From: a virus
Reading direction: 5' to 3' (one strand)
Virus record (IMG/VR): IMGVR_UViG_3300027899_000014
Coordinates: 1-64,000 of that record
Length of the DNA stretch: 64,000 nucleotides
Shown here: positions 1 to 64,000 of the stretch, piece after piece
Layout: every line of letters starts with the position of its first letter
How positions within the stretch are numbered: the first letter of the stretch is position 1
The notes under the pieces: generated by a model
The model's input: the letters and a program-made list of their open reading frames with translations, nothing else
Database searches by the model: none
Told to the model about the DNA's origin: nothing
Made by a program: the position numbers and the translations under genes

Positions 1-270
1 TGATGCAAGAAATGATGTATAGTTAATAAGATCTAATGCAGAATCTTCGACTGATTCATAATTGACTTTACCACCTGCTTCCATAGTTTCAAGTACTGAT
101 ACCATTCTTAGATACTTGCCATGAATAGTATCCATAATAGACCATACACCATGGACGTAATAATCTGCCTGTTGAACTCTAGAAACTGAGTTATTATAAT
201 CTTGGCCCTTTTTCTCCTGAATTTCGGCCGCTTCTAATAAAATATTTGCTGAAGGTCTTGTATATGTCAT
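1..270 (-). CDS. Nucleotide modification associated domain 1 (Nmad1/DUF1599) protein, 3' end missing
   Basis: Ninety codons are visible from ATG at 270, and the gene runs off the left edge of the window. The visible protein has an early EKKGQDY segment, then WSIMDTIHGKYLRM and NYESVEDSALDLINYTSFL. That pattern of a lysine-glycine-aspartate turn, a helix with K-x-x-R-M and an E-D-x-x-x-D-L-I-N-Y helix is typical of the Nmad1 (DUF1599) family common in T4-like phages, which is thought to act on modified nucleotides. The next upstream gene stops 2 bp before this start, so the two are probably cotranscribed. Family assignment is by motif recognition only; the exact reaction is unknown. Confidence 0.7.
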   Translation of the reverse strand, partial: MTYTRPSANILLEAAEIQEKKGQDYNNSVSRVQQADYYVHGVWSIMDTIHGKYLRMVSVLETMEAGGKVNYESVEDSALDLINYTSFLAS

Positions 271-272
271 AA

Positions 273-731
273 TTATCTCTTAAATTGCTTTGCTTGTGAA
301 AGGGATCTCATTTCTTCTGCTAATATAGGATCATGTTCAGTATGAATAAGAATCATTTTGTTTATATCCCACCCTATTTTTTTTAAACTAGGTGAATATG
401 CAGTTGCATAAGTTTCATATGTTATATAATCTCTAGGATCTGTGCAATGCCAAATTTTAATATCATTAGTAGAATCATACTCTACAAAATATAAATTTTC
501 AACATTTAAACATTTTGATTTATTATTATTGTCAATATCATCAATACTAAAATAAGGCATTTTCCAATTAGGATGCCTATTTTGAGTCTTTACTTCAAAG
601 TCTTCACCATTTGGTAAAACTCCATCTTTAACCATATCATATTCATTTTCAGATAAAACTCCATTTAATATTTTAGCAACTAAGTTTTCACCTATATCAC
701 CTAATCTTTTATTTTTTTCTTTATTGGTCAT
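273..731 (-). CDS. Hypothetical protein, possible PD-(D/E)XK nuclease fold
   Basis: A 152-residue protein. An in-frame ATG lies 15 bases upstream (746), but I chose 731 because the leader before it (GAG, then TATATTATG) matches the leader shared by other early genes here. The N-terminal helix contains G-x-x-G-E, followed by an acidic loop and DFEVKT. This order (helix Glu, Asp, then E-x-K) fits the core of PD-(D/E)XK nucleases, so a DNA-cleaving or DNA-repair role is conceivable. That is inference from a short motif and I do not recognise the family. It is the first gene after a sigma-70-like promoter at 765-792 and probably forms an operon with the Nmad1-like gene. Confidence 0.55.
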   Translation of the reverse strand: MTNKEKNKRLGDIGENLVAKILNGVLSENEYDMVKDGVLPNGEDFEVKTQNRHPNWKMPYFSIDDIDNNNKSKCLNVENLYFVEYDSTNDIKIWHCTDPRDYITYETYATAYSPSLKKIGWDINKMILIHTEHDPILAEEMRSLSQAKQFKR

Positions 732-764
732 AATATAATTTCTCATTAGTTTAGTTATGGATCT

Positions 765-792
765 ATTATAACATAAATCCAGGCAAGGTAAA
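765..792 (-). promoter_or_regulatory. Sigma-70-like promoter (early type)
   Basis: Read on the minus strand: TTTACC, 16 bp, TATAAT, with the -10 followed by AGATCCATAAACTAA. The same -10 extension recurs at several other genes in the window. It drives the 273-731 gene. Confidence 0.65.
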
Positions 793-799
793 CATTTTT

Positions 800-1762
800 T
801 TACATATTTTTATAAGCAAATTCAATAGCTCTACTTGCTTCAGTATTCAAAGGACGTTTGGCATAGATATTAGATGTTTCTCTATCTAACTCTAAAATTA
901 ACTGAACAATTTCATATTCAGTTATGGGATACTGTTTCTTAACTGCAAAGCAGGCAATTGAAGTCATAAGTTTATAAATCATAGAATATCGACCTGTACC
1001 ATCCATACCTGATATAGATTTATATTCAGTGACCAATTTATGATTAACAAATGGACAATCTTTATATGAATTCCAATTATAATCTCTTTTAGTTTCTTCT
1101 AACTTAGCTTTTCGATGACTAATAACCTCATCTCTTAAATCATCTGGTAATCTATCAATGAACGAATTACTATTAACAGGTGCAGTGAATTCATATTTAC
1201 ACATTAACTCTGTAGGATCAACATAGGCACCACGATTGCTAAAGATAAAGTTATTAGCACCAGGGTATTGCGCAGGGACGTAATACATTCTACTGAGGTC
1301 TTTAGTTTGGAGATCTCCCATGCATCCAAATTCAGAGTTGAGTGCGAACCAGAAGTGTTTGATTTCACTCGAGTCAACAAGTCGAGTAAGTGGGAACACG
1401 AGTCTAAACTTCGGCCATGCAATAGTGCTGCTTGCAGTACTATAACAAATGTAATCCCAATTACCATACCGCCTATAAAGTTCATCTTCTAAATTTCCTT
1501 CAAATTCATGTGTATCTACATCGATAGCTGCCCACATGCCCCAATTTAGTACATTTGCATTAGCTCGTGTAGTACCAGTTGTATAGGTTGCAGGTGAAAT
1601 AAGAGGTGAAGTCTTTTTAGAGAATTCACCTCGTTTTGCTTTGTACCCATTTAAAGTTGAGAGATGATATAACGATCTCTCAAATTCTTCAAATGTTTTA
1701 AAGTCAACTCGAGTATCAGTTTTATTATCAAAGATACTCTTGAAAACTGTTAGTGAATACAT
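800..1762 (-). CDS. Archaeo-eukaryotic primase (AEP)-like DNA primase
   Basis: A 320-residue protein. Residues 78-83 (WAAIDVD) give the D-x-D metal site of AEP/PrimPol enzymes. Residues about 108-125 (STASS, then KFRLVFPL) match the strand after the second motif, and SRMYYVPAQYPG (157-168) matches the S-R-x-x-Y-x-P signature of phage and plasmid primase-polymerases. The C-terminal 80 residues look like a PriCT-type helical domain. It would make primers for lagging-strand synthesis. Its position in the same block as gp41 helicase supports this, and no DnaG-like gp61 primase is seen in the window. ATG at 1762 lies against the stop of the MazG-like gene, suggesting translational coupling. Not every catalytic residue can be assigned by eye. 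Confidence 0.65.
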   Translation of the reverse strand: MYSLTVFKSIFDNKTDTRVDFKTFEEFERSLYHLSTLNGYKAKRGEFSKKTSPLISPATYTTGTTRANANVLNWGMWAAIDVDTHEFEGNLEDELYRRYGNWDYICYSTASSTIAWPKFRLVFPLTRLVDSSEIKHFWFALNSEFGCMGDLQTKDLSRMYYVPAQYPGANNFIFSNRGAYVDPTELMCKYEFTAPVNSNSFIDRLPDDLRDEVISHRKAKLEETKRDYNWNSYKDCPFVNHKLVTEYKSISGMDGTGRYSMIYKLMTSIACFAVKKQYPITEYEIVQLILELDRETSNIYAKRPLNTEASRAIEFAYKNM

Positions 1763-1764
1763 TA

Positions 1765-2166
1765 TTAATCAAAAACCTGTGCAAACAATCCAACATTGCC
1801 AACGTGCGTAGGCGCGATCCAACCAGTTGGTTTCAGTAAATCCGGAAGTCCCCATGGATTTGGTCTACCTTCTTTAATACCTACTTCTTTTACTAAATTA
1901 GCTACTAGAACTCTATCCCATGCTTCGTATGGATCTACTCCATAAGTATCTAATGTACCTATTGCAAATACAATTAAATCTACTAAAGCATCTACAGCAT
2001 CATCTGCATTTTTAGCTTCTTTTAATTCATCTAATTCTTCTTGTAGACAACCAATTCTAAATTCTAGAAACTTCTTAAGTTTTTCATCATCAAAATTTTT
2101 AACAACTTCATTAACACCAAACTGTTCATGCATTAACGCGATATCTCTTACCCAATTATAACTCAT
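1765..2166 (-). CDS. MazG-like / phosphoribosyl-ATP pyrophosphohydrolase-like NTP pyrophosphatase
   Basis: A 133-residue protein. ATG at 2166 is preceded by GGAG seven bases upstream; a longer frame begins with TTG and is less likely. The sequence has the all-alpha NTP pyrophosphatase signature: LQEELDELKEA (E-E-x-x-E) followed by VDALVDLIVFAIGTL (D-x-x-x-D). The C-terminal KEGRPNPWGLPDLLKP block is typical of the phage branch of this family. Such enzymes hydrolyse nucleoside triphosphates to monophosphates and are thought to alter nucleotide pools or alarmones during infection. It is transcribed from the promoter at 2189-2216 ahead of the primase gene. Confidence 0.75.
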   Translation of the reverse strand: MSYNWVRDIALMHEQFGVNEVVKNFDDEKLKKFLEFRIGCLQEELDELKEAKNADDAVDALVDLIVFAIGTLDTYGVDPYEAWDRVLVANLVKEVGIKEGRPNPWGLPDLLKPTGWIAPTHVGNVGLFAQVFD

Positions 2167-2188
2167 ATTATTCTCCAATTAAAAATCT

Positions 2189-2216
2189 ATTATATCACAT
2201 TTTCCTAAAAAGTAAA
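2189..2216 (-). promoter_or_regulatory. Sigma-70-like promoter
   Basis: Minus-strand TTTACT, 16 bp, TATAAT, followed by AGATTT. It overlaps the last codons of gp41 and would start the MazG-like and primase operon. Confidence 0.6.
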
Positions 2217-3584
2217 ACCCTTTGTTTCAATTTGTGACTTTTTATTTCGCTCAACCAAGAATTGAGTTGCTGGTTGCCCGCTCTCAGAAATATCCTTTTG
2301 AGCAGATTCTTCTACATCATATAGTTTCATTCTAGATCTATCAACTCCTATAACAAATCGTTTATAATAACCAGGATCTGCGTACCTATTCTTAAGTTGC
2401 TTAACCATTATTTGGTTTAAGTTTTCAAGTTCTTCTGTAGCAATTAAAGCAAACATCATATCAGCAGTTGCAGGTAAACCAAACGATTCTGAAGTATCTG
2501 TTAATTCTACATCAGTGTTACCAAAACCACCTCGAGTTGTTTGGGTTGCACTTAACAAAGGTACATCATATTCAACTGCAAGACCTCTAAGTTCTTCAGC
2601 TATCGATTTAACATAAGTGTATGAATTAACACCTGAACCATTTTTAATACGTGAAGAGCAACAGATATTTAAATAATCGATAATTATCATATCAGGTTTG
2701 AAGTTACGTTTGATCTTCAATTCTTCTAATAAAGCCTTAAAATGACCTGAATGGGCAGTTGAAGTTGGATATTGTTTAACTATAAGTTTACCGGAAGTCT
2801 TCTTAATCAATTTATTAATACGATTATTATATGTAGGCAAATCTATTGTAGCCATCTCATTCATATTCATATTAAGAAGATTGGCATCAATACGTTCAGC
2901 AATACGTTCTTCTGCCATTTCCATAGTAATATACAAAACATTCTTATTTTGTAGAAGACTGGATGCTGCAACATGACACATGAATAATGATTTTCCCACA
3001 GCAGTTCCAGCAAGTATGATATTCAGAGTCTTTTTAGATAATCCACCCTTTGTAATTTTATTAAAGATATCAAGATCAAATGGAATCTTTTCTTCAACTC
3101 TATGATAGAAATCATATCGTTCTTGATAATCTTCGAGATAATCATGACCTACAGAAGAATCAAAACTTACTGCTAATGCATCTGATAAAAGACTTGGTAT
3201 AGCATCTTCAGTTTTGTCCTTATGTTTACCTTCTACAATATCATAAGCATCAATGATCGCATTAATAACGGCTCTATTTTTACAGAATTTTTCTGTATTA
3301 TCATAAAGCCATTGTTCATTATCAGTTTTAAAGGTTAACTCATTGATATATTTTTCAATATCCTGTAATTGGTTATCACGCAATTCAGATCTATTACTAA
3401 TCTGAATTGCTAATATGTCAAGAGTTATTGTTGAATTATATTGATCAAAAAAATTAATAATTTCTTGTGAGATTACTTTTTCATACTGATCATTAAAATA
3501 TTCAAGTTTAATGAATGGAATAACTTTTCGTGCATAAGTCTCATTGTGTATCAGATTGCTCAATATAGTCTGTGTTATCGTCAT
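2205..3584 (-). CDS. 41: Replicative DNA helicase, T4 gp41 (DnaB-like)
   Basis: A 459-residue protein from the ATG at 3584, which has GGCGGA a few bases upstream; an in-frame ATG 27 bases further out has no clear ribosome site and would deepen the overlap with the preceding gene. The N-terminus (TQTILSNLIHNETYARKVIPF) resembles that of T4 gp41. The RecA-like core contains Walker A AGTAVGKS (about 192-199), Walker B MIIIDYL and the DRSRMKLYDVEE segment near the end. Length matches T4 gp41 (475). This is the hexameric 5'-3' helicase of the phage replisome, working with the primase, gp43 and gp45. Unlike uvsX next door, it carries no intein. Confidence 0.93.
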   Translation of the reverse strand: MTITQTILSNLIHNETYARKVIPFIKLEYFNDQYEKVISQEIINFFDQYNSTITLDILAIQISNRSELRDNQLQDIEKYINELTFKTDNEQWLYDNTEKFCKNRAVINAIIDAYDIVEGKHKDKTEDAIPSLLSDALAVSFDSSVGHDYLEDYQERYDFYHRVEEKIPFDLDIFNKITKGGLSKKTLNIILAGTAVGKSLFMCHVAASSLLQNKNVLYITMEMAEERIAERIDANLLNMNMNEMATIDLPTYNNRINKLIKKTSGKLIVKQYPTSTAHSGHFKALLEELKIKRNFKPDMIIIDYLNICCSSRIKNGSGVNSYTYVKSIAEELRGLAVEYDVPLLSATQTTRGGFGNTDVELTDTSESFGLPATADMMFALIATEELENLNQIMVKQLKNRYADPGYYKRFVIGVDRSRMKLYDVEESAQKDISESGQPATQFLVERNKKSQIETKGFTF

Positions 3585-3891
3585 CAATTCCGCCTGTGTA
3601 TGTAATATCATTATTAGATAATTGGTGTACGATTAACTCTATAAGAAAATCTCCAATGTATTTCTCGAACTCATCTACATTATATTCTATTCCTGCATTA
3701 TCGTAAACGTCATAATCAAAACTTATTACACATTTTTCTTCTTCTAAGACATCTTCAGGAAATTGAACTTTACCATAACTAAAAACTATACCTGCATAGG
3801 GTGCATCTGTTAACTTAATTGCTGAAAGACCTTTATCACTATGGCTTTCTACAATTACATGACCAACTAAAAACTGAAAATCATCATTCAC
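3541..3891 (-). CDS. Hypothetical protein between uvsX and gp41
   Basis: A 116-residue acidic protein starting at GTG (3891) with GGAG six bases upstream. It overlaps the end of the UvsX C-half gene by 8 bp and runs 44 bp into the start of gp41, so the three are translationally linked. No domain is recognised. The sequence alternates predicted strands (FLVGHVIVES, CVISFDYDV) with an acidic tail. Small genes of unknown function at this place are common in T4-like phages. Confidence 0.6.
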   Translation of the reverse strand: MNDDFQFLVGHVIVESHSDKGLSAIKLTDAPYAGIVFSYGKVQFPEDVLEEEKCVISFDYDVYDNAGIEYNVDEFEKYIGDFLIELIVHQLSNNDITYTGGIDDDNTDYIEQSDTQ

Positions 3892-4483
3892 TATCTTCTC
3901 CTAAATCATCTTCAATTAATGCCAATTCTTCTTCAATAGATTCATCTGATATAATAGCACCATTTGAAATCTGATAATTAATTTTAATCCAATCTTGGAA
4001 ACTAGTACTTGATATAATAGGTAACCAAAAGTCTTTAGTGTCAGTATCTTTTATACGATACTTTTTATCTTCAACCTCACCAGTATCTCTATTAACTTTG
4101 GAATACCAACCATTACTTGGTTTGATTACATGACCTGATTCTAAAGCCATTTCTAATAAGCCAGACCATTTGCTAATACCACCTTCAAACTTAACAGTAA
4201 CAGGTATCTTTGATTTTTCGCGTGAATGTCTAGACTTCTCTACATTGATGATGAAGTTATAACCTGCCAATTCAGTTCCATCTTTTTCTTGTTGACGACC
4301 AAGTATAAAGATGTTATCAGCCGAAAGGTATATACCTGATCCACCTGATACTACTGGCTTACTATACATCTCTTGTGTATTATGCGAAATTATTCCATTC
4401 TTTAATATATAATCATGTGTTGGAGTCTCAATATCATAAACATCTGCTCTTCTAGTATTAAATTTAATCGATTTTATTTTCAT
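3884..4483 (-). CDS. uvsX: UvsX recombinase C-terminal half with N-terminal split-intein (IntC) segment
   Basis: The 199-residue product starts at ATG 4483, preceded by TAGGAG with ideal spacing; the frame is open further upstream but those codons overlap the endonuclease gene. Residues 1-35 are a C-terminal split-intein fragment ending in IISHN (block G). Residue 36 is Thr, the +1 nucleophile. From TQEMYSKPVVSGG onward the sequence is the T4 UvsX C-terminal region, which in T4 continues directly from NHTYE. Trans-splicing with the 5291-6154 product would join NHIYM to TQEMYSK and give a 362-residue RecA-like strand-exchange protein. The acidic C-terminus is typical of UvsX. Confidence 0.92.
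   Translation of the reverse strand: MKIKSIKFNTRRADVYDIETPTHDYILKNGIISHNTQEMYSKPVVSGGSGIYLSADNIFILGRQQEKDGTELAGYNFIINVEKSRHSREKSKIPVTVKFEGGISKWSGLLEMALESGHVIKPSNGWYSKVNRDTGEVEDKKYRIKDTDTKDFWLPIISSTSFQDWIKINYQISNGAIISDESIEEELALIEDDLGEDSE
4379..4483 (-). other. Split intein C-fragment (IntC, 35 residues) in uvsX
   Basis: Contains block F (DVYDIETPTHDYIL) and block G (GIISHN) with the terminal Asn followed by extein Thr. Size and split position match canonical split inteins (about 90 N plus 35 C). Confidence 0.9.
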
Positions 4484-5252
4484 TTTTACTCCTACAATTA
4501 TCAAAATGCCAACGTTTACCACCAACTTCTTTATTACAATGCGGACATAATAAAATTTTATGTACCCAAGTTTTACCAAATACTGGATTTAATTCACCAA
4601 TTCTACTTCCAGTTTTCAATGTTCTTGATGCATAATCCATAGATTTTACCGAATTTATCCTACAAGTTTCTTGTTCTTTTGTAAATTTAGATCTACCTAT
4701 TTTTTGACTTCTGCATTTAAGATCATATTGGCCTTGTTTAAAAATATCACTTAAATTATTATTGTCTGAATATTGTTGTAAAGACTTTGTCACAAAATAG
4801 CGTTTTATATCAAATTTTTCTGCTATAGTATTATAATGTAGTTTTTCATTAATAAATAAGTGCCATATTGTTTTTGAAATATCGTCATAATTTTTAAATC
4901 CTGCTAATATCGCAATTTTATCTTTCTTGTCTACATAAGATTTTGATATTGATTTGCCAACCAAAATATTTGATTTTTTTCTTATCCAACCATATACTTT
5001 ATTATTAGTCACCCCGCATCTTTTGCTCATCAATTTGCAGGCTGACCATAAACCTATATTATCTGGATTCATTTTTGCTAGAAGTTGATGTGCTACATAA
5101 TGTTCTTCAGCAGTTAATTCACAAATATTTTCCTCATCATCAGTACCACCTACACATCTAGGAACAATGTGGTGTTTTTCAATATACCCAATAAGTTTTG
5201 TTCTATTTTTTGCTCTATTAATTAATAATTCATAATGCTTTAAATAATCCAT
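4464..5252 (-). CDS. HNH homing endonuclease inside fractured uvsX
   Basis: A 262-residue free-standing endonuclease gene between the two uvsX halves. Near the N-terminus it has HHIVPRCVGGTDDEENI followed by LTAEEHYVAHQLLAK, the H-H, N, H arrangement of HNH nucleases of the phage homing type. A Cys/His pair near the C-terminus (LCPHCNKEV, then HFDNC) looks like a zinc finger. AAAGGA precedes ATG 5252. The stop overlaps the start of the UvsX C-half gene by 20 bp. A late-type box (5285-5292) precedes it. The presumed role is to cut intein-less uvsX alleles and spread the split intein. Confidence 0.88.
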   Translation of the reverse strand: MDYLKHYELLINRAKNRTKLIGYIEKHHIVPRCVGGTDDEENICELTAEEHYVAHQLLAKMNPDNIGLWSACKLMSKRCGVTNNKVYGWIRKKSNILVGKSISKSYVDKKDKIAILAGFKNYDDISKTIWHLFINEKLHYNTIAEKFDIKRYFVTKSLQQYSDNNNLSDIFKQGQYDLKCRSQKIGRSKFTKEQETCRINSVKSMDYASRTLKTGSRIGELNPVFGKTWVHKILLCPHCNKEVGGKRWHFDNCRSKNENKID

Positions 5253-5284
5253 ATTTTTAATTCCTTTAAAATGTATATATGATT

Positions 5285-5292
5285 TATTTATT
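5285..5292 (-). promoter_or_regulatory. T4-type late promoter box (AATAAATA)
   Basis: Minus-strand TTAATAAATAAATC spans the stop codon of the UvsX N-half gene, about 33 bp before the HNH endonuclease ATG. It would allow late expression of the endonuclease independent of uvsX. Confidence 0.45.
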
Positions 5293-6154
5293 AAAAACCT
5301 GATTTCACATCCAATTCCATTCCTTCAACTAAATCCTCAACTAAAACCCATTCACCATTTATCATAAACTTATGACCTTGAGTAAATGATAATATAGTTC
5401 CATCTTCCATTTCAATATCTGTAATAAAGGCATCTTCGTATTTAAAAACATTTGTTACTGGTTGAAGACCTTTAGTAGTTTCTACTAACATTCCTGGAAT
5501 AATATCTTTTAAGCTTATAGATCCTTTATCTGAGATAACTTCCATTTCTTCAGTTCCACACATATAGATATGATTCACTGCTACCATAGGGATATCATAC
5601 TTAACTAGATATGGAGTAATCATTCTAAAGATAGACTTCATTTGGCGAGCACGAGTCATATCTTGAGTTGACTTACCTTCAATAGCATCTTCCATTTCTT
5701 TCTTTGATGACATATTACCAAGAGAATCAATAACAAAGATAACCTTATCACCCCGTTTGATTTCTTGCAACTGATGCATTATATCAAATTTGAACTCTTC
5801 CATATTCATGATAGGTGTATGTACTACACGTTCTTTATCAATACCCAGAGAATCAAAATAAGATTCAGGAGTACCAAACTCACAATCATAGAATACCAAT
5901 ACAGATTCTGGATACTTATCCATGTAAGACTTTGCAAGGATTAATGAGAATAATGATTTGAAATGTTTACTTGGTCCACAGAATAAGGTAAGACCTGGAG
6001 TTAATCCACCATCAATTCTACCTGATAATGCAATATTAAGAGCAGGAATTGGAGTTGTTACCATATCTTTTTTAGTAAAGAACTTTGAAGATGATAATAT
6101 CGAAGAATCTTTAATCGTACTGTTCTTTTTAATTCGTTCTAATAATGCACTCAT
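5291..6154 (-). CDS. uvsX: UvsX recombinase N-terminal half with C-terminal split-intein (IntN) segment
   Basis: A 287-residue protein; ATG 6154 has GAGG upstream. Residues 1-198 are the UvsX/RecA ATPase core: Walker A region GPSKHFKS (60-67), catalytic Glu in FYDCEFGTPE (89-97), Walker B VIFVIDSLGNM (138-148) and the motif-4 strand VAVNHIYM (191-198). Residue 199 is the Cys that opens the intein. Residues 199-287 carry block A and block B, the latter with T-x-x-H (TQGHKFM). The break falls just before the DNA-binding L2 region, a functionally critical site as is usual for inteins. ATP-dependent strand exchange requires splicing to the 3884-4483 product. Confidence 0.92.
   Translation of the reverse strand: MSALLERIKKNSTIKDSSILSSSKFFTKKDMVTTPIPALNIALSGRIDGGLTPGLTLFCGPSKHFKSLFSLILAKSYMDKYPESVLVFYDCEFGTPESYFDSLGIDKERVVHTPIMNMEEFKFDIMHQLQEIKRGDKVIFVIDSLGNMSSKKEMEDAIEGKSTQDMTRARQMKSIFRMITPYLVKYDIPMVAVNHIYMCGTEEMEVISDKGSISLKDIIPGMLVETTKGLQPVTNVFKYEDAFITDIEMEDGTILSFTQGHKFMINGEWVLVEDLVEGMELDVKSGF
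5294..5560 (-). other. Split intein N-fragment (IntN, 89 residues) in uvsX
   Basis: Starts with CGTEEMEVISDKGSISLKDI (block A), contains DIEMEDGTILSFTQGHKF (block B, Thr and His present) and ends at a stop after LDVKSGF. No endonuclease domain is present in the fragment. Confidence 0.9.
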
Positions 6155-6184
6155 TAATTACCTCATTTGTTAATTTATTCTACT

Positions 6185-6213
6185 ATTATACCATACAATT
6201 TACAATTTGTAAA
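6185..6213 (-). promoter_or_regulatory. Sigma-70-like promoter for the uvsX block
   Basis: Minus-strand TTTACA, 17 bp, TATAAT, about 30 bp before the UvsX N-half ATG. This is one of the closest consensus matches in the window. Confidence 0.7.
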
Positions 6214-6219
6214 CTATTA

Positions 6220-6777
6220 TTATGGATTATTTTTGGAATGAGGTACATCAAATACAAAAGTAATTCTTACACAATCACCTATATTTTCTGTTCCATGTTC
6301 TAACTTATTATTGAACCAAAGTAATGTTCCAGGTTCTACTATGACAGACTCATCTCCAACTGAATATCGATAAGTTCCTTGGATTGCTAGATGGTATCTA
6401 TCTCTTGTAAGATAATAATTTCCAATATCAATGTGTTTGCCTACACACCCTCCAATAGGCAAAGATAAAAATCCGCAACGACTAAACTTTTTGAAATTAC
6501 GTTTTAAAAATCCAACTATCTCAGTATGTCTTTTATATGCTGGAGTTTCCACACAAATATCGGTATCACCAACATATTGATCTATAGTTTCAATAGAACC
6601 CATTACTAATTGTAGAACTCCGGCTTGAACCTCAGGAAACCCTCTGTCGAGCATAGACAATGCTCCTTCCATTGTCTTTTGTGCTCCCCAATCATTGGGG
6701 TATTTTTCTAATTGCTTTAATATCTTTGAGACATTAATTCCAGTTTTGATTATTCTAATATTATCCAAAAAATTCAT
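6220..6777 (-). CDS. Aspartyl/asparaginyl beta-hydroxylase-like 2OG-Fe(II) oxygenase
   Basis: A 185-residue protein with the double-stranded beta-helix signature: GKHIDIGNYY gives H115-x-D117, LEHGTEN gives the distal H161, and R171 in RITFVFDV is positioned to bind 2-oxoglutarate. RYHLAIQGTY and EPGTLLWFNNKLEHG match the Asp_Arg_Hydrox family. The enzyme would use Fe(II), oxygen and 2-oxoglutarate to hydroxylate a substrate that cannot be predicted. Its start overlaps the gp43 stop by 17 bp, so it is translated with the polymerase. 2OG oxygenases are frequent cargo of marine T4-like phages. Confidence 0.75.
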   Translation of the reverse strand: MNFLDNIRIIKTGINVSKILKQLEKYPNDWGAQKTMEGALSMLDRGFPEVQAGVLQLVMGSIETIDQYVGDTDICVETPAYKRHTEIVGFLKRNFKKFSRCGFLSLPIGGCVGKHIDIGNYYLTRDRYHLAIQGTYRYSVGDESVIVEPGTLLWFNNKLEHGTENIGDCVRITFVFDVPHSKNNP

Positions 6778-9265
6778 CCAGGTTTGCTGAGTTATTTAAT
6801 TTCCAACCAATTGGTTCAAGCATAATTTGAAGAGGGTTTATAAATACTTTTTCAAATTGTGTATCATAATCAATATATTTTTCTAATCCAAATTCTTCCG
6901 GTATTTTATCTTTAATGGATATTACATTCTGATTAATAGGATTAGGAGTTCTTAAGAACACTACTTTTACTTTATCACTATCAAGTATTTTTTCGTATGT
7001 CTTTGATAGTTTGTATTTGTCTATTAAATGATTGTACCAAAGAGCTCCACGTACGTGCATAGGAGTGCCTTTAGCAAATACATTAGTCTTATCACTAAAC
7101 TTCTTAAGACCATTAATACCTGAAGGTCTGCCTATTTTGCCGGTTTCAAGAGATTCAAACTCAATTTTAAAGTCATTCACATACTTATTGATTTGAGTTT
7201 CATCACCATCCAATATAATGTCCAATGAATCTTTTAGTTTTTTCCTACATATTTGAGGTGTAGAAGACTTAACCAATTCTAGACCAGTTACCTTTAGTTT
7301 AGGTTCTGCGTATTGAACGCCTTCAGAATTATGAACACGAAGAAAGTATCTTTTCTTTGCTACAAATACACCTACATCGGCAAGTACTTCGCGTTTCATT
7401 TTCATCTTCTGTTCATATGCATTCATATAGTCTGCAAGTTTTATATATGAACGATCAATTAAAGGTTCTACTATTTTAGCACAGAATGTATCCATGAAAA
7501 CTATCTTTTCACTGATAGATTTATTAGGACATACAGATTCCACAATTGCTTCTAAAGTTACATAATTAGAATCGGTATCTCCGGCAATAACATATTGGAC
7601 ATCTTCAGTTTTATTTGCTTTATTTAAGTACTCATCCAACATAATAGCATTCCATCTATTGGATAACTGACCTGATAATGTGATACTTTCTGCCATTCTT
7701 AAGTCATAATATCTGAACCATGCATTACCTATTGCTCCATACACACTATTCAGTGCTTCTTTTACGGCTAATTGCATAGCATTTGAAGAACTTTGAGCAT
7801 TCTGATATTCTTTATTGTACTTATCAGACTCAAGTAATTGCTCATACTTAAGCATTTCATTTTTATAATTACTACGGTCAGCATATACCTCTTCCATAAT
7901 TTCAGGTAAGAACCCACGAACATCTCGACGATAGCACCAACCATTTGCGCTTAAAGATAAATTCTGTTCTTTAATGTATGAATTATCAAATGATTTGGAT
8001 AATAGTTCATCGACAGTACAAGGTATTTTAATATCGGTAAGAGTTTCGGGGCTAATATTATATTGCATAATCAAATGTGGATATAGAGATGCCAAATCGA
8101 ATGAGGCAATGTACTTATGTTTACCAACTACAGGTATCTGAACATAAGCACCTTCATACTTACCAGTTTTGATTGAATTCTTCTTTGGTGGTATAACAAT
8201 ATTCTTATTCTTCAATCTATTATAGATGATTGAGTCCCACATATTTACTGGACCATACACTTCATCAAGATTTATTTTAGAATAATATGCAAGAGATACT
8301 GCAATTTGAATAAGCTTAAGTTTCTCATCTAACTTATCTACAAGTCTAACGTCATGTCTGTTATAGTCCACGAACCGGGGCCAATCCAATTCATAAAAGT
8401 CTTTAAATGAATTATAAGGATTTTCAAGTTTCTTTTCACCTAGTACTGTATTGGCAACAGTATCAAGTTTCATATCATCTACTTGAATTTTACCAAACTT
8501 AGCAAATAGTTCTTTATAATCGAGCATGGCAATGCCTTCGATATTATAACCGATCTTCTCATTACCGTTCTGATCTTTAAACAATCGTTCACGAACACGA
8601 CCCCAAGGAGATAGTTTATTGATGATTTGATCATCTATAACTCTTGACATTCTACGAATTAGATATGGAAAGTCATATCCATTGGTGTTCCAACCTGTTA
8701 CAATATCAGGATAGTTTAGAGTCCAATGAGTCATAAACTCTCTAAATAAGTGAGCTTCACTTTGGCATTTAATATATGGACCATCCTCGTTTACCTTGTC
8801 ATAAGGTCTTGTGCCAAAGGTTACAATATCACTAGAGTTTCTATTCTTTACTGATATAAGTGTAATCTCTTCTACAGGATCTTTAATCACCTCATCAATA
8901 CTTAGACCGTGTTCAGTAGTAGTCTCAATATCAATAGTGGTGATATTCATTACTGATTGGTCATATTGAATATCACCTGGATAATATTCAGATATAAACT
9001 GTTTAGTGAAGTCTTGCATCCCGTATATTTTGAAGTTTTCTACTTCACCATAACTTTTGATAAACTCTTTAGTGTCATGGATATTACCAGGTTGGATTTC
9101 ACCTACATATTCATTAGTAAGAGTCTTCCATTTAGTTGGAGTCTTGGATGAGACAAATAAGGTAGGTTTGAAGTCAACCTTGGTATGGATTCGTTTGCCA
9201 TCTTCATAACCTCGAAGCAAGATGTTATTAGATACTTGTAGTACACTTGTATAGAATTTAGACAT
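6761..9265 (-). CDS. 43: DNA polymerase, T4 gp43 (family B)
   Basis: An 834-residue protein (T4 gp43 is 898). The 3'-5' exonuclease has TIDIETT (Exo I) and GWNTNGYDFPYL (Exo II). Polymerase motif A is DLASLYPHLIMQYN, motif B is KEALNSVYGAIGNAWFRYYD, and motif C is AGDTDSNYV with both catalytic aspartates. AAAGGA lies before ATG 9265. It carries out leading- and lagging-strand synthesis with clamp gp45 and loader gp44/62. Its C-terminus is expected to hold the clamp-binding peptide (the last residues are NLDEFFG). It overlaps the DexA-like gene by 8 bp. No intein or split is present. Confidence 0.96.
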   Translation of the reverse strand: MSKFYTSVLQVSNNILLRGYEDGKRIHTKVDFKPTLFVSSKTPTKWKTLTNEYVGEIQPGNIHDTKEFIKSYGEVENFKIYGMQDFTKQFISEYYPGDIQYDQSVMNITTIDIETTTEHGLSIDEVIKDPVEEITLISVKNRNSSDIVTFGTRPYDKVNEDGPYIKCQSEAHLFREFMTHWTLNYPDIVTGWNTNGYDFPYLIRRMSRVIDDQIINKLSPWGRVRERLFKDQNGNEKIGYNIEGIAMLDYKELFAKFGKIQVDDMKLDTVANTVLGEKKLENPYNSFKDFYELDWPRFVDYNRHDVRLVDKLDEKLKLIQIAVSLAYYSKINLDEVYGPVNMWDSIIYNRLKNKNIVIPPKKNSIKTGKYEGAYVQIPVVGKHKYIASFDLASLYPHLIMQYNISPETLTDIKIPCTVDELLSKSFDNSYIKEQNLSLSANGWCYRRDVRGFLPEIMEEVYADRSNYKNEMLKYEQLLESDKYNKEYQNAQSSSNAMQLAVKEALNSVYGAIGNAWFRYYDLRMAESITLSGQLSNRWNAIMLDEYLNKANKTEDVQYVIAGDTDSNYVTLEAIVESVCPNKSISEKIVFMDTFCAKIVEPLIDRSYIKLADYMNAYEQKMKMKREVLADVGVFVAKKRYFLRVHNSEGVQYAEPKLKVTGLELVKSSTPQICRKKLKDSLDIILDGDETQINKYVNDFKIEFESLETGKIGRPSGINGLKKFSDKTNVFAKGTPMHVRGALWYNHLIDKYKLSKTYEKILDSDKVKVVFLRTPNPINQNVISIKDKIPEEFGLEKYIDYDTQFEKVFINPLQIMLEPIGWKLNNSANLDEFFG

Positions 9266-9824
9266 GTTTTCCTTTAAGTAACATCATTACGTCATAGCAG
9301 ATATCATGGACTGGATGGTGTTTGATTACTAGATCTTTATTAAAATCTTCAACTTCACAATATCCATTAGATGAACCATACATAATATCAATAGCAGTTC
9401 TAAGATCTCTATAGTTATTATATCTCATAATTGGTTCAGTTGATACAGCAGTAGATAAACTATCAAACATTGGCTGGTCCATTGATCCTCTAACCCAGAT
9501 GGTTTGATTCTCTGGATTTGGAAACATGTTAATATAGTCTTTTACTTTTTGAATAGCTTCTTCAGCTTTTAAATCATCAGGTTTTGGATGCAGACTAATA
9601 TCTTGTAGATACTTGTGTTGCTTAGACCACCATTCTAGAGTACCTTTATCAATAGTTCTATTAAGGCGTTTGACTTGATCTTTAGCATCAAGTTTTAGGA
9701 ACAAAGTTCTGTTCAATAGTTTATCATAATTCAACTCTTCAGCTGGATCAAAATACACTATAGCAACAGATAATACGACAGAGTTTGATTCAACTCCTAA
9801 ACTTTCTAAATCAAAACAATACAT
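9258..9824 (-). CDS. dexA: DexA-like 3'-5' exonuclease (DEDD superfamily)
   Basis: A 188-residue protein. FDLESLG at the N-terminus provides D-x-E, TLEWWSKQ matches the T4 DexA segment of the same pattern, WVRGSMDQPMFDSL supplies the middle Asp, and HDICYDVMMLL gives the final H/D motif. The order fits RNase-T/DEDD exonucleases such as T4 DexA (227 residues) and Rv2179c-like exoribonucleases. GGAG lies upstream of ATG 9824. It is the first gene of the gp43 operon behind the promoter at 9850-9878. T4 DexA degrades single-stranded DNA; whether this enzyme prefers DNA or RNA cannot be told. Confidence 0.75.
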   Translation of the reverse strand: MYCFDLESLGVESNSVVLSVAIVYFDPAEELNYDKLLNRTLFLKLDAKDQVKRLNRTIDKGTLEWWSKQHKYLQDISLHPKPDDLKAEEAIQKVKDYINMFPNPENQTIWVRGSMDQPMFDSLSTAVSTEPIMRYNNYRDLRTAIDIMYGSSNGYCEVEDFNKDLVIKHHPVHDICYDVMMLLKGKHV

Positions 9825-9849
9825 TTCACCTCCAATTTTATATAGATCT

Positions 9850-9878
9850 ATAGTATCATATAATCTATAAAATGTAAA
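9850..9878 (-). promoter_or_regulatory. Sigma-70-like promoter for dexA-gp43
   Basis: Minus-strand TTTACA, 17 bp, TACTAT. It sits directly downstream of the hairpin at 9896-9928, so one operon ends and the next begins here. Confidence 0.55.
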
Positions 9879-9895
9879 CCATTATATAAAAGAAT

Positions 9896-9928
9896 CCCCA
9901 AGAAGTATCTTTCGGCTACTTAAGGGGG
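9896..9928 (-). terminator. Candidate intrinsic terminator after the ligase operon
   Basis: Hairpin with an outer CCCC/GGGG stem, a symmetric 3+3 internal loop and an inner 5-bp AAGTA/TACTT stem around a 9-base loop. On the minus strand it is followed by ATTCTTTT. The internal loop makes it atypical, so it could instead be a structured 3' end. Confidence 0.5.
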
Positions 9929-9934
9929 ACCGTG

Positions 9935-10081
9935 TTAAGCTTGTGTTGGAACGTATAATCTACACACCATACTTTTAAACAATTCAAATGCTTCTTTAGG
10001 TGTAGCACCACAACCTTGGATATGGAATGGAGCAACTTTGCAATACCATAGTCCGTTTTTATAGTAAAATTTATGTTGCAT
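9935..10081 (-). CDS. Small hypothetical protein (48 residues)
   Basis: Reads MQHKFYYKNGLWYCKVAPFH, then a Gly/Cys turn, TPKEAFELFKSM and a short basic end. It fills the space between the ligase stop and the hairpin at 9896-9928. The N-terminal strand pattern plus amphipathic helix looks like a small folded protein with two cysteines. No Shine-Dalgarno sequence is obvious before ATG 10081, which lowers confidence. Function unknown. Confidence 0.45.
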   Translation of the reverse strand: MQHKFYYKNGLWYCKVAPFHIQGCGATPKEAFELFKSMVCRLYVPTQA

Positions 10082-10111
10082 TATTATAAGTCATTAATAT
10101 TAAAATATTAT

Positions 10112-11410
10112 TTATTTAATTTTGCTAGAAAGATCAGCAATTTCTTTATCTTCGCGAACCTCAAGGAAAACCGGAAGGAATAAAGATTCTGCACCATTTG
10201 TATTTTTGATTCTAGCATTATATTTTACTGCAATAATCTTGCCCAAATAATCTGATGGAGGAGCATTTCTTTGTTCATCGGTAAATCCAGAACCAACATA
10301 TACTCTTACAATACCATCAGCAGACTCACAGTACAGAGAACCAATAGCATCAGCGTATTTACCTGTACCAGGTATTACAGAAACCACGCTCAAATCGCAA
10401 TCTAATTCAGCTTTGAACTTGATTTGACCTTTTGACCTTTTGTTTTCCCATAATGATTTAGGATCTTTAAGAATGATACCTTCATGCCCATCAGCAAGAT
10501 ACTTTTGAAATATCTCTTGAGTTTGTTCTATTGAATGAACATCAAATGTTTCTACTAAATTAATTTTCATTGCTATAACAAATCTATCGACAAGATATTT
10601 CAATCTATTAAATCTATAGCTATAATTTTGTAACGTAGAGCCAGCAATGAAATCATCATAAGGTATTAAATCCCAAAGAGTAGCAACAACTCTATCTGCT
10701 TCTTCTTCTGATATAGTGCCCTTTACTGCTTTATTTAGAATACCATTACCAGTTTGTCGGTCACATATTTTGCAATCATCATTTATTACTAGAAGTTCAC
10801 CATCAAATACCAGGTCTTTATGATTTGCCAGGTCAATAAACTCCTGGCCAAGACTATCTAAACCAGTAATCTCTTTACCACTCCTAGAACGAAACTCAAC
10901 AGTGCCATTCTTAACAATAGCATTAAATCTCATACCATCTTCTTTCTTTTGGACGATAGCTGGGAATTTAATCTTATCAACTAATTTTTGTTCAAAGGGA
11001 GAACATAACATACATGGATATTCAGGAATTAGGTTCTTCCAGACTTTATTGATAGTTGAGGTATTAACACCACACTTCAGGTCTTTTTGGATAATTCGTT
11101 CAATAACTTTAGCATCATCGCTAGAAATACAAGACAATATTTCTTTTAAAACAAAAATAGCATTATTACCAGTAAACATTCTGGTAGATAATTTAGATAA
11201 ACTATCAATTGCCCACTTTAACTCGTAGGGTGAATCCATAAGTTCATATTCATATTGAGGAATCTTTCTTTGATAGAACTGAGTGAATGGGTCATTAGCA
11301 AGACGACAAACCGCTTTCAGAAGGTCATTGTCTTTGTGTTTGGTCAACAACTCAATCTTGAAGTTTCTAGAATTGTTTTGTTCAAGTTCTTGTAATATCT
11401 GTAGTATCAT
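10112..11410 (-). CDS. 30: ATP-dependent DNA ligase, T4 gp30
   Basis: A 432-residue protein (T4 gp30 is 487). The AMP-lysine motif is KEDG (K156) in IVQKKEDGMRF. It is followed by FDGELLV (motif III type), EGIILKDPKSLWENK (motif IV) and GQIKFKAELDCDL (motif V, with the catalytic lysines). An N-terminal helical DNA-binding region precedes it. It seals Okazaki fragments and recombination nicks using ATP. The leader before ATG 11410 contains GAGAAACTTATTATG, similar to the shared early leader. The C-terminal OB fold (GIVRVYVGSGFTDEQR, AVKYNARI) is intact. Confidence 0.93.
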   Translation of the reverse strand: MILQILQELEQNNSRNFKIELLTKHKDNDLLKAVCRLANDPFTQFYQRKIPQYEYELMDSPYELKWAIDSLSKLSTRMFTGNNAIFVLKEILSCISSDDAKVIERIIQKDLKCGVNTSTINKVWKNLIPEYPCMLCSPFEQKLVDKIKFPAIVQKKEDGMRFNAIVKNGTVEFRSRSGKEITGLDSLGQEFIDLANHKDLVFDGELLVINDDCKICDRQTGNGILNKAVKGTISEEEADRVVATLWDLIPYDDFIAGSTLQNYSYRFNRLKYLVDRFVIAMKINLVETFDVHSIEQTQEIFQKYLADGHEGIILKDPKSLWENKRSKGQIKFKAELDCDLSVVSVIPGTGKYADAIGSLYCESADGIVRVYVGSGFTDEQRNAPPSDYLGKIIAVKYNARIKNTNGAESLFLPVFLEVREDKEIADLSSKIK

Positions 11411-11424
11411 AATAAGTTTCTCAG

Positions 11425-11634
11425 TTATATTAAATTAATATCAATTGTTTCACCAACTCTGAAGATCCTAACTTTGTACTTCATTTCAAAAAACCTTTTT
11501 TCATCTCTAGTCAAAACTGCATTGTAGCCTTGAGCACATTTCTTAGCATCTTCTTTCTTGTCGAAAGATTTTACCATAGTAGTACCTTCTTCGCCATTTG
11601 CACCATTAAAACTATAAACACCGTATTTAAACAT
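11425..11634 (-). CDS. Hypothetical protein (69 residues)
   Basis: Small protein beginning MFKYGVYSFNGANGEEGTT, with a central helix (KEDAKKCAQGYNAVL) and a closing strand. AGAGG precedes ATG 11634 and it starts 3 bp past the upstream stop, so it belongs to the ligase operon. No family is recognised. The strand-helix-strand layout resembles small phage early proteins. Confidence 0.55.
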   Translation of the reverse strand: MFKYGVYSFNGANGEEGTTMVKSFDKKEDAKKCAQGYNAVLTRDEKRFFEMKYKVRIFRVGETIDINLI

Positions 11635-11636
11635 AA

Positions 11637-11828
11637 TTAAACCTCTTTATAGTAAGAAGGGTCGTCAAAAACGACTTCATTGATAATCCAAGCAATGATA
11701 GAATCTCTATCAGTTGGAGCAATATGACGAGGGCGAACCCCATTAACATCTTTGAACCAATCAGAGAATTCTCCGAAAAGGTCTTCGATTGGCATTGCTT
11801 TGTATTTTTCTACGATTTTGTTACTCAT
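11637..11828 (-). CDS. Hypothetical protein (63 residues) with DWFKDVNGVRPRH motif
   Basis: I chose ATG 11828 because TGAGGA and the shared TATATTATG leader precede it; the longer frame upstream overlaps another small gene. The sequence MPIEDLFGEFSDWFKDVNGV followed by RPRH is recognisable from many small hypothetical proteins of T4-like and other phages, but no function is known for them. It lies in an operon between a tiny membrane peptide and the 69-residue gene that precedes ligase. Confidence 0.6.
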   Translation of the reverse strand: MSNKIVEKYKAMPIEDLFGEFSDWFKDVNGVRPRHIAPTDRDSIIAWIINEVVFDDPSYYKEV

Positions 11829-11847
11829 AATATAATTCCTCAAAAAT

Positions 11848-11952
11848 TTAGATATTATCCAATGCAAGGATAACTGTTGGGATGATTAACTGAAACATAA
11901 CTGGTATGCTTAGTAGTAAATCTGATACGGGTTTTAATATTTCTTTATTCAT
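11848..11952 (-). CDS. Tiny membrane peptide (34 residues)
   Basis: Starts at ATG 11952 with GAG and the shared leader ACTATATTATG. The peptide is MNKEILKPVSDLLL and then a hydrophobic stretch (SIPVMFQLIIPTVILAL), so one membrane segment is likely. It is the first reading frame after the promoter at 11987-12014 and stops 20 bp before the next gene's ATG. It may be a real early membrane protein or a short leader peptide; the ribosome signal and position are the only support. Confidence 0.45.
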   Translation of the reverse strand: MNKEILKPVSDLLLSIPVMFQLIIPTVILALDNI

Positions 11953-11986
11953 AATATAGTATCTCAATTAATTAGTTTATGGGTCT

Positions 11987-12014
11987 ATTATAACACTTTT
12001 TCAGAGAATGTATA
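11987..12014 (-). promoter_or_regulatory. Sigma-70-like promoter for the ligase operon
   Basis: Minus-strand TATACA, 16 bp, TATAAT, followed by AGACCCATAAACTAATT. It is nearly identical to the promoter at 12938-12965. Confidence 0.65.
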
Positions 12015-12023
12015 CATTTATTT

Positions 12024-12641
12024 TCACTTTTTTATTAATTTTATTGATCCATCATGACTTACAAAATATGCTTCAAATTTGATCTTAGGGAATAATTGTT
12101 TTAATTGAAGAAACTTAGTAAGATTACTTATAGCATCATCGAATAGACTTACTCTATCAAATTGACCAGTCTTTAGATAGTTGTGTATGATTACAAACTT
12201 TTTATCGGCTGCGGCAGCAATATCATTTATATTGCCAGCTCGTTCTACACGAACCTTATCAATATTAAATCTATGCTTTCTGAAAGTATTTAGAAAAACT
12301 TCTTTATTATCGAAGTTTGCTCGAGCAGTAACAACTATTACTTTACTAAGAGGATTTTTAGATGAATGGGATAGAATTGCTTTTGCTCTATCCATCATTC
12401 TTGAGATAGGTTTGGATTCTTTATTAAACTTTTCAGCATCTCTGAATTCATCGAAATCAAATGATTCGCCTGCTTTAAGCGAATAGGTATTAAACTCTTG
12501 ATTTGAAAGTTTCTTTATTACTTTGCCATCTTTGACTAAAGCAATTTGTGCAGTTGTATGAAATAGCGTATCATCTATATCAAATATAGAAAGTCTACCT
12601 AATTTATTTTCTTCTGATAAAAAATCTTTAAATGATTCCAT
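12024..12641 (-). CDS. HAD-superfamily phosphatase
   Basis: A 205-residue protein. FDIDDTLF holds the D-x-D-x-T nucleophile motif, VVTARA is motif II (Thr), and SLFDDAISNL is the motif IV acidic pair. A Lys (KKFVIIHNYLK region) is available for motif III. The N-terminus MESFKDFLSEE is a common opening of T4-like phage proteins, which is why I chose ATG 12641 over an ATG 24 bp upstream that lacks a ribosome site; the choice is uncertain. HAD enzymes in phages include 3'-phosphatases and nucleotidases; the substrate here is unknown. Confidence 0.7.
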   Translation of the reverse strand: MESFKDFLSEENKLGRLSIFDIDDTLFHTTAQIALVKDGKVIKKLSNQEFNTYSLKAGESFDFDEFRDAEKFNKESKPISRMMDRAKAILSHSSKNPLSKVIVVTARANFDNKEVFLNTFRKHRFNIDKVRVERAGNINDIAAAADKKFVIIHNYLKTGQFDRVSLFDDAISNLTKFLQLKQLFPKIKFEAYFVSHDGSIKLIKK

Positions 12642-12691
12642 TCTCTTTACTTCTTTGATTAACATTTATTCTATTTATCTTTTCTATTACA

Positions 12692-12904
12692 TTAAAACAG
12701 TAAAGAAGGTTGTCTAGCAGGTAAATCTGCTTCGCAAGTAATTCTTTTTTTGTCAACCATAACATTATGCTTACCTGTAGCATTCCACAAGGTTTCAAGT
12801 TTTAACATTTCATTATATGAAACATTAACATCAACAACAACATCGGCTCTTGGCCAAACACCAACAGCCATTTTACCTACTACTCTTACATTATATTTTT
12901 TCAT
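12692..12904 (-). CDS. Hypothetical protein (70 residues)
   Basis: ATG 12904 follows TTGGAAATTGAAA. The product MKKYNVRVVGKMAVGVWP... has two probable beta strands, a helix (SYNEMLKLETLWNATG) and a C-terminal segment with KKRITCEADLPARQP. No domain is recognised. It is the first gene behind the promoter at 12938-12965 and is probably cotranscribed with the HAD phosphatase. Confidence 0.55.
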   Translation of the reverse strand: MKKYNVRVVGKMAVGVWPRADVVVDVNVSYNEMLKLETLWNATGKHNVMVDKKRITCEADLPARQPSLLF

Positions 12905-12937
12905 TTTCAATTTCCAATTTAATTAATTTATGGGTCT

Positions 12938-12965
12938 ATTATAACACTTTTTCAGGAAATGTATA
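12938..12965 (-). promoter_or_regulatory. Sigma-70-like promoter
   Basis: Minus-strand TATACA, 16 bp, TATAAT, then AGACCCATAAATTAATT. The same promoter cassette as 11987-12014, duplicated about 950 bp away. Confidence 0.65.
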
Positions 12966-13015
12966 CGTTTATTTTTAATTAATTTGGAAATAGTCTATTT
13001 CCTAGAAAGAAACAC

Positions 13016-13207
13016 TCAACGCGAGGCCTTCACATATTCTAATTGAGTATTCAAATATTCTTCATAATCATCTAATAATTTAGTTGACTTGATTTTGCTA
13101 TACATCTTTTCAAAATCACCATGGCCATCTCCATGATAAAAATAAACAGGTTCACCATCAAATGTAGTATTAACTACACTAATTTCTGTTATAAAATTCT
13201 CAATCAT
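13016..13207 (-). CDS. Hypothetical protein (63 residues)
   Basis: ATG 13207 has AGGAG with good spacing. The sequence has a strand region (ISVVNTTFDGEPVYFYHGDG) and a C-terminal helix (KLLDDYEEYLNTQLEYVKAS). Single-gene unit behind its own promoter at 13243-13270. Function not recognised. Confidence 0.55.
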   Translation of the reverse strand: MIENFITEISVVNTTFDGEPVYFYHGDGHGDFEKMYSKIKSTKLLDDYEEYLNTQLEYVKASR

Positions 13208-13242
13208 TGTAATCTCCTATATAATATTTAATTTATAAATCT

Positions 13243-13270
13243 ATTATACAACATTTTTAGGAAATGTAAA
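13243..13270 (-). promoter_or_regulatory. Sigma-70-like promoter
   Basis: Minus-strand TTTACA, 16 bp, TATAAT. It lies back to back with the plus-strand late box of the holin-like gene, giving a divergent promoter pair. Confidence 0.6.
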
Positions 13271-13280
13271 CGTGTTTTAA

Positions 13281-13288
13281 AATAAATA
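13281..13288 (+). promoter_or_regulatory. Late promoter box for the holin-like gene
   Basis: AATAAATAAG on the plus strand, 27 bp before the ATG at 13308, with CGGAG between. It fits late expression of a lysis gene. Confidence 0.5.
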
Positions 13289-13307
13289 AGAATATACGGA
13301 GATAAAA

Positions 13308-13568
13308 ATGAACACAGAAAATCTATATTCGAGATGGAGACCGGCGATAGCCTGGTCATATATGGTGATATGTTTATTTGATTTTATGGTTGGACCAATA
13401 ATTTATAATACTTTTCAGTATTTAAAAGATGGTACTGATATATCAATGTGGGAAAGCATTACACTTCAAGGAGGAGGTTTATATCATCTTTCGATGGGAG
13501 CTATAGTGGGAGTATCTGCCTTTGGTAGAACTAAAGAAAAACTAGCATCTCTAATGCCAAAAGAATAA
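13308..13568 (+). CDS. Holin-like membrane protein (GTA-holin/3TM type)
   Basis: An 86-residue protein, one of only two plus-strand genes. RPAIAWSYMVICLFDFMVGP forms a first membrane segment and YHLSMGAIVGVSAFGRTKEK a second. The pattern R-P-x-x-x-W, then TLQGGGLYH and GRTKEK near the end is that of the 3TM/GTA holin family. Holins pore the inner membrane and release the endolysin. CGGAG precedes the ATG and a late box lies upstream. The endolysin gene lies about 260 bp away in the convergent orientation. Homology is judged by pattern, so another small membrane function remains possible. Confidence 0.65.
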   Translation: MNTENLYSRWRPAIAWSYMVICLFDFMVGPIIYNTFQYLKDGTDISMWESITLQGGGLYHLSMGAIVGVSAFGRTKEKLASLMPKE

Positions 13569-13575
13569 ATATAAT

Positions 13576-13655
13576 GATGCAACTATCTGCGTTCAAATCC
13601 TAAGGCGATAATTTCAAGATGGGAAAGTATGCATCGGGTCACAGATAGTTGTATC
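13576..13655. ncRNA. Large hairpin, possible structured RNA between convergent genes
   Basis: A 14-bp stem (GATGCAACTATCTG at 13576-13589 with its complement at 13642-13655, one G-U wobble) encloses 52 bases. The interior can form further helices (for example CGAT/ATCG around TTTC/GAAA). No U-tract follows on either strand, so it is not a standard terminator. It starts 8 bp after the holin-like stop codon. Strand and function are undetermined. Confidence 0.4.
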
Positions 13656-13688
13656 ACATCATTTAACAATCCTAGATATTGCTTATAA

Positions 13689-13817
13689 CTATAAAAGTTT
13701 TGCTACTGTGTAATTAAATAAAAATTCTATTAAAGACCACACCGCGTATATAATAAAATAGCAAATTGTAAATATTCCAAAAATAGATATACCTATCAGA
13801 ATTGTTAAGTTATACAT
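13689..13817 (-). CDS. Small single-pass membrane protein (42 residues) next to the endolysin
   Basis: ATG 13817 is preceded by AAGGA at good spacing and lies 8 bp after the endolysin stop. The product is MYNLTILIGISIFGIFTICY followed by a further hydrophobic stretch and a short tail (NYTVAKLL), so it has one long membrane segment and few charges. Position directly behind the endolysin suggests a lysis role (pinholin, antiholin or regulator). That is inference from size, hydrophobicity and context; no family is recognised. Confidence 0.55.
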   Translation of the reverse strand: MYNLTILIGISIFGIFTICYFIIYAVWSLIEFLFNYTVAKLL

Positions 13818-13825
13818 AAAAATCC

Positions 13826-14239
13826 TTAAATTGTTTTGCCTGCCTGTAAATCTTTCAATGTCAAACCACCTGTATATTGGCAGTGAGCTAGTTCTTTAAA
13901 CGTTTTCCAATTTCCTGCCCATTCAAGACCTAATGATTCTGCGATTTTACCACATTTATTAAATGTTACAGTATCATTCCATTGCGCTTTACCACCAACA
14001 ACTGGACAAAAATCAAACGCTATTTTATAGTTGTGAAAGGATTGACCGCCTTTAGCATTGGTTACTTTATTACCAGGAGTAGTTCTTCCCTGAGCATATA
14101 AGGCATTTTGTGATTCGTTATCTCTATATGTAGATGTAATTAAAACATCAATATTATCATCAGCACATTTTTCAATAAATTGTTTACATAGATGTGCTAC
14201 TCTTGGATGCAAATCTTCTATCTTTCTGCTGTTAATCAT
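13826..14239 (-). CDS. Endolysin, L-alanyl-D-glutamate peptidase-like (peptidase M15)
   Basis: A 137-residue single-domain enzyme. SFHNYKIAFDF gives zinc ligands H69 and D76, and LAHCQYTGG gives H119, the VanY/M15 layout of T5-type endolysins. ITSTYRDNESQNALYAQGRT is the conserved substrate-groove segment. It would cut the peptide stem of peptidoglycan. GTAGGA precedes ATG 14239. There is no signal peptide, so a holin is needed for export, in keeping with the nearby membrane proteins. A late-type box lies 57 bp upstream inside the preceding gene. Confidence 0.88.
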   Translation of the reverse strand: MINSRKIEDLHPRVAHLCKQFIEKCADDNIDVLITSTYRDNESQNALYAQGRTTPGNKVTNAKGGQSFHNYKIAFDFCPVVGGKAQWNDTVTFNKCGKIAESLGLEWAGNWKTFKELAHCQYTGGLTLKDLQAGKTI

Positions 14240-14242
14240 AGT

Positions 14243-14515
14243 TTATCCTACTGCATCGCATAATGCATGTAAAGGTAACGTGGGAATTAATGTATTATTT
14301 ATTAAACTAAATTCTAAACGTTTTTCATACGTATCCAGTCCATTTTTTTCAAGTACCTTAACACCTATAATAGGAACAGAATCTTTATTAAGTCTTGAAT
14401 ATATAATTTTTCCGTCAACATAGATTCTCCTAGCAATCCATCCTTGGAGTATTATATTTGCAAATTTAACCGCATCTTCAAGTAACTTTTGATTGCTTAA
14501 ATTAATGTTGTTCAT
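14243..14515 (-). CDS. Hypothetical protein (90 residues)
   Basis: A small protein with an N-terminal helix (LSNQKLLEDAVKFANIILQG) followed by strands (RIYVDGKIIYSRL, PIIGVKVLEK, RLEFSLINN). It ends 3 bp before the endolysin ATG and starts 6 bp after the Sm-like gene, so it is part of a lysis/Sm operon. No family is recognised and the ribosome site before ATG 14515 is weak. Confidence 0.5.
   Translation of the reverse strand: MNNINLSNQKLLEDAVKFANIILQGWIARRIYVDGKIIYSRLNKDSVPIIGVKVLEKNGLDTYEKRLEFSLINNTLIPTLPLHALCDAVG
14296..14303 (-). promoter_or_regulatory. Late promoter box for the endolysin
   Basis: Minus-strand TTAATAAATAATACATT inside the 90-residue gene, 57 bp before the endolysin start. 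Confidence 0.4.
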
Positions 14516-14521
14516 AGTTAA

Positions 14522-14821
14522 TTATTTTAAAATTATTCTAGATTCTGGAACTACGATTGGACTAAACACTCGTTTATACTCAGTTACCAGTGCTTCGGCA
14601 GGATCTGCTTCAATAGCTATTGAATGAAGGTATACTTTGATAGGGCCTTGAGCAAAGGGCATCACAGGAGCTATAGCAACTCTTACGCCAGCTTCTGTTT
14701 CTTGAAGGACAATATTAGCAGGATTTTTAATATAATAGTATTCACCATATTTACTATCAACCACTTCACCAATCATATCTTCCCCGATTTGGGACTTAAA
14801 AACTCTTATATCACTCATCAT
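14522..14821 (-). CDS. Sm-like (LSM-fold) protein
   Basis: A 99-residue protein beginning MSDIRVFKSQIGEDMIGEVV, with YYYIKNPANIVLQET, VRVAIAPVMPFAQGP and VFSPIVVP. The GED-x-x-G-E-V turn followed by KNPA and a PF-A motif is the layout of Sm/Hfq-like proteins seen in marine T4-like phages. It could form an RNA-binding ring; this is inferred from fold-type similarity only. Two adjacent ATG codons (14821, 14818) follow GCGAG; either may be used. A strong hairpin terminator separates it from the Hsp20 gene upstream. Confidence 0.55.
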   Translation of the reverse strand: MMSDIRVFKSQIGEDMIGEVVDSKYGEYYYIKNPANIVLQETEAGVRVAIAPVMPFAQGPIKVYLHSIAIEADPAEALVTEYKRVFSPIVVPESRIILK

Positions 14822-14841
14822 ATTCTCGCTTTAGTAAAAGG

Positions 14842-14879
14842 AACCTCCCAGGTATCTAATTAAATCTACCTGGGAGGTT
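14842..14879. terminator. Strong intrinsic terminator
   Basis: Perfect 13-bp stem AACCTCCCAGGTA/TACCTGGGAGGTT with a 12-base loop. On the minus strand it follows the Hsp20 stop codon and is trailed by CCTTTTAC; on the plus strand it is trailed by TTTATTATTT. It probably ends Hsp20 transcription. Confidence 0.8.
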
Positions 14880-14887
14880 TTTATTAT

Positions 14888-15346
14888 TTATTCAGTCAAT
14901 AATTCAACATCTTGTTTTCCATCACCAATAAGAATCTTTTTAGGTTTCTTATGTTCAGGAATCACATTTTCAAGATAAACAGATAAAATGCCATCAATGA
15001 ATTCTGCATCTTTTACAACTACAGTATCTGCTAGCTTTATTGTTTTTCTAAATGATTTTGCACTAATACCTTTATGAAGATATTCAATCTCATCATCAAC
15101 ACCAGTTTTATTTCCAGTCATAATAAGAACACAATCTTCAACAGTAATTTCTAGTTCATCTCTGGAAAAACCAGCCACTGCTAATTCAACAACATATTCA
15201 TTGTCATTGTATTTAATTATATTATGGGGAGGATATATTTTAGTTTGATTTGTAGGTTGAGTTGAATACTTTTCAATATCACTTAGGATTCTTTCTAATC
15301 CTAAAAATTGATTGAAGTATGGTAACGTGCTGTGATTTACTATCAT
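14888..15346 (-). CDS. Small heat-shock protein Hsp20 (alpha-crystallin domain)
   Basis: A 152-residue protein. The alpha-crystallin domain spans about residues 38-130: NEYVVELAVAGFSRDELEIT, VLIMTGNK, GISAKSFRKTIKLAD and FIDGILSVYLEN. The N-terminus (LPYFNQFLGLERILSDIEKY) is the usual IbpA-type opening. It acts as an ATP-independent holdase, perhaps protecting phage proteins during assembly. Hsp20 genes are common in cyanophage-like T4 relatives. GGAG precedes ATG 15346 and can pair with TCTC just upstream. The roughly 190-base leader has several hairpins, suggesting RNA-level control. Confidence 0.9.
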   Translation of the reverse strand: MIVNHSTLPYFNQFLGLERILSDIEKYSTQPTNQTKIYPPHNIIKYNDNEYVVELAVAGFSRDELEITVEDCVLIMTGNKTGVDDEIEYLHKGISAKSFRKTIKLADTVVVKDAEFIDGILSVYLENVIPEHKKPKKILIGDGKQDVELLTE

Positions 15347-15470
15347 TTTTATTTCTCCATTTCTGCGAGATTAATTAATAATTCTATCCTTTCGGCATAG
15401 AAGGTTAAGGTTCCAGTTACGAATCTGGAATACCTCTCACGTGGGTATCGATCGGCGAACATCTATGTCC
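15347..15470 (-). promoter_or_regulatory. Structured 5' leader of Hsp20
   Basis: Visible helices: TTCCAG/CTGGAA (15411-15416 with 15425-15430), ATACC/GGTAT (15430-15434 with 15444-15448), an enclosing CATAGA/TCTATG (15396-15401 with 15462-15467), and a weak TCTC/GAGA pairing that covers the Shine-Dalgarno (15354-15357 with 15367-15370). The last could melt with heat, as in RNA thermometers; this is an inference. Confidence 0.4.
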
Positions 15471-15537
15471 TTCACGCACTTTTTATTTAAAGTCTAAAGT
15501 GATAAAGACTACCTACCTCGGGAGAAGGGGTGTTCTT

Positions 15538-15747
15538 TTATTCGTCGTTAGCCGCAACTTCTGCTAAAACATCTTTTTCAATTTCAGCAACTTGAACAGT
15601 TCCTTGTGACCTAATTTCATTGATTAATTCTGCAACAACTTCATAGGGTTGTTTTGCTAAAGAAGCTAAAATGGTATTAATACCACGCACATTTAGTTTT
15701 AAATCAATTAAACTTTCTTCAATTTTCAATTTTTGTTCTTCATTCAT
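15538..15747 (-). CDS. Hypothetical helical protein (69 residues)
   Basis: MNEEQKLKIEESLIDLKLNV followed by further helix-forming, acidic sequence (VVAELINEIRSQG). It is predicted to be all-alpha and possibly to form a coiled-coil dimer. AGAG precedes ATG 15747 and it starts 3 bp after the RegA stop, so it is cotranscribed with regA. Function unknown. Confidence 0.55.
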   Translation of the reverse strand: MNEEQKLKIEESLIDLKLNVRGINTILASLAKQPYEVVAELINEIRSQGTVQVAEIEKDVLAEVAANDE

Positions 15748-15749
15748 AT

Positions 15750-16163
15750 TTATTTTCTCTTGTTTGAACCAATAGTATATTTCGATGTTAGAGTCCAGTT
15801 CTTTTTGTCTTTATAAGAGACAATCTTAATCTGGGATAATGACGCTTTATTTTCTGCTTGCGCAGGATTTACTATAGTTAAAAGTCCCCAGTCTCCTAGC
15901 AGACTTGCTATAGCATTTCTTCTTTCAATATCATTATTAGTGATATTGGATTCTTTACCGTCCAAAGCAAACAACTCTTTGAAATGAACGATAAAATATT
16001 TGCCTTGCTTATGCAATATATGGCATGATTGGTATAGTGTATTATCTTTTTTAGATGCAATACCAATTCTTGTCAAAGTTTCACAGACCTTCAAAAATGC
16101 ATCAGGGTCAGGTAACGTCACCTCAAGCATACTAGTGTAAGTCCAGTCATAAAAAATATCCAT
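15750..16163 (-). CDS. regA: RegA translational repressor
   Basis: A 137-residue protein closely matching T4 RegA (122 residues): FLKVCETLTRIGIASKKD, LYQSCHILHKQGKYFIVHFK, RRNAIASLLGDWGL and SKYTIGSNKRK at the end. RegA binds ribosome-binding sites of early mRNAs and represses translation. The start at 16163 has GGCGGG upstream; an internal ATG (16130) would give the exact T4 N-terminus but lacks a ribosome site. It follows gp62 by 2 bp, the T4 order 45-44-62-regA. Confidence 0.95.
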   Translation of the reverse strand: MDIFYDWTYTSMLEVTLPDPDAFLKVCETLTRIGIASKKDNTLYQSCHILHKQGKYFIVHFKELFALDGKESNITNNDIERRNAIASLLGDWGLLTIVNPAQAENKASLSQIKIVSYKDKKNWTLTSKYTIGSNKRK

Positions 16164-16165
16164 TT

Positions 16166-16543
16166 TTAATACCCGCCTTTATACAATTTTTGTTCAATAA
16201 TGGCAAGTTGATCATTGGTTAGGATATCCAATGCTTGTCTTGCCTTTTCATCGGAATACTTAAAGTATTCCTTAACTAATAAAAATGATTTAGAGTCTTT
16301 GTCTTTCTTTGCCCATTTACCAAATCTTTTCTTCTTAGTTATTGTATTTATCAAATATTGAAATTGCATATCATTATCTAAATTATAAAATCTATTCATC
16401 TCATTGGCGTACAAAATAGTATCTGAATGCTGAGATAATCCTCTATTCACCATAAATGAATTATAATCTTTAACTGCTTGAGGATCTACAAATAGATTTT
16501 CTTTTGTTTGGGTAATAGCATTAATAAAGTCAAATGGAGTCAT
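16166..16543 (-). CDS. 62: Clamp loader small subunit, T4 gp62
   Basis: A 125-residue protein (T4 gp62 is 187). MTPFDFINAITQTKENLF, NRFYNLDNDMQFQYLINTI and KKKRFGKWAKK are typical of the gp62 family. It forms the 4:1 complex with gp44 that loads gp45. CAGGAA precedes ATG 16543, which overlaps the stop of the upstream gene by one base. Identity is supported by its place between gp44 and regA. Confidence 0.88.
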   Translation of the reverse strand: MTPFDFINAITQTKENLFVDPQAVKDYNSFMVNRGLSQHSDTILYANEMNRFYNLDNDMQFQYLINTITKKKRFGKWAKKDKDSKSFLLVKEYFKYSDEKARQALDILTNDQLAIIEQKLYKGGY

Positions 16544-16884
16544 TATAAAATTCCTGTCTCATCTAAATTTTCAGCTGTAATTGCAAATCTTTTATTTGGA
16601 AATCTATCGGATAACCTATCTTGTAGAGATACTATATCCACACCATGTGAAAGATATGAACTATCTTTTAATTTATACATAAAAATAATATTATCATGTA
16701 CTTCCAAATACGCTAAGATGTCATCTATAATTGGTTGATCATCTTCATCTATATATTCATCTTCGTCGTATTCTAAAAATAATTCGCCGTTTTCAAATTT
16801 ACTTATAGTTCTGCGGACTCCATACCAATATCCTATTCCTCCAGTTAATAGTGCCAATATTAAAGTTAGATAATCCATTTCCAT
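16543..16884 (-). CDS. Hypothetical membrane-anchored protein between gp44 and gp62
   Basis: A 113-residue protein with one N-terminal membrane segment (YLTLILALLTGGIGYWYG), a basic stop (RRTISK), then a very acidic stretch (EYDEDEYIDEDDQP) and a mixed C-terminal domain. AGGTG precedes ATG 16884. It interrupts the T4 gp44-gp62 pair, which are adjacent in T4. No family is recognised. Confidence 0.6.
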   Translation of the reverse strand: MEMDYLTLILALLTGGIGYWYGVRRTISKFENGELFLEYDEDEYIDEDDQPIIDDILAYLEVHDNIIFMYKLKDSSYLSHGVDIVSLQDRLSDRFPNKRFAITAENLDETGIL

Positions 16885-16892
16885 ATTAACAC

Positions 16893-17846
16893 CTATTTAA
16901 ATTTACAAGAAGACATTATTTCAACCATAGCTGACATTATATTTATCTCTTGATCTGCTACAAAAGCGCTTTTAAATTGATAATCACCAATAATAATAAT
17001 TAATTGAGGAATACTTGATTGATCTAGAACATTGGTTGCATTATCATATAAATGTCGGAATAATGATGGAGCATCAGCATCTGCACTTGCAACCCATTTA
17101 CGCACAGAAGTAAAATCTTTTTCTTTAAGACCTTTAATTAATTCTTTATAAGAGTCCGTAGATACATTGACAAAAATTCCAGAGTCAATTTTACCCGCTA
17201 CAGAATATCTCTGAAGTTCATTTAATATCCTTCTATAATCTGGAAAATGTTTTGTTACTAATTCAGCAACTACCTTTGGATCAAACTCTATATTTTCTTG
17301 CTTCAAGATACGGGTAGCACGTTTGAAAAACAATGCAGCCATTTCTTGTTTATCTTTAGGATCTATTTTAAAATCTATAGTAGCACAACGCGAGTGCAAG
17401 GGTTCTATAATACGATTTTTAAAATTACAAGTAAATATAAACCTCACATTGGAAGAAAATTCTTCCATATAATTACGAAGAAAAGGTTGTACAGATTCAG
17501 CATTTAAATAATCTGCTTCATCAATAATAATAACCTTCTTTGCATCAGTTAATGATACAGAAGAGGAAAATCCAGAAATTGCATTACGAAATTCATCAAT
17601 CCTTCTTCCTTCATCGGATCCATTAAGCATTATATATTCTGCTCTAATTTCATTACATAAAGCTTTAGCTATAGTAGTTTTACCTACTCCAGCTGTCCCG
17701 CTTAATAGTAAATGTGGAATTTGTTCTTGATTAATATAATTTCTAAAAGATACTTTAATATGTTCTGGCAATATACAATCATCTATAACTTGAGGTCTAT
17801 ATTTTTCAGTCCAAATAAATTGATTTTCTAACATATCAATATTCAT
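16893..17846 (-). CDS. 44: Clamp loader large subunit, T4 gp44 (AAA+ ATPase)
   Basis: A 317-residue protein (T4 gp44 is 319). The N-terminus has WTEKYRPQVIDDCILP. Walker A is GTAGVGKTTIAKAL, Walker B is KKVIIIDEADYL, sensor 1 is FIFTCN, and the arginine finger is in EPLHSRCATIDF. I chose ATG 17846 over 17858 because it has GGAG at ideal spacing and gives the T4 length. It hydrolyses ATP to open and load the gp45 ring. It is the first gene after the promoter at 17887-17915. Confidence 0.95.
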   Translation of the reverse strand: MNIDMLENQFIWTEKYRPQVIDDCILPEHIKVSFRNYINQEQIPHLLLSGTAGVGKTTIAKALCNEIRAEYIMLNGSDEGRRIDEFRNAISGFSSSVSLTDAKKVIIIDEADYLNAESVQPFLRNYMEEFSSNVRFIFTCNFKNRIIEPLHSRCATIDFKIDPKDKQEMAALFFKRATRILKQENIEFDPKVVAELVTKHFPDYRRILNELQRYSVAGKIDSGIFVNVSTDSYKELIKGLKEKDFTSVRKWVASADADAPSLFRHLYDNATNVLDQSSIPQLIIIIGDYQFKSAFVADQEINIMSAMVEIMSSCKFK

Positions 17847-17875
17847 AAAATTCTCCATAGTAAAAATTCATTTTG

Positions 17876-17883
17876 TATAAATA
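17876..17883 (+). promoter_or_regulatory. Late promoter box (TATAAATA) for the plus-strand homing endonuclease
   Basis: Exact T4 late consensus on the plus strand, 104 bp before the endonuclease ATG. It lies in front of gp44, immediately next to the minus-strand gp44 promoter at 17887-17915. Confidence 0.55.
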
Positions 17884-17886
17884 ACT

Positions 17887-17915
17887 ATTATATAACAAAA
17901 ATTATTATATGTAAA
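17887..17915 (-). promoter_or_regulatory. Sigma-70-like promoter for gp44-gp62-regA
   Basis: Minus-strand TTTACA, 17 bp, TATAAT, 41 bp before the gp44 start. Confidence 0.65.
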
Positions 17916-17923
17916 CAAAAATT

Positions 17924-17957
17924 GGTAGTCACGATGCGTCAACATCTACTACCTCTA
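17924..17957 (+). promoter_or_regulatory. Conserved homing-endonuclease leader hairpin (copy 1)
   Basis: Outer stem GGTAGT/ACTACC, 5' bulge CAC, inner stem GATG/CATC, loop CGTCAA, 3' bulge T, then TCTA. The same architecture occurs in the leaders at 30465-30498 and 43081-43115. The endonuclease ATG follows 29 bases after TCTA. Confidence 0.65.
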
Positions 17958-17986
17958 CACATTCTAACAGCAATCAAGAGATCACT

Positions 17987-18631
17987 ATGTCCAGCAATTA
18001 TATTTATAATCCCACAATTTTATATATAAAATTTCATGTATTAACTGGAAAATTATATTTTGGTAAAACCTCTTGTAAATCAAGAATAGATAACATTAAT
18101 TCATATTATGGATCTGGATCATATTGGTCTAATCACATCAAACTGCACGGTAAAAACCATGTAGTTACTTTATGGAAATCAGATATTTTCTATAATAAAG
18201 AACAATTACTATTTGTATCAATATATCTTTCATTATATTATAATATAGTATTTTCAGATTTTTGGGCAAATTTAGAATTAGAAGATGGATTAAATGGCAG
18301 TAGAAATCCTAAAATGGGACCTAGAGGACCATTATCCAAACCTAGAAAACTAAAATCTGATGAGGATAAAGAAAAATTAAAAGGACCTAGAGGACCAAAT
18401 AAAAATAAAAGAGGCCCTATGTCAGAAAATAATAAAGAATCTCGTAGAGGGCCTCAGAAAAATCCAAATCCAAATCGGTCTAATTCAAGAGGTATTAGTG
18501 GAAAAGATGGAAAAATATATGGTAAACAAAAAAATCCTTCTGGTCCATTTTTTACTATTTTATTAAATAAAAATACTTATTCTAAAAAAACCCTTTCTAG
18601 ATATTATCCAGAATTTAAACAATATTATTAA
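17987..18631 (+). CDS. GIY-YIG-like homing endonuclease, possibly inactive
   Basis: A 214-residue plus-strand gene inserted between gp45 and gp44. The N-terminus (LYIKFHVLTGKLYFGKT, then SYYGSGSYWSNHIKLHG and HVVTLWKSD) is a divergent GIY-YIG core clearly related to the endonuclease at 42301-43059. The C-terminal half is a low-complexity linker rich in GPRGP/KNKRGP, then a short helix that may bind DNA. Where the relative has LSEENNI, a candidate catalytic Glu, this protein has LSLYYNI, so it may have lost activity. AAGAG precedes the ATG. A shared leader hairpin and a late box lie upstream. Confidence 0.72.
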   Translation: MSSNYIYNPTILYIKFHVLTGKLYFGKTSCKSRIDNINSYYGSGSYWSNHIKLHGKNHVVTLWKSDIFYNKEQLLFVSIYLSLYYNIVFSDFWANLELEDGLNGSRNPKMGPRGPLSKPRKLKSDEDKEKLKGPRGPNKNKRGPMSENNKESRRGPQKNPNPNRSNSRGISGKDGKIYGKQKNPSGPFFTILLNKNTYSKKTLSRYYPEFKQYY

Positions 18632-18633
18632 TT

Positions 18634-18663
18634 TACAGTAGATAATAAAAATCATCTACTGTA
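18634..18663. terminator. Hairpin between gp45 and the plus-strand endonuclease
   Basis: Perfect 10-bp stem TACAGTAGAT/ATCTACTGTA with a 10-base AT-rich loop, placed where the two convergent genes end. There is no long U-tract, so termination would be inefficient or factor-assisted. Confidence 0.45.
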
Positions 18664-18674
18664 GTAAATATATT

Positions 18675-19328
18675 TTAGAACGTACTGTCAGCCTCAATTG
18701 CGCAATAATATACTAAATCACCAATTGCAGACTCAAATCTGGCAATTCTAGAATGAATAGTTACTGCATAAGTGGATTGCAACATTTTTAAGTTCTCAAT
18801 TTTAATATTTGCTTTAAATACTTTATCAGTTAAACCTACTGCAGTTTCATAACTATTACTTGTTGCATTCTTCTTATCACCAATAGTTAAAATGATGCTA
18901 TTACCATCACCAATAATAGAAAGATCAGATGCTTTTAAAACTCCTGAAGTTCTTTGAATAGTAGTAAATACTGACTCAGGTAAGTCAAACACAATATCAG
19001 CTGTAGGAAATACGATATCTTTACTTGGAGGTTTTACAATATTTTCACCAGCAGCAAAAAATTTAATTTTATTATTTTTCTCTTTAATACTAACATACTT
19101 TTCTTCAAATTCTAATTCAGGATCAGTGAATAAAGAAAGAGCACCTAAAAACGAATTAAGATCATATATACCAAATTCAATAGGGAATTCCTCAGGTACA
19201 GTTATACTCGAAGCAACAGTCTTATTTACTGAGGTGGTTCTTAATCTATTACCTGGACTTAGTAATAGATTACTATTAATTGCTGCATAGTTTTTAAGGA
19301 TGTTAATTGTTTCTTTACTAATTTTCAT
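18675..19328 (-). CDS. 45: Sliding clamp, T4 gp45
   Basis: A 217-residue protein (T4 gp45 is 228). The opening MKISKETINILKNYAAINSN and the IYDLNSFLGALSLF segment match T4 gp45 closely. It forms the trimeric processivity ring for gp43 and is the coactivator of gp55-dependent late transcription, consistent with the many late boxes in this window. GGAG precedes ATG 19328, which overlaps the previous gene by 4 bp. An endonuclease gene on the other strand now separates it from gp44. Confidence 0.95.
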   Translation of the reverse strand: MKISKETINILKNYAAINSNLLLSPGNRLRTTSVNKTVASSITVPEEFPIEFGIYDLNSFLGALSLFTDPELEFEEKYVSIKEKNNKIKFFAAGENIVKPPSKDIVFPTADIVFDLPESVFTTIQRTSGVLKASDLSIIGDGNSIILTIGDKKNATSNSYETAVGLTDKVFKANIKIENLKMLQSTYAVTIHSRIARFESAIGDLVYYCAIEADSTF

Positions 19329-19528
19329 AGTGTGGTCTCCATATTTTTAATTTTTTGTTGAATAATCACTTCCAAGTAATTCACTAAATCCATTGCTTCT
19401 TCTTGAGCATGGTTTAACCAATCTAATTCTGTTAAATCAGTTCTTTCTAAGGTAACTCCATACTTGGTTAAACCAAATTTAGCTCTTTGTTGTAGTTTTT
19501 CACATACAGTATCTTCAATTTTTGACAT
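19325..19528 (-). CDS. Small MazG-like helical protein (67 residues)
   Basis: MSKIEDTVCEKLQQRAKFGL followed by KYGVTLERTDLTELDWLNHA and EEAMDLVNYLEVII. The R-x-x-x-G-x-x-KYG and E-E-x-x-D-x-x-N-Y-L pattern is that of a short phage family related to all-alpha NTP pyrophosphohydrolases, here reduced to the core helices. It might hydrolyse or bind nucleotides; this is inference. GGAG precedes the start. It leads the gp45 operon behind promoter 19549-19577. Confidence 0.6.
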   Translation of the reverse strand: MSKIEDTVCEKLQQRAKFGLTKYGVTLERTDLTELDWLNHAQEEAMDLVNYLEVIIQQKIKNMETTL

Positions 19529-19548
19529 AATAACTCCATAAAATAATA

Positions 19549-19577
19549 ATTATATTACATATTCGCATAAAAGTAAA
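19549..19577 (-). promoter_or_regulatory. Sigma-70-like promoter for gp45
   Basis: Minus-strand TTTACT, 17 bp, TATAAT, 21 bp before the MazG-like start. Confidence 0.6.
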
Positions 19578-19578
19578 C

Positions 19579-20694
19579 TTAAAATGGTATTTCATCAAAT
19601 TCATCAATAGATATAATTACTGATTCAATATCTAATTCAGAAGTTTCAGGTTCAGTCATTTTATCAAGCAGATCAAGAAATGCTACTTTTGTTTGAGAGT
19701 CAAAACGATTGCAACATAATTCAACTGCTTTTGTTTTATTACCAAAGATAGCAAAAGCACGAATGATATGAACCATTCTGCGTGTGGTAATTAATTCATC
19801 TACACCTCCATCATCATAAGTTTTACGAATAGCATCAGCCCATTTAACTAGTAGTTCAGCAAAAGGTACATCAACACAGTTGAATTGTTCCATTAAATTC
19901 TTAACAATTTTTAATTCAACATTTGCATTTGGATATTCTTGTTCAAATGTAACAGCAAATCGTTCAAGGAATGCTTCATTTAATACATTAGTACCAATGT
20001 AACGACCATCATCAGAACCTTTACCTTTGGTATTAGCTGTAGCAAGGATATTAAATCCTGCGGCTGGAATGATTATTTCATTTTTTAGTTTGAAGTAATA
20101 TGGTTTACCTTCAAGAATAGGTTGTAAGCATAATAGAGTATTAGCAGAACCTGCATCAATCTCATCAAGTAGCAATGTAGTACCTGTACGCATAGCAACC
20201 AATACTGGTCCTTCAACAACTTCAACATTACCTTCTTGAAGGGTTTTAGAACCAATCAACTGCTCTTCGTCAGTCATCATGTTTAAGTTTACACGAATTA
20301 ATGGTTTTTTATGCTTGGCACATATTTGCTCAACCATTGTAGATTTACCATTACCAGTAGGTCCGTAAATATACGAGGGATAAAAAATGCCAGATTTAAT
20401 GATAGACTCTAAATCTTTGAAGTTACCAAATGGTACAAAGTTAGGATCTTTTTCTGGCACGAGAGAAGTTCCACCTTTAGGAATGGAAACTGTTTTCAAT
20501 TCTTTTATAGGAGTGTCTGCAGTAGGTAGTCTATACACACCACGAGCGATTTTATTTTGCATTAACCAATCTGGCCAATCGCATTGCATTTGATCTTTTA
20601 CTTCTTTGAGTTGTTTACGAGTGATAGTACCAGTTGTTTCAGCATCTGGAAACAACTGGTACATAGTAGGAATAAAGTTTGGAATGGTTTTCAT
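19579..20694 (-). CDS. MoxR/CobS-like AAA+ ATPase
   Basis: A 371-residue protein. Walker A is YGPTGNGKSTMVEQI, Walker B is TTLLLDEIDAG, followed by PAAGFNILATANTKGKG (sensor 1) and NEAFLERFAVTFEQEYP (arginine finger region), the layout of MoxR/CobS ATPases. The N-terminal domain has PDWLMQNKIARGVYRLPTAD. Cyanophage homologues are usually labelled cobS, but the partner gene here (VWA plus HExxH) argues for a MoxR-VWA chaperone or remodelling pair rather than cobalt chelation. The shared leader TATATTATG precedes ATG 20694, behind promoter 20730-20757. Confidence 0.85.
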   Translation of the reverse strand: MKTIPNFIPTMYQLFPDAETTGTITRKQLKEVKDQMQCDWPDWLMQNKIARGVYRLPTADTPIKELKTVSIPKGGTSLVPEKDPNFVPFGNFKDLESIIKSGIFYPSYIYGPTGNGKSTMVEQICAKHKKPLIRVNLNMMTDEEQLIGSKTLQEGNVEVVEGPVLVAMRTGTTLLLDEIDAGSANTLLCLQPILEGKPYYFKLKNEIIIPAAGFNILATANTKGKGSDDGRYIGTNVLNEAFLERFAVTFEQEYPNANVELKIVKNLMEQFNCVDVPFAELLVKWADAIRKTYDDGGVDELITTRRMVHIIRAFAIFGNKTKAVELCCNRFDSQTKVAFLDLLDKMTEPETSELDIESVIISIDEFDEIPF

Positions 20695-20729
20695 AATATA
20701 GTTTTTCTCATTTGTTAGTTTATGGATCT

Positions 20730-20757
20730 ATTATAACACGTTTTCATCAAATGTAAA
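20730..20757 (-). promoter_or_regulatory. Sigma-70-like promoter for the MoxR-like ATPase
   Basis: Minus-strand TTTACA, 16 bp, TATAAT, then AGATCCATAAACTAACAA, the shared promoter-leader cassette. Confidence 0.7.
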
Positions 20758-20771
20758 CGTTTATTTTCATA

Positions 20772-22910
20772 TTAGGCAATAAGTTTTATAAATTTATTCA
20801 ATAATAAACGATTCACTTGGCGACTTTCCATTATTTTGGTAAACTTATTTGCAATGGAAGAAGCTGATTGAGTATTAGAAACATTTAATTCTACATCTTT
20901 AATTCTTAATGACTTTGCAGGAACTAATAATAAATCATCACGACCTTCACATTTTAAAGAAGCAAATCCAGTTGTTTTAACTTCTCTCTTAACATCTTCA
21001 TGATCTATATTATAGATATCATTATTAAATGCAGCAGATTTAATTTCATTATTACTTAAAGAACCTGCAATATAAAATCCAATATTGGCAACATTATATC
21101 TATCCTTTATCATTTTTAATAAAGTAGAAGTTTGGTTAGTTGAGTTATTAGTAAATCGATAATTGCATTTAGTTATTGGATCAACTAAGAAATTCTTTCC
21201 AAATCTAGGAGTGGTTGCTCGTAAACTACTGCCTGCTCCATCAGTTAATGTAATAAAAGACATCTTTTCTACATTATTTTTATTGATAAATTTACCTACA
21301 TACTCAGTCATATACGCCAGTGCACTGTTTAAAGGAGTTCCACCTAATCTATATCCAGAGTTTCTAGTGAATTGATTTGTATTAAAAAGTCTTTTTGCCA
21401 TATCATTGAAATCTTTATTCGACATTTTATTACTGAATAATTCAAATAAAGCACATTCATTTGATGCATTATTTAATAAATTAAATTCCGCATATACTTT
21501 TGATGTCCTTTCTTTTAATCTGTCTATGTAGGCAGCATTCTCATATCTGTTATAATAATCAGAGAATGCTAATACTTGAAATGGAATTTGTGTTCTATGA
21601 CAAAACATTGATAATGTAATAACTTGTTGAACTACATCTCCAATAACCTCGCACATAGAACCTGACCAATCTACTAAAAAGATCATCCCATGATTTTTAC
21701 CTTCTTGAGCAATAGTTATTCTTTTGAATAAATCATCATTCAATTGGTATCCCCAAACCTTTTTCATATCCAATGAACCTGATTTAGATACTTGATTACG
21801 TTTATATTGAGTTGCTGCTTTTTTCATCTCAAATTCTTTTATGAGATAATTAACAGTTTTCAAGGTATTTGATTTGAATTTATTATATTCTTCATTTGCT
21901 TTACTAGTTAAATTATCCATAAATTCATTTGGAGTTTCAGTTTCATTTAAAATAGTTTTATAATCTATAATTATTTCAGAATCATAATTAATATCTAATC
22001 TTAAATAATTATATGTTTCATCCATATCTACTGAATTATTCAAGTTATTCATTAAAGATTTATTAGTTTTACTCTCTAATTTCTCTTCTATTTCTTCAGG
22101 AGTTTTGCTACATTGAGAAGATACAGATTCGTTTTCTTGTTGAATAACTTCTTCTTCTTCTTCAGGTTCTTTAGACCCTTCAGACTCTTCAGGTTCTTTA
22201 GACCCTTCAGACTCTTCAGGTTCTTTAGACCCTTCAGACTCTTCAGGTTCTTTAGACCCTTCAGACTCTTCAGGTTCTTTAGACCCTTCAGACTCTTCAG
22301 ACCCTTCAGACCCTTCAGACTCTTCAGAAGTTCTTCGATCTTCTTGAACTTCTTCACTTTCTAATTCATTTTTACAGAATTCGTAAATTTCTTTTGCTAA
22401 TTGAATAACTTGCGCAGGCGTTTCGGTTTTTTCTGTTCTAATAACAAATACTTTTTCTTGTTCTGAAAATGAAACGCCTGACGAAATACCTACTTTAAAC
22501 CAAAGATTAATTCTATCAATTAAGTTAAGAGTTCTTACATTTTTAATTTCCTTTACACCAAAGAAGTCTCTTTCATTAAGTTGTCTATAACCTTCAATCA
22601 TAGTCTTTTTAAGACCAGGATATTTGCGTTTCATTAGTTTCTCAATACGAACATCTTCAACTACATTAATATAGTCATGGATTTTGTAATCTTCTTTAGA
22701 AGCCTCCATCATATCCATAGTTGTATATAAGGCATGACCGGTCTCATGACCTACAAGCATACTCTCTATTTCAGAAGTCATACCTTTAAAGATAGGTAAA
22801 GTTAATTGTCTTGATTTAATATTAAAAGAGGCAGTCTTAACTGCAGCTTTAACTACAGTTAAGTTTTCTGTTGCGAGGAGTTTTGCGGTAATGTCTATTG
22901 CAGTATTCAT
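20772..22910 (-). CDS. VWA-domain protein with HExxH zincin motif (CobT-like)
   Basis: A 712-residue protein. Residues 55-59 are HETGH in MLVGHETGHALYTT, a zinc-metallopeptidase motif, followed by NVVEDVRIEKLM, where a Glu could be the third ligand. A central acidic linker holds five copies of SKEPEESEG-type repeats. The C-terminal half is a von Willebrand A domain with MIDAS motif LVDWSGSMC, then RLGGTPLNSALAYM and FITLTDGAG. CobT-like VWA proteins pair with CobS/MoxR ATPases, and the ATPase gene lies directly downstream. Function during infection is unknown; a metal-dependent protease or remodelling complex is plausible. Confidence 0.8.
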   Translation of the reverse strand: MNTAIDITAKLLATENLTVVKAAVKTASFNIKSRQLTLPIFKGMTSEIESMLVGHETGHALYTTMDMMEASKEDYKIHDYINVVEDVRIEKLMKRKYPGLKKTMIEGYRQLNERDFFGVKEIKNVRTLNLIDRINLWFKVGISSGVSFSEQEKVFVIRTEKTETPAQVIQLAKEIYEFCKNELESEEVQEDRRTSEESEGSEGSEESEGSKEPEESEGSKEPEESEGSKEPEESEGSKEPEESEGSKEPEEEEEVIQQENESVSSQCSKTPEEIEEKLESKTNKSLMNNLNNSVDMDETYNYLRLDINYDSEIIIDYKTILNETETPNEFMDNLTSKANEEYNKFKSNTLKTVNYLIKEFEMKKAATQYKRNQVSKSGSLDMKKVWGYQLNDDLFKRITIAQEGKNHGMIFLVDWSGSMCEVIGDVVQQVITLSMFCHRTQIPFQVLAFSDYYNRYENAAYIDRLKERTSKVYAEFNLLNNASNECALFELFSNKMSNKDFNDMAKRLFNTNQFTRNSGYRLGGTPLNSALAYMTEYVGKFINKNNVEKMSFITLTDGAGSSLRATTPRFGKNFLVDPITKCNYRFTNNSTNQTSTLLKMIKDRYNVANIGFYIAGSLSNNEIKSAAFNNDIYNIDHEDVKREVKTTGFASLKCEGRDDLLLVPAKSLRIKDVELNVSNTQSASSIANKFTKIMESRQVNRLLLNKFIKLIA
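22159..22293 (-). repeat. Five tandem 27-bp repeats inside the VWA gene
   Basis: Five exact adjacent copies of a 27-bp unit encode the 9-residue repeat EGSKEPEES (in register SKEPEESEG). Shorter 9-bp related units (SEG/SEE) continue to about 22330. They form the acidic linker between the zincin and VWA parts. Slippage between strains would be expected. Confidence 0.9.
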
Positions 22911-22940
22911 AATATAGTCTCTTTATCAATTTATGAGACT

Positions 22941-22968
22941 ATTATATACTGTTTTATGCAAATGTAAA
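22941..22968 (-). promoter_or_regulatory. Sigma-70-like promoter for the VWA gene
   Basis: Minus-strand TTTACA, 16 bp, TATAAT, then AGTCTCATAAATTG and the TATATTATG start leader. Confidence 0.65.
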
Positions 22969-23003
22969 CATTTATTTTCATTAAAGTAAAAATTGTTTAA
23001 AGG

Positions 23004-23111
23004 CTTAAAAAGTGCACTTTTAAGTTATTGATTACATTATACTTTTTTTATTAAAAAGAGGGTTTTTCACACTTTATGGTGTTCCTATCACCCTTAAAAT
23101 AAAAAAGTGTG
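23004..23111 (-). terminator. Hairpin-rich intergenic region, terminator of gp46/gp47 operon
   Basis: The 252-bp gap has no gene. It contains a near-palindrome CTTAAAAAGTGCACTTTTAAG-like site (23004-23024), a CACACTTT/AAAGTGTG stem (23068-23075 with 23104-23111), an inner GGTG/CACC hairpin, and on the minus strand an AGGGT/ACCCT pairing followed by CTTTTT. Several of these are mutually exclusive folds. A terminator is likely; a replication-origin role cannot be excluded. Confidence 0.5.
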
Positions 23112-23162
23112 CACAGAACGCATTATTTTTTCGCTTTATTAAATAGAATCAATCTGTTATGA

Positions 23163-24881
23163 TCATGCTATCACAGAAAATTCATTGCGTTTTTCCACCT
23201 TCAGGATTGAATGAAATTTGTCATTCAGTATATCACCTCGATGAGATATTACAAATACATTAGTATCTGATTCTAATGAATTAATCATGGTTAATAATGA
23301 TTCTGTAGAGGCATCATCAAGACTAGAATCGGCAATCTCATCCATGATCAAAAGATTAGTATTGACTGAATTCTTCAATCTAGCAATTTGTCTCCAAGCA
23401 AATAGAATTGCCACATCAAGTTTACGTTTCTCGCCTTCGGAAAAAGAGGCATAGGTAAATTCATCTCGAAATCTTGACTTAATAGTTTCATTGAAAGACT
23501 CATCTAATTCAAACTTAATATAGGTGTCCATAAGTGCCAGATACTTATTGATCAAAGTATTCATTACAGGTAGATACTCACGAATAATTGCAGTCTTAAT
23601 TCCTGTATCTTTCAATAACTGATTTGAAATATCTTGTAACCCTCTAAGTTCCATCAAGGAGGTTTTCTCAGTTATTTGTTCTATAGTACTATTTGCTAGT
23701 TCTTTTAATTTACGTTTCTCTTCATCTACGTTTGCAGTATTTTGTTCTACACCTTCAATCTCGGCAAGGAACTGAGAGTTTTGTCTATTCAATAGAGTGA
23801 TAGTACTATTTGTTGTAGATAACTCAATATTTTTATCGGTAATATTATTTTGTATTAGTTGAATATTTTTCAAAGATTCTTTTAGATTAGCGTAAGCTTT
23901 TTCCAAAGCTTGGAGTTTAGAATCTTCCTCATCTATTTTAGATTGAATATCTGCAACTACTATTTGTTTATATTCATCGGTAATTTCCTGTGAACATGTT
24001 GAACATACATCATTTTCGTAAAAGAAATGTTTGTGTGTTACATGATGATTATGGATTGCAGTAACTTTGCTAAGTAACCTATTAACACCCTGAATATCTT
24101 CATCAAGTTTATCTTTGTCACTAATCTTTTCTCTTAAATGAACTAGTTCTGCTGCTAGTAACTCGGAAGTTACTTGTGATTGCTCAATTTGATGATCATT
24201 TTTAGTAATTTTATCCAATAATAATCTAACAGTATCAGACTTTGCATTATTCATTGCCGAAATTATAGCAGTCTGCGACTCAACTTTTGCTCGTGCTATT
24301 TTAATATCAGAATCTAATCTTGAAATAGCATCTTTAGTTGATAATACTCTATCTTTCAATATTTGATTCATTACAGAGAAAATACGAATATCCAAAATAT
24401 CTTCAACTACTTCTCGGCGTTGACTTGTTTTAAGTTGCATAAAGGGAACAAATGATGCTGAACCTAGAATAACTACCTGTGTAAAGGTTTTATAGTTAAG
24501 TCTAAGTATCTGTTGTTCTAAAATCTTTTGGTAATCTTTATTTGCTGCCTCTTGATTCAATAAGACATCATTACAATATATCTCAAATATACCAGGTTTT
24601 ATTCCTCGGATAACCTTATAAGATTTAGTACCAATAAGAAATTCACATGTTACTAATAATTGTTTACCATTAATAGAGTTGACTAATTGTCCTAATTTAA
24701 TATCTCGGAAAGGTTTACCAAATAAACAAAATGTAATGGCATCAAGTATTGTAGATTTGCCATCACCATTTTTACCCATTATCAAAGTAGTTCTTGACTT
24801 ATCTAATAGGATTTTGTTTTCAACATTACCTGTTGATAGAAAGTTTTTGTAACTAATGTACTTAAAATGTAATGTAGACAT
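23163..24881 (-). CDS. 46: Recombination endonuclease subunit gp46 (Rad50-like)
   Basis: A 572-residue protein (T4 gp46 is 560). Walker A is MGKNGDGKSTILDAI (about 35-49). A coiled coil holds the zinc hook NDVCSTCSQE in the middle. The ABC signature is FSEGEKRKLDVAI and Walker B is NLLIMDEIADSSLDD. With gp47 it resects DNA ends for recombination-dependent replication and degrades host DNA. It begins one base into the end of gp47 (stop-start overlap), as in an operon. Confidence 0.95.
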   Translation of the reverse strand: MSTLHFKYISYKNFLSTGNVENKILLDKSRTTLIMGKNGDGKSTILDAITFCLFGKPFRDIKLGQLVNSINGKQLLVTCEFLIGTKSYKVIRGIKPGIFEIYCNDVLLNQEAANKDYQKILEQQILRLNYKTFTQVVILGSASFVPFMQLKTSQRREVVEDILDIRIFSVMNQILKDRVLSTKDAISRLDSDIKIARAKVESQTAIISAMNNAKSDTVRLLLDKITKNDHQIEQSQVTSELLAAELVHLREKISDKDKLDEDIQGVNRLLSKVTAIHNHHVTHKHFFYENDVCSTCSQEITDEYKQIVVADIQSKIDEEDSKLQALEKAYANLKESLKNIQLIQNNITDKNIELSTTNSTITLLNRQNSQFLAEIEGVEQNTANVDEEKRKLKELANSTIEQITEKTSLMELRGLQDISNQLLKDTGIKTAIIREYLPVMNTLINKYLALMDTYIKFELDESFNETIKSRFRDEFTYASFSEGEKRKLDVAILFAWRQIARLKNSVNTNLLIMDEIADSSLDDASTESLLTMINSLESDTNVFVISHRGDILNDKFHSILKVEKRNEFSVIA

Positions 24882-25939
24882 TATGCCATATCCAAATTTA
24901 CCGCTTCTGTGAATAAAGAACCTATGTATGATTTTATCTTTGATGTCTCAACATCAGTTTCTATAGATTCAATATAATGATTTAGAACAGATTGCGTATC
25001 TTCTAATTTAATATCATCAGATAGTTCACCTGAAGAGAAGTCTCCAATGTCTTCAATAATCTTAATTTCATGAGCACCTTTATTATATAATTTAGTCAGG
25101 AATGTATCAAACTTATAATAATCTGTTTTATTTACCACAATCAGTTTTACATAACTATCAGATAAATCTAAAGCATCTAAGTTTATTGGTTCAATGCCTT
25201 TATCGTCATATTCTATTTTTACAAATAGTGTATTTGGATTTCTAATAAACTGAAGCTTTCTTGATGCTAAATCAAATATGTGAAATCCTTTAGGATCACC
25301 ATAATCTTGCCAAGTTAGTTCGTATGGAGTTCCGAGATACGATATATTACCATTTGTTGATCTATGGTGATAATGGCCTGAGAAAGTTTTATCATATCGA
25401 TCAAACATCAAACTAGACATTCCACCATGGGATTCTACACCACGATACATTTGAAATCCTCCTATCTCGAAATGACCCATACAGATATCAGAAGGTGAAT
25501 GATTAATCACATGATATGCTACATCATAATTGTCGTTGCATATCCAAGGTATCATAGCAACATCAATACCTTTTACAGAAACAGTTTGAGCATGTTCTAT
25601 AAGATTAATATTATCATATTCTGCCAATAACAAACTAGGAGTGTTTGGAAAGAGGGTATTTTTAAAAGTAATATCATGATTGCCTATTAACATGTATAAT
25701 GTTATATTTCGTATTTGAAGTGGTTTGAAGAAAAAATCTTTACATTGATCTATAACATAATTATTAGTAAATTTACGGGTATCAAAAGTATCACCTAGAA
25801 TAATAACAGTATCAATTTTATTTTGGTCAAGATATGGAAAGAATACTTCTTCATAAAATTTACGTTGATGATCAAGTATAATTGTAGAACCTGTTCTTGC
25901 TCCAAAATGTTGGTCAGTTATTAAACAAACTTTATTCAT
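24881..25939 (-). CDS. 47: Recombination endonuclease subunit gp47 (Mre11-like)
   Basis: A 352-residue protein (T4 gp47 is 339) with the calcineurin-like phosphoesterase motifs in order: LITDQHFGART (motif I), ILGDTFDTRKF (II), MLIGNHD (III), MGHFEIGG (IV) and FSGHYHHRS (V). It is the manganese-dependent nuclease of the gp46/47 complex. Its start overlaps the end of a 60-residue gene by 8 bp. All catalytic His and Asp residues are visible. Confidence 0.95.
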   Translation of the reverse strand: MNKVCLITDQHFGARTGSTIILDHQRKFYEEVFFPYLDQNKIDTVIILGDTFDTRKFTNNYVIDQCKDFFFKPLQIRNITLYMLIGNHDITFKNTLFPNTPSLLLAEYDNINLIEHAQTVSVKGIDVAMIPWICNDNYDVAYHVINHSPSDICMGHFEIGGFQMYRGVESHGGMSSLMFDRYDKTFSGHYHHRSTNGNISYLGTPYELTWQDYGDPKGFHIFDLASRKLQFIRNPNTLFVKIEYDDKGIEPINLDALDLSDSYVKLIVVNKTDYYKFDTFLTKLYNKGAHEIKIIEDIGDFSSGELSDDIKLEDTQSVLNHYIESIETDVETSKIKSYIGSLFTEAVNLDMA

Positions 25940-26114
25940 TCAATCCCCATCCTTCAATACTAGTTTGTTCAAAAGTTTTAAGTTGGCATTTACAACCTTG
26001 TATTATAGCATAATTGATTGTATGTTCTTTTTCAGAATTTTCTATAGTTTGCCAACCTTCCCATATTTTAGATTCTTCATCATATAAACGGTATTGCTTT
26101 ATAACTTCATTCAT
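25932..26114 (-). CDS. Hypothetical protein (60 residues) before gp47
   Basis: MNEVIKQYRLYDEESKIWEG and then WQTIENSEKEHTINYAIIQG, KCQLKTFEQ and a short tail. GAG lies 9 bases before ATG 26114. It overlaps gp47 by 8 bp, suggesting coupling. Small genes of unknown role sit here in many T4-like phages. Confidence 0.55.
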   Translation of the reverse strand: MNEVIKQYRLYDEESKIWEGWQTIENSEKEHTINYAIIQGCKCQLKTFEQTSIEGWGLNE

Positions 26115-26129
26115 AATGTATTCTCACTA

Positions 26130-26669
26130 TTAACTATAAAAATCTTCTAAAGGTGAATAAACTTCCTTTTTAATCTTTTCCTTTTTTGGTTTTTCAAATG
26201 ACGAACCATCAAAATTATTATACGCTTTCATGTACTCAATATAGTTATTGGTGAAATCTCCTTGTTCATCATGAGCTTGTAATTCAGTAATATCTAAAGC
26301 ATTTGATGTAAGTAATTTACTTCTAATATAGACTTGTTTTTTCTCTTTGGCTATTCTACGCAGAAACGCAAAATAAACTATTTGAGTAAAATAAGAGAAA
26401 GGATTATGAGTTTTAGTTTCATCAAAATTGTCTATTACTTTTAAACAATTTTCAACTCCATCTAAAATCATATCATCTTTGAATGAATATCCATTAAAGC
26501 TTCTAAGATTAGAGAAATTAGTAGCAATTTTAAATATGCATCCTCCAATATATTCTGAGATTCGGGGTTTAGGAATTCCTTTGTCAGTACAGTCTTTAAC
26601 TTCAGCTATACGCTTTTGCATAGCTAAAAAGAATTCTGCATTATCAATATAGTTTAGTTTTTTACTCAT
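26130..26669 (-). CDS. 55: Late-transcription sigma factor, T4 gp55
   Basis: A 179-residue protein (T4 gp55 is 185). YSFKDDMILDGVENCLKVID followed by NFDETKTHNPFSYFTQIVYF matches the sigma region 2-like part of gp55, and the C-terminal YSPLEDFYS is a likely clamp-contacting tail. It directs RNA polymerase to TATAAATA-type late promoters, of which many are visible in this window, with gp45 as activator. GAGG precedes ATG 26669 and it is transcribed from 26700-26728. Confidence 0.9.
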   Translation of the reverse strand: MSKKLNYIDNAEFFLAMQKRIAEVKDCTDKGIPKPRISEYIGGCIFKIATNFSNLRSFNGYSFKDDMILDGVENCLKVIDNFDETKTHNPFSYFTQIVYFAFLRRIAKEKKQVYIRSKLLTSNALDITELQAHDEQGDFTNNYIEYMKAYNNFDGSSFEKPKKEKIKKEVYSPLEDFYS

Positions 26670-26699
26670 TTTTACTACCTCAATTTAGAATATAGAACT

Positions 26700-26728
26700 A
26701 TTATATCCTATGATTAATAAAAAGTATA
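26700..26728 (-). promoter_or_regulatory. Sigma-70-like promoter for gp55-gp47-gp46
   Basis: Minus-strand TATACT, 17 bp, TATAAT followed by AGTTC. The -35 is weaker than at other sites. Confidence 0.5.
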
Positions 26729-26752
26729 TTAAAAATATATTTTATTTTATTG

Positions 26753-26790
26753 TTTACAACTGTTTACTTTTGTGATATACTGGTTATACC
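26753..26790 (+). promoter_or_regulatory. Two overlapping plus-strand promoter-like sites
   Basis: TTTACA, 17 bp, TATACT (26753-26781) and TTTACT, 16 bp, TATACC (26763-26790), both reading to the right into the 3' end of minus-strand genes. No plus-strand gene follows, so any transcript would be antisense to the 26804-27166 gene and uvsW. Confidence 0.3.
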
Positions 26791-26803
26791 AGGTTTTTCT
26801 AGG

Positions 26804-27166
26804 TTAATGTATTGTTTTATTAGATACTTTAATATCTTTATAAAATTCTATATCATATTCTTCTTCTAGTTGTCCAGGTTCTAATTGAATATCAACCATA
26901 CGTTTATAGTAATTGAGAGTAGATTCGTTTAGAGGTTTGACGATTATTACATCATGCTTCCTCACTTTAAAGATTTGATCATCCGTAAAAGAACACCATG
27001 GAGAACCGGCTAATACTTCTTTATTCTTACCATCAAGGTTGAAATTTACTGTTTTCATTTGAATAGGATACATGATTGTGTATTCAGAATCGTCTTCATT
27101 TATTAGTACACTTATTAGGTTATCACCATTAACAAGTTTTAAAGTAATATAGTCATGTTGTATCAT
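26804..27166 (-). CDS. Sm-like/hypothetical protein downstream of uvsW
   Basis: A 120-residue protein: DYITLKLVNGDNLISVLINE, EYTIMYPIQMKT, SPWCSFTDDQIFKVRKHDVI and LNYYKRMVD. The layout (short strands, a YP-I-Q turn, a PW-x-x-F strand and a C-terminal Y-x-x-M helix) resembles the Sm-fold proteins of T4-like marine phages such as the gene at 14522-14821, but the match is weak. It overlaps the uvsW stop by 4 bp, with GAGG before ATG 27166, so it is coexpressed with uvsW. Confidence 0.5.
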   Translation of the reverse strand: MIQHDYITLKLVNGDNLISVLINEDDSEYTIMYPIQMKTVNFNLDGKNKEVLAGSPWCSFTDDQIFKVRKHDVIIVKPLNESTLNYYKRMVDIQLEPGQLEEEYDIEFYKDIKVSNKTIH

Positions 27167-28647
27167 ATTGGCACCTCAATTATTTTGACGGAAAATTCCT
27201 CTGCAATATATATCTTATAACGTTCTATACCATGGGTCAAAGTAGTATTCTTCCAAGACTTCCAATGCAAATCATCAACTAAATCAAAAAGTCGGCATTC
27301 ATTTTTGCCATCATTTAAACGAAGACCTCTACCTATAGATTGTAGATTTCTTATTTTAGATTTTGAAGGATGGGCAAATATGATATTTTCTATTGAAGGC
27401 ATATTAGTACCTGTACTCATGGTCGCGTACGAGGCTACTATTATAGCATTATCATATTTGCTACAAACATTTCTAATTTCTTCACGGTCTTTTGTATCTA
27501 CTCCACCATGGATATAAAAGACAGGTCTATCTTGATTAACCTTATTTTTTATATCTTCATAAATTACTTTGCCGTGCTTTTGCACATAGTTAAAAAGTAC
27601 AAGAGTATTGCCTGTAGTAGATATTGCCAAATTTCGTATAAATTTATTTCTAACAGGATTTGTAACTAACCAATCAAGTTCTTTAATATACTCAGTACCT
27701 TTAAACATCTTACAAGTTTCATCATCATATTTAAGAATAAGTTGCTTAATCTTTAAATTAACTACAGAACCTTCATCCATCAATTTTTTGGTTGTTGTTA
27801 CCTGATAAACTGGTCCAAATAAACCTTCAAGAGTTAATTTATTGGTTTTAGAACTTTCATCAATAGTACCTGTAGCTCCAATTCTATATTTGGTATTAAC
27901 ACATTTCTCCATAATACCCGAGATAGAAGCGGCAGTCGAGAGATGGCATTCATCAACCATAGCAACATCAAATTGCTGATAAAAGGATTTTTGTTTTATA
28001 GTAATTAATGATTGCCAAGTAGAGATAAGAACATTTTTAGTAAAATCCTTTGTAAATCCAGAATAAAGTTTTTGTACATGATGTTCAACATCAAATCCAT
28101 TTGCGATTGAATAATCAGAAAAATCTGAATACATTTGTTCAACAAGCATGGTGTTAGGAGTTATCAATAATATTTTTCTATTTGCATTTAAATGCCATCT
28201 TATTATAGAATATAAAATTGCAGATTTACCTGAAGCAGTTGGACTTAAAAGTGTAACTCTATTTCTATTAAGTGCTTTTAGAAGAGCATCTACTTGATAA
28301 TCCCTAAGAGATATAGATTGACCTCTAGCAGATAAATTCAAACTATCTGCAAATAATTGAATATCATCTAATGAGTATGTATTCGAATTCTCTATACCTT
28401 CATCAATAGTTAATTCATAATCATTTCTATTTGCAAATTCTTTTACATATTGTAATAAACCAGCATATAGATTTTTAGTTTGCATGTTATACAGTCTAAC
28501 AAAACCATCCCAGATGCCTGCCTTATAGGTAGGCATAAACTTATAACCTGGGATTCTAAATTTAAAGAAGTCAGATAGTTCTTGTTCTATTGAAGAATCA
28601 GAAAATATTCTAACATATACTTCATTAAACTTTTCAACTTTAATCAT
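27163..28647 (-). CDS. uvsW: DNA helicase UvsW (superfamily 2)
   Basis: A 494-residue protein (T4 UvsW is about 500). Motifs: Q-like SLRDYQVDALLKAL, Walker A LLSPTASGKSAIL, motif II VDECHLS, motif III GATGTI, motif V SYATMSTGTNMP and motif VI QSIGRGLRLNDG. The N-terminal small domain (YKFMPTYKAGIWDGFVRL) is the UvsW double-strand-binding region. It unwinds R-loops and branched DNA, switching replication from origin- to recombination-dependent. Overlaps UvsY by one base. Confidence 0.95.
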   Translation of the reverse strand: MIKVEKFNEVYVRIFSDSSIEQELSDFFKFRIPGYKFMPTYKAGIWDGFVRLYNMQTKNLYAGLLQYVKEFANRNDYELTIDEGIENSNTYSLDDIQLFADSLNLSARGQSISLRDYQVDALLKALNRNRVTLLSPTASGKSAILYSIIRWHLNANRKILLITPNTMLVEQMYSDFSDYSIANGFDVEHHVQKLYSGFTKDFTKNVLISTWQSLITIKQKSFYQQFDVAMVDECHLSTAASISGIMEKCVNTKYRIGATGTIDESSKTNKLTLEGLFGPVYQVTTTKKLMDEGSVVNLKIKQLILKYDDETCKMFKGTEYIKELDWLVTNPVRNKFIRNLAISTTGNTLVLFNYVQKHGKVIYEDIKNKVNQDRPVFYIHGGVDTKDREEIRNVCSKYDNAIIVASYATMSTGTNMPSIENIIFAHPSKSKIRNLQSIGRGLRLNDGKNECRLFDLVDDLHWKSWKNTTLTHGIERYKIYIAEEFSVKIIEVPI

Positions 28648-29087
28648 TAGCTACCAGCAAGGAATTTTTTATGTTCTAGAACGGTTTTAAGTTGCCAATC
28701 TCGAGCTTTGATTTGGCCAAGAATAGATTCAAGCAAGTAATTCATAGTCTGTAAATATTCTATTTTAACTTTCATATTATTAAGATCAGTATCTCCATCA
28801 AGAAATTGATCCATTTCATTTTTCATAGGTTTTACACCTTGCCATTGTTCCCAGTTTAGGGAAGATAATTCATCTCTGGAAAGTTCACCTCGATAATATC
28901 TAAACTTAGTCTTTTTTAGGACATTAAAATCATTATTATATTTTGTTATTTTGAGTTTTGCTTGCATCAAATATCTTACATATTTTGCATGCAATTTTGG
29001 AACTCGGATGGATTCATCCGAAATATGATTGTCGTCCATGGTAGAGTCTTCATCCCATTCTGAAAGCAATTCTTCAATTGTAGCCAT
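28647..29087 (-). CDS. uvsY: Recombination mediator UvsY
   Basis: A 146-residue protein (T4 UvsY is 137). Helical, with LHAKYVRYLMQAKLKITKYN, FRYYRGELSRDEL and IKARDWQLKTVLEHKKFLAG at the end, as in UvsY. It loads UvsX on gp32-coated single-stranded DNA. GAGG lies before ATG 29087. Order uvsY-uvsW is conserved with T4 and cyanophages. Confidence 0.9.
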   Translation of the reverse strand: MATIEELLSEWDEDSTMDDNHISDESIRVPKLHAKYVRYLMQAKLKITKYNNDFNVLKKTKFRYYRGELSRDELSSLNWEQWQGVKPMKNEMDQFLDGDTDLNNMKVKIEYLQTMNYLLESILGQIKARDWQLKTVLEHKKFLAGS

Positions 29088-29102
29088 AATATCCTCAAAA
29101 AA

Positions 29103-29633
29103 TTATATAAATTCGTATCTACTTATTTTAAATGATACATTCCCAACTAAATATGTTACATCTGTATTTGTAGATAGAAAATTCAATGAACTTAAAGTTA
29201 CTGGTAGAATATCTATAAACTTTACCGTTTGTACCGGCAAATTATTACTTCCTAATATTTGTAAAGTAGCGTCAGAAAATTCTTTGCTTGTTCTACTATA
29301 CCCAGTATCTTGCAAGTTAATAAAATCAGTAAATTGGTTATTATCTTCTGGAAATCCAAGTCCAATCATCCAATTATATACTGCAATATAATTATCCATG
29401 TTTTGATCTATAATAAACTGAATATTTAAATCATCAAATGAAATTATTTCTCCACTAAAAGGCAAAGCCGATAAAGGAGTATTCATATCAAAAGTTGGTA
29501 GTGTCATACTTGGAAGAGTAACTTCTTGACAAAAGAAAGAAACTTCCGGTAATTTTGAAATAGAAAAATTAAACCCATTACTAGATAGTGGATTTATATT
29601 TGTTGGAAACGGACATGTAGTTGTTATTGCCAT
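29103..29633 (-). CDS. Tail completion protein, gp3-like (tail-tube fold)
   Basis: A 176-residue protein, exactly the length of T4 gp3. NGFNFSISKLPEVSFFCQEV followed by TLPSMTLP is the tail-tube-family opening also seen in gp19, and LNIQFIIDQNMDNYIAVYNW is the matching second element. In cyanophage-like genomes gp3 lies between gp23 and uvsY, as here. It would cap the tail tube at the neck. The late box at 29650-29657 and GAGG precede the ATG. Another tail-tube-fold baseplate protein is the alternative. Confidence 0.62.
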   Translation of the reverse strand: MAITTTCPFPTNINPLSSNGFNFSISKLPEVSFFCQEVTLPSMTLPTFDMNTPLSALPFSGEIISFDDLNIQFIIDQNMDNYIAVYNWMIGLGFPEDNNQFTDFINLQDTGYSRTSKEFSDATLQILGSNNLPVQTVKFIDILPVTLSSLNFLSTNTDVTYLVGNVSFKISRYEFI

Positions 29634-29649
29634 TATAGTACCTCTGATC

Positions 29650-29657
29650 TATTTATA
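29650..29657 (-). promoter_or_regulatory. Late promoter box (TATAAATA) for gp3-like gene
   Basis: Exact T4 late consensus on the minus strand, 16 bp before the ATG at 29633. It overlaps the stop codon of the upstream endonuclease gene. Confidence 0.65.
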
Positions 29658-30435
29658 ACAATTCAAAACTTATTAATTTCCATCCTTTTATTGGTATAGA
29701 ATTATTTTTGGTTTGTTTGCTCATAAAGTTATTTAATGAATGGTTTTGGAACCAATCTGTATAATTTATGTCTAAATGAATTGGATTATTATTTTTAAAC
29801 TGAACAACCAAATTTTTATACTTATTAGTAAACAATCTATTTTGCAATTTAGTTTCTTTCATTTTTTCCAAAGCTTCAGGATAATCATCTTTAAATGTTT
29901 TACCTTTAAGAGGCGATATTCTTCCATTCTGATATTCTTTTTTTCGTTGTGCACTATTAGCAGCATTCTGTTCTTCAGTTCTTATTTTACCTTTATTATT
30001 ATAACCTAATGTATTCCCATTTTTAAATCCCTTTTTACTTTTATGTTCTTCTGATTGGGGTCTACCTTTCATTTTTTGTCTATGTTTTTCAATAGTTTCA
30101 GGGGATCTTTTATGGCCTCTTCCGCCTTTATCTATATTATAACCTTGACCTCCTTGAGTAGAAGTCAATGAATCATATTGAATAATAAAATCAGTTTCTA
30201 TTAATCTGCAATATTCATAATCATTAGATTGCAAAATAACACTACAAGAAAAATTGTGTTTGCCATATTTTTCAATAGCAAAAGATATAGGAGATCTTTC
30301 TTGATATTTTGGTTTGGTAATTTTACAATGGTCATTAAATCTATGACCTAATTTATTTGATGTATAACCAATATATTTCTTATTATTGATTAAATTTGTT
30401 ATAAGATATATTGAATATATATTTGTGCTGGACAT
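29653..30435 (-). CDS. GIY-YIG homing endonuclease (Seg-like)
   Basis: A 260-residue protein. The canonical GIY-YIG domain occupies residues 7-95: SIYLITNLINNKKYIGYTS, the Arg in GHRFNDH, the conserved IEKYGKHNF and the catalytic Glu in CRLIETDFI. NUMOD3-type repeats follow (GGRGHKRSPETIEKHRQKMK and similar), then a DNA-binding tail. It is inserted between gp23 and the gp3-like gene. AAGGA precedes ATG 30435. A structured leader shared with two other endonuclease genes lies upstream. Confidence 0.9.
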   Translation of the reverse strand: MSSTNIYSIYLITNLINNKKYIGYTSNKLGHRFNDHCKITKPKYQERSPISFAIEKYGKHNFSCSVILQSNDYEYCRLIETDFIIQYDSLTSTQGGQGYNIDKGGRGHKRSPETIEKHRQKMKGRPQSEEHKSKKGFKNGNTLGYNNKGKIRTEEQNAANSAQRKKEYQNGRISPLKGKTFKDDYPEALEKMKETKLQNRLFTNKYKNLVVQFKNNNPIHLDINYTDWFQNHSLNNFMSKQTKNNSIPIKGWKLISFELL

Positions 30436-30464
30436 AACTGTTCCTTAATAGTTGTTAGAATGTT

Positions 30465-30498
30465 TAGAGTAGATAGGATTGAGGGATCCGTGATCTAC
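30465..30498 (-). promoter_or_regulatory. Conserved homing-endonuclease leader hairpin (copy 2)
   Basis: On the minus strand: outer stem GTAGAT/ATCTAC, bulge CAC, inner stem GGAT/ATCC, loop CCCTCA, bulge T, then TCTA. The ATG follows 29 bases later, exactly as in copy 1, and ACATTCTAACA is shared between them. Confidence 0.65.
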
Positions 30499-30502
30499 AA
30501 CT

Positions 30503-30510
30503 TATTTATT
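30503..30510 (-). promoter_or_regulatory. Late promoter box (AATAAATA) for the GIY-YIG gene
   Basis: Minus-strand TTAATAAATAAG directly before the leader hairpin; the expected start site would place the hairpin at the extreme 5' end of the late transcript. Confidence 0.45.
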
Positions 30511-30540
30511 AATGATTTATTAAAGCCATTAATCTATCAA

Positions 30541-30570
30541 AATAAAAAAGAAGGGTCAAAAGACCCTTCT
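30541..30570 (-). terminator. Intrinsic terminator after gp23
   Basis: Perfect 9-bp stem AGAAGGGTC/GACCCTTCT with a TTTT loop, followed on the minus strand by TTTTTATTTTG. A textbook terminator for the highly expressed capsid gene. Confidence 0.9.
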
Positions 30571-30609
30571 AATTATTTCACAAGAACTTAAAAAGTCCTT
30601 TAAAATCAA

Positions 30610-32013
30610 TTACATAAGATTTGTAACTTTACAAATTCTGTAGTAATAATTTTTACGGGCTGTCATTGAGTTGTCCGCATTTGAAGTAGCAGACATTGAA
30701 GCATCATCAATATCAACCATTGGATTAGCAACCATACCGTAACGAGTTTTGAAACCAATTTTAGGTTGGAAAGTTTGTGGATCAACCGCACGAACCATTT
30801 GCAATGGAACATAAGGGCAATAGAACAAACCAGCATCAAATGCAGAAGTACCTTTGTAACCTACAGTAAAGAATTGTAGACCAGCACCAGAAGGATTATT
30901 ACCACCTGTGTAAGGATCAACATAAACTTTATATTTGCCGTTTAAGATACCAGCAAAAGTAGTAGATGCTTCATCAACATTCAAACCAGTAGAAAGAGCA
31001 GGAGCATAATCTAATACACCAGCCATTGCTAAAGCAGAAGCAACATCTGAAGAACAGATGATGAAGTTACCACGTCCACGACGTGTTTGTTGAGCGATAG
31101 CGTTAGCTTCTCTTTCGATTTGGAACAACAAACCTTTGAATTTTTCAACTGACCAACGACCATTAGAGTCAACGTCAAGATCAAAAGTACCAGCAGTTGC
31201 AGTACCAGTAGCAGCACCTTGTTTAGCAACAGTATAGATAGTACGAATAACTTCACGGTTGATTTCAGCAAGAATTTCAGTAGAAAGAATTTTGCTTAAT
31301 TCGCCTTCAGCGTCAAGACCATGAACTGATTTTAAGTCTTGTGCTAATTCGATAGAGTATTCAGCTTTCAATGCACGAGTTTTAGCAACAACTGAAGTTT
31401 TCTCAATTGAGAAAGCCATTTCAGGAAATGCATTACCTGCAGTTGAACCTAAAATTTCAGCAGCTGATGTAGCTATACCTAAACCAGTTTGATAAGAACC
31501 AGTTGATAAACCAGTAGCACCAGTAGGATCAGTACCAGTTGCGCCTGAAGTACCTGTGAAACTTGTATCAGCTTCATTAAACAATGCTTCTGTTCCACTT
31601 GGACTAGTGTAACGAGATTTCATTGCAAAAATCAAACCAGTAGGTTGAGTCATTGGTTGAACACCGGCAATATCATATGCAATCAACTGAGGCATAGCAC
31701 GACGTACTAAGTTAATCAATACAGGATCAAAACCAGCTACACCACCAGTACCAGCAGCGCCAGCGTTGTATGTACCAGTACCAGTAGTATTGATACCATA
31801 GTTACCAGCACCACCAATGTTAGTAGAAACTCCACCAGTACCGTTTTCGAAAAGCATGCTATTAGCTTGACTAGCAGCACTCATTTCACGTTGTTGGTTT
31901 TCTAAGATAACCGCTAAGTCACCTCGACGAGTAAAGTCTTTAATTGCAGGTGCGCCTTCAGCGTCAATTACAGGAGCCCATTTTTCTAAAAGGGCAGAAC
32001 GATTTAATTCCAT
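30610..32013 (-). CDS. 23: Major capsid protein, T4 gp23
   Basis: A 467-residue protein (T4 gp23 is 521; cyanophage versions are about 465). LLEKWAPVIDAEGAPAIKDF, FDPVLINLVRRAMPQLIAYD and IAGVQPMTQPTGLIFAMKSR are gp23 hallmarks, with FKTRYGMVANPM near the C-terminus. The N-terminus is expected to be removed by gp21. A glycine-rich loop follows LFENGTGG. AAGGA precedes ATG 32013, and a strong terminator follows the gene. Confidence 0.96.
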   Translation of the reverse strand: MELNRSALLEKWAPVIDAEGAPAIKDFTRRGDLAVILENQQREMSAASQANSMLFENGTGGVSTNIGGAGNYGINTTGTGTYNAGAAGTGGVAGFDPVLINLVRRAMPQLIAYDIAGVQPMTQPTGLIFAMKSRYTSPSGTEALFNEADTSFTGTSGATGTDPTGATGLSTGSYQTGLGIATSAAEILGSTAGNAFPEMAFSIEKTSVVAKTRALKAEYSIELAQDLKSVHGLDAEGELSKILSTEILAEINREVIRTIYTVAKQGAATGTATAGTFDLDVDSNGRWSVEKFKGLLFQIEREANAIAQQTRRGRGNFIICSSDVASALAMAGVLDYAPALSTGLNVDEASTTFAGILNGKYKVYVDPYTGGNNPSGAGLQFFTVGYKGTSAFDAGLFYCPYVPLQMVRAVDPQTFQPKIGFKTRYGMVANPMVDIDDASMSATSNADNSMTARKNYYYRICKVTNLM

Positions 32014-32040
32014 CTTAAGTTTCCTTATTTTTATTAAAAA

Positions 32041-33696
32041 TTATTGGTTATATTTTTGTAATACTTTAGCATACGCAGCAACAGTAGGATCAACATTAAC
32101 ATATTTGTTTTCATTGATTTCATCTACCGGAGAATCAGTAACAAAAGATTCTACTAAAGCGCTGTGTTTACCAGTGAAATAGTTTTCACGAATTGTTTGT
32201 ACTTTTACTTTGAATAAATCTTCTGAATCATAAGATAATTCTTCTACTAATGCAGTAAATTTTTCAACTTCTGTATCAGTCAAACCTTCGCTAACCATAT
32301 TTACGATTTCTTTACGAACTGATTCAGAAAGTGATTTTTTCAAATCAATATTTCTTTCAACTTGTTCGTTTAACTTAGACTCTAATACGTCAATCTTAGT
32401 TTCCATCTCACCGATAACGTCGTACTTTTCTTCAGGAACATCAATATAATGCTCTTCAAAAAGTCCTTTCATACCAGTAATAAAAGATTCCATGATGTCA
32501 GACTTAAGTCCATTTTCAAGGGCTATTTCATTCTGTTCTATCCACTGCTCAACAACATAGTCGAGGTAACCATCAATTTTTTCAACCAGACCCTCAGTAA
32601 TTGAATCTACTTGCTCAGCAAGTTGTTCTTCAAATTCTTCTTCTAAACGTGAAACTTCCTCTTTAACACGTACAACTACAGCAGCTTCAAAAATAGTAGC
32701 AGCTTTTACTTTAAATTCTTCTGTTAAATCTTCACCAAAAAGTAAAGCATCAACGTCTTCTTGGACATCGAAATCTTCAATAGATTCTTTTACATTTTTG
32801 CGAACTTTAGCAATATCAGCAACAGATCTACTACTCAAAGTATTTTTTGCAATTTTTTCAGGTGAATTAATTGCCTTTGGGATGAAATGATTATGTACAC
32901 CTTGTGTATTTAAATCATCTGCAGTTTGTCTTTTTATAACTGAACCAATTCCTTTATGTCGTTTTGCAACAATACCCGCATGTTTTTCTTGACTTGCAGT
33001 AGTTCTTGCAGTTTGCGTTTTATTAATTGAATTATTATATTGTTTACTAGCTTTCTTAACATAAGAACCTAAAGTCTTTTTACTTAACTCATCTAATTGC
33101 TCAAAGTCTTCAGACATCATGAAATCTTCTAGTTCTTCAACTGAATAATCTTCAAGAGTAAGTTCTTCTTTAGTCATTTTGTCGACTGCTTTAGTAATAC
33201 CTTTATCACGTTTAAGAGCAATCCTACCAGAATCGGACCATTTTGCTCCGGCGCCCAGCTTTTCACCATTAACAATACCGCTTGTAGCTGCTTTCTTGAC
33301 ATAAGAACCTAAAGTCTTTTTAGATAATTCAAACAATGTTTGTTCTTCTTCATCTAAAGAATCATATTCTTCTTTGGTTAGTTTATTGACTGCTTTAGAT
33401 ATACCAGCCTGACGAGCAAATGCTTTATTGCTAGATTTATTTGCTTTGTCTCCTTCACCTCTTGCTTGTTCGCGTGATGCACTTCTTGTATTTTTGCCAT
33501 AATCAGCATTCGCTTTCTTAATATAAGAACCTAGAGTTGCTTTTGATAATTCAAACAATGCTTGTTCTTCTTCATCTAAAGAATCATATTCTTCTTCAGT
33601 GATGAATTCTTCATCTAATTCTTCTTCGTTTTCTAAAACTAATCCTGCTAATTTGGATTCTTCCATAATCTCAGCAATTTTGCTATCAATAGACAT
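32041..33696 (-). CDS. 22: Prohead core scaffold protein, gp22-like, with ELSKKTLGSY modules
   Basis: A 551-residue acidic, largely helical protein in the gp22 position between gp21 and gp23. The C-terminal half (for example KYDVIGEMETKIDVLESKLN, and VNVDPTVAAYAKVLQKYNQ at the end) is the scaffold part typical of cyanophage gp22. The N-terminal 270 residues hold three copies of a module with ELSKKTLGSYVKKA, an Arg/Lys-rich stretch and a GI-x-KAV-x-K-LTKEE end; the same module occurs in gp67. This is about twice the T4 gp22 length. It would be degraded by gp21 during maturation. A late box lies at 33726-33733. Confidence 0.82.
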   Translation of the reverse strand: MSIDSKIAEIMEESKLAGLVLENEEELDEEFITEEEYDSLDEEEQALFELSKATLGSYIKKANADYGKNTRSASREQARGEGDKANKSSNKAFARQAGISKAVNKLTKEEYDSLDEEEQTLFELSKKTLGSYVKKAATSGIVNGEKLGAGAKWSDSGRIALKRDKGITKAVDKMTKEELTLEDYSVEELEDFMMSEDFEQLDELSKKTLGSYVKKASKQYNNSINKTQTARTTASQEKHAGIVAKRHKGIGSVIKRQTADDLNTQGVHNHFIPKAINSPEKIAKNTLSSRSVADIAKVRKNVKESIEDFDVQEDVDALLFGEDLTEEFKVKAATIFEAAVVVRVKEEVSRLEEEFEEQLAEQVDSITEGLVEKIDGYLDYVVEQWIEQNEIALENGLKSDIMESFITGMKGLFEEHYIDVPEEKYDVIGEMETKIDVLESKLNEQVERNIDLKKSLSESVRKEIVNMVSEGLTDTEVEKFTALVEELSYDSEDLFKVKVQTIRENYFTGKHSALVESFVTDSPVDEINENKYVNVDPTVAAYAKVLQKYNQ

Positions 33697-33725
33697 TTAT
33701 ATCTCCTAATTTTGATATATCTTAT

Positions 33726-33733
33726 TATTTATA
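33726..33733 (-). promoter_or_regulatory. Late promoter box (TATAAATA) for gp22
   Basis: Minus-strand TTTATAAATAATAAG, 29 bp before the gp22 ATG, with TAGGAG between. Confidence 0.65.
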
Positions 33734-33745
33734 AAAATTAAACTT

Positions 33746-34396
33746 TTACTTAATGCTTCGTAAAAAATGTTGGAAGGCACGTATTTTTTGCTCTTCTAAA
33801 TTCATCGATGTTGCTTTTGTTATTGTTCTTCTAGCTTCATCAACATGTTTCTCAAACTTTCCATCAACATAAACCCAAGATGCACCTTCCATGATTCCCT
33901 GAACCCAAGCATCTGGGGCAGATGGATCACTTACTAAATCGCCTGCAGTACTTAACATAAAGTCATTTTGTACTACATTAACACCTTCATTGTTCATTTT
34001 TAATGAACCTAAAGCACGACTTGATGTACCAATTCTTCCGCCACCTTTAAGAATACCTTCGGCAATTCTGCCCATAGGAGTATCAAGAATCTTCGCCTTT
34101 CCAATCCAATTGTTACCTTCTTTTCTTAAGTTAGTAATTAGATGTGAAATTCTATCAAGATTAATTGAAGGCGATTCAGGATGTCCTAATTCGCCAAAAG
34201 CAGAATTCTTTTCTACTTTTTCTTTAATATATCTTTGAACTTCCTTATCCATAATAGATTCAGGATACATTCTGCCATTACGATTCTTGATATTTGATTG
34301 AAGAAATACTCCTTCTACGTAAAGTTGTTTACCTTTACCTAGTTTTTCTTCTACAACCATATTTAATGTTTCGTTAACTTCCCTAATTAGTTTCAT
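33746..34396 (-). CDS. 21: Prohead protease, T4 gp21
   Basis: A 216-residue protein (T4 gp21 is 212). GELGHPESPSINLDRISH holds the catalytic His (H72), and GRIGTSSRALGSL holds the catalytic Ser (about 125-126); the QSNIKNRNGRMYP segment is also characteristic. It is made as a zymogen in the prohead core and cuts gp22, gp23, gp67 and others. It starts one base after the 34398 stop, within the capsid operon. Confidence 0.94.
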   Translation of the reverse strand: MKLIREVNETLNMVVEEKLGKGKQLYVEGVFLQSNIKNRNGRMYPESIMDKEVQRYIKEKVEKNSAFGELGHPESPSINLDRISHLITNLRKEGNNWIGKAKILDTPMGRIAEGILKGGGRIGTSSRALGSLKMNNEGVNVVQNDFMLSTAGDLVSDPSAPDAWVQGIMEGASWVYVDGKFEKHVDEARRTITKATSMNLEEQKIRAFQHFLRSIK

Positions 34397-34397
34397 A

Positions 34398-35072
34398 TTA
34401 GCTTCCGTATACTAATTCGTTATCTAAAGCACCAAATTGAGTAGTCTCTATTTTACCATAATAACCTGAATTCTTTCTAACTTTAATCCAAATTTCCCCT
34501 TGGACTGCCGCAGCAAGTTTATCTACAATAGTAACACTGATAGGATATGTTGCATTAGTATTATCAGGTGGGAAATATGTACCCATCATATCAATAAGAT
34601 TACCATTATCTGCAAGAGGAGTAACAATGCGAACACTATTTCTATCTACTTTATATATAGCACCAGGTTCTCCAGCCCATTGAACTGCGGTAATAGAAAC
34701 AGAAGGTGAACCAATTATTACTTGTGTTGCATAAGCAATTTTATAAGTAGTACCTGCTATTGCTGCTGCCCCATTTGCTGCTAGAGTAGCATGTGTAGTA
34801 TCTGTTACTGAAGTGATAAGTCCAACATAAACTCCTGCAGTAGTATATACTTTTGCATTCACATGAACATTAGTATTAAAACTAGTTCCTACACCAACTA
34901 TTGAAGTAGCACCTGTACCTATTGTTACAGTTCCTGCTCCATCAATAGTATTTGCATAAGGTAACAAATCTGTTGTTAAATTTATTATAGATGCAGCAGT
35001 ATCTGATCCAGCAATTTTAATAACTGCCTCAGTCTCTGATGCTTTAATAATGGTTTTTGTTAATGCTGCCAT
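34398..35072 (-). CDS. Virion structural protein with inserted beta module
   Basis: A 224-residue protein between the gp68-like gene and gp21. Residues 47-112 form a beta-rich module (GTVTIGTGATSIVGVGTSFN, then GLITSVTDTTHATL and GTTYKIAYA) that recurs in gp18 and in the DUF4815-type protein. The flanking parts (TKTIIKASETEAVIKIAGSD at the start, TTQFGALDNELVYGS at the end) look like a head-decoration or structural protein. Its place in the head operon suggests a capsid component. Not recognised beyond this. Confidence 0.6.
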   Translation of the reverse strand: MAALTKTIIKASETEAVIKIAGSDTAASIINLTTDLLPYANTIDGAGTVTIGTGATSIVGVGTSFNTNVHVNAKVYTTAGVYVGLITSVTDTTHATLAANGAAAIAGTTYKIAYATQVIIGSPSVSITAVQWAGEPGAIYKVDRNSVRIVTPLADNGNLIDMMGTYFPPDNTNATYPISVTIVDKLAAAVQGEIWIKVRKNSGYYGKIETTQFGALDNELVYGS

Positions 35073-35074
35073 CT

Positions 35075-35632
35075 TTATTCCTTAATGATTACATCGAGTA
35101 TTTTTAAGAAGTTATCCGAACTTTCTTTCATGAACTCGACAACCTCTAATTTATTTTCTAGTAAGTTATTTATATGTTGTTGAGTTTGGTAATTTATTGC
35201 AATAACAGATTCATCATTAAGAATGTAGTGTATTTTACCATTAATAATAGAATCAAATTCATTCATCTCACGAATATGATAAACAGCTGGATCAATTGAA
35301 AAGGATTTGTCGGAAGCTATTTTAATATATTGTTCGACTATTTTATTTGTGACTTTTATATTATGTTCTTCTTTAATTATGTCTGCAATTTTTACTATGT
35401 TTTCAGAAAAGAATTCTTCATATAAGTTATTGATAATATCTTTTGCTTGCTCTGAATATTTAATATGATTTTTTGCTTCCGACAAATTTTTAAACTGAGT
35501 TACTTCATTATTAATTAATATAATATTATCGGTAGTTCTCTGAATAGTATTACCAAAGTAATAGAGATCCTCAAGAATCTCCATACCTGATAACGTTTCT
35601 TTTAACTTTTTAGAAAACTGTGAATAATACAT
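35075..35632 (-). CDS. Prohead core protein, gp68 position
   Basis: A 185-residue helical protein: YYSQFSKKLKETLSGMEILE, YSEQAKDIINNLYEEFFSEN, HINNLLENKLEVVEFMKESS. It occupies the place of T4 gp68 between gp67 and gp21 and has a similar helical, charged nature, but I see no clear sequence match. Its ATG overlaps the gp67 stop (TAATG), so the two are translationally coupled. It may be a core protein or a head-assembly factor. Confidence 0.5.
   Translation of the reverse strand: MYYSQFSKKLKETLSGMEILEDLYYFGNTIQRTTDNIILINNEVTQFKNLSEAKNHIKYSEQAKDIINNLYEEFFSENIVKIADIIKEEHNIKVTNKIVEQYIKIASDKSFSIDPAVYHIREMNEFDSIINGKIHYILNDESVIAINYQTQQHINNLLENKLEVVEFMKESSDNFLKILDVIIKE
35167..35174 (-). promoter_or_regulatory. 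Late promoter box (TATAAATA) inside the gp68-position gene
   Basis: Minus-strand CATATAAATAAC, about 95 bp before the 34398-35072 gene. Internal late promoters are usual in T4 head operons. Confidence 0.4.
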
Positions 35633-36978
35633 TATAACCCTGAATGTCTATCACTAGATTTCGAGGTATGTGCAGCTGATCCTGCACCAAGACCTGTCTT
35701 TTTATACGATCGTTGTGTACCAGCTCTTCTTTTATCAAAAAGTTTTTGATCTTCTGGACTCATTTTTTCTCTTGCAGAACTAATAATATCCTTAGTTGGG
35801 ATCGGCCATTCTGGATTTGTTCCTACTTTTTTAAGTATGTTATTAGATTGTTGTGTTGATTTACCTCTATAAGACATATGAGTTCTATTAGATAATTCAT
35901 CTAACTCTTCAACTTCTTCTTTAGTTAATTTGCCAACTGCTTTAGCAATACCTGCAGTACGTTTCTTTTCTAATTTCTTAGAATAATTATAATTATCTAC
36001 ATGTAAAGCTTCTAAGCCACTATTTCCTTTGGCTAAAGCATCTGATGCACCACGAGCAGATTGTTTAACACCAACTGCAGCTTTTTTGCCTTGCTCAGCC
36101 GCTTTATTAATATATGAACCTAAAGTTTTCTTAGATAATTCATCTAACTCTTCAACTTCTTCTTTAGTTAATTTACGGGCTGCTGCTTCAATACCTTTTC
36201 TTCGGTTATTAGCTTTAACAAAAGCTGCCCATTGGGCGTCTTTATTGGGTGAAGTGTACATAGTTCTTACCTGAGACGCTCTATCATCAGAGGCTTTCTT
36301 AACATAAGAACCAAGAGTCTTTTTAGACAATTCATCAAGTTGTTCAAACTCTTCAGACATCATAAAGTCTTCTAATTCATCTATTGAATAATCTTCAAGA
36401 GTAAGTTCTTCTTTTGTTAATTTGTCAACTGCTTTAGCAATACCGACTTTGCGTTTTTTGTTCATACTTGCAGCATCTTGATAATCTTTACTTCTACTAT
36501 GATCATTAACAGTTATACCTTTAACAAATCCTGCAAGACCAACATCAGAAGTTGCTTTCTTGACATAAGAACCTAAAGTCTTTTTAGATAATTCATCTAG
36601 TTGCTCAAATTCTTCAGACATCATATAGTATTCAATTTCTTCAACTGAATAATCTTCAAGAGTGAATTCTTCAACTTCTTCTTTAGTTAATTTTTTCTTT
36701 GCTTTTGCTTTTTCTTGATCAATAAAACTTTGAGTAGTTCCGCCTTTAGCATGGTGTTTTATTAATTTGTCTTTAAATTTTGGATGCTTAGGATCCCAAG
36801 TTTCATATGCATCACTTGAATCATAACTTTCTTCAACTGAACCAAACATACCTTGAGCAACAGATACTCTCATATCATCTAAACGGCCAGAAATTTTACT
36901 TGCCATAACAGCATTAAAATTATCTTCAATAGCAATTGAATCACCTTCAGCAATTGCGTTAATTAAATCTTTAATCAT
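35632..36978 (-). CDS. 67: Prohead core protein gp67-like with ELSKKTLGSY modules
   Basis: A 448-residue protein directly after the portal gene. The N-terminal 45 residues (IKDLINAIAEGDSIAIEDNF, then FNAVMASKISGRLDDMRVSV) match the small prohead core protein gp67 of T4-like phages. The rest is four modules with DELSKKTLGSYVKKA or variants separated by basic linkers and a GI-x-KAV-x-KLTKEE segment. These modules also occur in the gp22-like protein. The fourth copy (DELSNRTHMSYRGKS) is degenerate. It is probably cleaved to peptides in the head. AAGGA precedes ATG 36978. Confidence 0.78.
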   Translation of the reverse strand: MIKDLINAIAEGDSIAIEDNFNAVMASKISGRLDDMRVSVAQGMFGSVEESYDSSDAYETWDPKHPKFKDKLIKHHAKGGTTQSFIDQEKAKAKKKLTKEEVEEFTLEDYSVEEIEYYMMSEEFEQLDELSKKTLGSYVKKATSDVGLAGFVKGITVNDHSRSKDYQDAASMNKKRKVGIAKAVDKLTKEELTLEDYSIDELEDFMMSEEFEQLDELSKKTLGSYVKKASDDRASQVRTMYTSPNKDAQWAAFVKANNRRKGIEAAARKLTKEEVEELDELSKKTLGSYINKAAEQGKKAAVGVKQSARGASDALAKGNSGLEALHVDNYNYSKKLEKKRTAGIAKAVGKLTKEEVEELDELSNRTHMSYRGKSTQQSNNILKKVGTNPEWPIPTKDIISSAREKMSPEDQKLFDKRRAGTQRSYKKTGLGAGSAAHTSKSSDRHSGL

Positions 36979-36980
36979 TG

Positions 36981-38486
36981 TTAGTTTCCTTGTTGTGTAG
37001 ATGTTGGAGATCCAAATCCTTCAGGTACTGGAGGAGGATTCTCTTTATTTTGTTTTGCGATTTCTTTTATATCTTCATCTGATTGCATTAGTACATTTTT
37101 TTGAATCCATTCAATACTATAATATTTACCTACATACAAATCAATTTGCTGAAGGGTCGCAATTCGTTGATTAAGAACTTCACTTTCTTTTAATTCTGAA
37201 AAATAATTATCTTTTTGGAAATCAAATTGAATACTTTGTTTCATATCAAACCATTCGTCATCTCGAATGATACCTTTTGAAACTAATTGTATTCTTAATG
37301 CATCTACAAGTAAATTAGAAAATTTCTTACGTAATCTAGTAACAAATTTATTAAACTTAACTTCTTCTCGTGTTATCTCAGTAGAACGACCTATGCTAAA
37401 ACCTTGAGAAGGTTGTAATCTTCCTAAAGGAACATTTAAAGCTTGATATAATTTACTTTGGAAGTATTGTACATCTTCTATTTGACCAAGAGTTTGACCT
37501 CCAGGCAAAGTAGTAATTTCAGTACCTTTGCCACCTTCTCTTCGAGGCATCCAGAAGTCTTCCATCATAGACAAATGTTTACGATCATCTCTTACTTCGC
37601 CAGTAGTAGCATCATAAACAATTTTATTACGAAACTTGTTCATAATATCATTTACATATTGTTCTGCTTTTAACTTAGGTAAATTACCAACATCAATATA
37701 GAATATACGTCTTTCTGGGGCTCTAGAAATACGATAGATTACTACCGCATCTTCAATCATTTTTAATTGATTGGTTGGTTTAACTGCTTTATGGAGATGA
37801 CCTAAAGTCATTCCTGAATTAGGATCAATTAAACCACTTGGGCAATAGATAACTGAATCAAGAGATAATTTAACACCTTGCGATGTTTGCTCACTAATTC
37901 CTTTATCATTATATATGTAAAATTCATCAATAGATTTTACAACATCAATACCTTTTTCATTACGTTGTTTCTTTACGTTTTTGATTTTTCTTATTTTTCT
38001 TGGATCAATTTTACGTAATTCTGTAATACCTTTTTTGATATTAGCAGGATCAATCAATACTTGATAGTATACTCTACCATCTATGTACCATTGACGGAAA
38101 ATGTCTGGACCGAATTCTTCAAAGTCAAATAGTTTTAGTACTTCTTCAAATTCATCGGTGATTTTTTTCTTAATACCATCTGAAACTTTTAAATTATCCA
38201 GATTAAGTTCAATAGATTTATCATCTTCAGTTATAATTGATTCATTAACAATATCTGTTATTGCAGAATCACAATCAGAATACTGGGCAACTTCTCGGTA
38301 TCGACGAATAAGATCATTTTCATTCTTGACAATAGAATCCATATCAAGAACAAGACCATAATAATTTGCAGCACCTGATGCTGTTGTTATTACAGTACTG
38401 CCATCTTCCGAACTTGGTGGAACTACACTAAGTGGATTTTCCTTGACAGGTTTTTTCTTACCTAACTCGATACCGAAAATTTGCAT
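36981..38486 (-). CDS. 20: Portal vertex protein, T4 gp20
   Basis: A 501-residue protein (T4 gp20 is 524). NENDLIRRYREVAQYSDCDS, AITDIVNESI, IFRQWYIDGRVYYQVLID, YRISRAPERRIFYIDVGNLP and RREGGKGTEITTLPGGQTLG are classic portal markers. It forms the dodecameric DNA entry ring and the platform for terminase gp17. GAG precedes ATG 38486. It follows tail tube gp19 in the order 18-19-20 as in T4. Confidence 0.96.
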   Translation of the reverse strand: MQIFGIELGKKKPVKENPLSVVPPSSEDGSTVITTASGAANYYGLVLDMDSIVKNENDLIRRYREVAQYSDCDSAITDIVNESIITEDDKSIELNLDNLKVSDGIKKKITDEFEEVLKLFDFEEFGPDIFRQWYIDGRVYYQVLIDPANIKKGITELRKIDPRKIRKIKNVKKQRNEKGIDVVKSIDEFYIYNDKGISEQTSQGVKLSLDSVIYCPSGLIDPNSGMTLGHLHKAVKPTNQLKMIEDAVVIYRISRAPERRIFYIDVGNLPKLKAEQYVNDIMNKFRNKIVYDATTGEVRDDRKHLSMMEDFWMPRREGGKGTEITTLPGGQTLGQIEDVQYFQSKLYQALNVPLGRLQPSQGFSIGRSTEITREEVKFNKFVTRLRKKFSNLLVDALRIQLVSKGIIRDDEWFDMKQSIQFDFQKDNYFSELKESEVLNQRIATLQQIDLYVGKYYSIEWIQKNVLMQSDEDIKEIAKQNKENPPPVPEGFGSPTSTQQGN

Positions 38487-38516
38487 ATTTTATCTCAAAA
38501 TTATAATGAAAAATTA

Positions 38517-39119
38517 TTAGAAACTAAATGGAATTGTTCCTACTGGAGTATCAATTGATATGTTAGTACCAAAAGAAGAACCATCAGTATCTGTACCAGT
38601 ATTAGATGTAAAGTAGTTATAAGTAAATTCTACATCAAAAGTTTCAAGTGTGTTTATTACGTCAAAATCTAAAGCAATTGGAGAAATAGTTGTAGGATAT
38701 GCATCAGCAAATTTATATACTTTTAAAGTAGCACCATTACGATCTAATTGATGAACTTCTAAATCTACTTGATAATCAGAAGGATTTGTTTTACCTTCAG
38801 TAGCAGCATATCGTTGAATCCCAGCTTGCCAAGATTCAAATGCATTACGTAAACCAAAGGTTGTATCATTAATAATTGTTATATTCCACGGTTGGAAACT
38901 ACGTTCACCTGCAATATTAACAACTCTGCCTCTATATGGAACTTCTACATTTGTTATAGTAGAACCAGGTAATTGAGCAGCTTTACATAAAAACTGAGCT
39001 CTTGATCCTTCAAATGCACCGGCAGATACATAAGAAGGGAAATTTAAGTACGCTCTAAATTGATTGGCACGAGCACCGCCACCAATCAATTGAGATTTAA
39101 AATCTGATATATTTGCCAT
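38517..39119 (-). CDS. 19: Tail tube protein, T4 gp19
   Basis: A 200-residue protein (T4 gp19 is 163). NQFRAYLNFPSYVSAGAFEG, RAQFLCKAAQLPGSTI, VPYRGRVVNIAGERSF and EVHQLDRNGATLKVYKFADA match T4-like tube proteins. Hexamers stack to form the inner tail tube. AAGGA precedes ATG 39119, with a late box at 39151-39158. Confidence 0.95.
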   Translation of the reverse strand: MANISDFKSQLIGGGARANQFRAYLNFPSYVSAGAFEGSRAQFLCKAAQLPGSTITNVEVPYRGRVVNIAGERSFQPWNITIINDTTFGLRNAFESWQAGIQRYAATEGKTNPSDYQVDLEVHQLDRNGATLKVYKFADAYPTTISPIALDFDVINTLETFDVEFTYNYFTSNTGTDTDGSSFGTNISIDTPVGTIPFSF

Positions 39120-39150
39120 TTTTTTATTCCTTAGATATACGACTTTGTAT

Positions 39151-39158
39151 TATTTATA
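39151..39158 (-). promoter_or_regulatory. Late promoter box (TATAAATA) for gp19
   Basis: Minus-strand CTATAAATAATAC, 31 bp before the gp19 ATG and just past the gp18 terminator. Confidence 0.65.
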
Positions 39159-39166
39159 GTTGAAAA

Positions 39167-39190
39167 TTGGGAGTGTATTTCAACTCCCAA
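39167..39190 (-). terminator. Intrinsic terminator after gp18
   Basis: 8-bp stem TTGGGAGT/ACTCCCAA with an 8-base loop, followed on the minus strand by TTTTCAAC. It begins 7 bp after the gp18 stop. Confidence 0.75.
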
Positions 39191-39197
39191 ATACTAA

Positions 39198-41117
39198 TTA
39201 ACCACCAATTTCAGAGAAACTGATACCACTTCTTACTGCTATAAAGTTCAAAGTAATATAGTTAATTGAACGGGCAGGTTTAACATAAATGTCGCCTACA
39301 AATTCATTACGATCAATTACCTCTCCAGTATTATTAGTATCGTCACAAATTACTCTAAAGTCTAGAATACCTCGACGACCCTTAACATCTCGTAAGAAAG
39401 GTTCTACAATATTTTTAAATTGAGCTCTTGTAAAAGTATCATTAAATTCAAATAATTGATATTTAGATGCAGTAGAAATTGCTTTCTCAAGAACAATAAA
39501 CAATCTACGAACATTGATACGATCAAATGCAGAAGGCTTAGCCAATAATGTTTTATCACCAAATAATATAGTACCTTGTCCAGGGAATGTAACTACTGGA
39601 TTAACACCATTTTTATAGATAGTATCTCTATCTGTTTTAGATAAACTTGCGGCAAGTTTAACAATATTTTTCACTTGACCACGATTATGCCCAGCAGGAG
39701 ACCACCAAGCATCATTAGTATAATCAGTACGTGCAGTCATACCAGCAATATCACCGTTTAATGGTACCCATCGATATCTGTCATTATATCTATCGTATTG
39801 ATACTTATAACCAGAATCTAGAACACCATAAGAAGACGATGTTAATCCATCTCTATAAGCATTAATTTTAGTAGTAACTGCTGAACCTGAACCTATAATT
39901 GCATCACCTGTAGATATATCTTGTGCAGATACAAATACAACACAATCTTTACGAATTTCTGCAATACTTTGAATTACATAGTTAGCAGTAAGAAAATTTG
40001 CTTTACCGACAGGTATTAAACTAATATCATATTGACTATCATCTAAGTATAATTCCCAAGATGTCATTGCATATGATCCAGCTGCATCAGAAAAATCATC
40101 AACCGCACCTGAAAAGGAATCATTCATAGCTCCTTTTAAAGAAGCATAAGCAGTACCTGAAACAGCAGCGGTACCCCATGCTCCTCCAGTATTAGTGTTT
40201 GCGGTATGTTTCATCCACCAAATATATTGTGATCTTGTATTAATTACTTCTTTATAATAATTAAGTGTACCATCATATTTTTTAGCATCTGATAATTTAG
40301 AAACATAAGCAAATTTTTCTAAAATTGAACCTTTTGTTCCAGTGAACGCTCCATCTTCATCAATGATAATGATATGAAGTTCATCCCCAGTAACATTAGT
40401 GTTAGAAGCATAATCTGAAGTTCCGGGCGCAGAATCAAATTGAGTATAATATGCCCAATCAGCTTTTAATGCAGTTCCTGCAGGAACAGAAATTAAAGAA
40501 CCAGGAGACTCTAAAGTTAATGAAGTAGCAGATTCAATAGATTTAACAGTACCAATAACTACGCCTAAATCAGTTTTAAGAATAGCACCTACATGTAGTT
40601 GAGTAGTAAAAAGTGTACTAACCCCTACCACAGTTGTTCCACCAATAGGAACAATACTAGAAGAGGTAACACTAGTCAACACTAAATTTTTAAATGTATT
40701 AGAGTCTGCCATTGATACTTTCAATGAATTACCTAAAATACCGGCATATTTTGCTGCCCAAGAACAGTTATATGTTGAAGTAGTTAAAGTACCATAGTGA
40801 CTTTCATTTTTAATTTTAGTAGCAGTACCACCCGTACTAACTGCATTAACTGCAGAATTAGAATCAATTCTAGATACATATAAACTACTTGTATAAGACA
40901 AAAAGTTTGCTGCAGTAAAAAATGATTCAAAAGTACTATCATTTGGCATACCAAATTGTTTTACTAATTCAACTTCTGATGATAATTTGATAGGGTATTC
41001 TATTGGACCCCACTGGAACTTACCAGCAAATGCCCCAGTTGATGATGAAACTGCTGGTACAATATTAGTAAAATCTTTTTCTACTACTGTAACTCCAGGA
41101 CTTAACGCGTATGCCAT
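39198..41117 (-). CDS. 18: Tail sheath protein, T4 gp18
   Basis: A 639-residue protein (T4 gp18 is 659). The opening YALSPGVTVVEKDFTNIVPA and the C-terminal RINVRRLFIVLEKAISTASK, FEFNDTFTRAQFKNIVEPFL and DIYVKPARSINYITLNFIAV are diagnostic of contractile sheath proteins. Residues about 146-222 are a beta module (TVVGVSTLFTTQLHVG, VIGTVKSIESATSLTL) similar to that in the 34398-35072 protein, inserted into the variable outer domain. TAGGAG and a late box lie upstream. Confidence 0.96.
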   Translation of the reverse strand: MAYALSPGVTVVEKDFTNIVPAVSSSTGAFAGKFQWGPIEYPIKLSSEVELVKQFGMPNDSTFESFFTAANFLSYTSSLYVSRIDSNSAVNAVSTGGTATKIKNESHYGTLTTSTYNCSWAAKYAGILGNSLKVSMADSNTFKNLVLTSVTSSSIVPIGGTTVVGVSTLFTTQLHVGAILKTDLGVVIGTVKSIESATSLTLESPGSLISVPAGTALKADWAYYTQFDSAPGTSDYASNTNVTGDELHIIIIDEDGAFTGTKGSILEKFAYVSKLSDAKKYDGTLNYYKEVINTRSQYIWWMKHTANTNTGGAWGTAAVSGTAYASLKGAMNDSFSGAVDDFSDAAGSYAMTSWELYLDDSQYDISLIPVGKANFLTANYVIQSIAEIRKDCVVFVSAQDISTGDAIIGSGSAVTTKINAYRDGLTSSSYGVLDSGYKYQYDRYNDRYRWVPLNGDIAGMTARTDYTNDAWWSPAGHNRGQVKNIVKLAASLSKTDRDTIYKNGVNPVVTFPGQGTILFGDKTLLAKPSAFDRINVRRLFIVLEKAISTASKYQLFEFNDTFTRAQFKNIVEPFLRDVKGRRGILDFRVICDDTNNTGEVIDRNEFVGDIYVKPARSINYITLNFIAVRSGISFSEIGG

Positions 41118-41181
41118 TTTAAATTCTCCTAAGAAATAATATTCGGTGTATACGATGAATCTTAACTTTGATTCATTGTAT

Positions 41182-41189
41182 TATTTATA
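41182..41189 (-). promoter_or_regulatory. Late promoter box (TATAAATA) for gp18
   Basis: Minus-strand TTTATAAATAATAC. A 7-bp hairpin (ATGAATC/GATTCAT, 41155-41161 with 41170-41176) would form at the 5' end of the transcript. Confidence 0.65.
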
Positions 41190-41201
41190 AAAATTCATAT
41201 T

Positions 41202-42311
41202 TCAGAAATTTAGAAGCATAATAGGCGCTTCTAATTCTATTTGACCATCATCATAAAAACCAAACGGGGTTAATTCTTCCTCAATTAATCTCATTTGATT
41301 TTGATACATTATTTGTCTAAGTTCTACGTTATTTAATTCTTTAAAATATGGTTGAGTGGTTAACCACGAAAAAATAACAAGTCCCATTACTAAATCATCT
41401 TTGTAACTATCATCTGCTGCGTATGAATCCTTTACTTCAATAAAGGTAGATAGTTCAGAAATCGTATCCATATCATTAATAAGTAGTTTATTTTCTACTA
41501 ATAACGATTTTAAATTGGCACAACCAATTCTTTTTGTTTTTTTATCGGTATTTACACCTAAAAAAGATCTACCACCAAATCCGCCTCCGGCAGATTGTCC
41601 TCTATCTAATCCCTTTGCTTTTTTATTTATAATAATCATATTTTCATATTCTAACTCATGATGTAATATATGTGCCACCTGTTCAGATATATTTATCTCA
41701 ATTAAAACGTGTGCATTATTATAATCTTTTGCAACTTTATAAATTATATTTGGAAATAGTAAAGGACTTATATGATTATCTTTATACTTAGCAACTTGTT
41801 TATATGGTATTTCTGTGATATCTATTACCTGAATTACCGAATTATCTCCACCAACTCCCTTTGACGGATCAATTGTCATTACATAGTTTCTACCTCTTTC
41901 AGGTATTTCAAAAACATCTAATCCTTCTCTTGAGTAATCAATAACACTTGGTGATAGTTTAGATAAAGTATCGGAAGGTATCAATGTTAAACTTGAACCT
42001 AAGAACGAACAATTGTGAGAAATTAAATCATTTGAATAATATAAATTTCCATTATCAACATTTATTGGATCATATACATCTATTTCACCATAAGAAATAA
42101 TATCAACAATTATTTTATCATTTAAAACATCTCCATTACTCAATAATCCTGCAATAATTTCTTTATCATTATCTATAAATCTATGATTTTCTGTTACTAT
42201 AATATTACTATTATCTACAAATGATATTTGTATAGTGTTCCTTTTATTTTTAATGATACCATCAAAGGATTGAAAACCAGAAGGAGTCAATATTTTATAT
42301 CTAGAGTTCAT
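41202..42311 (-). CDS. 17: Terminase large subunit gp17, C-terminal half with long IntC
   Basis: A 369-residue product. Residues 1-100 are an unusually long C-intein fragment: ILTPSGFQSFDGIIKNKRNT, block B IIVTENHRF (T-x-x-H), and block F/G YDPINVDNGNLYYSNDLISH plus N. Extein begins at Cys101 (CSFLGSSLTLI), the gp17 sequence. The nuclease domain follows with MTIDPSKGVGGDNSVIQVID (first Asp), HVLIEINIS (Glu) and KDDLVMGLVIFSWL (last Asp). It would be trans-spliced to the 43086-44000 product. ATG 42311 lies within the end of the endonuclease gene (11-bp overlap) with no clear ribosome site, so coupling is likely. Confidence 0.93.
   Translation of the reverse strand: MNSRYKILTPSGFQSFDGIIKNKRNTIQISFVDNSNIIVTENHRFIDNDKEIIAGLLSNGDVLNDKIIVDIISYGEIDVYDPINVDNGNLYYSNDLISHNCSFLGSSLTLIPSDTLSKLSPSVIDYSREGLDVFEIPERGRNYVMTIDPSKGVGGDNSVIQVIDITEIPYKQVAKYKDNHISPLLFPNIIYKVAKDYNNAHVLIEINISEQVAHILHHELEYENMIIINKKAKGLDRGQSAGGGFGGRSFLGVNTDKKTKRIGCANLKSLLVENKLLINDMDTISELSTFIEVKDSYAADDSYKDDLVMGLVIFSWLTTQPYFKELNNVELRQIMYQNQMRLIEEELTPFGFYDDGQIELEAPIMLLNF
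42012..42311 (-). other. Split intein C-fragment (IntC, 100 residues) in gp17
   Basis: Contains block B, F and G, so the split lies between blocks A and B. This is the atypical arrangement described for the metagenomic TerL inteins (AceL-TerL class), whose IntC also has an F-x-x-F-x-G-I, T-x-x-N-H and YDPINV layout. Confidence 0.88.
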
Positions 42312-43059
42312 TTTGTAATATTTGCGTTTTTCTTAATATATTTAATATAGTTCTAGCTGATACATTAAAATCAGATGCAACTGATTTAGCAAAAACATTT
42401 TCATATGAACACCACTTTCCATTTTTAGCTATATAATTATAAGGTATTTCTAATTTAGGTTTTGATTCATATAAAGATAATACTTTAGAATATAATTCTA
42501 ATAATTCTTTTTTCTTTTCTTCCTTTATGTTTATAGTTTTATTCTTTCTTATACTAGACCATAATTTTCTAGTATCTTTAGAAGGAACTCTTCCCTGTAA
42601 TTTTAAATTGGGTTTACCCAATTTACTTTTTGATATATTTGTTTTTGTTTTTTCAGTTCTTGTTGAACCTGTATTTGGGTTGAATTCTTTTGATAAACCT
42701 TTAGCCCAATGATTTTCCGATGCCATTTTTCTTTGTTCTAAAGTAAATTTTTTTCCAGGAATACCTCCATTTAAACCGTTTTCAGGTTCCAGGTTAGCCC
42801 ATTCTTTAGATTCTACTATATTATTTTCTTCTGATAACTGTAAAGCAGGTTCAACTATAGATGCATCATGATATAACTCAGATACCCACAGGGTAACTAT
42901 ATGTTCTTTACCATGTTTTTTAATATGGCGCATCCAATGTTTACCAGAACCATTATATTTGTATGGATCTTTAGTGGTTTTACCAAAATATTTTAATCCA
43001 GTTATATTGTGTTGTTTGATATAAAGATATGTAGGTTCAATGGGAGTATAAATATTCAT
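42301..43059 (-). CDS. GIY-YIG-like homing endonuclease inside fractured gp17
   Basis: A 252-residue protein. The N-terminal part (YLYIKQHNITGLKYFGKTTK, YNGSGKHWMRHIKKHG, HIVTLWVSELYHD, LQLSEENNI, EWANLEPENGLNGG) is a divergent GIY-YIG core of the same family as 17987-18631, here with Glu residues kept in LSEENNI. NUMOD-like basic linkers follow (KFTLEQRKMASENHWAKGLS, ISKSKLGKPNLKLQGR), then a C-terminal helix-turn-helix (SVASDFNVSARTILNILRK). AGAGGA precedes ATG 43059. Its presumed job is to spread the terminase split-intein locus. Confidence 0.8.
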   Translation of the reverse strand: MNIYTPIEPTYLYIKQHNITGLKYFGKTTKDPYKYNGSGKHWMRHIKKHGKEHIVTLWVSELYHDASIVEPALQLSEENNIVESKEWANLEPENGLNGGIPGKKFTLEQRKMASENHWAKGLSKEFNPNTGSTRTEKTKTNISKSKLGKPNLKLQGRVPSKDTRKLWSSIRKNKTINIKEEKKKELLELYSKVLSLYESKPKLEIPYNYIAKNGKWCSYENVFAKSVASDFNVSARTILNILRKTQILQNEL

Positions 43060-43080
43060 ACTGGTGTCCTCTTATGACAT

Positions 43081-43115
43081 TAGAGCTAGTAGATGTTTGC
43101 TGCATCATGACTAGC
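43081..43115 (-). promoter_or_regulatory. Conserved homing-endonuclease leader hairpin (copy 3)
   Basis: On the minus strand: outer stem GCTAGT/ACTAGC, bulge CAT, inner stem GATG/CATC, loop CAGCAAA, bulge T, then TCTA. It overlaps the last codons and the stop codon of the gp17 N-half, so the intein end is coded within the RNA element. An AATAAATG late-like box adjoins it (43115-43122). Confidence 0.65.
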
Positions 43116-44000
43116 ATTTATTAAATTATATGCTTCTTCTATAGGTATATTTATAATTTTTCCAGTTTCAGTATCTTGCAAAGTTATAATAGTATTTCCT
43201 GCAACACACAATACTTCCTGGTTAAACTTTAGTTCACCTAATTGTCGACGTTGTTCTTCTGCCCAAGCAGCGTCTCTTCCAGGAATTTCCCAATATGGAA
43301 TAAACAGAGGTACAAAGTCATTATGACCTTTTTCAGCATCAGTCCAAAACTTCCAAAAATGATTATACCCAAGTGGAGTAGAACTTAATAAAATTTTAGA
43401 TGTTTGACCTGAAGAGATTGTAGGATAAACAGAAGTAAAAAAATCTTCAGCAACTGAATTTGGAATAAATGCAGTTTCGTCAATATATAACATATTGACG
43501 GTTTTACCACGGATACCTGAACCTGTAGTAGCAGCAGTAAATACTTTTGATTTATTTTCTAATTCAATATCACCTTTATTCCATGTTTTTACTCCGCATT
43601 TTAGCCAATGAGGTAATAACTCAAACATCAATTGGAGCCTACTCATCACCTCTCTAGCAGCAGAAGATTTATTTGCAAGTATTGCTACATTTTTAGCATT
43701 ATTAAAATTAACATACCAAAGAATATATGCAGCAGAAGTTTGTGTTTTACCTTGTTGACGACCCTCCATGAGAATAACTTTACGATTCTCATGGATTATC
43801 TTTACCTTTTTTCTTTGACATTCATAAAGATTAAATGGTATTATACCATAGTCAAGTGAGATAATTTTACAGTATGTATCTATAAAGTAAATAGGATCTT
43901 GTGAACATTTAATATATTCTTCTACTTGTTCTTGAGTATATTGAACATCTACATTTGCCGCTTTTAAATTAGGATTGCTATTATACGTTAATGATGCCAT
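43086..44000 (-). CDS. 17: Terminase large subunit gp17, N-terminal half with short IntN
   Basis: A 304-residue product. Residues 1-264 are the packaging ATPase: Walker A EGRQQGKTQTSA (79-90), Walker B NMLYIDETAF (169-178), coupling motif LLSSTPLG and the end of the ATPase domain at LGELKFNQEVL. Residue 265 is the intein Cys; the 40-residue IntN (CVAGNTIITLQDTETGKI and onward) then reaches a stop. Splicing joins EVL to CSFLGSS and yields a 533-residue motor-nuclease. It starts 12 bp after gp15; no gp16 (small terminase) gene lies between. Confidence 0.93.
   Translation of the reverse strand: MASLTYNSNPNLKAANVDVQYTQEQVEEYIKCSQDPIYFIDTYCKIISLDYGIIPFNLYECQRKKVKIIHENRKVILMEGRQQGKTQTSAAYILWYVNFNNAKNVAILANKSSAAREVMSRLQLMFELLPHWLKCGVKTWNKGDIELENKSKVFTAATTGSGIRGKTVNMLYIDETAFIPNSVAEDFFTSVYPTISSGQTSKILLSSTPLGYNHFWKFWTDAEKGHNDFVPLFIPYWEIPGRDAAWAEEQRRQLGELKFNQEVLCVAGNTIITLQDTETGKIINIPIEEAYNLINASHDAANIY
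43089..43208 (-). other. Split intein N-fragment (IntN, 40 residues) in gp17
   Basis: Begins with Cys and contains only block A (CVAGNTIITLQDTETGKIIN), ending after HDAANIY. Short IntN fragments are the hallmark of atypically split TerL inteins. Confidence 0.88.
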
Positions 44001-44012
44001 AATGATGCCATA

Positions 44013-44753
44013 TTAAAAATGTTCTAACCAAGATTCAGAAATAATACTTCCATCTATAGGATCACCAATAGCAGTATAATTATCAATAGGTTCATTAGTA
44101 ACAATATCATTAATATTAGCTTTAACTGTAGTAATAATACCACCGGTATTATTTCCACCAAATAGATTTAATTTCAAAGTAAAATTTAATGTATGAGTTA
44201 CAAATCTTCGTGTAGCAAAATCACCATCATAATCATCCTGTACAGAAATACTATTTAAAATAATAGGAATATCTTGAATAACATTCATTTCAGGTACAGC
44301 ATTAATTGATAATGTATATTCTGGAGTAAATGTAGGTAAAATTTGTTCTATTATTTGTAATGCATCTTCTTGAGTTTTTGTCAAAATGTATAAAGATACT
44401 TCAAGATTATATGGAACAACTGAATTTAAAGTATTAAGATAATTTGTGCCATCACCACATTTTATTTGTTGCATTCTGTTTGTTTTTCGTACAGAATCAT
44501 AAGAATATCCAGTAATTTCAAAAGATATTCTAGGCAATGTTGTATATACATGTCCTTCTAAAGATGGATCAGAATCTATTCTTACTAACCACTTTTCTTT
44601 TGGAGCATATCCTACCGGTACTTTTAGAGTTTGAACTGTAGTTCCAGTAACAGAACCACCTTCTTTTCTTTCTATTTTAATATTAGAAAAAAGGCCGCCA
44701 AACCCAACAATAGTTTTTCTTATTATTCCGTGATAAAATGGAGTTTCGTACAT
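44013..44753 (-). CDS. 15: Tail sheath stabiliser / completion protein, T4 gp15
   Basis: A 246-residue protein (T4 gp15 is 272). FYHGIIRKTIVGFGGLFSNI, VGYAPKEKWLVRI, TLPRISFEITGYSYDSVRKT and YILTKTQEDALQIIEQILPT followed by FTPEYTLSIN match gp15 closely. It caps the finished tail and joins it to the neck. It overlaps gp14 by one base. Confidence 0.92.
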   Translation of the reverse strand: MYETPFYHGIIRKTIVGFGGLFSNIKIERKEGGSVTGTTVQTLKVPVGYAPKEKWLVRIDSDPSLEGHVYTTLPRISFEITGYSYDSVRKTNRMQQIKCGDGTNYLNTLNSVVPYNLEVSLYILTKTQEDALQIIEQILPTFTPEYTLSINAVPEMNVIQDIPIILNSISVQDDYDGDFATRRFVTHTLNFTLKLNLFGGNNTGGIITTVKANINDIVTNEPIDNYTAIGDPIDGSIISESWLEHF

Positions 44754-45673
44754 TAAATATCTCCGAACGGATTATTAGTATTCCATACAACAGTAGATGC
44801 TTCATCTAAAAATGAATTATTATCACCATATGAATCTGGTTTATCTATATCTACTTCAACTACAGCAACTGCCTCAGCAAGACTACCACTACCATTACTA
44901 ACAATTTGAATAGTAGGTATTGCTGTATAACCAGTTCCGCCATTAGTAATATCAATTCTTATAACTTTATTTGCAGTTGCTCCAGTACCTAATACTGCAG
45001 TTGCTGTTGCGCCAATTCCTTGATCATATAAAGCAACAATATTAACAGTTGGTACTGTCATATAACCAGAACCTTGATTAGTAACATTAATAGATGTGAC
45101 AGTACCATATGAACTATCTGCGATATTCGTAGAGAATGTTTTTAATGATTCAAATATATCAATATCTTCATTACCGGTATCTAGTCTTTCAGATGCATAT
45201 TGGAACAATTCTACTTGAAGTTTGTAAACATATAATTTGCCCAATTGATAAAATGGATCTTGATGTTGAACAAATTTAATTTCAAATAAACCCTTTGACA
45301 ATGGAAAATAAATTAAATCTCCTTCATTAGGTCTGCTTGGTACTATAGTTACACCATGTACACCTACAAATTGTTCCCATCTTCTACGAGAAACCACTAG
45401 AGTTGCAGATTGTTCTACCATCAATCCAAATTTTTGTATCATGAATCCTTGACCACCAAAAGTATCAATATTTTCAAAATACATTTCTATAGGAAAAACT
45501 GTTTTAAATTCAGATAATCTATCTTCACCTAGAATATTATCTTTTGCAACTAATGTTCTAGGGATATACATCACTTCATTTCCATATATACGAAGTGATT
45601 CAATAATTAAATCTTCTACAAGATACTGTTCATTTTTTGTACCTTGAGTAAAATACACATTAGTTGTTGACAT
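44753..45673 (-). CDS. 14: Neck protein, T4 gp14, with GxGYT repeat insertion
   Basis: A 306-residue protein (T4 gp14 is 256). DLIIESLRIYGNEVMYIPRT, FPIEMYFENIDTFGGQGF and RRRWEQFVGVHG are gp14 hallmarks. Between the core and the C-terminal end sit two glycine-rich modules (NVTNQGSGYMTVPTVNIV and ITNGGTGYTAIPTIQIV), the same type seen in the DUF4815-type and gp53-like proteins. It closes the head after packaging together with gp13. Confidence 0.92.
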   Translation of the reverse strand: MSTTNVYFTQGTKNEQYLVEDLIIESLRIYGNEVMYIPRTLVAKDNILGEDRLSEFKTVFPIEMYFENIDTFGGQGFMIQKFGLMVEQSATLVVSRRRWEQFVGVHGVTIVPSRPNEGDLIYFPLSKGLFEIKFVQHQDPFYQLGKLYVYKLQVELFQYASERLDTGNEDIDIFESLKTFSTNIADSSYGTVTSINVTNQGSGYMTVPTVNIVALYDQGIGATATAVLGTGATANKVIRIDITNGGTGYTAIPTIQIVSNGSGSLAEAVAVVEVDIDKPDSYGDNNSFLDEASTVVWNTNNPFGDI

Positions 45674-45676
45674 ATT

Positions 45677-46654
45677 TTATCCCATAAACCAAGATAATGG
45701 AGCAGATTTAGTCATTAATTCATCTTCTAAATCTTTGATCTCATCCATAGCTTCTCTATATAAAGAATCGCCATCTAATGTAACGCCACCAGGCAATTGT
45801 ATACCTGAAAACTTTTTGATATTAGTTGCCCACATCCTTTTAAATAATGCGGTGGTATAGTGTTTTAACCAAAGCTCATTCCACATTCTAGGTGCATTGG
45901 CCGGATTTAACGCGCCATAACCATCAACCATAAAATATTGACCAATTAATACGCCAGATTGCCATTTAATATCAAGATATAATTTATTTGTAAATCTATT
46001 AAACCTAATATCTGGTTTAGCATTTAACTCGAAATCCAACATATCAAGATGCTGCATAACTGTTTTATAATAGATCATTGATGTAGAAGTTACATCATAC
46101 AAATCATGTAAACGTAATTGATATTGTAGATCAAACATGTTCTTAGAAGAAGATGCTTGAGCCATAGGAATAACTCTAGTTACACCATATAATAAATCTG
46201 GCAACGTGATATATCTATTGTCATACACACCTTTAACAACCGGATTTAATACAGTTAAAGTAGCAGTAACTGTATCAGTTGAAATAGTTTCTCCCGCAAG
46301 GAAATCACCTATTATCTCAACAACCAATAAAACATTTCCTGTAGATGTTCTTGATTCTGTTCTAGTTCCTTCATCCAAAACTACAATTGCTGTAGCACCA
46401 GAAGTTGCTCCAGTTACTTTAGTGGATTCTCCGAAAGACTCTGCATTATTGGTTGTAAGATTTAATACAGAAGCAGTAATCATGTATTTGGCATATACTT
46501 GTTCTATACCTTCAGGATGATACAATCTCCAATATTCTAATGCCTCATCAATTCGGTCTTCTAATTGTTCATCGTCTACATTTATTTCAAGTACAGGAGC
46601 ACCCAATGATCGTAGACAATATTGTTTTAAATCTTCTCTTGATGATAAAGCCAT
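45677..46654 (-). CDS. 13: Neck protein, T4 gp13
   Basis: A 325-residue protein (T4 gp13 is 309). SREDLKQYCLRSLGAPVLEI, IDEALEYWRLYHPEG, YKTVMQHLDMLDFELNAKPD and FMVDGYGALNPANAPRMWNE are characteristic. Residues about 68-140 are an extra beta-rich insertion (GATSGATAIVVLDEGT, FLAGETISTDTVTATL). AGAG precedes ATG 46654 and a late box lies at 46682-46689. Confidence 0.92.
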   Translation of the reverse strand: MALSSREDLKQYCLRSLGAPVLEINVDDEQLEDRIDEALEYWRLYHPEGIEQVYAKYMITASVLNLTTNNAESFGESTKVTGATSGATAIVVLDEGTRTESRTSTGNVLLVVEIIGDFLAGETISTDTVTATLTVLNPVVKGVYDNRYITLPDLLYGVTRVIPMAQASSSKNMFDLQYQLRLHDLYDVTSTSMIYYKTVMQHLDMLDFELNAKPDIRFNRFTNKLYLDIKWQSGVLIGQYFMVDGYGALNPANAPRMWNELWLKHYTTALFKRMWATNIKKFSGIQLPGGVTLDGDSLYREAMDEIKDLEDELMTKSAPLSWFMG

Positions 46655-46681
46655 GAGTAATCTCTTATAAAGTTATAGTAA

Positions 46682-46689
46682 TATTTATA
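46682..46689 (-). promoter_or_regulatory. Late promoter box (TATAAATA) for gp13-gp14-gp15-gp17
   Basis: Minus-strand AGTATAAATATTAC, 27 bp before the gp13 ATG, right behind the stop codon of the repeat protein. Confidence 0.65.
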
Positions 46690-49600
46690 CTAATTTAATA
46701 TACCAATATATTTTATTTCTTCATCTAATCTTACACAGAATTCAGAAGTTATACCAATATCAATAATAGCCTCATATTTTATTTCTTCATCTAGTGCTAC
46801 ATTATAAGAAATAGCTTCGTCTAATATAACATAATATTTTATTTCTTTATCAAATAAAACACCAAAAAATATTAATAATTTATCAACAAATAACTGTATT
46901 ATCGCTGTAGCATTTGAAATTACTGTGATAGTTTTACGTATAAGTTTAACTAAAGAAATATCTATAATAGATTCTACATGTAAAACCTTAGAAATCTCTT
47001 TAGTAACTGTATAGAAAATATCTGTTGTTGAATAAGCAGTTTTTATAATAGTTCTACTTATAGATGTTGTATTATTAGAAGTAGCAAATAGATATAGCAA
47101 CTTTATAAAAGCTATTGTCAACGTACTTGCGGTAATAGAAGAACTTATTAAACTTCGTAAAGTGCTTCTAGATAAAGAAGTAATTCCAGAAACACCAGAA
47201 TTTATAGTTTTAGATATAACTTTTATAATAACCGATGCAGGAATAATAAACAAAATTAAAGTTTTTGAAATCCGTTTAACAAAATAAGAACTTCCAGAAG
47301 AAGTAGTATTCAATACTTTTTGTAACTTTTTGTATAATACTAAGGTACCTGAAGAAGTACCTAACATGTTTCTATTAATTGATCTTCTAATAACCGTAGT
47401 TGGAGAAGTAGATACTATCATTGCCAATAAATGCAATGCATAATCATATAAAGCCACAGCAACAGTAGAAGAACTTAGCATAGTTCTCAATATAGATTTA
47501 TAAACTAAAGCAGTTGTATTAGCTATATTATTAACAGTTTTACTTAATTTCTTAATAACATTAATATTTGCAGTATTAAATACACTCAATACTGTTTGTA
47601 ACTTTTTATATAATACTAAGATACCTGAAGTAGTACTTACTATAGTTTTATTAATGGCTCTTATAATAATTGTTGTAGGAGATATAGATATACTCAATAC
47701 TTTTTGTAACTTTTTATATAATACTAAGGTGCCTGAAGAGGTACCTAATATGCTTTTATTAATTAATCTTGTAATAACTGATGTTGGAGATGCAGATGCT
47801 ATCATAGTCAATAACTTAATACTAAAAGCAAATAGCACTGCAGAAACAGAGGAAGAACCAACCACAAGTTTATTAATTAATCTTATAATAAAAACAGAAA
47901 CTGCAGTTGTACCAAGAACAGTTTTATTAATTACTCTTGTACTAACAGTATTAACTGATGATATACCTAAAATAGTTTTTCTAATTGCTCGAGTAATAAC
48001 TGCACTAGGTGACGAGGTTGCTAATATTAATACTAAATAAACAGAAGAAATATACCATGCAGTTATAGCACTAGTTGTAACAACTGCAGTTTTATTAATG
48101 GTTTTTAATAAAGAATATGTTACTAAAGTAGAACTTAATAATATTTTGTTAATTAATTTAGTAAAAACTATAGTTGGAGTAGTTGAACCTATTAAGGTTT
48201 TCTTTATTAATCTTATAATAAAAGCGGCACCAGAAGAGGTACCTAATATGCTTCTATTAATTGCTTTAGTAATAACCGTAGTTGGAGATGTAGATGCTAT
48301 CATTACTAATAGATGTAATACATAATCAAATAAAGCAGCGGTACCAGTAGAAGTGCCTGTTAAGGTTTTACGAATAGATTTTACTAGACTAAACGCACTA
48401 TTAGATAAACCTAATGCAATCTTTAATGTTGATTTTATAACAACTGAAGTACTTGAAGAAGTACTAAAGGCAACTTTTGACATTAATTTTAAAGCAATAG
48501 AAGTTGCTGAAGTTGTACCAACAACTGTTTTATTGACGACTCTTCTAATAACCGTAGTTGGAGATGTAGATGCTATCATTGCTAATAGATGCAATACATA
48601 ATCAAATAACGTCGCTGTACCAGAAGAGGTGACTGTTAGGGTTTTATTGATTGCTCTTCTAATAACTGATGTAGGAGATGTAGATGCTATCATTGCTAAT
48701 AGATGCAATACATAATCAAATAAAGCAGCGGTACCGGTAGAAGTGACTGTTAGGGTTTTATTGATTACTCTTATAAAAACAACTGCACATGAAGAAGTAC
48801 CTAACATGCTTCTATTAATTGATCTTCTAATGATAGATGTTGGAGATGTAGATGCTATCATTGCTAATAGATGTAATACATAATCAAATAACGCCGCTGT
48901 ACCAGAAGAAGTGACTGTTAGGGTTTTATTGATTACTCTTACTATGCTAGAAGCACCTGATGTTGAAACCAACAATATTTTTAAAATATTTCTACTAATT
49001 GTAATACTAACATTTGATGTACCTGTTAAGGTTTTATTGATTACTCTTTTAACTATAGACGTAATAGTAGTTGAACCTAAAACTATTTTTATAATGGATT
49101 TAATAAAAACTGAAGTAACACTTGTTGAAGAAACAATAGTTTTTATAATGGATTTAATAAAAGCTGCAGTAGGAATAGTATAACCAAGTGCTATTTTTAC
49201 AGTATTTCTTACTAGACTAGAGGCAATACTAGTTGAACCCGTTAAGGTTTTATTGATTACTCTTTTAACTATAGATGTAATAGTAGTTGAACCCATTAAG
49301 GTTTTATTAATTGCTCTAGTAATAACCGCAGTTGGAGATGTAGATGCAGCCATTAATAATAAACGAATACCATAAACATATAAAGTAACTAATGTTGTGG
49401 TAACAGTAGAAGTGCCTATTATAGTTTTGTTAATTCGTTTAGTAAAACTAGAGGCAACTGATGTTGTAGCAAGTATAGTTTTTGCTATTAATCTTGTAAA
49501 AATAGAGGTTGGACTTGTTGAACCTAAAGCTATTTTGTTAATTCGTTTAGTAAAACTAAAGGCAATGGATGTTGAAGAAACAATAGTTTTTATAATGGAT

Positions 49601-50121
49601 TTAATAAAAACAGAAGTTGCACTAGTTGAAGAAACAATAGTTTTTATAATGGATTTAATAAAAACTGAAGTTGCACTAGTTGTACCAAGTACGGTTTTAT
49701 TAATTGCTCTTTTAATGATAGATGTAGGAGATGTAGATGATACTAGTACTAAGAACTTCAGTATATAAGCATATAGAACACCTATTGCCGAGCAAGAACC
49801 AATTATAGTTTTCTTAACTAATTTAGTAAAAACAGAAGTGGGAGTTGAATTTACTAAACTCGCATACACGATATAAAATGATCCTACATAAGTAGGATCA
49901 ATATAATCTCCTCCTACAGTATAATCATATAAGTATGAATAAGAAGATGGCACACCTGCTATAGTTTTACCAATCCATCTAATTGATGCAGCAGCAACCA
50001 ATAAGGATACTAATCTATAGGCGGCAATACTTTTTCTAAGTGAAGCTGAGGGAGTTGTAGAAGCTACAAGACTTTGAGTATATGTTGTTCCTTGATATAC
50101 CGTTCTTAATAGTAATGACAT
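46690..50121 (-). CDS. Giant 18-residue-repeat protein (1143 residues), unknown
   Basis: Not recognised. After about 80 unique residues the protein consists of roughly fifty units of 18 residues, for example KTIVSSTSATSVFIKSII, alternating hydrophobic strands with Ser/Thr turns and one or two Lys/Arg per unit. Variant units contain LFDYVLHLLAMIAS and LVLYKKLQKVL. Acidic residues are almost absent in the repeats apart from the FDY Asp, so it is strongly basic. The last 60 residues switch to repeats of LDEEIKY type. Strand-turn periodicity suggests a beta-solenoid or fibre. It lies just upstream of gp13, where T4 carries fibritin (wac). Its ribosome site is inside an inverted repeat with a late promoter. 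Confidence 0.8.
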   Translation of the reverse strand: MSLLLRTVYQGTTYTQSLVASTTPSASLRKSIAAYRLVSLLVAAASIRWIGKTIAGVPSSYSYLYDYTVGGDYIDPTYVGSFYIVYASLVNSTPTSVFTKLVKKTIIGSCSAIGVLYAYILKFLVLVSSTSPTSIIKRAINKTVLGTTSATSVFIKSIIKTIVSSTSATSVFIKSIIKTIVSSTSIAFSFTKRINKIALGSTSPTSIFTRLIAKTILATTSVASSFTKRINKTIIGTSTVTTTLVTLYVYGIRLLLMAASTSPTAVITRAINKTLMGSTTITSIVKRVINKTLTGSTSIASSLVRNTVKIALGYTIPTAAFIKSIIKTIVSSTSVTSVFIKSIIKIVLGSTTITSIVKRVINKTLTGTSNVSITISRNILKILLVSTSGASSIVRVINKTLTVTSSGTAALFDYVLHLLAMIASTSPTSIIRRSINRSMLGTSSCAVVFIRVINKTLTVTSTGTAALFDYVLHLLAMIASTSPTSVIRRAINKTLTVTSSGTATLFDYVLHLLAMIASTSPTTVIRRVVNKTVVGTTSATSIALKLMSKVAFSTSSSTSVVIKSTLKIALGLSNSAFSLVKSIRKTLTGTSTGTAALFDYVLHLLVMIASTSPTTVITKAINRSILGTSSGAAFIIRLIKKTLIGSTTPTIVFTKLINKILLSSTLVTYSLLKTINKTAVVTTSAITAWYISSVYLVLILATSSPSAVITRAIRKTILGISSVNTVSTRVINKTVLGTTAVSVFIIRLINKLVVGSSSVSAVLFAFSIKLLTMIASASPTSVITRLINKSILGTSSGTLVLYKKLQKVLSISISPTTIIIRAINKTIVSTTSGILVLYKKLQTVLSVFNTANINVIKKLSKTVNNIANTTALVYKSILRTMLSSSTVAVALYDYALHLLAMIVSTSPTTVIRRSINRNMLGTSSGTLVLYKKLQKVLNTTSSGSSYFVKRISKTLILFIIPASVIIKVISKTINSGVSGITSLSRSTLRSLISSSITASTLTIAFIKLLYLFATSNNTTSISRTIIKTAYSTTDIFYTVTKEISKVLHVESIIDISLVKLIRKTITVISNATAIIQLFVDKLLIFFGVLFDKEIKYYVILDEAISYNVALDEEIKYEAIIDIGITSEFCVRLDEEIKYIGILN

Positions 50122-50128
50122 TGATTAT

Positions 50129-50175
50129 ACTCAAATCCTTAATAAGTTTATATTATATTTATTAAGGATTTGAGT
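50129..50175 (-). promoter_or_regulatory. 17-bp perfect inverted repeat covering the repeat-protein ribosome site
   Basis: Arms at 50129-50145 and 50159-50175, 13-base loop. On the minus strand the 3' arm contains GGA and GAG at Shine-Dalgarno distance from ATG 50121. A late box overlaps the 5' arm and loop. No U-tract follows, which argues against a simple terminator. Confidence 0.7.
50156..50163 (-). promoter_or_regulatory. Late promoter box (AATAAATA) within the inverted repeat
   Basis: Minus-strand TTAATAAATATAATA. Initiation about six bases downstream would lie in the loop and leave out the 5' arm, freeing the ribosome site. Confidence 0.55.
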
Positions 50176-50184
50176 TACATCTTT

Positions 50185-51612
50185 TTATTCCCAATAAGAG
50201 TTTACAGATACTAATACAGAGATTACACCAGTAGTTGTTACTGCACCAAAATTCCTAGCAATGAAATGCAAATATTCACCTGGATTTACTGCTAAAGGAG
50301 AGTTGAATGACATATAAGCACCACCTGCAGAACCAATTACCCCAACTGCTGATGTTACGGGAAATGTCTCAAACCCAACAGCGACTTTTCTAGGTCCTTT
50401 TGTGCCAGTGATAGCATCAACTGTTGCCAAAGTAACAGCATTAGAACCAACAGCAACTGAATATCCATATAATACTGGACCACCTGCTAAAATTGTAGTA
50501 ACTGCTCCGTGAAACTTAACACCTCTAATATAAAGTGTTTTAGCCGTTAACGCTGCAGTAGGAACTGGGTTTAAAAAAGAACCTAAAATACCATCAATAC
50601 CCTGAGCTAAAGTTGGTAATACAGGAAATAATCCACCTAATCCAGAATATACTGAAGTTGCATTATTGATAGCAGAACCAGCAGGGTTGACAGTAGCCGT
50701 TACATTGGTTAATAATGCTGTCTGACCCATAGTACCGCCAGATTGTCCTTGTATACCGGATTTACCTGAGATAGATGCGATATCTGCTATAGATTTACCA
50801 AGACCTCCCGCATCTTGCAATCCAACAAACACATAACCAATTTTTAATGTAGTTGCTGCTGATGGTGCAATTGCTGAGTTTATTACCCTAGCACTAAAAG
50901 GTTGTGCCGCAGTATAAACAGGCATTCCCATACCAGCAGGAGAATTAATAACACCAACACAAGCACCATCAATATAAAATAAAACACGGTCATCTTCACA
51001 GATAATTTTATATTTAACCATCTCAGCGATGCCTGGAGGAGTAACCACCGTGATGTTTGTTTCTACACTGTTATTTACTACAACACACTTTAAAGTACCA
51101 CCAGAATCATATCTGAATAATGCACCATCTGTTACAGCGGCATTTGTTAGGAATTGAAACAATCCAAATTCAATTGTGCAGTTTACTTGTGGTGCTGTAC
51201 TTAAAGCAACATCCATATTACAATAAGTTGCCAAATCCGAGTAGAGTGGAAAGTATTGATAGGTTTTAATTGAACTATAAGTAGATAATGTGTTTATTGC
51301 CGAAGCGTTTAATGTTATTGAACCACCGCCAACTACAACTGTTTGAGTTGTTACTGTTTGATAAAAAAGAGCAGTATTTAATGCTGTATAGTTGAAGGTT
51401 TCGGTAAACAATGGAACTGCTTGACCAACACCAATTCTGCCTTGGGCGGATACTCGTACTTCTTGTGAAATTCTACCTGCTGGGTCTCCAGTCTCAGATA
51501 TATCCGATGCCAACATTATATAACCAGATTGCGCTGGGTCAAGAGGCATATTTACTTTTACATTACCGAAACCATCTAGTCCCGAAGATGCTACTATTAC
51601 GTCTAAAGCCAT
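50185..51612 (-). CDS. Virion structural protein (conserved phage family)
   Basis: A 475-residue protein beginning ALDVIVASSGLDGFGNVKVN, with VPLFTETFNYTALNTALF near residue 70 and a beta-rich middle (YKIICEDDRVLFYIDGACVG) that looks like a concanavalin-type lectin fold. The C-terminal third (LYIRGVKFHGAVTTILAGGP onward) resembles a jelly-roll domain. I recognise the N-terminal pattern from structural proteins of uncultured phages but no function is assigned. It could be a receptor-binding or decoration protein. TAGGA precedes ATG 51612. Confidence 0.6.
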   Translation of the reverse strand: MALDVIVASSGLDGFGNVKVNMPLDPAQSGYIMLASDISETGDPAGRISQEVRVSAQGRIGVGQAVPLFTETFNYTALNTALFYQTVTTQTVVVGGGSITLNASAINTLSTYSSIKTYQYFPLYSDLATYCNMDVALSTAPQVNCTIEFGLFQFLTNAAVTDGALFRYDSGGTLKCVVVNNSVETNITVVTPPGIAEMVKYKIICEDDRVLFYIDGACVGVINSPAGMGMPVYTAAQPFSARVINSAIAPSAATTLKIGYVFVGLQDAGGLGKSIADIASISGKSGIQGQSGGTMGQTALLTNVTATVNPAGSAINNATSVYSGLGGLFPVLPTLAQGIDGILGSFLNPVPTAALTAKTLYIRGVKFHGAVTTILAGGPVLYGYSVAVGSNAVTLATVDAITGTKGPRKVAVGFETFPVTSAVGVIGSAGGAYMSFNSPLAVNPGEYLHFIARNFGAVTTTGVISVLVSVNSYWE

Positions 51613-51626
51613 TTTATTTTCCTATA

Positions 51627-51920
51627 TTAGTCTGCCCATACCCAGCGAACTTGGAATGAGTTTGTCAATTTGTGAATACTTCTTGCGTATATAGTAAACC
51701 CTGTTCCACCTGTAGGCGTCCCACATGTTATGGAAGCAAATACAGGAAAATACTTATGGTCAGAAGCAGTATGTGTTGCAGTAGTATCATCCCCCATTAC
51801 CCAAGCCTCTACTTTAGAAGAGGCTTGGATTGAGGTTTGACCAGTAACTACCACAAATGCTTCATTAGACCCTGGATCTGCTCCAAAATCTAAAGTAGCT
51901 GTACCAATTCCGTTGGCCAT
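51627..51920 (-). CDS. Small virion-associated protein (97 residues)
   Basis: Beta-rich: GIGTATLDFGADPGSNEAFV, TGQTSIQASSKVEAWVMGDD and FQVRWVWAD at the end. The small Gly/Thr-rich sequence, placement between structural genes and 3-bp spacing to the next gene suggest a tail-associated protein. Similar small proteins with SKVEAW-type cores occur in many phage structural modules; no function is known. Confidence 0.55.
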   Translation of the reverse strand: MANGIGTATLDFGADPGSNEAFVVVTGQTSIQASSKVEAWVMGDDTTATHTASDHKYFPVFASITCGTPTGGTGFTIYARSIHKLTNSFQVRWVWAD

Positions 51921-51923
51921 TTT

Positions 51924-52295
51924 TTATGCGTAAGTAATTTGAGCAGTAATTTGAATAGAATCCCCAACTTGAAGATTGACTACATCAAATGTTGAACTTA
52001 CTAACATAGTACCACCAGTTAATGCAGAAAATAATCCTGCTTCTACAATTGCTTTTGCGGTACTTGTAGCAGTAATGGTTTGGATAACTTGAAAAGTATT
52101 AGTAGAAGATGTAGCTGCGTTAGCAGATCCTCTAGTTTCTACTTCAGTAGTTAATGCAACATCACCAACAGCTGCTGTATGAACTCCAGTACCAATACCA
52201 ATCCATTTCGGAACAACAGTTGTTGTTGTAGTATCTGCCATTTTAGTAGCAGTATAAGTTTTTCCTGCAGTTGTTAAGACTGTAACTAAAGCCAT
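51924..52295 (-). CDS. Small virion structural protein (123 residues)
   Basis: Contains VVPKWIGIGTGVHTAAVGDV and ALTTEVETRGSANAATSSTN, a pattern (KW-x-GIGTG, T-L-x-x-E) common in phage proteins placed beside tail fibre genes. It ends in VNLQVGDSIQITAQITYA, a beta strand. It probably belongs to the fibre or baseplate decoration set; this is judged from context and composition. Confidence 0.55.
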   Translation of the reverse strand: MALVTVLTTAGKTYTATKMADTTTTTVVPKWIGIGTGVHTAAVGDVALTTEVETRGSANAATSSTNTFQVIQTITATSTAKAIVEAGLFSALTGGTMLVSSTFDVVNLQVGDSIQITAQITYA

Positions 52296-52299
52296 TTTA

Positions 52300-52461
52300 T
52301 TATCCTATTTTTAAAAATTTTTTTAATTTCCAAATCAATTGCTTGATTGGATTGTTGTTATAATATGATATTACACCTAAATCTTCTACTGTTCCATCAG
52401 CTCTTGTTACAATAGCACTAAAACTAATTTCTTTTGCGCCAGATTTTGCATCTACGTTCAT
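52300..52461 (-). CDS. Small protein (53 residues) in the structural operon
   Basis: MNVDAKSGAKEISFSAIVTR followed by ADGTVEDLGVIS and a basic, Trp-containing C-terminus (KQLIWKLKKFLKIG) that could be amphipathic and membrane- or protein-binding. AAGG lies upstream of ATG 52461, a late-type box precedes it, and the stop is 4 bases from the next ATG. Function unknown. The clean signals make it credible despite its size. Confidence 0.6.
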   Translation of the reverse strand: MNVDAKSGAKEISFSAIVTRADGTVEDLGVISYYNNNPIKQLIWKLKKFLKIG

Positions 52462-52474
52462 ATATTCACCTTAA

Positions 52475-52482
52475 TATTTATT
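52475..52482 (-). promoter_or_regulatory. Late promoter box (AATAAATA)
   Basis: Minus-strand GAAATAATAAATATTAAGG, 13 bp before ATG 52461. Overlaps the stop of the 52481-52813 gene. Confidence 0.45.
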
Positions 52483-52813
52483 ATTTCGTTACATTTGGAG
52501 AAACAGTAATATTTCCCTCAAGTATTCTATACTTCTTTAAAGAATTAGATGTTATTTCTACATCATACACATATCTATTTATAGTTAATGTATCTGTTAC
52601 TAAATTAGAAAGACCAATAGAAATCTTTCCTAAAGATGCATTAAGAACTACAACAGTAAGTGGTATAAATTCATTGGCAGTATAACTTTTCCTAAGTTGA
52701 CCTGCGGCAGTATACGTAGAAAGGTCAACTACTAACCCATTATTATCAACTACTGTCATAGTTCTATAGAATTCTGCGCCTTGGTCTATAGATAAATTAG
52801 CAACTGTTGCCAT
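52481..52813 (-). CDS. Small beta-sandwich virion protein (110 residues)
   Basis: Starts ATVANLSIDQGAEFYRTMTV, then DLSTYTAAGQLRKSYTAN and YVYDVEITSNSLKKYRILEG plus NITVSPNVTK. The opening 'D-x-G-x-x-F' strand and 'RILEGNITVSP' closing strand form a pattern common in small phage structural proteins of the baseplate or fibre region. It probably folds as an Ig-like beta sandwich. No function is assigned. Confidence 0.6.
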   Translation of the reverse strand: MATVANLSIDQGAEFYRTMTVVDNNGLVVDLSTYTAAGQLRKSYTANEFIPLTVVVLNASLGKISIGLSNLVTDTLTINRYVYDVEITSNSLKKYRILEGNITVSPNVTK

Positions 52814-52832
52814 CTAAATTCTCTTTTATTTA

Positions 52833-53504
52833 TTAAGCAACACGAATTAAACCAGCAGTACTATTATTTACAGGCATGGTCAAAGTAAAAGTACCGGAAG
52901 TAATACTTTGTGCCGAGAATGTAAATACACCTACAGCATTTTTGCTTGATACAGTTGAGTTATAGATTAACATTGTATCAAAACCAGTAATAGTAACGCC
53001 AGTCCAAGTCATTGACCCTGAAGGAGTCCAATATGTGGTGCCTGTAAAAGGTGTTGTACCACTTGCAACCATAGCTGGAGCATTAAAATAAACTGCTGTA
53101 GTAGATAATGCTGCAGTAACAGCTACTGATAATACTAAAGAAGTAGTACCTCCACCTGAAACAACATATGTTCCTGGTACAATACCTACTCCAGAAACTC
53201 CCATATTATTAGCAATACCTGTGCCAGAAGCAACCGTGAGAGCCGTAGTAGAAATAGTTGCAGTGCCTGTTGTAGCTACAATATTAGTTATTGCTTGACC
53301 TCCTGCAGCATAAGTACCTGTTACAGAAACTTCACCTGTAGTCGTGTACGAAGTAGTTCTAGCATCTAAAGTAGCAGTTGCTAAGAACAATGCACCATAA
53401 AATGTATCTGCTGCGACCTTACCGCCGGTAGCAATAGAAAATGCATGAACTCCGTTCATTAAATCAGTTTTGAATGTATTGCATAAACCAGCAGTATTAG
53501 CCAT
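52833..53504 (-). CDS. Virion structural protein with beta insertion (223 residues)
   Basis: The core begins ANTAGLCNTFKTDLMNGVHA with ATATLDARTTSYTTTGEVSV and ends in FTLTMPVNNSTAGLIRVA. In the middle is a Gly/Thr-rich module (VASGTGIANNMGVSGVGIVP, then GTYVVSGGGTTSLVLS) that closely resembles a module in the tail fibre (54141-56120) and one near the end of the DUF4815-type protein. Likely a tail-associated protein; no specific role can be given. Confidence 0.6.
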   Translation of the reverse strand: MANTAGLCNTFKTDLMNGVHAFSIATGGKVAADTFYGALFLATATLDARTTSYTTTGEVSVTGTYAAGGQAITNIVATTGTATISTTALTVASGTGIANNMGVSGVGIVPGTYVVSGGGTTSLVLSVAVTAALSTTAVYFNAPAMVASGTTPFTGTTYWTPSGSMTWTGVTITGFDTMLIYNSTVSSKNAVGVFTFSAQSITSGTFTLTMPVNNSTAGLIRVA

Positions 53505-53521
53505 TTTTTATTTCCTTAAAT

Positions 53522-53767
53522 TTAAAAAGTTGATTGTTCTACACCAATTTGTCCAAATGGATTATTTGTGTAAGTGTGAGCATTTGATTTTACTATTTCA
53601 TCACCTAAAAACCATTTTTCACTAAACAAAATATATGCAGATTCTACAATCCATTCAGTTTTATATAGTAATGCTGCTTCAGGAATATTACCCTTTGAAG
53701 TATATATTAATGGTGCATCAGTTGGATTTGCATTAGCAATTGTAGCAGAATAGTCTATTTCAGTCAT
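53522..53767 (-). CDS. Hypothetical protein (81 residues) in fibre operon
   Basis: Contains TDAPLIYTSKGNIPEAALLY and EWIVESAYILFSEKWFLGDE followed by VVKS-like polar residues and a C-terminal HTYTNNPFGQIG. The 'YTSKGN-P-x-x-L' and 'Y-L-GDE-VK' pattern occurs in small phage proteins beside fibres. A late box at 53796-53803 precedes it. Function unknown. Confidence 0.55.
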   Translation of the reverse strand: MTEIDYSATIANANPTDAPLIYTSKGNIPEAALLYKTEWIVESAYILFSEKWFLGDEIVKSNAHTYTNNPFGQIGVEQSTF

Positions 53768-53795
53768 AGTATTTATCTCAGTAATTATTATATAG

Positions 53796-53803
53796 TATTT
53801 ATA
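53796..53803 (-). promoter_or_regulatory. Late promoter box (TATAAATA)
   Basis: Minus-strand CTTATAAATACTATA, 28 bp before ATG 53767, just downstream of the 53809-54141 gene. Confidence 0.6.
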
Positions 53804-53808
53804 AGTTT

Positions 53809-54141
53809 TTAAATATAAGGTTTTGGATATAGATCTTTTATTGCTTTAATATTTTCTTTCCAAACATCAAAACCTTGATTATAAAGAACATCCAATTGAT
53901 CTGCAATCGAAGGATAATTTTCTTTTCTTAACTTCTTATATTTATTAAATTCGTATTCATCTTGTAGCCGTTGAATTTCATTTTCAACTTCTTCACTAGA
54001 TGGTTTCTTTTGAATAGTATCAGACCATTCTATATTTTCATATATTTGATCTCCAACAACTGACCAAATTGCTCCAGGTCTTAACATTTGAAGCGCATGA
54101 GTAATATCAAAAGTTTCAATTAAATCATGTTTGTATATCAT
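53809..54141 (-). CDS. XkdW-like tail-associated protein
   Basis: A 110-residue protein. The C-terminal half (RKENYPSIADQLDVLYNQGF, then DVWKENIKAIKDLYPKP) is the conserved Y-P-x-x-x-DQLD-x-L-Y and K-x-x-YPKP pattern of XkdW-type and fibre-adjacent proteins. The middle is helical (EEVENEIQRLQDEYEFNKYK). It follows the tail fibre gene with a one-base overlap, so it may assist fibre assembly or be a fibre-linked subunit. Exact function unknown. Confidence 0.65.
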   Translation of the reverse strand: MIYKHDLIETFDITHALQMLRPGAIWSVVGDQIYENIEWSDTIQKKPSSEEVENEIQRLQDEYEFNKYKKLRKENYPSIADQLDVLYNQGFDVWKENIKAIKDLYPKPYI

Positions 54142-56120
54142 TAATAAATTTCCTGTAAAAGAACTGTAGTTGTTGCAAGTTCATAGATGGGGCCTATTGA
54201 ACCAATGGGTCTATTCAAATAAAAACTTGATGCAGCACCACCAGCAGATTGTATCATTAATTTATATATAACTCCTGCGCCAGCTCCAACATTAGGACTA
54301 TCTAAGTACATATAATGATTAGTCCTAGGTGTAGAAAAATTATCTGCATCATATCCAGGATTCCAAATACCTGACCAATAATTTGGATCTGATAAATTTC
54401 TTCCAATTTCTACATCACCAGTACCGTTTACATTTCTAAATAATCTAAAAATAGTATCATTTGGGGTTTCAAAAGAAATATTATATTGAACTAATATCTG
54501 ACTACCTGAATATTGTGGATTTATTTGGGTATCAAGAACTGAAATAAATGTTCCTAAAAAGCCTGCTGCAGCAAATGCATAAACTGCTGTAGTATCAACT
54601 TTTCTATTTACTGTTTGTACAACCATACCTGTTGCAGGTTGAGCTAACCAACTATATCCATTTGATCTTAAAACTGTTTTAGCGGCTCCAGGAGGAATAG
54701 ATATTACATTATTAACGCCACTGCCAACCAATATTCCATTATCTGTAAGACTTGTTAATCCTGTACCACCTTTAACTACTGGTAATGTACCTGTCATATC
54801 TAATGAAGATATATCAAGATTATCCCAATAAGCGGTAACACCATCACTTTTTAAATATCTGCCTGCAAATGTTGTTTGTGACGGAACATATGATGGAGTT
54901 GCATATGCTAATCCAGTTCCATTGGATGTTAGAACTGTTCCATACGCACCAACACCAGTTAATCCTGTTCCGCCATTGCCTATAGATACCGCATTTACTA
55001 ATGATAAAGTACTAGCATTTAGAGTAGTTACACCAATACTAGATATACCCGATAACGAACCACCCGTAATTGAAATAGCATTTGAATTTTGTGTAGCAAT
55101 TGAACCTAATCCAAGAGCAGTTCTTGCTGTTGCATCAGATGCTACTTGCCAAGTTGTACCATTGCCTACAATAAAATTATTTAAACCATAGGATAATCCG
55201 CCTAATGTAGTTAAATTAGCATTATATGCTTGTACATGCGAGCCAATAACTAATCCTAAATTTGATCTAGCACCCGTTGCATCTGCTGCTCCAGTTCCAC
55301 CATATATAACTGATAAGTATGTTCCTAATGCTAAGGTCGGTATAGATATACTATAAGCACCTGAAAATGTCAAGTTTGAATTTAAATACCAAGTTTTATT
55401 TACAGTACTTTCACTATAAATATCACCTTTATTCAAATATAAACTATAATTAGTAAGACCATTTTCAGCAGAACCATATAAACCTATATTAGAACCACCT
55501 GCATGAGTATCATTTGAATAACCTTGAACACCTATTGCTCTTCCTGTAGATCCAGTAGCATTTACGTGTGCTTCACCTATTACTCCAACACCTTTAGTTA
55601 TACCGTATGTATAACCAACTCCATATAAACCTGCACCATACGACATGATGTATGCAGTTCCTGAAGGTGTTCCAGTATTCGCAATAGATACTGTAATTAC
55701 ATTTGTCCCAGTATTAATATTTGTTATAACTGTGTCAGTAGCTATTCCAACCCCATAAACAACTTGTCCAATATATATTCCAAGTACATCACTAAGTGTA
55801 ATTGTAGTTCCACCTGAACTACCTGCAACAATATTTTTAGAATAATTAAAACCTGTTTTTTCTGATATTAATCCAATATGATGTGGTTCATTTTTTTGAA
55901 TCCCTGCATCAACATCTGAAAATACATTAGTTGCATTTGGAAATCTTGTAGAATTTGCTTGACTACCAATATATAAATTTGTTCCACCTGTTTTTAATAG
56001 TCTTGTTTGTATATCAACGTTTAAATTAATAAAGTTGGCATCAACCTCAGCATTAGTTAATGTTGAGTTTTTAACTGTAGCACCAGTTCCTGAAGTTGAT
56101 CGAGTAGTTATAGCGGCCAT
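54141..56120 (-). CDS. Tail fibre protein
   Basis: A 659-residue protein. The N-terminus (STLTNAEVDANFINLNVDIQ) is the fibre attachment pattern seen in many T4-like fibres. The shaft has repeats such as GTGAADATGARSNLGLVIGS and DATARTALGLGSIATQNSN, typical of trimeric fibres. Residues about 95-165 hold a Gly/Thr-rich beta module shared with 52833-53504. The C-terminal 150 residues (VYAFAAAGFLGTFISVLDTQ onward) look like a C1q/TNF-like head that may bind the host receptor. AGGA precedes ATG 56120, with a late box at 56157-56164. Confidence 0.82.
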   Translation of the reverse strand: MAAITTRSTSGTGATVKNSTLTNAEVDANFINLNVDIQTRLLKTGGTNLYIGSQANSTRFPNATNVFSDVDAGIQKNEPHHIGLISEKTGFNYSKNIVAGSSGGTTITLSDVLGIYIGQVVYGVGIATDTVITNINTGTNVITVSIANTGTPSGTAYIMSYGAGLYGVGYTYGITKGVGVIGEAHVNATGSTGRAIGVQGYSNDTHAGGSNIGLYGSAENGLTNYSLYLNKGDIYSESTVNKTWYLNSNLTFSGAYSISIPTLALGTYLSVIYGGTGAADATGARSNLGLVIGSHVQAYNANLTTLGGLSYGLNNFIVGNGTTWQVASDATARTALGLGSIATQNSNAISITGGSLSGISSIGVTTLNASTLSLVNAVSIGNGGTGLTGVGAYGTVLTSNGTGLAYATPSYVPSQTTFAGRYLKSDGVTAYWDNLDISSLDMTGTLPVVKGGTGLTSLTDNGILVGSGVNNVISIPPGAAKTVLRSNGYSWLAQPATGMVVQTVNRKVDTTAVYAFAAAGFLGTFISVLDTQINPQYSGSQILVQYNISFETPNDTIFRLFRNVNGTGDVEIGRNLSDPNYWSGIWNPGYDADNFSTPRTNHYMYLDSPNVGAGAGVIYKLMIQSAGGAASSFYLNRPIGSIGPIYELATTTVLLQEIY

Positions 56121-56148
56121 TTAGTTATCCTGTTAACAGTATATTTAC

Positions 56149-56373
56149 TTATTTATTATTTATAAATGTCATTAACATTTGTTTTATGTCACTAATATCA
56201 TTTTTCAACAACTGAATTTCGTTATCTTGACGTGCAATTAAATCTCTTTGATACAATTGCAAATTTCTTTTATTAATATATTCATTATATCCATTATCTG
56301 AAATAGTGATTATAGCAGAAGATTCTGTATCTCTTACTAAATCACTATTTCCTGTTACTTTTAAATATTTCAT
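56149..56373 (-). CDS. Small conserved phage protein (74 residues) before the fibre
   Basis: I chose ATG 56373 just after the stop of the 2236-residue gene; the longer frame would need TTG. Sequence MKYLKVTGNSDLVRDTESSA, IITISDNGYNEYINKRNLQL and a C-terminal helix (EIQLLKNDISDIKQMLMTFI). The V-x-x-x-x-LVRD-x-x-S-x-AI pattern with a C-terminal coiled coil is found in small proteins of marine T4-like phages next to structural genes. It may be a trimeric adaptor; function unknown. Confidence 0.65.
   Translation of the reverse strand: MKYLKVTGNSDLVRDTESSAIITISDNGYNEYINKRNLQLYQRDLIARQDNEIQLLKNDISDIKQMLMTFINNK
56157..56164 (-). promoter_or_regulatory. Late promoter box (TATAAATA) for the tail fibre
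   Basis: Minus-strand ATTTATAAATAATAAATAAG, 36 bp before ATG 56120. It lies in the last codons of the 74-residue gene. Confidence 0.65.
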
Positions 56374-56374
56374 G

Positions 56375-59300
56375 TTATGCGCAAGCAACAATTCTCAAAT
56401 CTTTTACAGTTGGAATAGCGCAAGTATTTGAAGATTGCATTACTAATTTAACTGCAACGGTATCAAATTGTCCTATAGTTGAATGAATATTAATACTACC
56501 TTGAACAGTAGATGAATTAACAACTGACATTGTCAATGTAGATTTACCTACATCTGCTCCTGTACCATTAACTATAGCAGTAATTAATGATGCAGTACCT
56601 ACGCCTACACCAGTTACTAATGATCCAATTGATACACCAACAGTGGTAGGTATTACAATTGTGTTTGTGCCGGAAACACCACTAATTGTTTCTACAGTAA
56701 TAATGTTATCCGTTTCTACATTATAGTGATAATCTGTAAATGTAAAATCACTCAAATCAGTTTTTATTACTGGAGTAGCAGGTTCTATTTTAACCCAATT
56801 TAACGTATTTATATCACCTGATTTTATTGCTTTATAATATACAAATACATCAGAACTTAAAGGAACATTTGCAGAAAAATTTATTTTTAAATAGCCACAA
56901 ACTTGATTAAGTATAATGTTATTAGAAACATATTTACTAACAGTAGAACTTCCTACAGGAGTAATATCATCCTTAAACATTACTTTATTAACTATAGTAG
57001 TACCAGCTATTGAAGCTTGACTTGTAAAATCTTGTAATGCACTATCAACAAAAGATACAAATAGTTTTCCGGTAGTACCGTCATCTGTAATATGAGATAC
57101 AAGAAATGTACCATTATTTAATGATGAAGTTGTTCCTGCAATAGTAATATAAGTTCCAATAGCAATAGCTTTTAACTTACCTCTAAATGTAGCATCTGTA
57201 CTGCTGATAAAAGCATTTCCATATACAGTATCTGCCATTTTAGTATTAAAAGTTAATCCTACTCCAGTAAATACAGATACTTCATCAATTAATGCTAGAT
57301 TTGTATTACTTTCATATGGTTTATTAATTTTATTTGCTATTAATACAGAACTAACTCTATGAGTATCAATGATAGGAGATAAACTATCTTTTGTAGTTTT
57401 AATTGTTGCAGTAAGAGTTAATGGTTTTATTCCATTAAGACCTGCATTTGCTTCATTAACTTCAGATACAATCATTCTAGGTGAATTAAAATAATTTGTA
57501 TCATTAGAAACACATGCAACAGATGCCGCGTCAATAACATAAGGTGTTTCAAAACCATCTACAGATTTTCCTGACGCAGTTCTAATTTTATAATCAATAC
57601 TAGTTTCTGGAAAATTCAAGTTTGTAAATGAAGGTTGAATCGCATCATATTGAATATTTTTTGATAATAACCATACTTCAGATGAACTAGCTGGCCCAGC
57701 GTATCCAGAAGCTGTAGCATTACCTCCAGCAGTTATTGTATATGAATCCATATCAACATTTGCTATAGTTCTATCACCATTTAAATTTGCTGCAGTAATA
57801 CCATTTATAGTATTAGCAACACCACTAATTCTAACAATACTTCCTGAAGGCATACCATGATCCTGATGCCATACTCTAACTAAGGCAGAGCCACTTGTAG
57901 TTTGGAATGGATATGCATCAAATGAATCAATTGTAATTTTAGTGGTTGGAATTACATCATTAATAAAATCAATACTACCTACTGCGTTTACATCAAATTT
58001 AGCTCTGTATACTGTAAATTTCATATCTTGAGTATCGCATGGAGTCCATGATTGCCCATTTTGAGATTTATATAATACACCAGCATAAGGTTGTTGTGTT
58101 ATAGTTTGTGTAGAATCTGGAATCAAATTACCCATTTCAGAAATCCAAACTCTATAAAGAATAGAATCACTCAATAATACAATTGCATAATCTGTACCAT
58201 CTTTTACATACACAGGACTTTTAAAATTAAATGTTGTAGGTGTATCATACTTTGGATATGGTACATCTCCGCCTTCTTCAGCCGTTACAGTAACAATTGT
58301 TGAAGACAAATTAATTTGTTCCGGTAATAATGTAACTGAACTAAATGGTAAAATAGTTGCACCTGGATATCCATTAACTGTTTCACGAATTTGTAATGTT
58401 ACAGGAATACTAGGATCTTTTTTAGCAAAGAATATATCTACTTTAGTTAAGAAGCATCCACCTGGTTGATCTTTAATAGTAAATGTTTGAGCAAGAGGAT
58501 CATACCAACCAGTACCTGAAACAACTCTTTCAGATGTTTCTGTAATAACTCTATTATCTGTTAAACGTTCTTGTACTAATTCGCCATTTCTTGTAGCAGT
58601 ATATGTTGCTTGTTTAGTTTGTAATACACCATTTGCTTCATACATACTAGTCCCTCTAGAATTAAATAATCCTAATGGAGTTGCGGTATCTTGTAGTTTA
58701 AATTCACGTTTGCCAGTTCTAAATCTAACGCTATCAGTATTAGGAATATCAAATAATAAATTAGCACTACCATTAAAATTAGTTATTACTGAATTACCTT
58801 TTACTTTAGCAACTGGAGTGGCTGTTAATGTACCATAAGCAAGACTAACGTTTCCTTTTACAACATCTCCAGATAAGAATGAACCCTTAATATTAACAAC
58901 ATATATTGATTTATGTAATGTAATTGGATTATATTCTATGTCTACAATAACTGCTGTTGCAGGACATCCTGATGAATCTGGAGTTTGATACGCAGTAGCA
59001 CCTCTAAGTGATACAAATATAATATCACCTCGATTTAAACAAACTTGAGTATCACCATTTATTCTACGTTGTGCATTAGAAGAATCTCCACCAACATTAG
59101 ACGCATAATCAAATATTCCACTAACAGAAGTTCCAAGATCTAATTTTGTAGCAGGTGTACAATAGTTAGAAATATCCATATTTTCAAAGAATGGATAAAA
59201 TTCTGTTTCTGGTTTTAATGCTTTTGCTTGAATTAAAACATTTCTTGAACGAATGTATGGAATAACAGCAGATGATACAATTCTATCTTCCGTTAATTGA

Positions 59301-62300
59301 GTATCAACTTTAGCAACTAATGTTGTATTAACACCGCTTCTATATTGTCCCTTTGTAGTCGCAGTAGTAGTTGTTAATGTATAAGAACCTCCATAAAGAC
59401 TCCAATGACCATTTAATGAAAAACTCTGTCCGGTTAATCCTCTAGCTTGAGCCTGTGCGGCAAGTCCTCCGCTATAGGCATTAGTAATAACGGGTTTGCC
59501 TGACCATTGAGTTTGCCAAGCATTCCAAATAGTACCAAGAACTCCTGAAGATTCTCCCAATATTTTAATAGTATTATAGTTACCTTCAACATTATTAATA
59601 ATATCCGGTCTACGTTCTGTTTCAAACCAATCATCAGAAGAAGGAGTTAATTCCATTTTACCTAGAAAAGTAAAAATTGCAAATGGATTTATACGTTCCG
59701 TTCTTGAACCTAAAGTTTGTTCTGCTATTTTAACATGATCTATTACAGGCAATGTTATAATATCACCGTACATTTTATAACTATTTGATGTTCTAGCACC
59801 TTCAGTTTTATTTTTCTCAATTATATTAATGTTTTGCATTGTATAAAATGGACGCAATTGATTATTTTCTTGATCAATAGCACACAAATAATCAGGTGAC
59901 AAGGTATTACCTATGCCATGTCCATTGAAACTATCTACAATAAATCCATTTTGGAATCTATCTAAACCAGAAGTATCTGTTATCTTCATTGATACAGTTT
60001 CTTGTTCAAGTAATGATAAAGATGTATAATACTCTAAATTTTCAATTCGTTTTTCTAGTTTACCGATATCACGCATAGTATATCGTTTATTTTCTGCCTT
60101 CGTGAAAATAACATTATCAATACTAGTATTTAATGTGTATGGAGCAAGAGTTAATGAATACAACTCCATACCTGTTGACATTACAGGTGGTTGTAATGGA
60201 GGTATGTTTGGTGTACCTTTTACATTAACAAAATTACCGGTATAATCAATATAGATTTTATCCAATCTAGGCAAATAATAATCATAATCTATGTTTACAT
60301 CAATAGCTCTTTTAGGTAAAAATGTAGTAGATGTCCAAGAAGAACCGTTATATGCTGGACGGAAATCTATAACATCTCTTAATGAGAATCCTGTGTATGT
60401 TGGAATTTCATTATAGCCAATACCTGTGTATGATTCTACTGTAAAATAATCACCTGTACCATGGGCAAAATATTCAAAATACACTTGAACTGGCGCAGTA
60501 GGTGGAGAGAAAGATGATTTTAAAGTTAAACGACTATAATCATAATGAGTTTCTCTTTGACCATCATCAAAATCATATCTGTCTGAAATGTCTATAGTGT
60601 AATCACCAGTAGGAGCAGCAAATGTGCCCGATTTCATTTTGATAGATAAAACCCTGAAAGTATCTGCATAACCAAGATTTAATGTGGTTGCCTGTCCTAA
60701 TGTAGCCGTAGTATATGTTGTATTACTAATAGTTGCAGTTTTGGTTCTTCTAGTAGATGTAGCACCAGTTTTATTAATAGCTGCGGATAGAATAACACTT
60801 TGGCCATTATAAGAAGCATTTACGGATATTGTTACTTGATTTCCTGCAACAACTATACCAGTAATTGGAACAATTGCAGAGGTTGTAGATAATAAGTAAT
60901 TTTCATATGCTGCAGCAGAGGCAAATGTTCCAGTATCAGTTGTTTGGAATGCTACTTGACCCGAAGCTACAGTTAACGCAGCAAATCTTTCAAATACTGT
61001 ATAACTAATATCAGAAGATGCTTTAATAAATGAATTTGGTAATGGAAATATTAATCCTGAATTGTTAGGTTCAACAATATCTGTAGATATTAAAGAAAAT
61101 GTAGATCCTGTAATTGCAACTGAAGGTGATGAATCTATAGTTATTGCTGAATTACCTGCAATTGCAGTAACTCTTTTTACCTGTCCTGCAATATAAAGAT
61201 AGTCACCTACTCTTAATACTGATAGAAAGTTTGTTCCAGTTCCAGTAAGTGATGTAGTTGAACCTGTTATGGTTCCTAATAACTGAGTTAAATTTGGACT
61301 AATATCAGCAACAAATCCAGATATAGCAAATGATTTTGTATCTCTACTAAAATTTTTGCCTACTCTCATAGAAATATCAAAAATAAACAATTTGTATATT
61401 GTAGTTGTTTGATATACTAAACCATTATCCCATTCTACACCTCTAACTTTACAAGTACCAATTATGTTACCTGCTCCTGCAAGTTGATCATAAATGTTAA
61501 TTGTTACATTATTTTTATAGTCTGGTATGCCGGCTAAATTTTTAACAAAGACATAATTACCTACAGTTGCAGTTACTTTAGCATTATTTACAGAATTATA
61601 AGTTCTTGCTTTATCTACATCTACAAATTCAGTAGAAGGTTTTTGAATTTTATATCCTTGAACATATGCTTTACCTGCTTCCATACCAATAGCAAGTTTT
61701 GCTTCATTACCAAAATTGGCATAGGCAACGGCCTCAGCATTTGTGCCACTATCACTTGTTATAATAACATTTGGATTTGAAGTAAATCCAGAACCTATAT
61801 TAATAACATCAATACCAATTAATTTGCCTTCACTATTAATTTTAGCTGCAGCAGATGCACCAATACCACCTCCACCTGAAAAACTAATGGTAGGAGCAGT
61901 TAAAAATCCAGAACCTTGTTTTGTAACTTCAATTGAAATTACAGAACCAAAGGAATCATATACACCTCTATTATAATTAGGTTTTGGTGTATATTCCCAT
62001 TGAACTCCAGTAGTGGTACCATCGTACACTTTACCTACAGTATGAGTTGGACCTGTAGATCCAGCAGAAGTAGCGGTGTTTCTAGCAGTATATAATTTGT
62101 TACTGTTTGAAACAATATCACCTAATAAATATAATCTATCAGATATCCAATTACTTCTATCATTATTTCTATGTTCACGTACATCTATTCCAAAAGGTAC
62201 TACAATATAGTCTCCTGATTCATCATAAGTTCTTTCTGCCAAAGTTTTTTCTAATTGCGCATAATCTGTACCGCTTTTTATACTCAATATTCTACCATTA

Positions 62301-63085
62301 ACAACTCGTGCTAATTCAATAAAATTAGAATCAGTAGTTGTACCAATAGGTAGTTTTGTCAAAACTAAATCTATAAAATGTCTATGTGATCCTGGAGCAG
62401 AATAATTATAACTATTTTGTGCATTATCTAGTAATGATTCATCTTCATACTCAGTAATGATAGATTCATTAATAGTTAACCCGATTCTATAAGAAGGTAT
62501 GTTTGAATATTTGTCTAATATAACAGTTTGGCTATCTGCTAAAACAAAAAATCCATTAATGTAATATACACCTCTTTTTATAATCCCTGCTGAACCAATA
62601 CCAGTAGCATTGGTAGAAATAGATTGTACAGAATGTGTTTCATCTGCAAGAGATATTACTTCTGAATTACTAAATGGAACAGAAGCGGAGGAATTATCAG
62701 ATGTTATATAACGAACAAATAAAGTTGCTGGATCAGTATTATCATGCGCAGTAGCATATAAAACTTCTGCCGTAATACCACTAGTAGCACCTACAATTTG
62801 TTTACCTATAAAAGAATTTATGAAATCATTTACGTCAACTCCACCATAAGTAGGATCTACTTTTATATAATTATATTTTGTGTCAACTGAAAATTCACCA
62901 GGAATTACCATGGAACCCTGTTTGAAAATATGGTCTCCATGTCTTTTAACTTGTTGTTGGACAATTGTTTGGAGTTGTGTTAATTCTCTTGCTTGAACAG
63001 GATATCCTGGACGAAACAATATTTTATAGAATTTTTTATCTTCATTGTAATCGTCGTAGTACGGTTCTGTATTAAAATCTAACAT
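56375..63085 (-). CDS. DUF4815-type giant virion structural protein (2236 residues)
   Basis: The N-terminus (YYDDYNEDKKFYKILFRPGY followed by PVQARELTQLQTI and KRHGDHIFKQGSMVIPG) is the DUF4815 signature of large structural proteins in cyanophage-like genomes. DIDVREHRNND-like and RYTMRDIGKLEKRIENLEYY segments and RTLTLKPETEFYPFF-like (KALKPETEFYPFF) segments follow. Inserted beta modules include two GxGFT units (about 61,700-61,950) and a GTGTNFLSVLRVG unit (about 61,090-61,290). A QPGGCFLTKVDIFFAKKD block lies near residue 1540. It is probably a baseplate-to-fibre connector; the mechanism is unknown. AAAGAGAG precedes ATG 63085. Confidence 0.8.
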   Translation of the reverse strand: MLDFNTEPYYDDYNEDKKFYKILFRPGYPVQARELTQLQTIVQQQVKRHGDHIFKQGSMVIPGEFSVDTKYNYIKVDPTYGGVDVNDFINSFIGKQIVGATSGITAEVLYATAHDNTDPATLFVRYITSDNSSASVPFSNSEVISLADETHSVQSISTNATGIGSAGIIKRGVYYINGFFVLADSQTVILDKYSNIPSYRIGLTINESIITEYEDESLLDNAQNSYNYSAPGSHRHFIDLVLTKLPIGTTTDSNFIELARVVNGRILSIKSGTDYAQLEKTLAERTYDESGDYIVVPFGIDVREHRNNDRSNWISDRLYLLGDIVSNSNKLYTARNTATSAGSTGPTHTVGKVYDGTTTGVQWEYTPKPNYNRGVYDSFGSVISIEVTKQGSGFLTAPTISFSGGGGIGASAAAKINSEGKLIGIDVINIGSGFTSNPNVIITSDSGTNAEAVAYANFGNEAKLAIGMEAGKAYVQGYKIQKPSTEFVDVDKARTYNSVNNAKVTATVGNYVFVKNLAGIPDYKNNVTINIYDQLAGAGNIIGTCKVRGVEWDNGLVYQTTTIYKLFIFDISMRVGKNFSRDTKSFAISGFVADISPNLTQLLGTITGSTTSLTGTGTNFLSVLRVGDYLYIAGQVKRVTAIAGNSAITIDSSPSVAITGSTFSLISTDIVEPNNSGLIFPLPNSFIKASSDISYTVFERFAALTVASGQVAFQTTDTGTFASAAAYENYLLSTTSAIVPITGIVVAGNQVTISVNASYNGQSVILSAAINKTGATSTRRTKTATISNTTYTTATLGQATTLNLGYADTFRVLSIKMKSGTFAAPTGDYTIDISDRYDFDDGQRETHYDYSRLTLKSSFSPPTAPVQVYFEYFAHGTGDYFTVESYTGIGYNEIPTYTGFSLRDVIDFRPAYNGSSWTSTTFLPKRAIDVNIDYDYYLPRLDKIYIDYTGNFVNVKGTPNIPPLQPPVMSTGMELYSLTLAPYTLNTSIDNVIFTKAENKRYTMRDIGKLEKRIENLEYYTSLSLLEQETVSMKITDTSGLDRFQNGFIVDSFNGHGIGNTLSPDYLCAIDQENNQLRPFYTMQNINIIEKNKTEGARTSNSYKMYGDIITLPVIDHVKIAEQTLGSRTERINPFAIFTFLGKMELTPSSDDWFETERRPDIINNVEGNYNTIKILGESSGVLGTIWNAWQTQWSGKPVITNAYSGGLAAQAQARGLTGQSFSLNGHWSLYGGSYTLTTTTATTKGQYRSGVNTTLVAKVDTQLTEDRIVSSAVIPYIRSRNVLIQAKALKPETEFYPFFENMDISNYCTPATKLDLGTSVSGIFDYASNVGGDSSNAQRRINGDTQVCLNRGDIIFVSLRGATAYQTPDSSGCPATAVIVDIEYNPITLHKSIYVVNIKGSFLSGDVVKGNVSLAYGTLTATPVAKVKGNSVITNFNGSANLLFDIPNTDSVRFRTGKREFKLQDTATPLGLFNSRGTSMYEANGVLQTKQATYTATRNGELVQERLTDNRVITETSERVVSGTGWYDPLAQTFTIKDQPGGCFLTKVDIFFAKKDPSIPVTLQIRETVNGYPGATILPFSSVTLLPEQINLSSTIVTVTAEEGGDVPYPKYDTPTTFNFKSPVYVKDGTDYAIVLLSDSILYRVWISEMGNLIPDSTQTITQQPYAGVLYKSQNGQSWTPCDTQDMKFTVYRAKFDVNAVGSIDFINDVIPTTKITIDSFDAYPFQTTSGSALVRVWHQDHGMPSGSIVRISGVANTINGITAANLNGDRTIANVDMDSYTITAGGNATASGYAGPASSSEVWLLSKNIQYDAIQPSFTNLNFPETSIDYKIRTASGKSVDGFETPYVIDAASVACVSNDTNYFNSPRMIVSEVNEANAGLNGIKPLTLTATIKTTKDSLSPIIDTHRVSSVLIANKINKPYESNTNLALIDEVSVFTGVGLTFNTKMADTVYGNAFISSTDATFRGKLKAIAIGTYITIAGTTSSLNNGTFLVSHITDDGTTGKLFVSFVDSALQDFTSQASIAGTTIVNKVMFKDDITPVGSSTVSKYVSNNIILNQVCGYLKINFSANVPLSSDVFVYYKAIKSGDINTLNWVKIEPATPVIKTDLSDFTFTDYHYNVETDNIITVETISGVSGTNTIVIPTTVGVSIGSLVTGVGVGTASLITAIVNGTGADVGKSTLTMSVVNSSTVQGSINIHSTIGQFDTVAVKLVMQSSNTCAIPTVKDLRIVACA

Positions 63086-63119
63086 GATTCTCTCTTTGTC
63101 CTAAAGGTATTGTTATCAT

Positions 63120-63127
63120 TATTTATT
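63120..63127 (-). promoter_or_regulatory. Late promoter box (AATAAATA) for the DUF4815-type gene
   Basis: Minus-strand TCTAATAAATAATGA, 34 bp before ATG 63085, overlapping the stop of the gp53-like gene. Confidence 0.5.
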
Positions 63128-64000
63128 AGAATCCAATTATTGTTCTAAGAGTAACTGTTTGTTGTTCAGTAGGGGTAAATGCGTTTCTATTATCTATATA
63201 CATTAAATCACCCGAATATTTATCTATAGTAGGCGGTGCTGCATCAAGCATCGTAAATGTTTGCGCAGGATTTGAAACTAGATACATAACTTTACCAACA
63301 TCTAATGTATAATTATCCAATGATTGTAATAACATGGCACTTCCTGTATTTGTTACAATCCTAAATCTTGAATTAGTTGTAAATTCTGCAATCAATTCAT
63401 CAGGTGCAAATGTAACATTACTTGTATTTGCATAAACTACCCAACAAGCAGTTTCAAATACAGTTGTAGCAATGTAAGTAGTATTGTATTTGTATATATT
63501 ACGAAGAATTCCCACTTGTCTATAATTATTATTTACTGTAAACCCTTGGTTTTTATAATTTGATATATCACTAAAAAACATTAAACCACTTGCTTTTAAT
63601 TCATTTAAAGCATTTTTACCGTGTCCACCATAGGGTGATATAATTGCTCGGGCAGTTGCTCCTTTGCCTGTTCCAGATATAGTAACATTAGACCAAGTAT
63701 ATCCATAACCTTGAGTTAATATATTTATTTTTGTAACTCTACCTGAATTTATAGTTACTGTAGCAGTAGCACCTGTACCATCTCCTGTAATAGCAACTGT
63801 AGCAGATGTATAACCATAACCTCCTGAAACTACAGGAATATTCATTAATTTACCAGAAACAGTTAGTAATTCAACATTTGCTTGTAATGAATTAATATCA
63901 CCAATTGATAATGAAGGAGTTAATTGAGCACCTGTTCCATCACCTGAAATGTCTATATACGCAACAGAATACCCTACACCACCATCAATAATTTGAACAC
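63126..64000 (-). CDS. Baseplate wedge protein, gp53-like, 5' end missing
   Basis: The frame is open from the stop at 63126 through the right edge of the window, so the ATG at 63845 is internal and the true start lies outside. About 290 residues are visible. The middle has glycine-rich modules (SGGYGYTSATVAITGDGT, LTQGYGYTWSNVTISGTG) and the same type before it (DGGVGYSVAYIDISGDGT). The C-terminus (YSGDLMYIDNRNAFTPTEQQ, ending TLRTIIGF) matches the gp53-like wedge proteins of cyanophages, which end in L-Y-I-x-NR and Q-T-E/V patterns. It sits upstream of the DUF4815-type gene. gp53 joins baseplate wedges in T4. Confidence 0.62.
   Translation of the reverse strand, partial: VQIIDGGVGYSVAYIDISGDGTGAQLTPSLSIGDINSLQANVELLTVSGKLMNIPVVSGGYGYTSATVAITGDGTGATATVTINSGRVTKINILTQGYGYTWSNVTISGTGKGATARAIISPYGGHGKNALNELKASGLMFFSDISNYKNQGFTVNNNYRQVGILRNIYKYNTTYIATTVFETACWVVYANTSNVTFAPDELIAEFTTNSRFRIVTNTGSAMLLQSLDNYTLDVGKVMYLVSNPAQTFTMLDAAPPTIDKYSGDLMYIDNRNAFTPTEQQTVTLRTIIGF

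What the first reader, a model, noticed from the sequence alone, without database searches (positions are those of the whole stretch)
41202..44000. Terminase gp17 is fractured by an atypically split intein (40-residue IntN, 100-residue IntC)
The N-half carries the ATPase domain and stops 40 residues into an intein that contains only block A. The C-half begins with a 100-residue IntC carrying blocks B, F and G, then Cys and the nuclease domain. This split position is the rare TerL type (AceL-TerL class), different from the uvsX intein in the same genome. The two intein classes therefore coexist 36 kb apart, each with its own endonuclease family.
Basis: partly seen in the sequence, partly recalled or inferred. 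Interest (0 to 1): 0.9.

Follow-up and report, generated by a model that had tools for sequence, protein, structure and literature searches.

The report
Phage terminase rejoined by split intein
This ocean-type phage makes the motor protein that packs its DNA as two separate pieces, which a self-splicing protein element (a split intein) should weld together; a DNA-cutting gene sits between the pieces and the element moves between phages. The arrangement itself is a known kind, but relatives carry the same motor protein in three and even four pieces.

Summary
On the minus strand terL is two ORFs: 43086-44000 (264 extein residues + 40-aa IntN) and 41202-42311 (100-aa IntC with blocks B, F, G, then Cys+1 and the nuclease domain). 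A homing-endonuclease ORF (42301-43059) lies between them. The spliced product is 533 aa and aligns without a gap to intact TerL (533 aa, 90-93% identical) of close relatives that lack the intein. IntC matches the Cat intein (PDB 6dsl), the designed consensus of AceL-TerL and GOS-TerL, so this is a new member of the atypical TerL split-intein kind. The uvsX intein in the same genome is canonically split (89/35) around an HNH gene.

New here: (1) the intein halves are 99% identical at DNA level to those of another phage, while exteins differ by about 20-27% (dS 0.02-0.04 against 1.4), with the step at the splice junctions: recent intein transfer. (2) The endonuclease is a chimera: nuclease domain of a free-standing GIY-YIG-type family, C-terminal domain shared with other terL-intein endonucleases. 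(3) In related contigs TerL is split into three ORFs (L002, L090, L134, L142) or four (L098) by two or three atypical split inteins. Splicing itself is inferred, not assayed.

The parts
43209..44000 (-). TerL N-extein, 264 aa: ATPase domain, Walker A GRQQGKT and Walker B MLYIDE intact
   Evidence: Terminase_6N E 9e-19; gap-free to intact TerL
43089..43208 (-). IntN, 40 aa: block A, about 30 aa alignable with other TerL inteins plus a ~10-aa tail; stop at 43086-43088
42301..43059 (-). Homing endonuclease gene, 252 aa, GIY-YIG type; its 3' end overlaps the IntC start codon (42301-42311)
   Evidence: PHROG_314 E 8e-10; 47 relatives; family member L043 passes the Pfam GIY-YIG cut-off
42745..43059 (-). 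Endonuclease N-domain (residues 1-105), nuclease module of the free-standing family, Y-x10-YFG spacing
   Evidence: up to 79% identical to free-standing genes; AF2 pLDDT above 90 for residues 11-90, bb-a-b-a
42304..42612 (-). Endonuclease C-domain (residues 150-252), shared with other terL-intein endonucleases
   Evidence: hhalign E 4.9e-13, prob 97.9
42012..42311 (-). IntC, 100 aa: block B (TENH), block F (VYDPINV), block G (LISHN)
   Evidence: 6dsl E 1.4e-12; Foldseek 6dsl E 2e-6, gp41-1 E 6e-5
41202..42011 (-). TerL C-extein, 269 aa, starts at Cys+1 (CSFLGSS), RNase H-like nuclease domain
   Evidence: Terminase_6C E 6e-12; T4 gp17 Foldseek E 4e-20
5294..5560 (-). Second intein of the genome: uvsX IntN, 89 aa, canonical split
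   Evidence: PHROG_97 UvsX E 1e-66 for the extein
4464..5252 (-). HNH homing endonuclease between the uvsX halves
   Evidence: Pfam HNH E 2.5e-5; PHROG_655 E 6e-46
4379..4483 (-). uvsX IntC, 35 aa, followed by Thr+1

Best explanation
A fractured terL gene. Its two products are rejoined after translation by an atypically split class-1 intein of the AceL/GOS-TerL type. IntN (40 aa) and IntC (100 aa) associate, Cys1 takes the N-extein, Cys+1 attacks, the terminal Asn cyclises, and intact 533-aa gp17 results while the intein is lost. The gene between the halves encodes a GIY-YIG-type homing endonuclease, expected to cut intein-free terL alleles so that repair copies the intein and endonuclease into them. 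Shown: anatomy, exact reading across the junction, empty sites in close relatives, purifying selection on intein and endonuclease, recent transfer of the intein. Inferred: the splicing chemistry, the cut site, and homing by this nuclease.
For: Both halves plus blocks A, B, F, G and the HN|C junction. Spliced TerL aligns without gaps to intact TerL of L055-L057. L056/L057 read QEVL|CSFLGSS and L055 QEVE|CSFLGSS uninterrupted. Window against L002: IntN dS 0.04, IntC dS 0.02, last 37 endonuclease codons 0.04, endonuclease core 0.7-0.8, exteins 1.4; the identity step lies within 3 nt of the splice junctions. IntC tree joins window with L002 (100/99); extein tree joins window with L003 (90/88). Control: IntC silent sites are free to diverge (window-L003 IntC dS 0.68, dN/dS 0.16). 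Rfam finds no intron.
Against: No splicing assay, proteome or transcript. The endonuclease core is more diverged than the intein halves around it, so the cassette did not move as one block in the last transfer, or the endonuclease was exchanged afterwards. The extein-tree discordance rests on 90/88 and 97/87 support. The GIY-YIG call for this copy rests on motif spacing, fold topology and one relative passing Pfam; Foldseek gave no significant match.
Confidence: 0.93

Rival explanations
1. terL is interrupted by a group I or II intron carrying the endonuclease, and the halves are joined at RNA level, as reported for phage ICP1 terL.
For: Endonucleases often sit in phage introns; ICP1 terL is RNA-spliced (PMC10448857).
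Against: No Rfam match above gathering score in the window and no intron at relaxed threshold in the locus. The in-frame extensions are recognisable intein halves under purifying selection, and leaving out exactly them gives the gap-free protein.
Confidence: 0.02
2. The two halves work as separate, non-covalently associated proteins, like the genes-in-pieces ribonucleotide reductase, and the intein remnants are inert.
For: Such a case exists for phage NrdA (cited in PMC10448857). The split falls between the ATPase and nuclease domains.
Against: All catalytic positions are kept (Cys1, block B His, terminal His-Asn, Cys+1), and IntC shows dN/dS 0.16 between diverged copies. Inert remnants would decay.
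Confidence: 0.04
3. The split is an assembly or sequencing artefact.
For: Metagenomic contig.
Against: Identical in an independent assembly (L001, 8.8 kb at 100%); same architecture in about 40 distinct contigs.
Confidence: 0.01

Closest known systems
AceL-TerL / GOS-TerL and the designed consensus Cat (atypical split inteins; 25/104, 37/115 and 30/104 residues, PMC11766414)
   Same: Host gene TerL, split between blocks A and B, short IntN, Cys+1; Cat is the best PDB match
   Different: IntN 40 aa with a non-homologous tail; IntC about 45% identical to Cat; lies outside the Cat clade, with an unsplit intein as sister
Fractured genes (Dassa et al. 2009; not readable here, cited through PMC10448857 and from memory)
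   Same: Gene broken by a split intein with a free-standing endonuclease gene between the halves
   Different: Here a chimeric GIY-YIG-type endonuclease, and relatives with two or three fractures in one gene
gp41-1 split intein (6qaz, 6riz)
   Same: Phage split intein, Hint fold, C-terminal similarity E 1.8e-5
   Different: Canonical split and a different host gene; it resembles the window's uvsX arrangement more
TerL inteins of Campylobacter phages (IBB_35, CP220, PC5)
   Same: Inteins of the same fold in T4-like terL
   Different: At the Walker A and Walker B sites. IBB_35 was described as an intein plus an intron (PMC3322345), though its second interruption carries IntN/IntC sequences. In PC5 the halves are 26 kb apart

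Membership tests
AceL/GOS-TerL type atypical split intein | Inserted in the phage large terminase gene | tested here: met
AceL/GOS-TerL type atypical split intein | Split between blocks A and B (IntN about 25-40 aa, IntC about 100-115 aa) | tested here: met
   40/100
AceL/GOS-TerL type atypical split intein | Sequence or fold relationship to Cat (6dsl) | tested here: met
   E 1.4e-12; Foldseek E 2e-6
Close homologue of Cat (narrow clade, not needed for the type) | Falls in one clade with Cat | tested here: not met
   Separate clade with contiguous L062 as sister (95/92), Cat clade apart (99/95); a 109-column tree, so moderate weight. It is of the same type but not a close homologue.
AceL/GOS-TerL type atypical split intein | Splices in trans | not testable with these tools
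   needs purified fragments
Fractured gene | Split-intein halves flank a free-standing endonuclease gene | tested here: met
Class-1 intein | Cys1, block B His, terminal His-Asn and Cys/Ser/Thr+1 | tested here: met
   Sequence; block B His43 invariant in the 16-row TerL-C alignment
GIY-YIG homing endonuclease | GIY-YIG catalytic domain | tested here: inconclusive
   Window copy has no Pfam hit; relative L043 of the same N-domain family passes PF01541; Y13 to Y24 spacing and bb-a-b-a fold agree; no significant Foldseek match
Group I or II intron | Structured intron RNA in the locus | tested here: not met

The most novel reading that the evidence does not exclude
T4-like phages carry terL in three or four separately translated pieces, rejoined by two or three mutually orthogonal atypical split inteins. 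The middle pieces have the order IntC-extein-IntN, the topology used artificially to make circular proteins, so the inteins must not cross-react or the motor fragment would be cyclised. The window's intein and chimeric endonuclease belong to this modular system, in which inteins, nuclease domains and targeting domains are exchanged separately.
Probability: 0.75. Interest if true: 0.78.

Novelty: new member of a known kind. Interest (0 to 1): 0.55.

Why it matters
TerL is an essential motor, so a phage that encodes it in pieces depends on protein splicing to make particles. The set found here holds contiguous, split, endonuclease-bearing and endonuclease-free versions at one site, which makes the order of events in gene fracturing testable. 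The near-identical intein in two otherwise diverged phages, cut off at the splice junctions, is unusually clean evidence of recent intein mobility. The three- and four-piece TerL genes offer naturally selected sets of atypical split inteins that should not cross-react, which protein engineers currently assemble by design (tandem trans-splicing, PMC12707363).

Tried and rejected
RNA intron: Rfam on the window and, at relaxed threshold, on the locus: nothing. Late promoter TATAAATA as a control element for the second half: 17 matches in the window, 20 expected by chance, uninformative. Fold search with the endonuclease model: no significant match; Slx1 and the UvrC GIY-YIG domain appear only below threshold. 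PDB profile search with the endonuclease family: none. hhalign of the window-type nuclease domain against the PF01541 domain of other terL-intein endonucleases: not alignable. A cross-intein reaction between terL and uvsX fragments was considered: terL-IntN (block A only) and uvsX-IntC (blocks F, G only) together lack block B, so that pairing cannot make a complete intein; this is reasoning, not a test. The Dassa 2009, Thiel 2014 and GOS-TerL papers are not held, so details from them are second-hand.

Full report
WHAT IS THERE. The window is G000:C1:1-64000 of a 65,175-base virus record with T4-like genes: portal, sheath, major head protein, UvsX, gp41-like helicase and DNA polymerase. Nearest cultured relatives of the terL DNA include Pelagibacter phages Mosig and HTVC008M and cyanophages, at about 65-68%. 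On the minus strand terL is two ORFs. TerL-N (43086-44000) has 264 extein residues and ends in a 40-residue IntN. TerL-C (41202-42311) starts with a 100-residue IntC ending in SHN, then Cys+1 and the nuclease domain. Pfam and PHROGs recognise both halves; IntC matches the Cat intein (6dsl, E 1.4e-12) and gp41-1, and the AF2 model of TerL-C matches T4 gp17, Cat and gp41-1 in the PDB. An independent assembly (L001) is identical over 8.8 kb.

THE JUNCTION IS EXACT. Three close relatives (L055, L056, L057) have one uninterrupted TerL frame reading QEV(L/E)|CSFLGSS. Joining the window exteins gives 533 residues, 90-93% identical to these and without a gap.

THE INTEIN HAS MOVED RECENTLY. L002 is another T4-like contig. 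Against the window its exteins differ (73-82% nt, dS 1.4), but IntN is 99.2% and IntC 99.0% identical (dS 0.04 and 0.02) and the step lies within 3 nt of each splice junction. The high identity runs on into the start and the last ~110 nt of the endonuclease gene, whose core differs (dS 0.7-0.8). The control is L003: its IntC differs from the window's at dS 0.68 with dN/dS 0.16, so intein codons are free to drift at silent sites and are under purifying selection. In trees IntC joins window with L002 (100/99) while the C-extein joins window with L003 (90/88). The mosaic means that endonuclease core and intein halves have separate recent histories.

THE ENDONUCLEASE IS A CHIMERA. The 252-aa ORF between the halves has 47 relatives in viral contigs, mostly free-standing between other phage genes. 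Its residues 1-105 belong to that free-standing family (up to 79% identity), whose member L043 passes the Pfam GIY-YIG cut-off. Its residues 150-252 do not: they are homologous to the C-terminal domain of endonucleases in other terL inteins (hhalign E 4.9e-13; single-sequence E about 1e-6 to 1e-4). Those carry a PF01541 GIY-YIG domain (L117) or an HNH_3 domain (L119). So one C-terminal domain, presumably the targeting part, is found with three kinds of nuclease module at the same site (function inferred). The window-type nuclease domain is not alignable to the PF01541 domain of L117-type proteins by hhalign, so the GIY-YIG label for this copy rests on motif spacing, fold topology and L043.

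THE OTHER INTEIN. uvsX is split canonically: IntN 89 aa, IntC 35 aa, Thr+1, with an HNH gene between. The same arrangement is in L147 (77% identical N-half).

THE FAMILY AND ITS RANGE. One profile scan confirmed 110 relatives, of which 80 were kept. About 40 distinct ones have TerL split at this site, usually with a gene of about 0.6-0.8 kb between the halves. Four are contiguous mini-inteins (L062, L083, L084, L133), and L062 is the sister of the window clade (95/92), apart from the Cat clade. Either the split arose more than once or L062 was rejoined. Comparison with contiguous inteins shows about 30 alignable IntN residues; the window's last ~10 are a tail, and the first IntC codons (MNSR) overlap the endonuclease gene in another frame. 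Nearly identical contigs exist with a split intein without (L067) and with (L070) an endonuclease-like gene.

TERL IN THREE AND FOUR PIECES. T4-like terL in these contigs has three intein sites: Walker A, Walker B and the QE|C site of the window. L002, L090 and L142 are split at Walker A and QE|C; L134/L135 and L101 at Walker B and QE|C (L101's last piece runs off the contig); L098/L099 at all three, giving four ORFs (1026-1439 frame, 2538-3287, 4227-4967, 4968-6065 in L098). The joined exteins align over the TerL length with Walker motifs in place. Middle ORFs are IntC-extein-IntN, the permuted order used to cyclise proteins (established knowledge), so cross-reaction would be self-defeating. 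A search of the held literature found three-segment trans-splicing only as an engineered scheme; that search is not exhaustive.

VERDICT. The finding is real and correctly read. As a thing in itself it is a new member of a known kind, the atypical TerL split inteins in fractured genes. Its surroundings make it more interesting: very recent transfer ending at the splice junctions, nuclease-domain exchange in the endonuclease, and relatives with multiply fractured TerL. Splicing, homing and orthogonality are inferred and await assay.

Noticed in passing
L098 1026-6065 (IMGVR_UViG_3300020198_000018); also L099: TerL in four ORFs with three atypical split inteins (Walker A, Walker B, QE|C); the third split has no endonuclease gene (ORFs directly adjacent).
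   Followed up: partly
L002 1902-6107; L090 2773-6206; L134 3441-7842; L142 399-3897; L101 3108-6776: TerL in three ORFs joined by two atypical split inteins; middle ORF has IntC at the start and IntN at the end. L101's last piece runs off the contig.
   Followed up: partly
Campylobacter phage PC5 (KX229736), 99273-99989 (+) and 72400-73728 (-); L227, L146: TerL halves are 26 kb apart on opposite strands without an endonuclease between them; 29-aa IntN (FIDE|CVAGDTKITV) and an IntC start (MYEVLTPNGF...SHN|CAFIDKW). Similar TerL intein matches occur in dozens of cultured Campylobacter phages, mostly annotated as ordinary terminase genes.
   Followed up: partly
L145 1532-6778 (Campylobacter phage IBB_35): Published as terminase with an intein and an intron (PMC3322345); the second interruption carries IntN (CLEDTRVQVRNKYTN) and IntC-like (MLSKFKVLTSNGYKSF) sequences, so it looks like an atypical split intein.
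   Followed up: partly
L067, L071-L073 against L070, L074, L075: Nearly identical contigs differ by presence of a 253-aa endonuclease-like ORF between the terL intein halves; without it the halves stay split, 4 nt apart.
   Followed up: partly
L068, L069, L076: TerL-N, IntN and a GIY-YIG-like region are fused in one ORF overlapping the IntC ORF; IntC ends in PSTQ|T instead of SHN|C.
   Followed up: no
L038 2204-4923: UvsW-like helicase gene broken by a GIY-YIG-type endonuclease of the window's family, with a canonical ~41-aa IntC.
   Followed up: no
window 46690-50121 (-): 1143-aa ORF built of imperfect repeats (about 27/54/108 bases) of a hydrophobic S/T-rich unit (e.g. TSPTSVIRRAINKTL); function unknown.
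   Followed up: no
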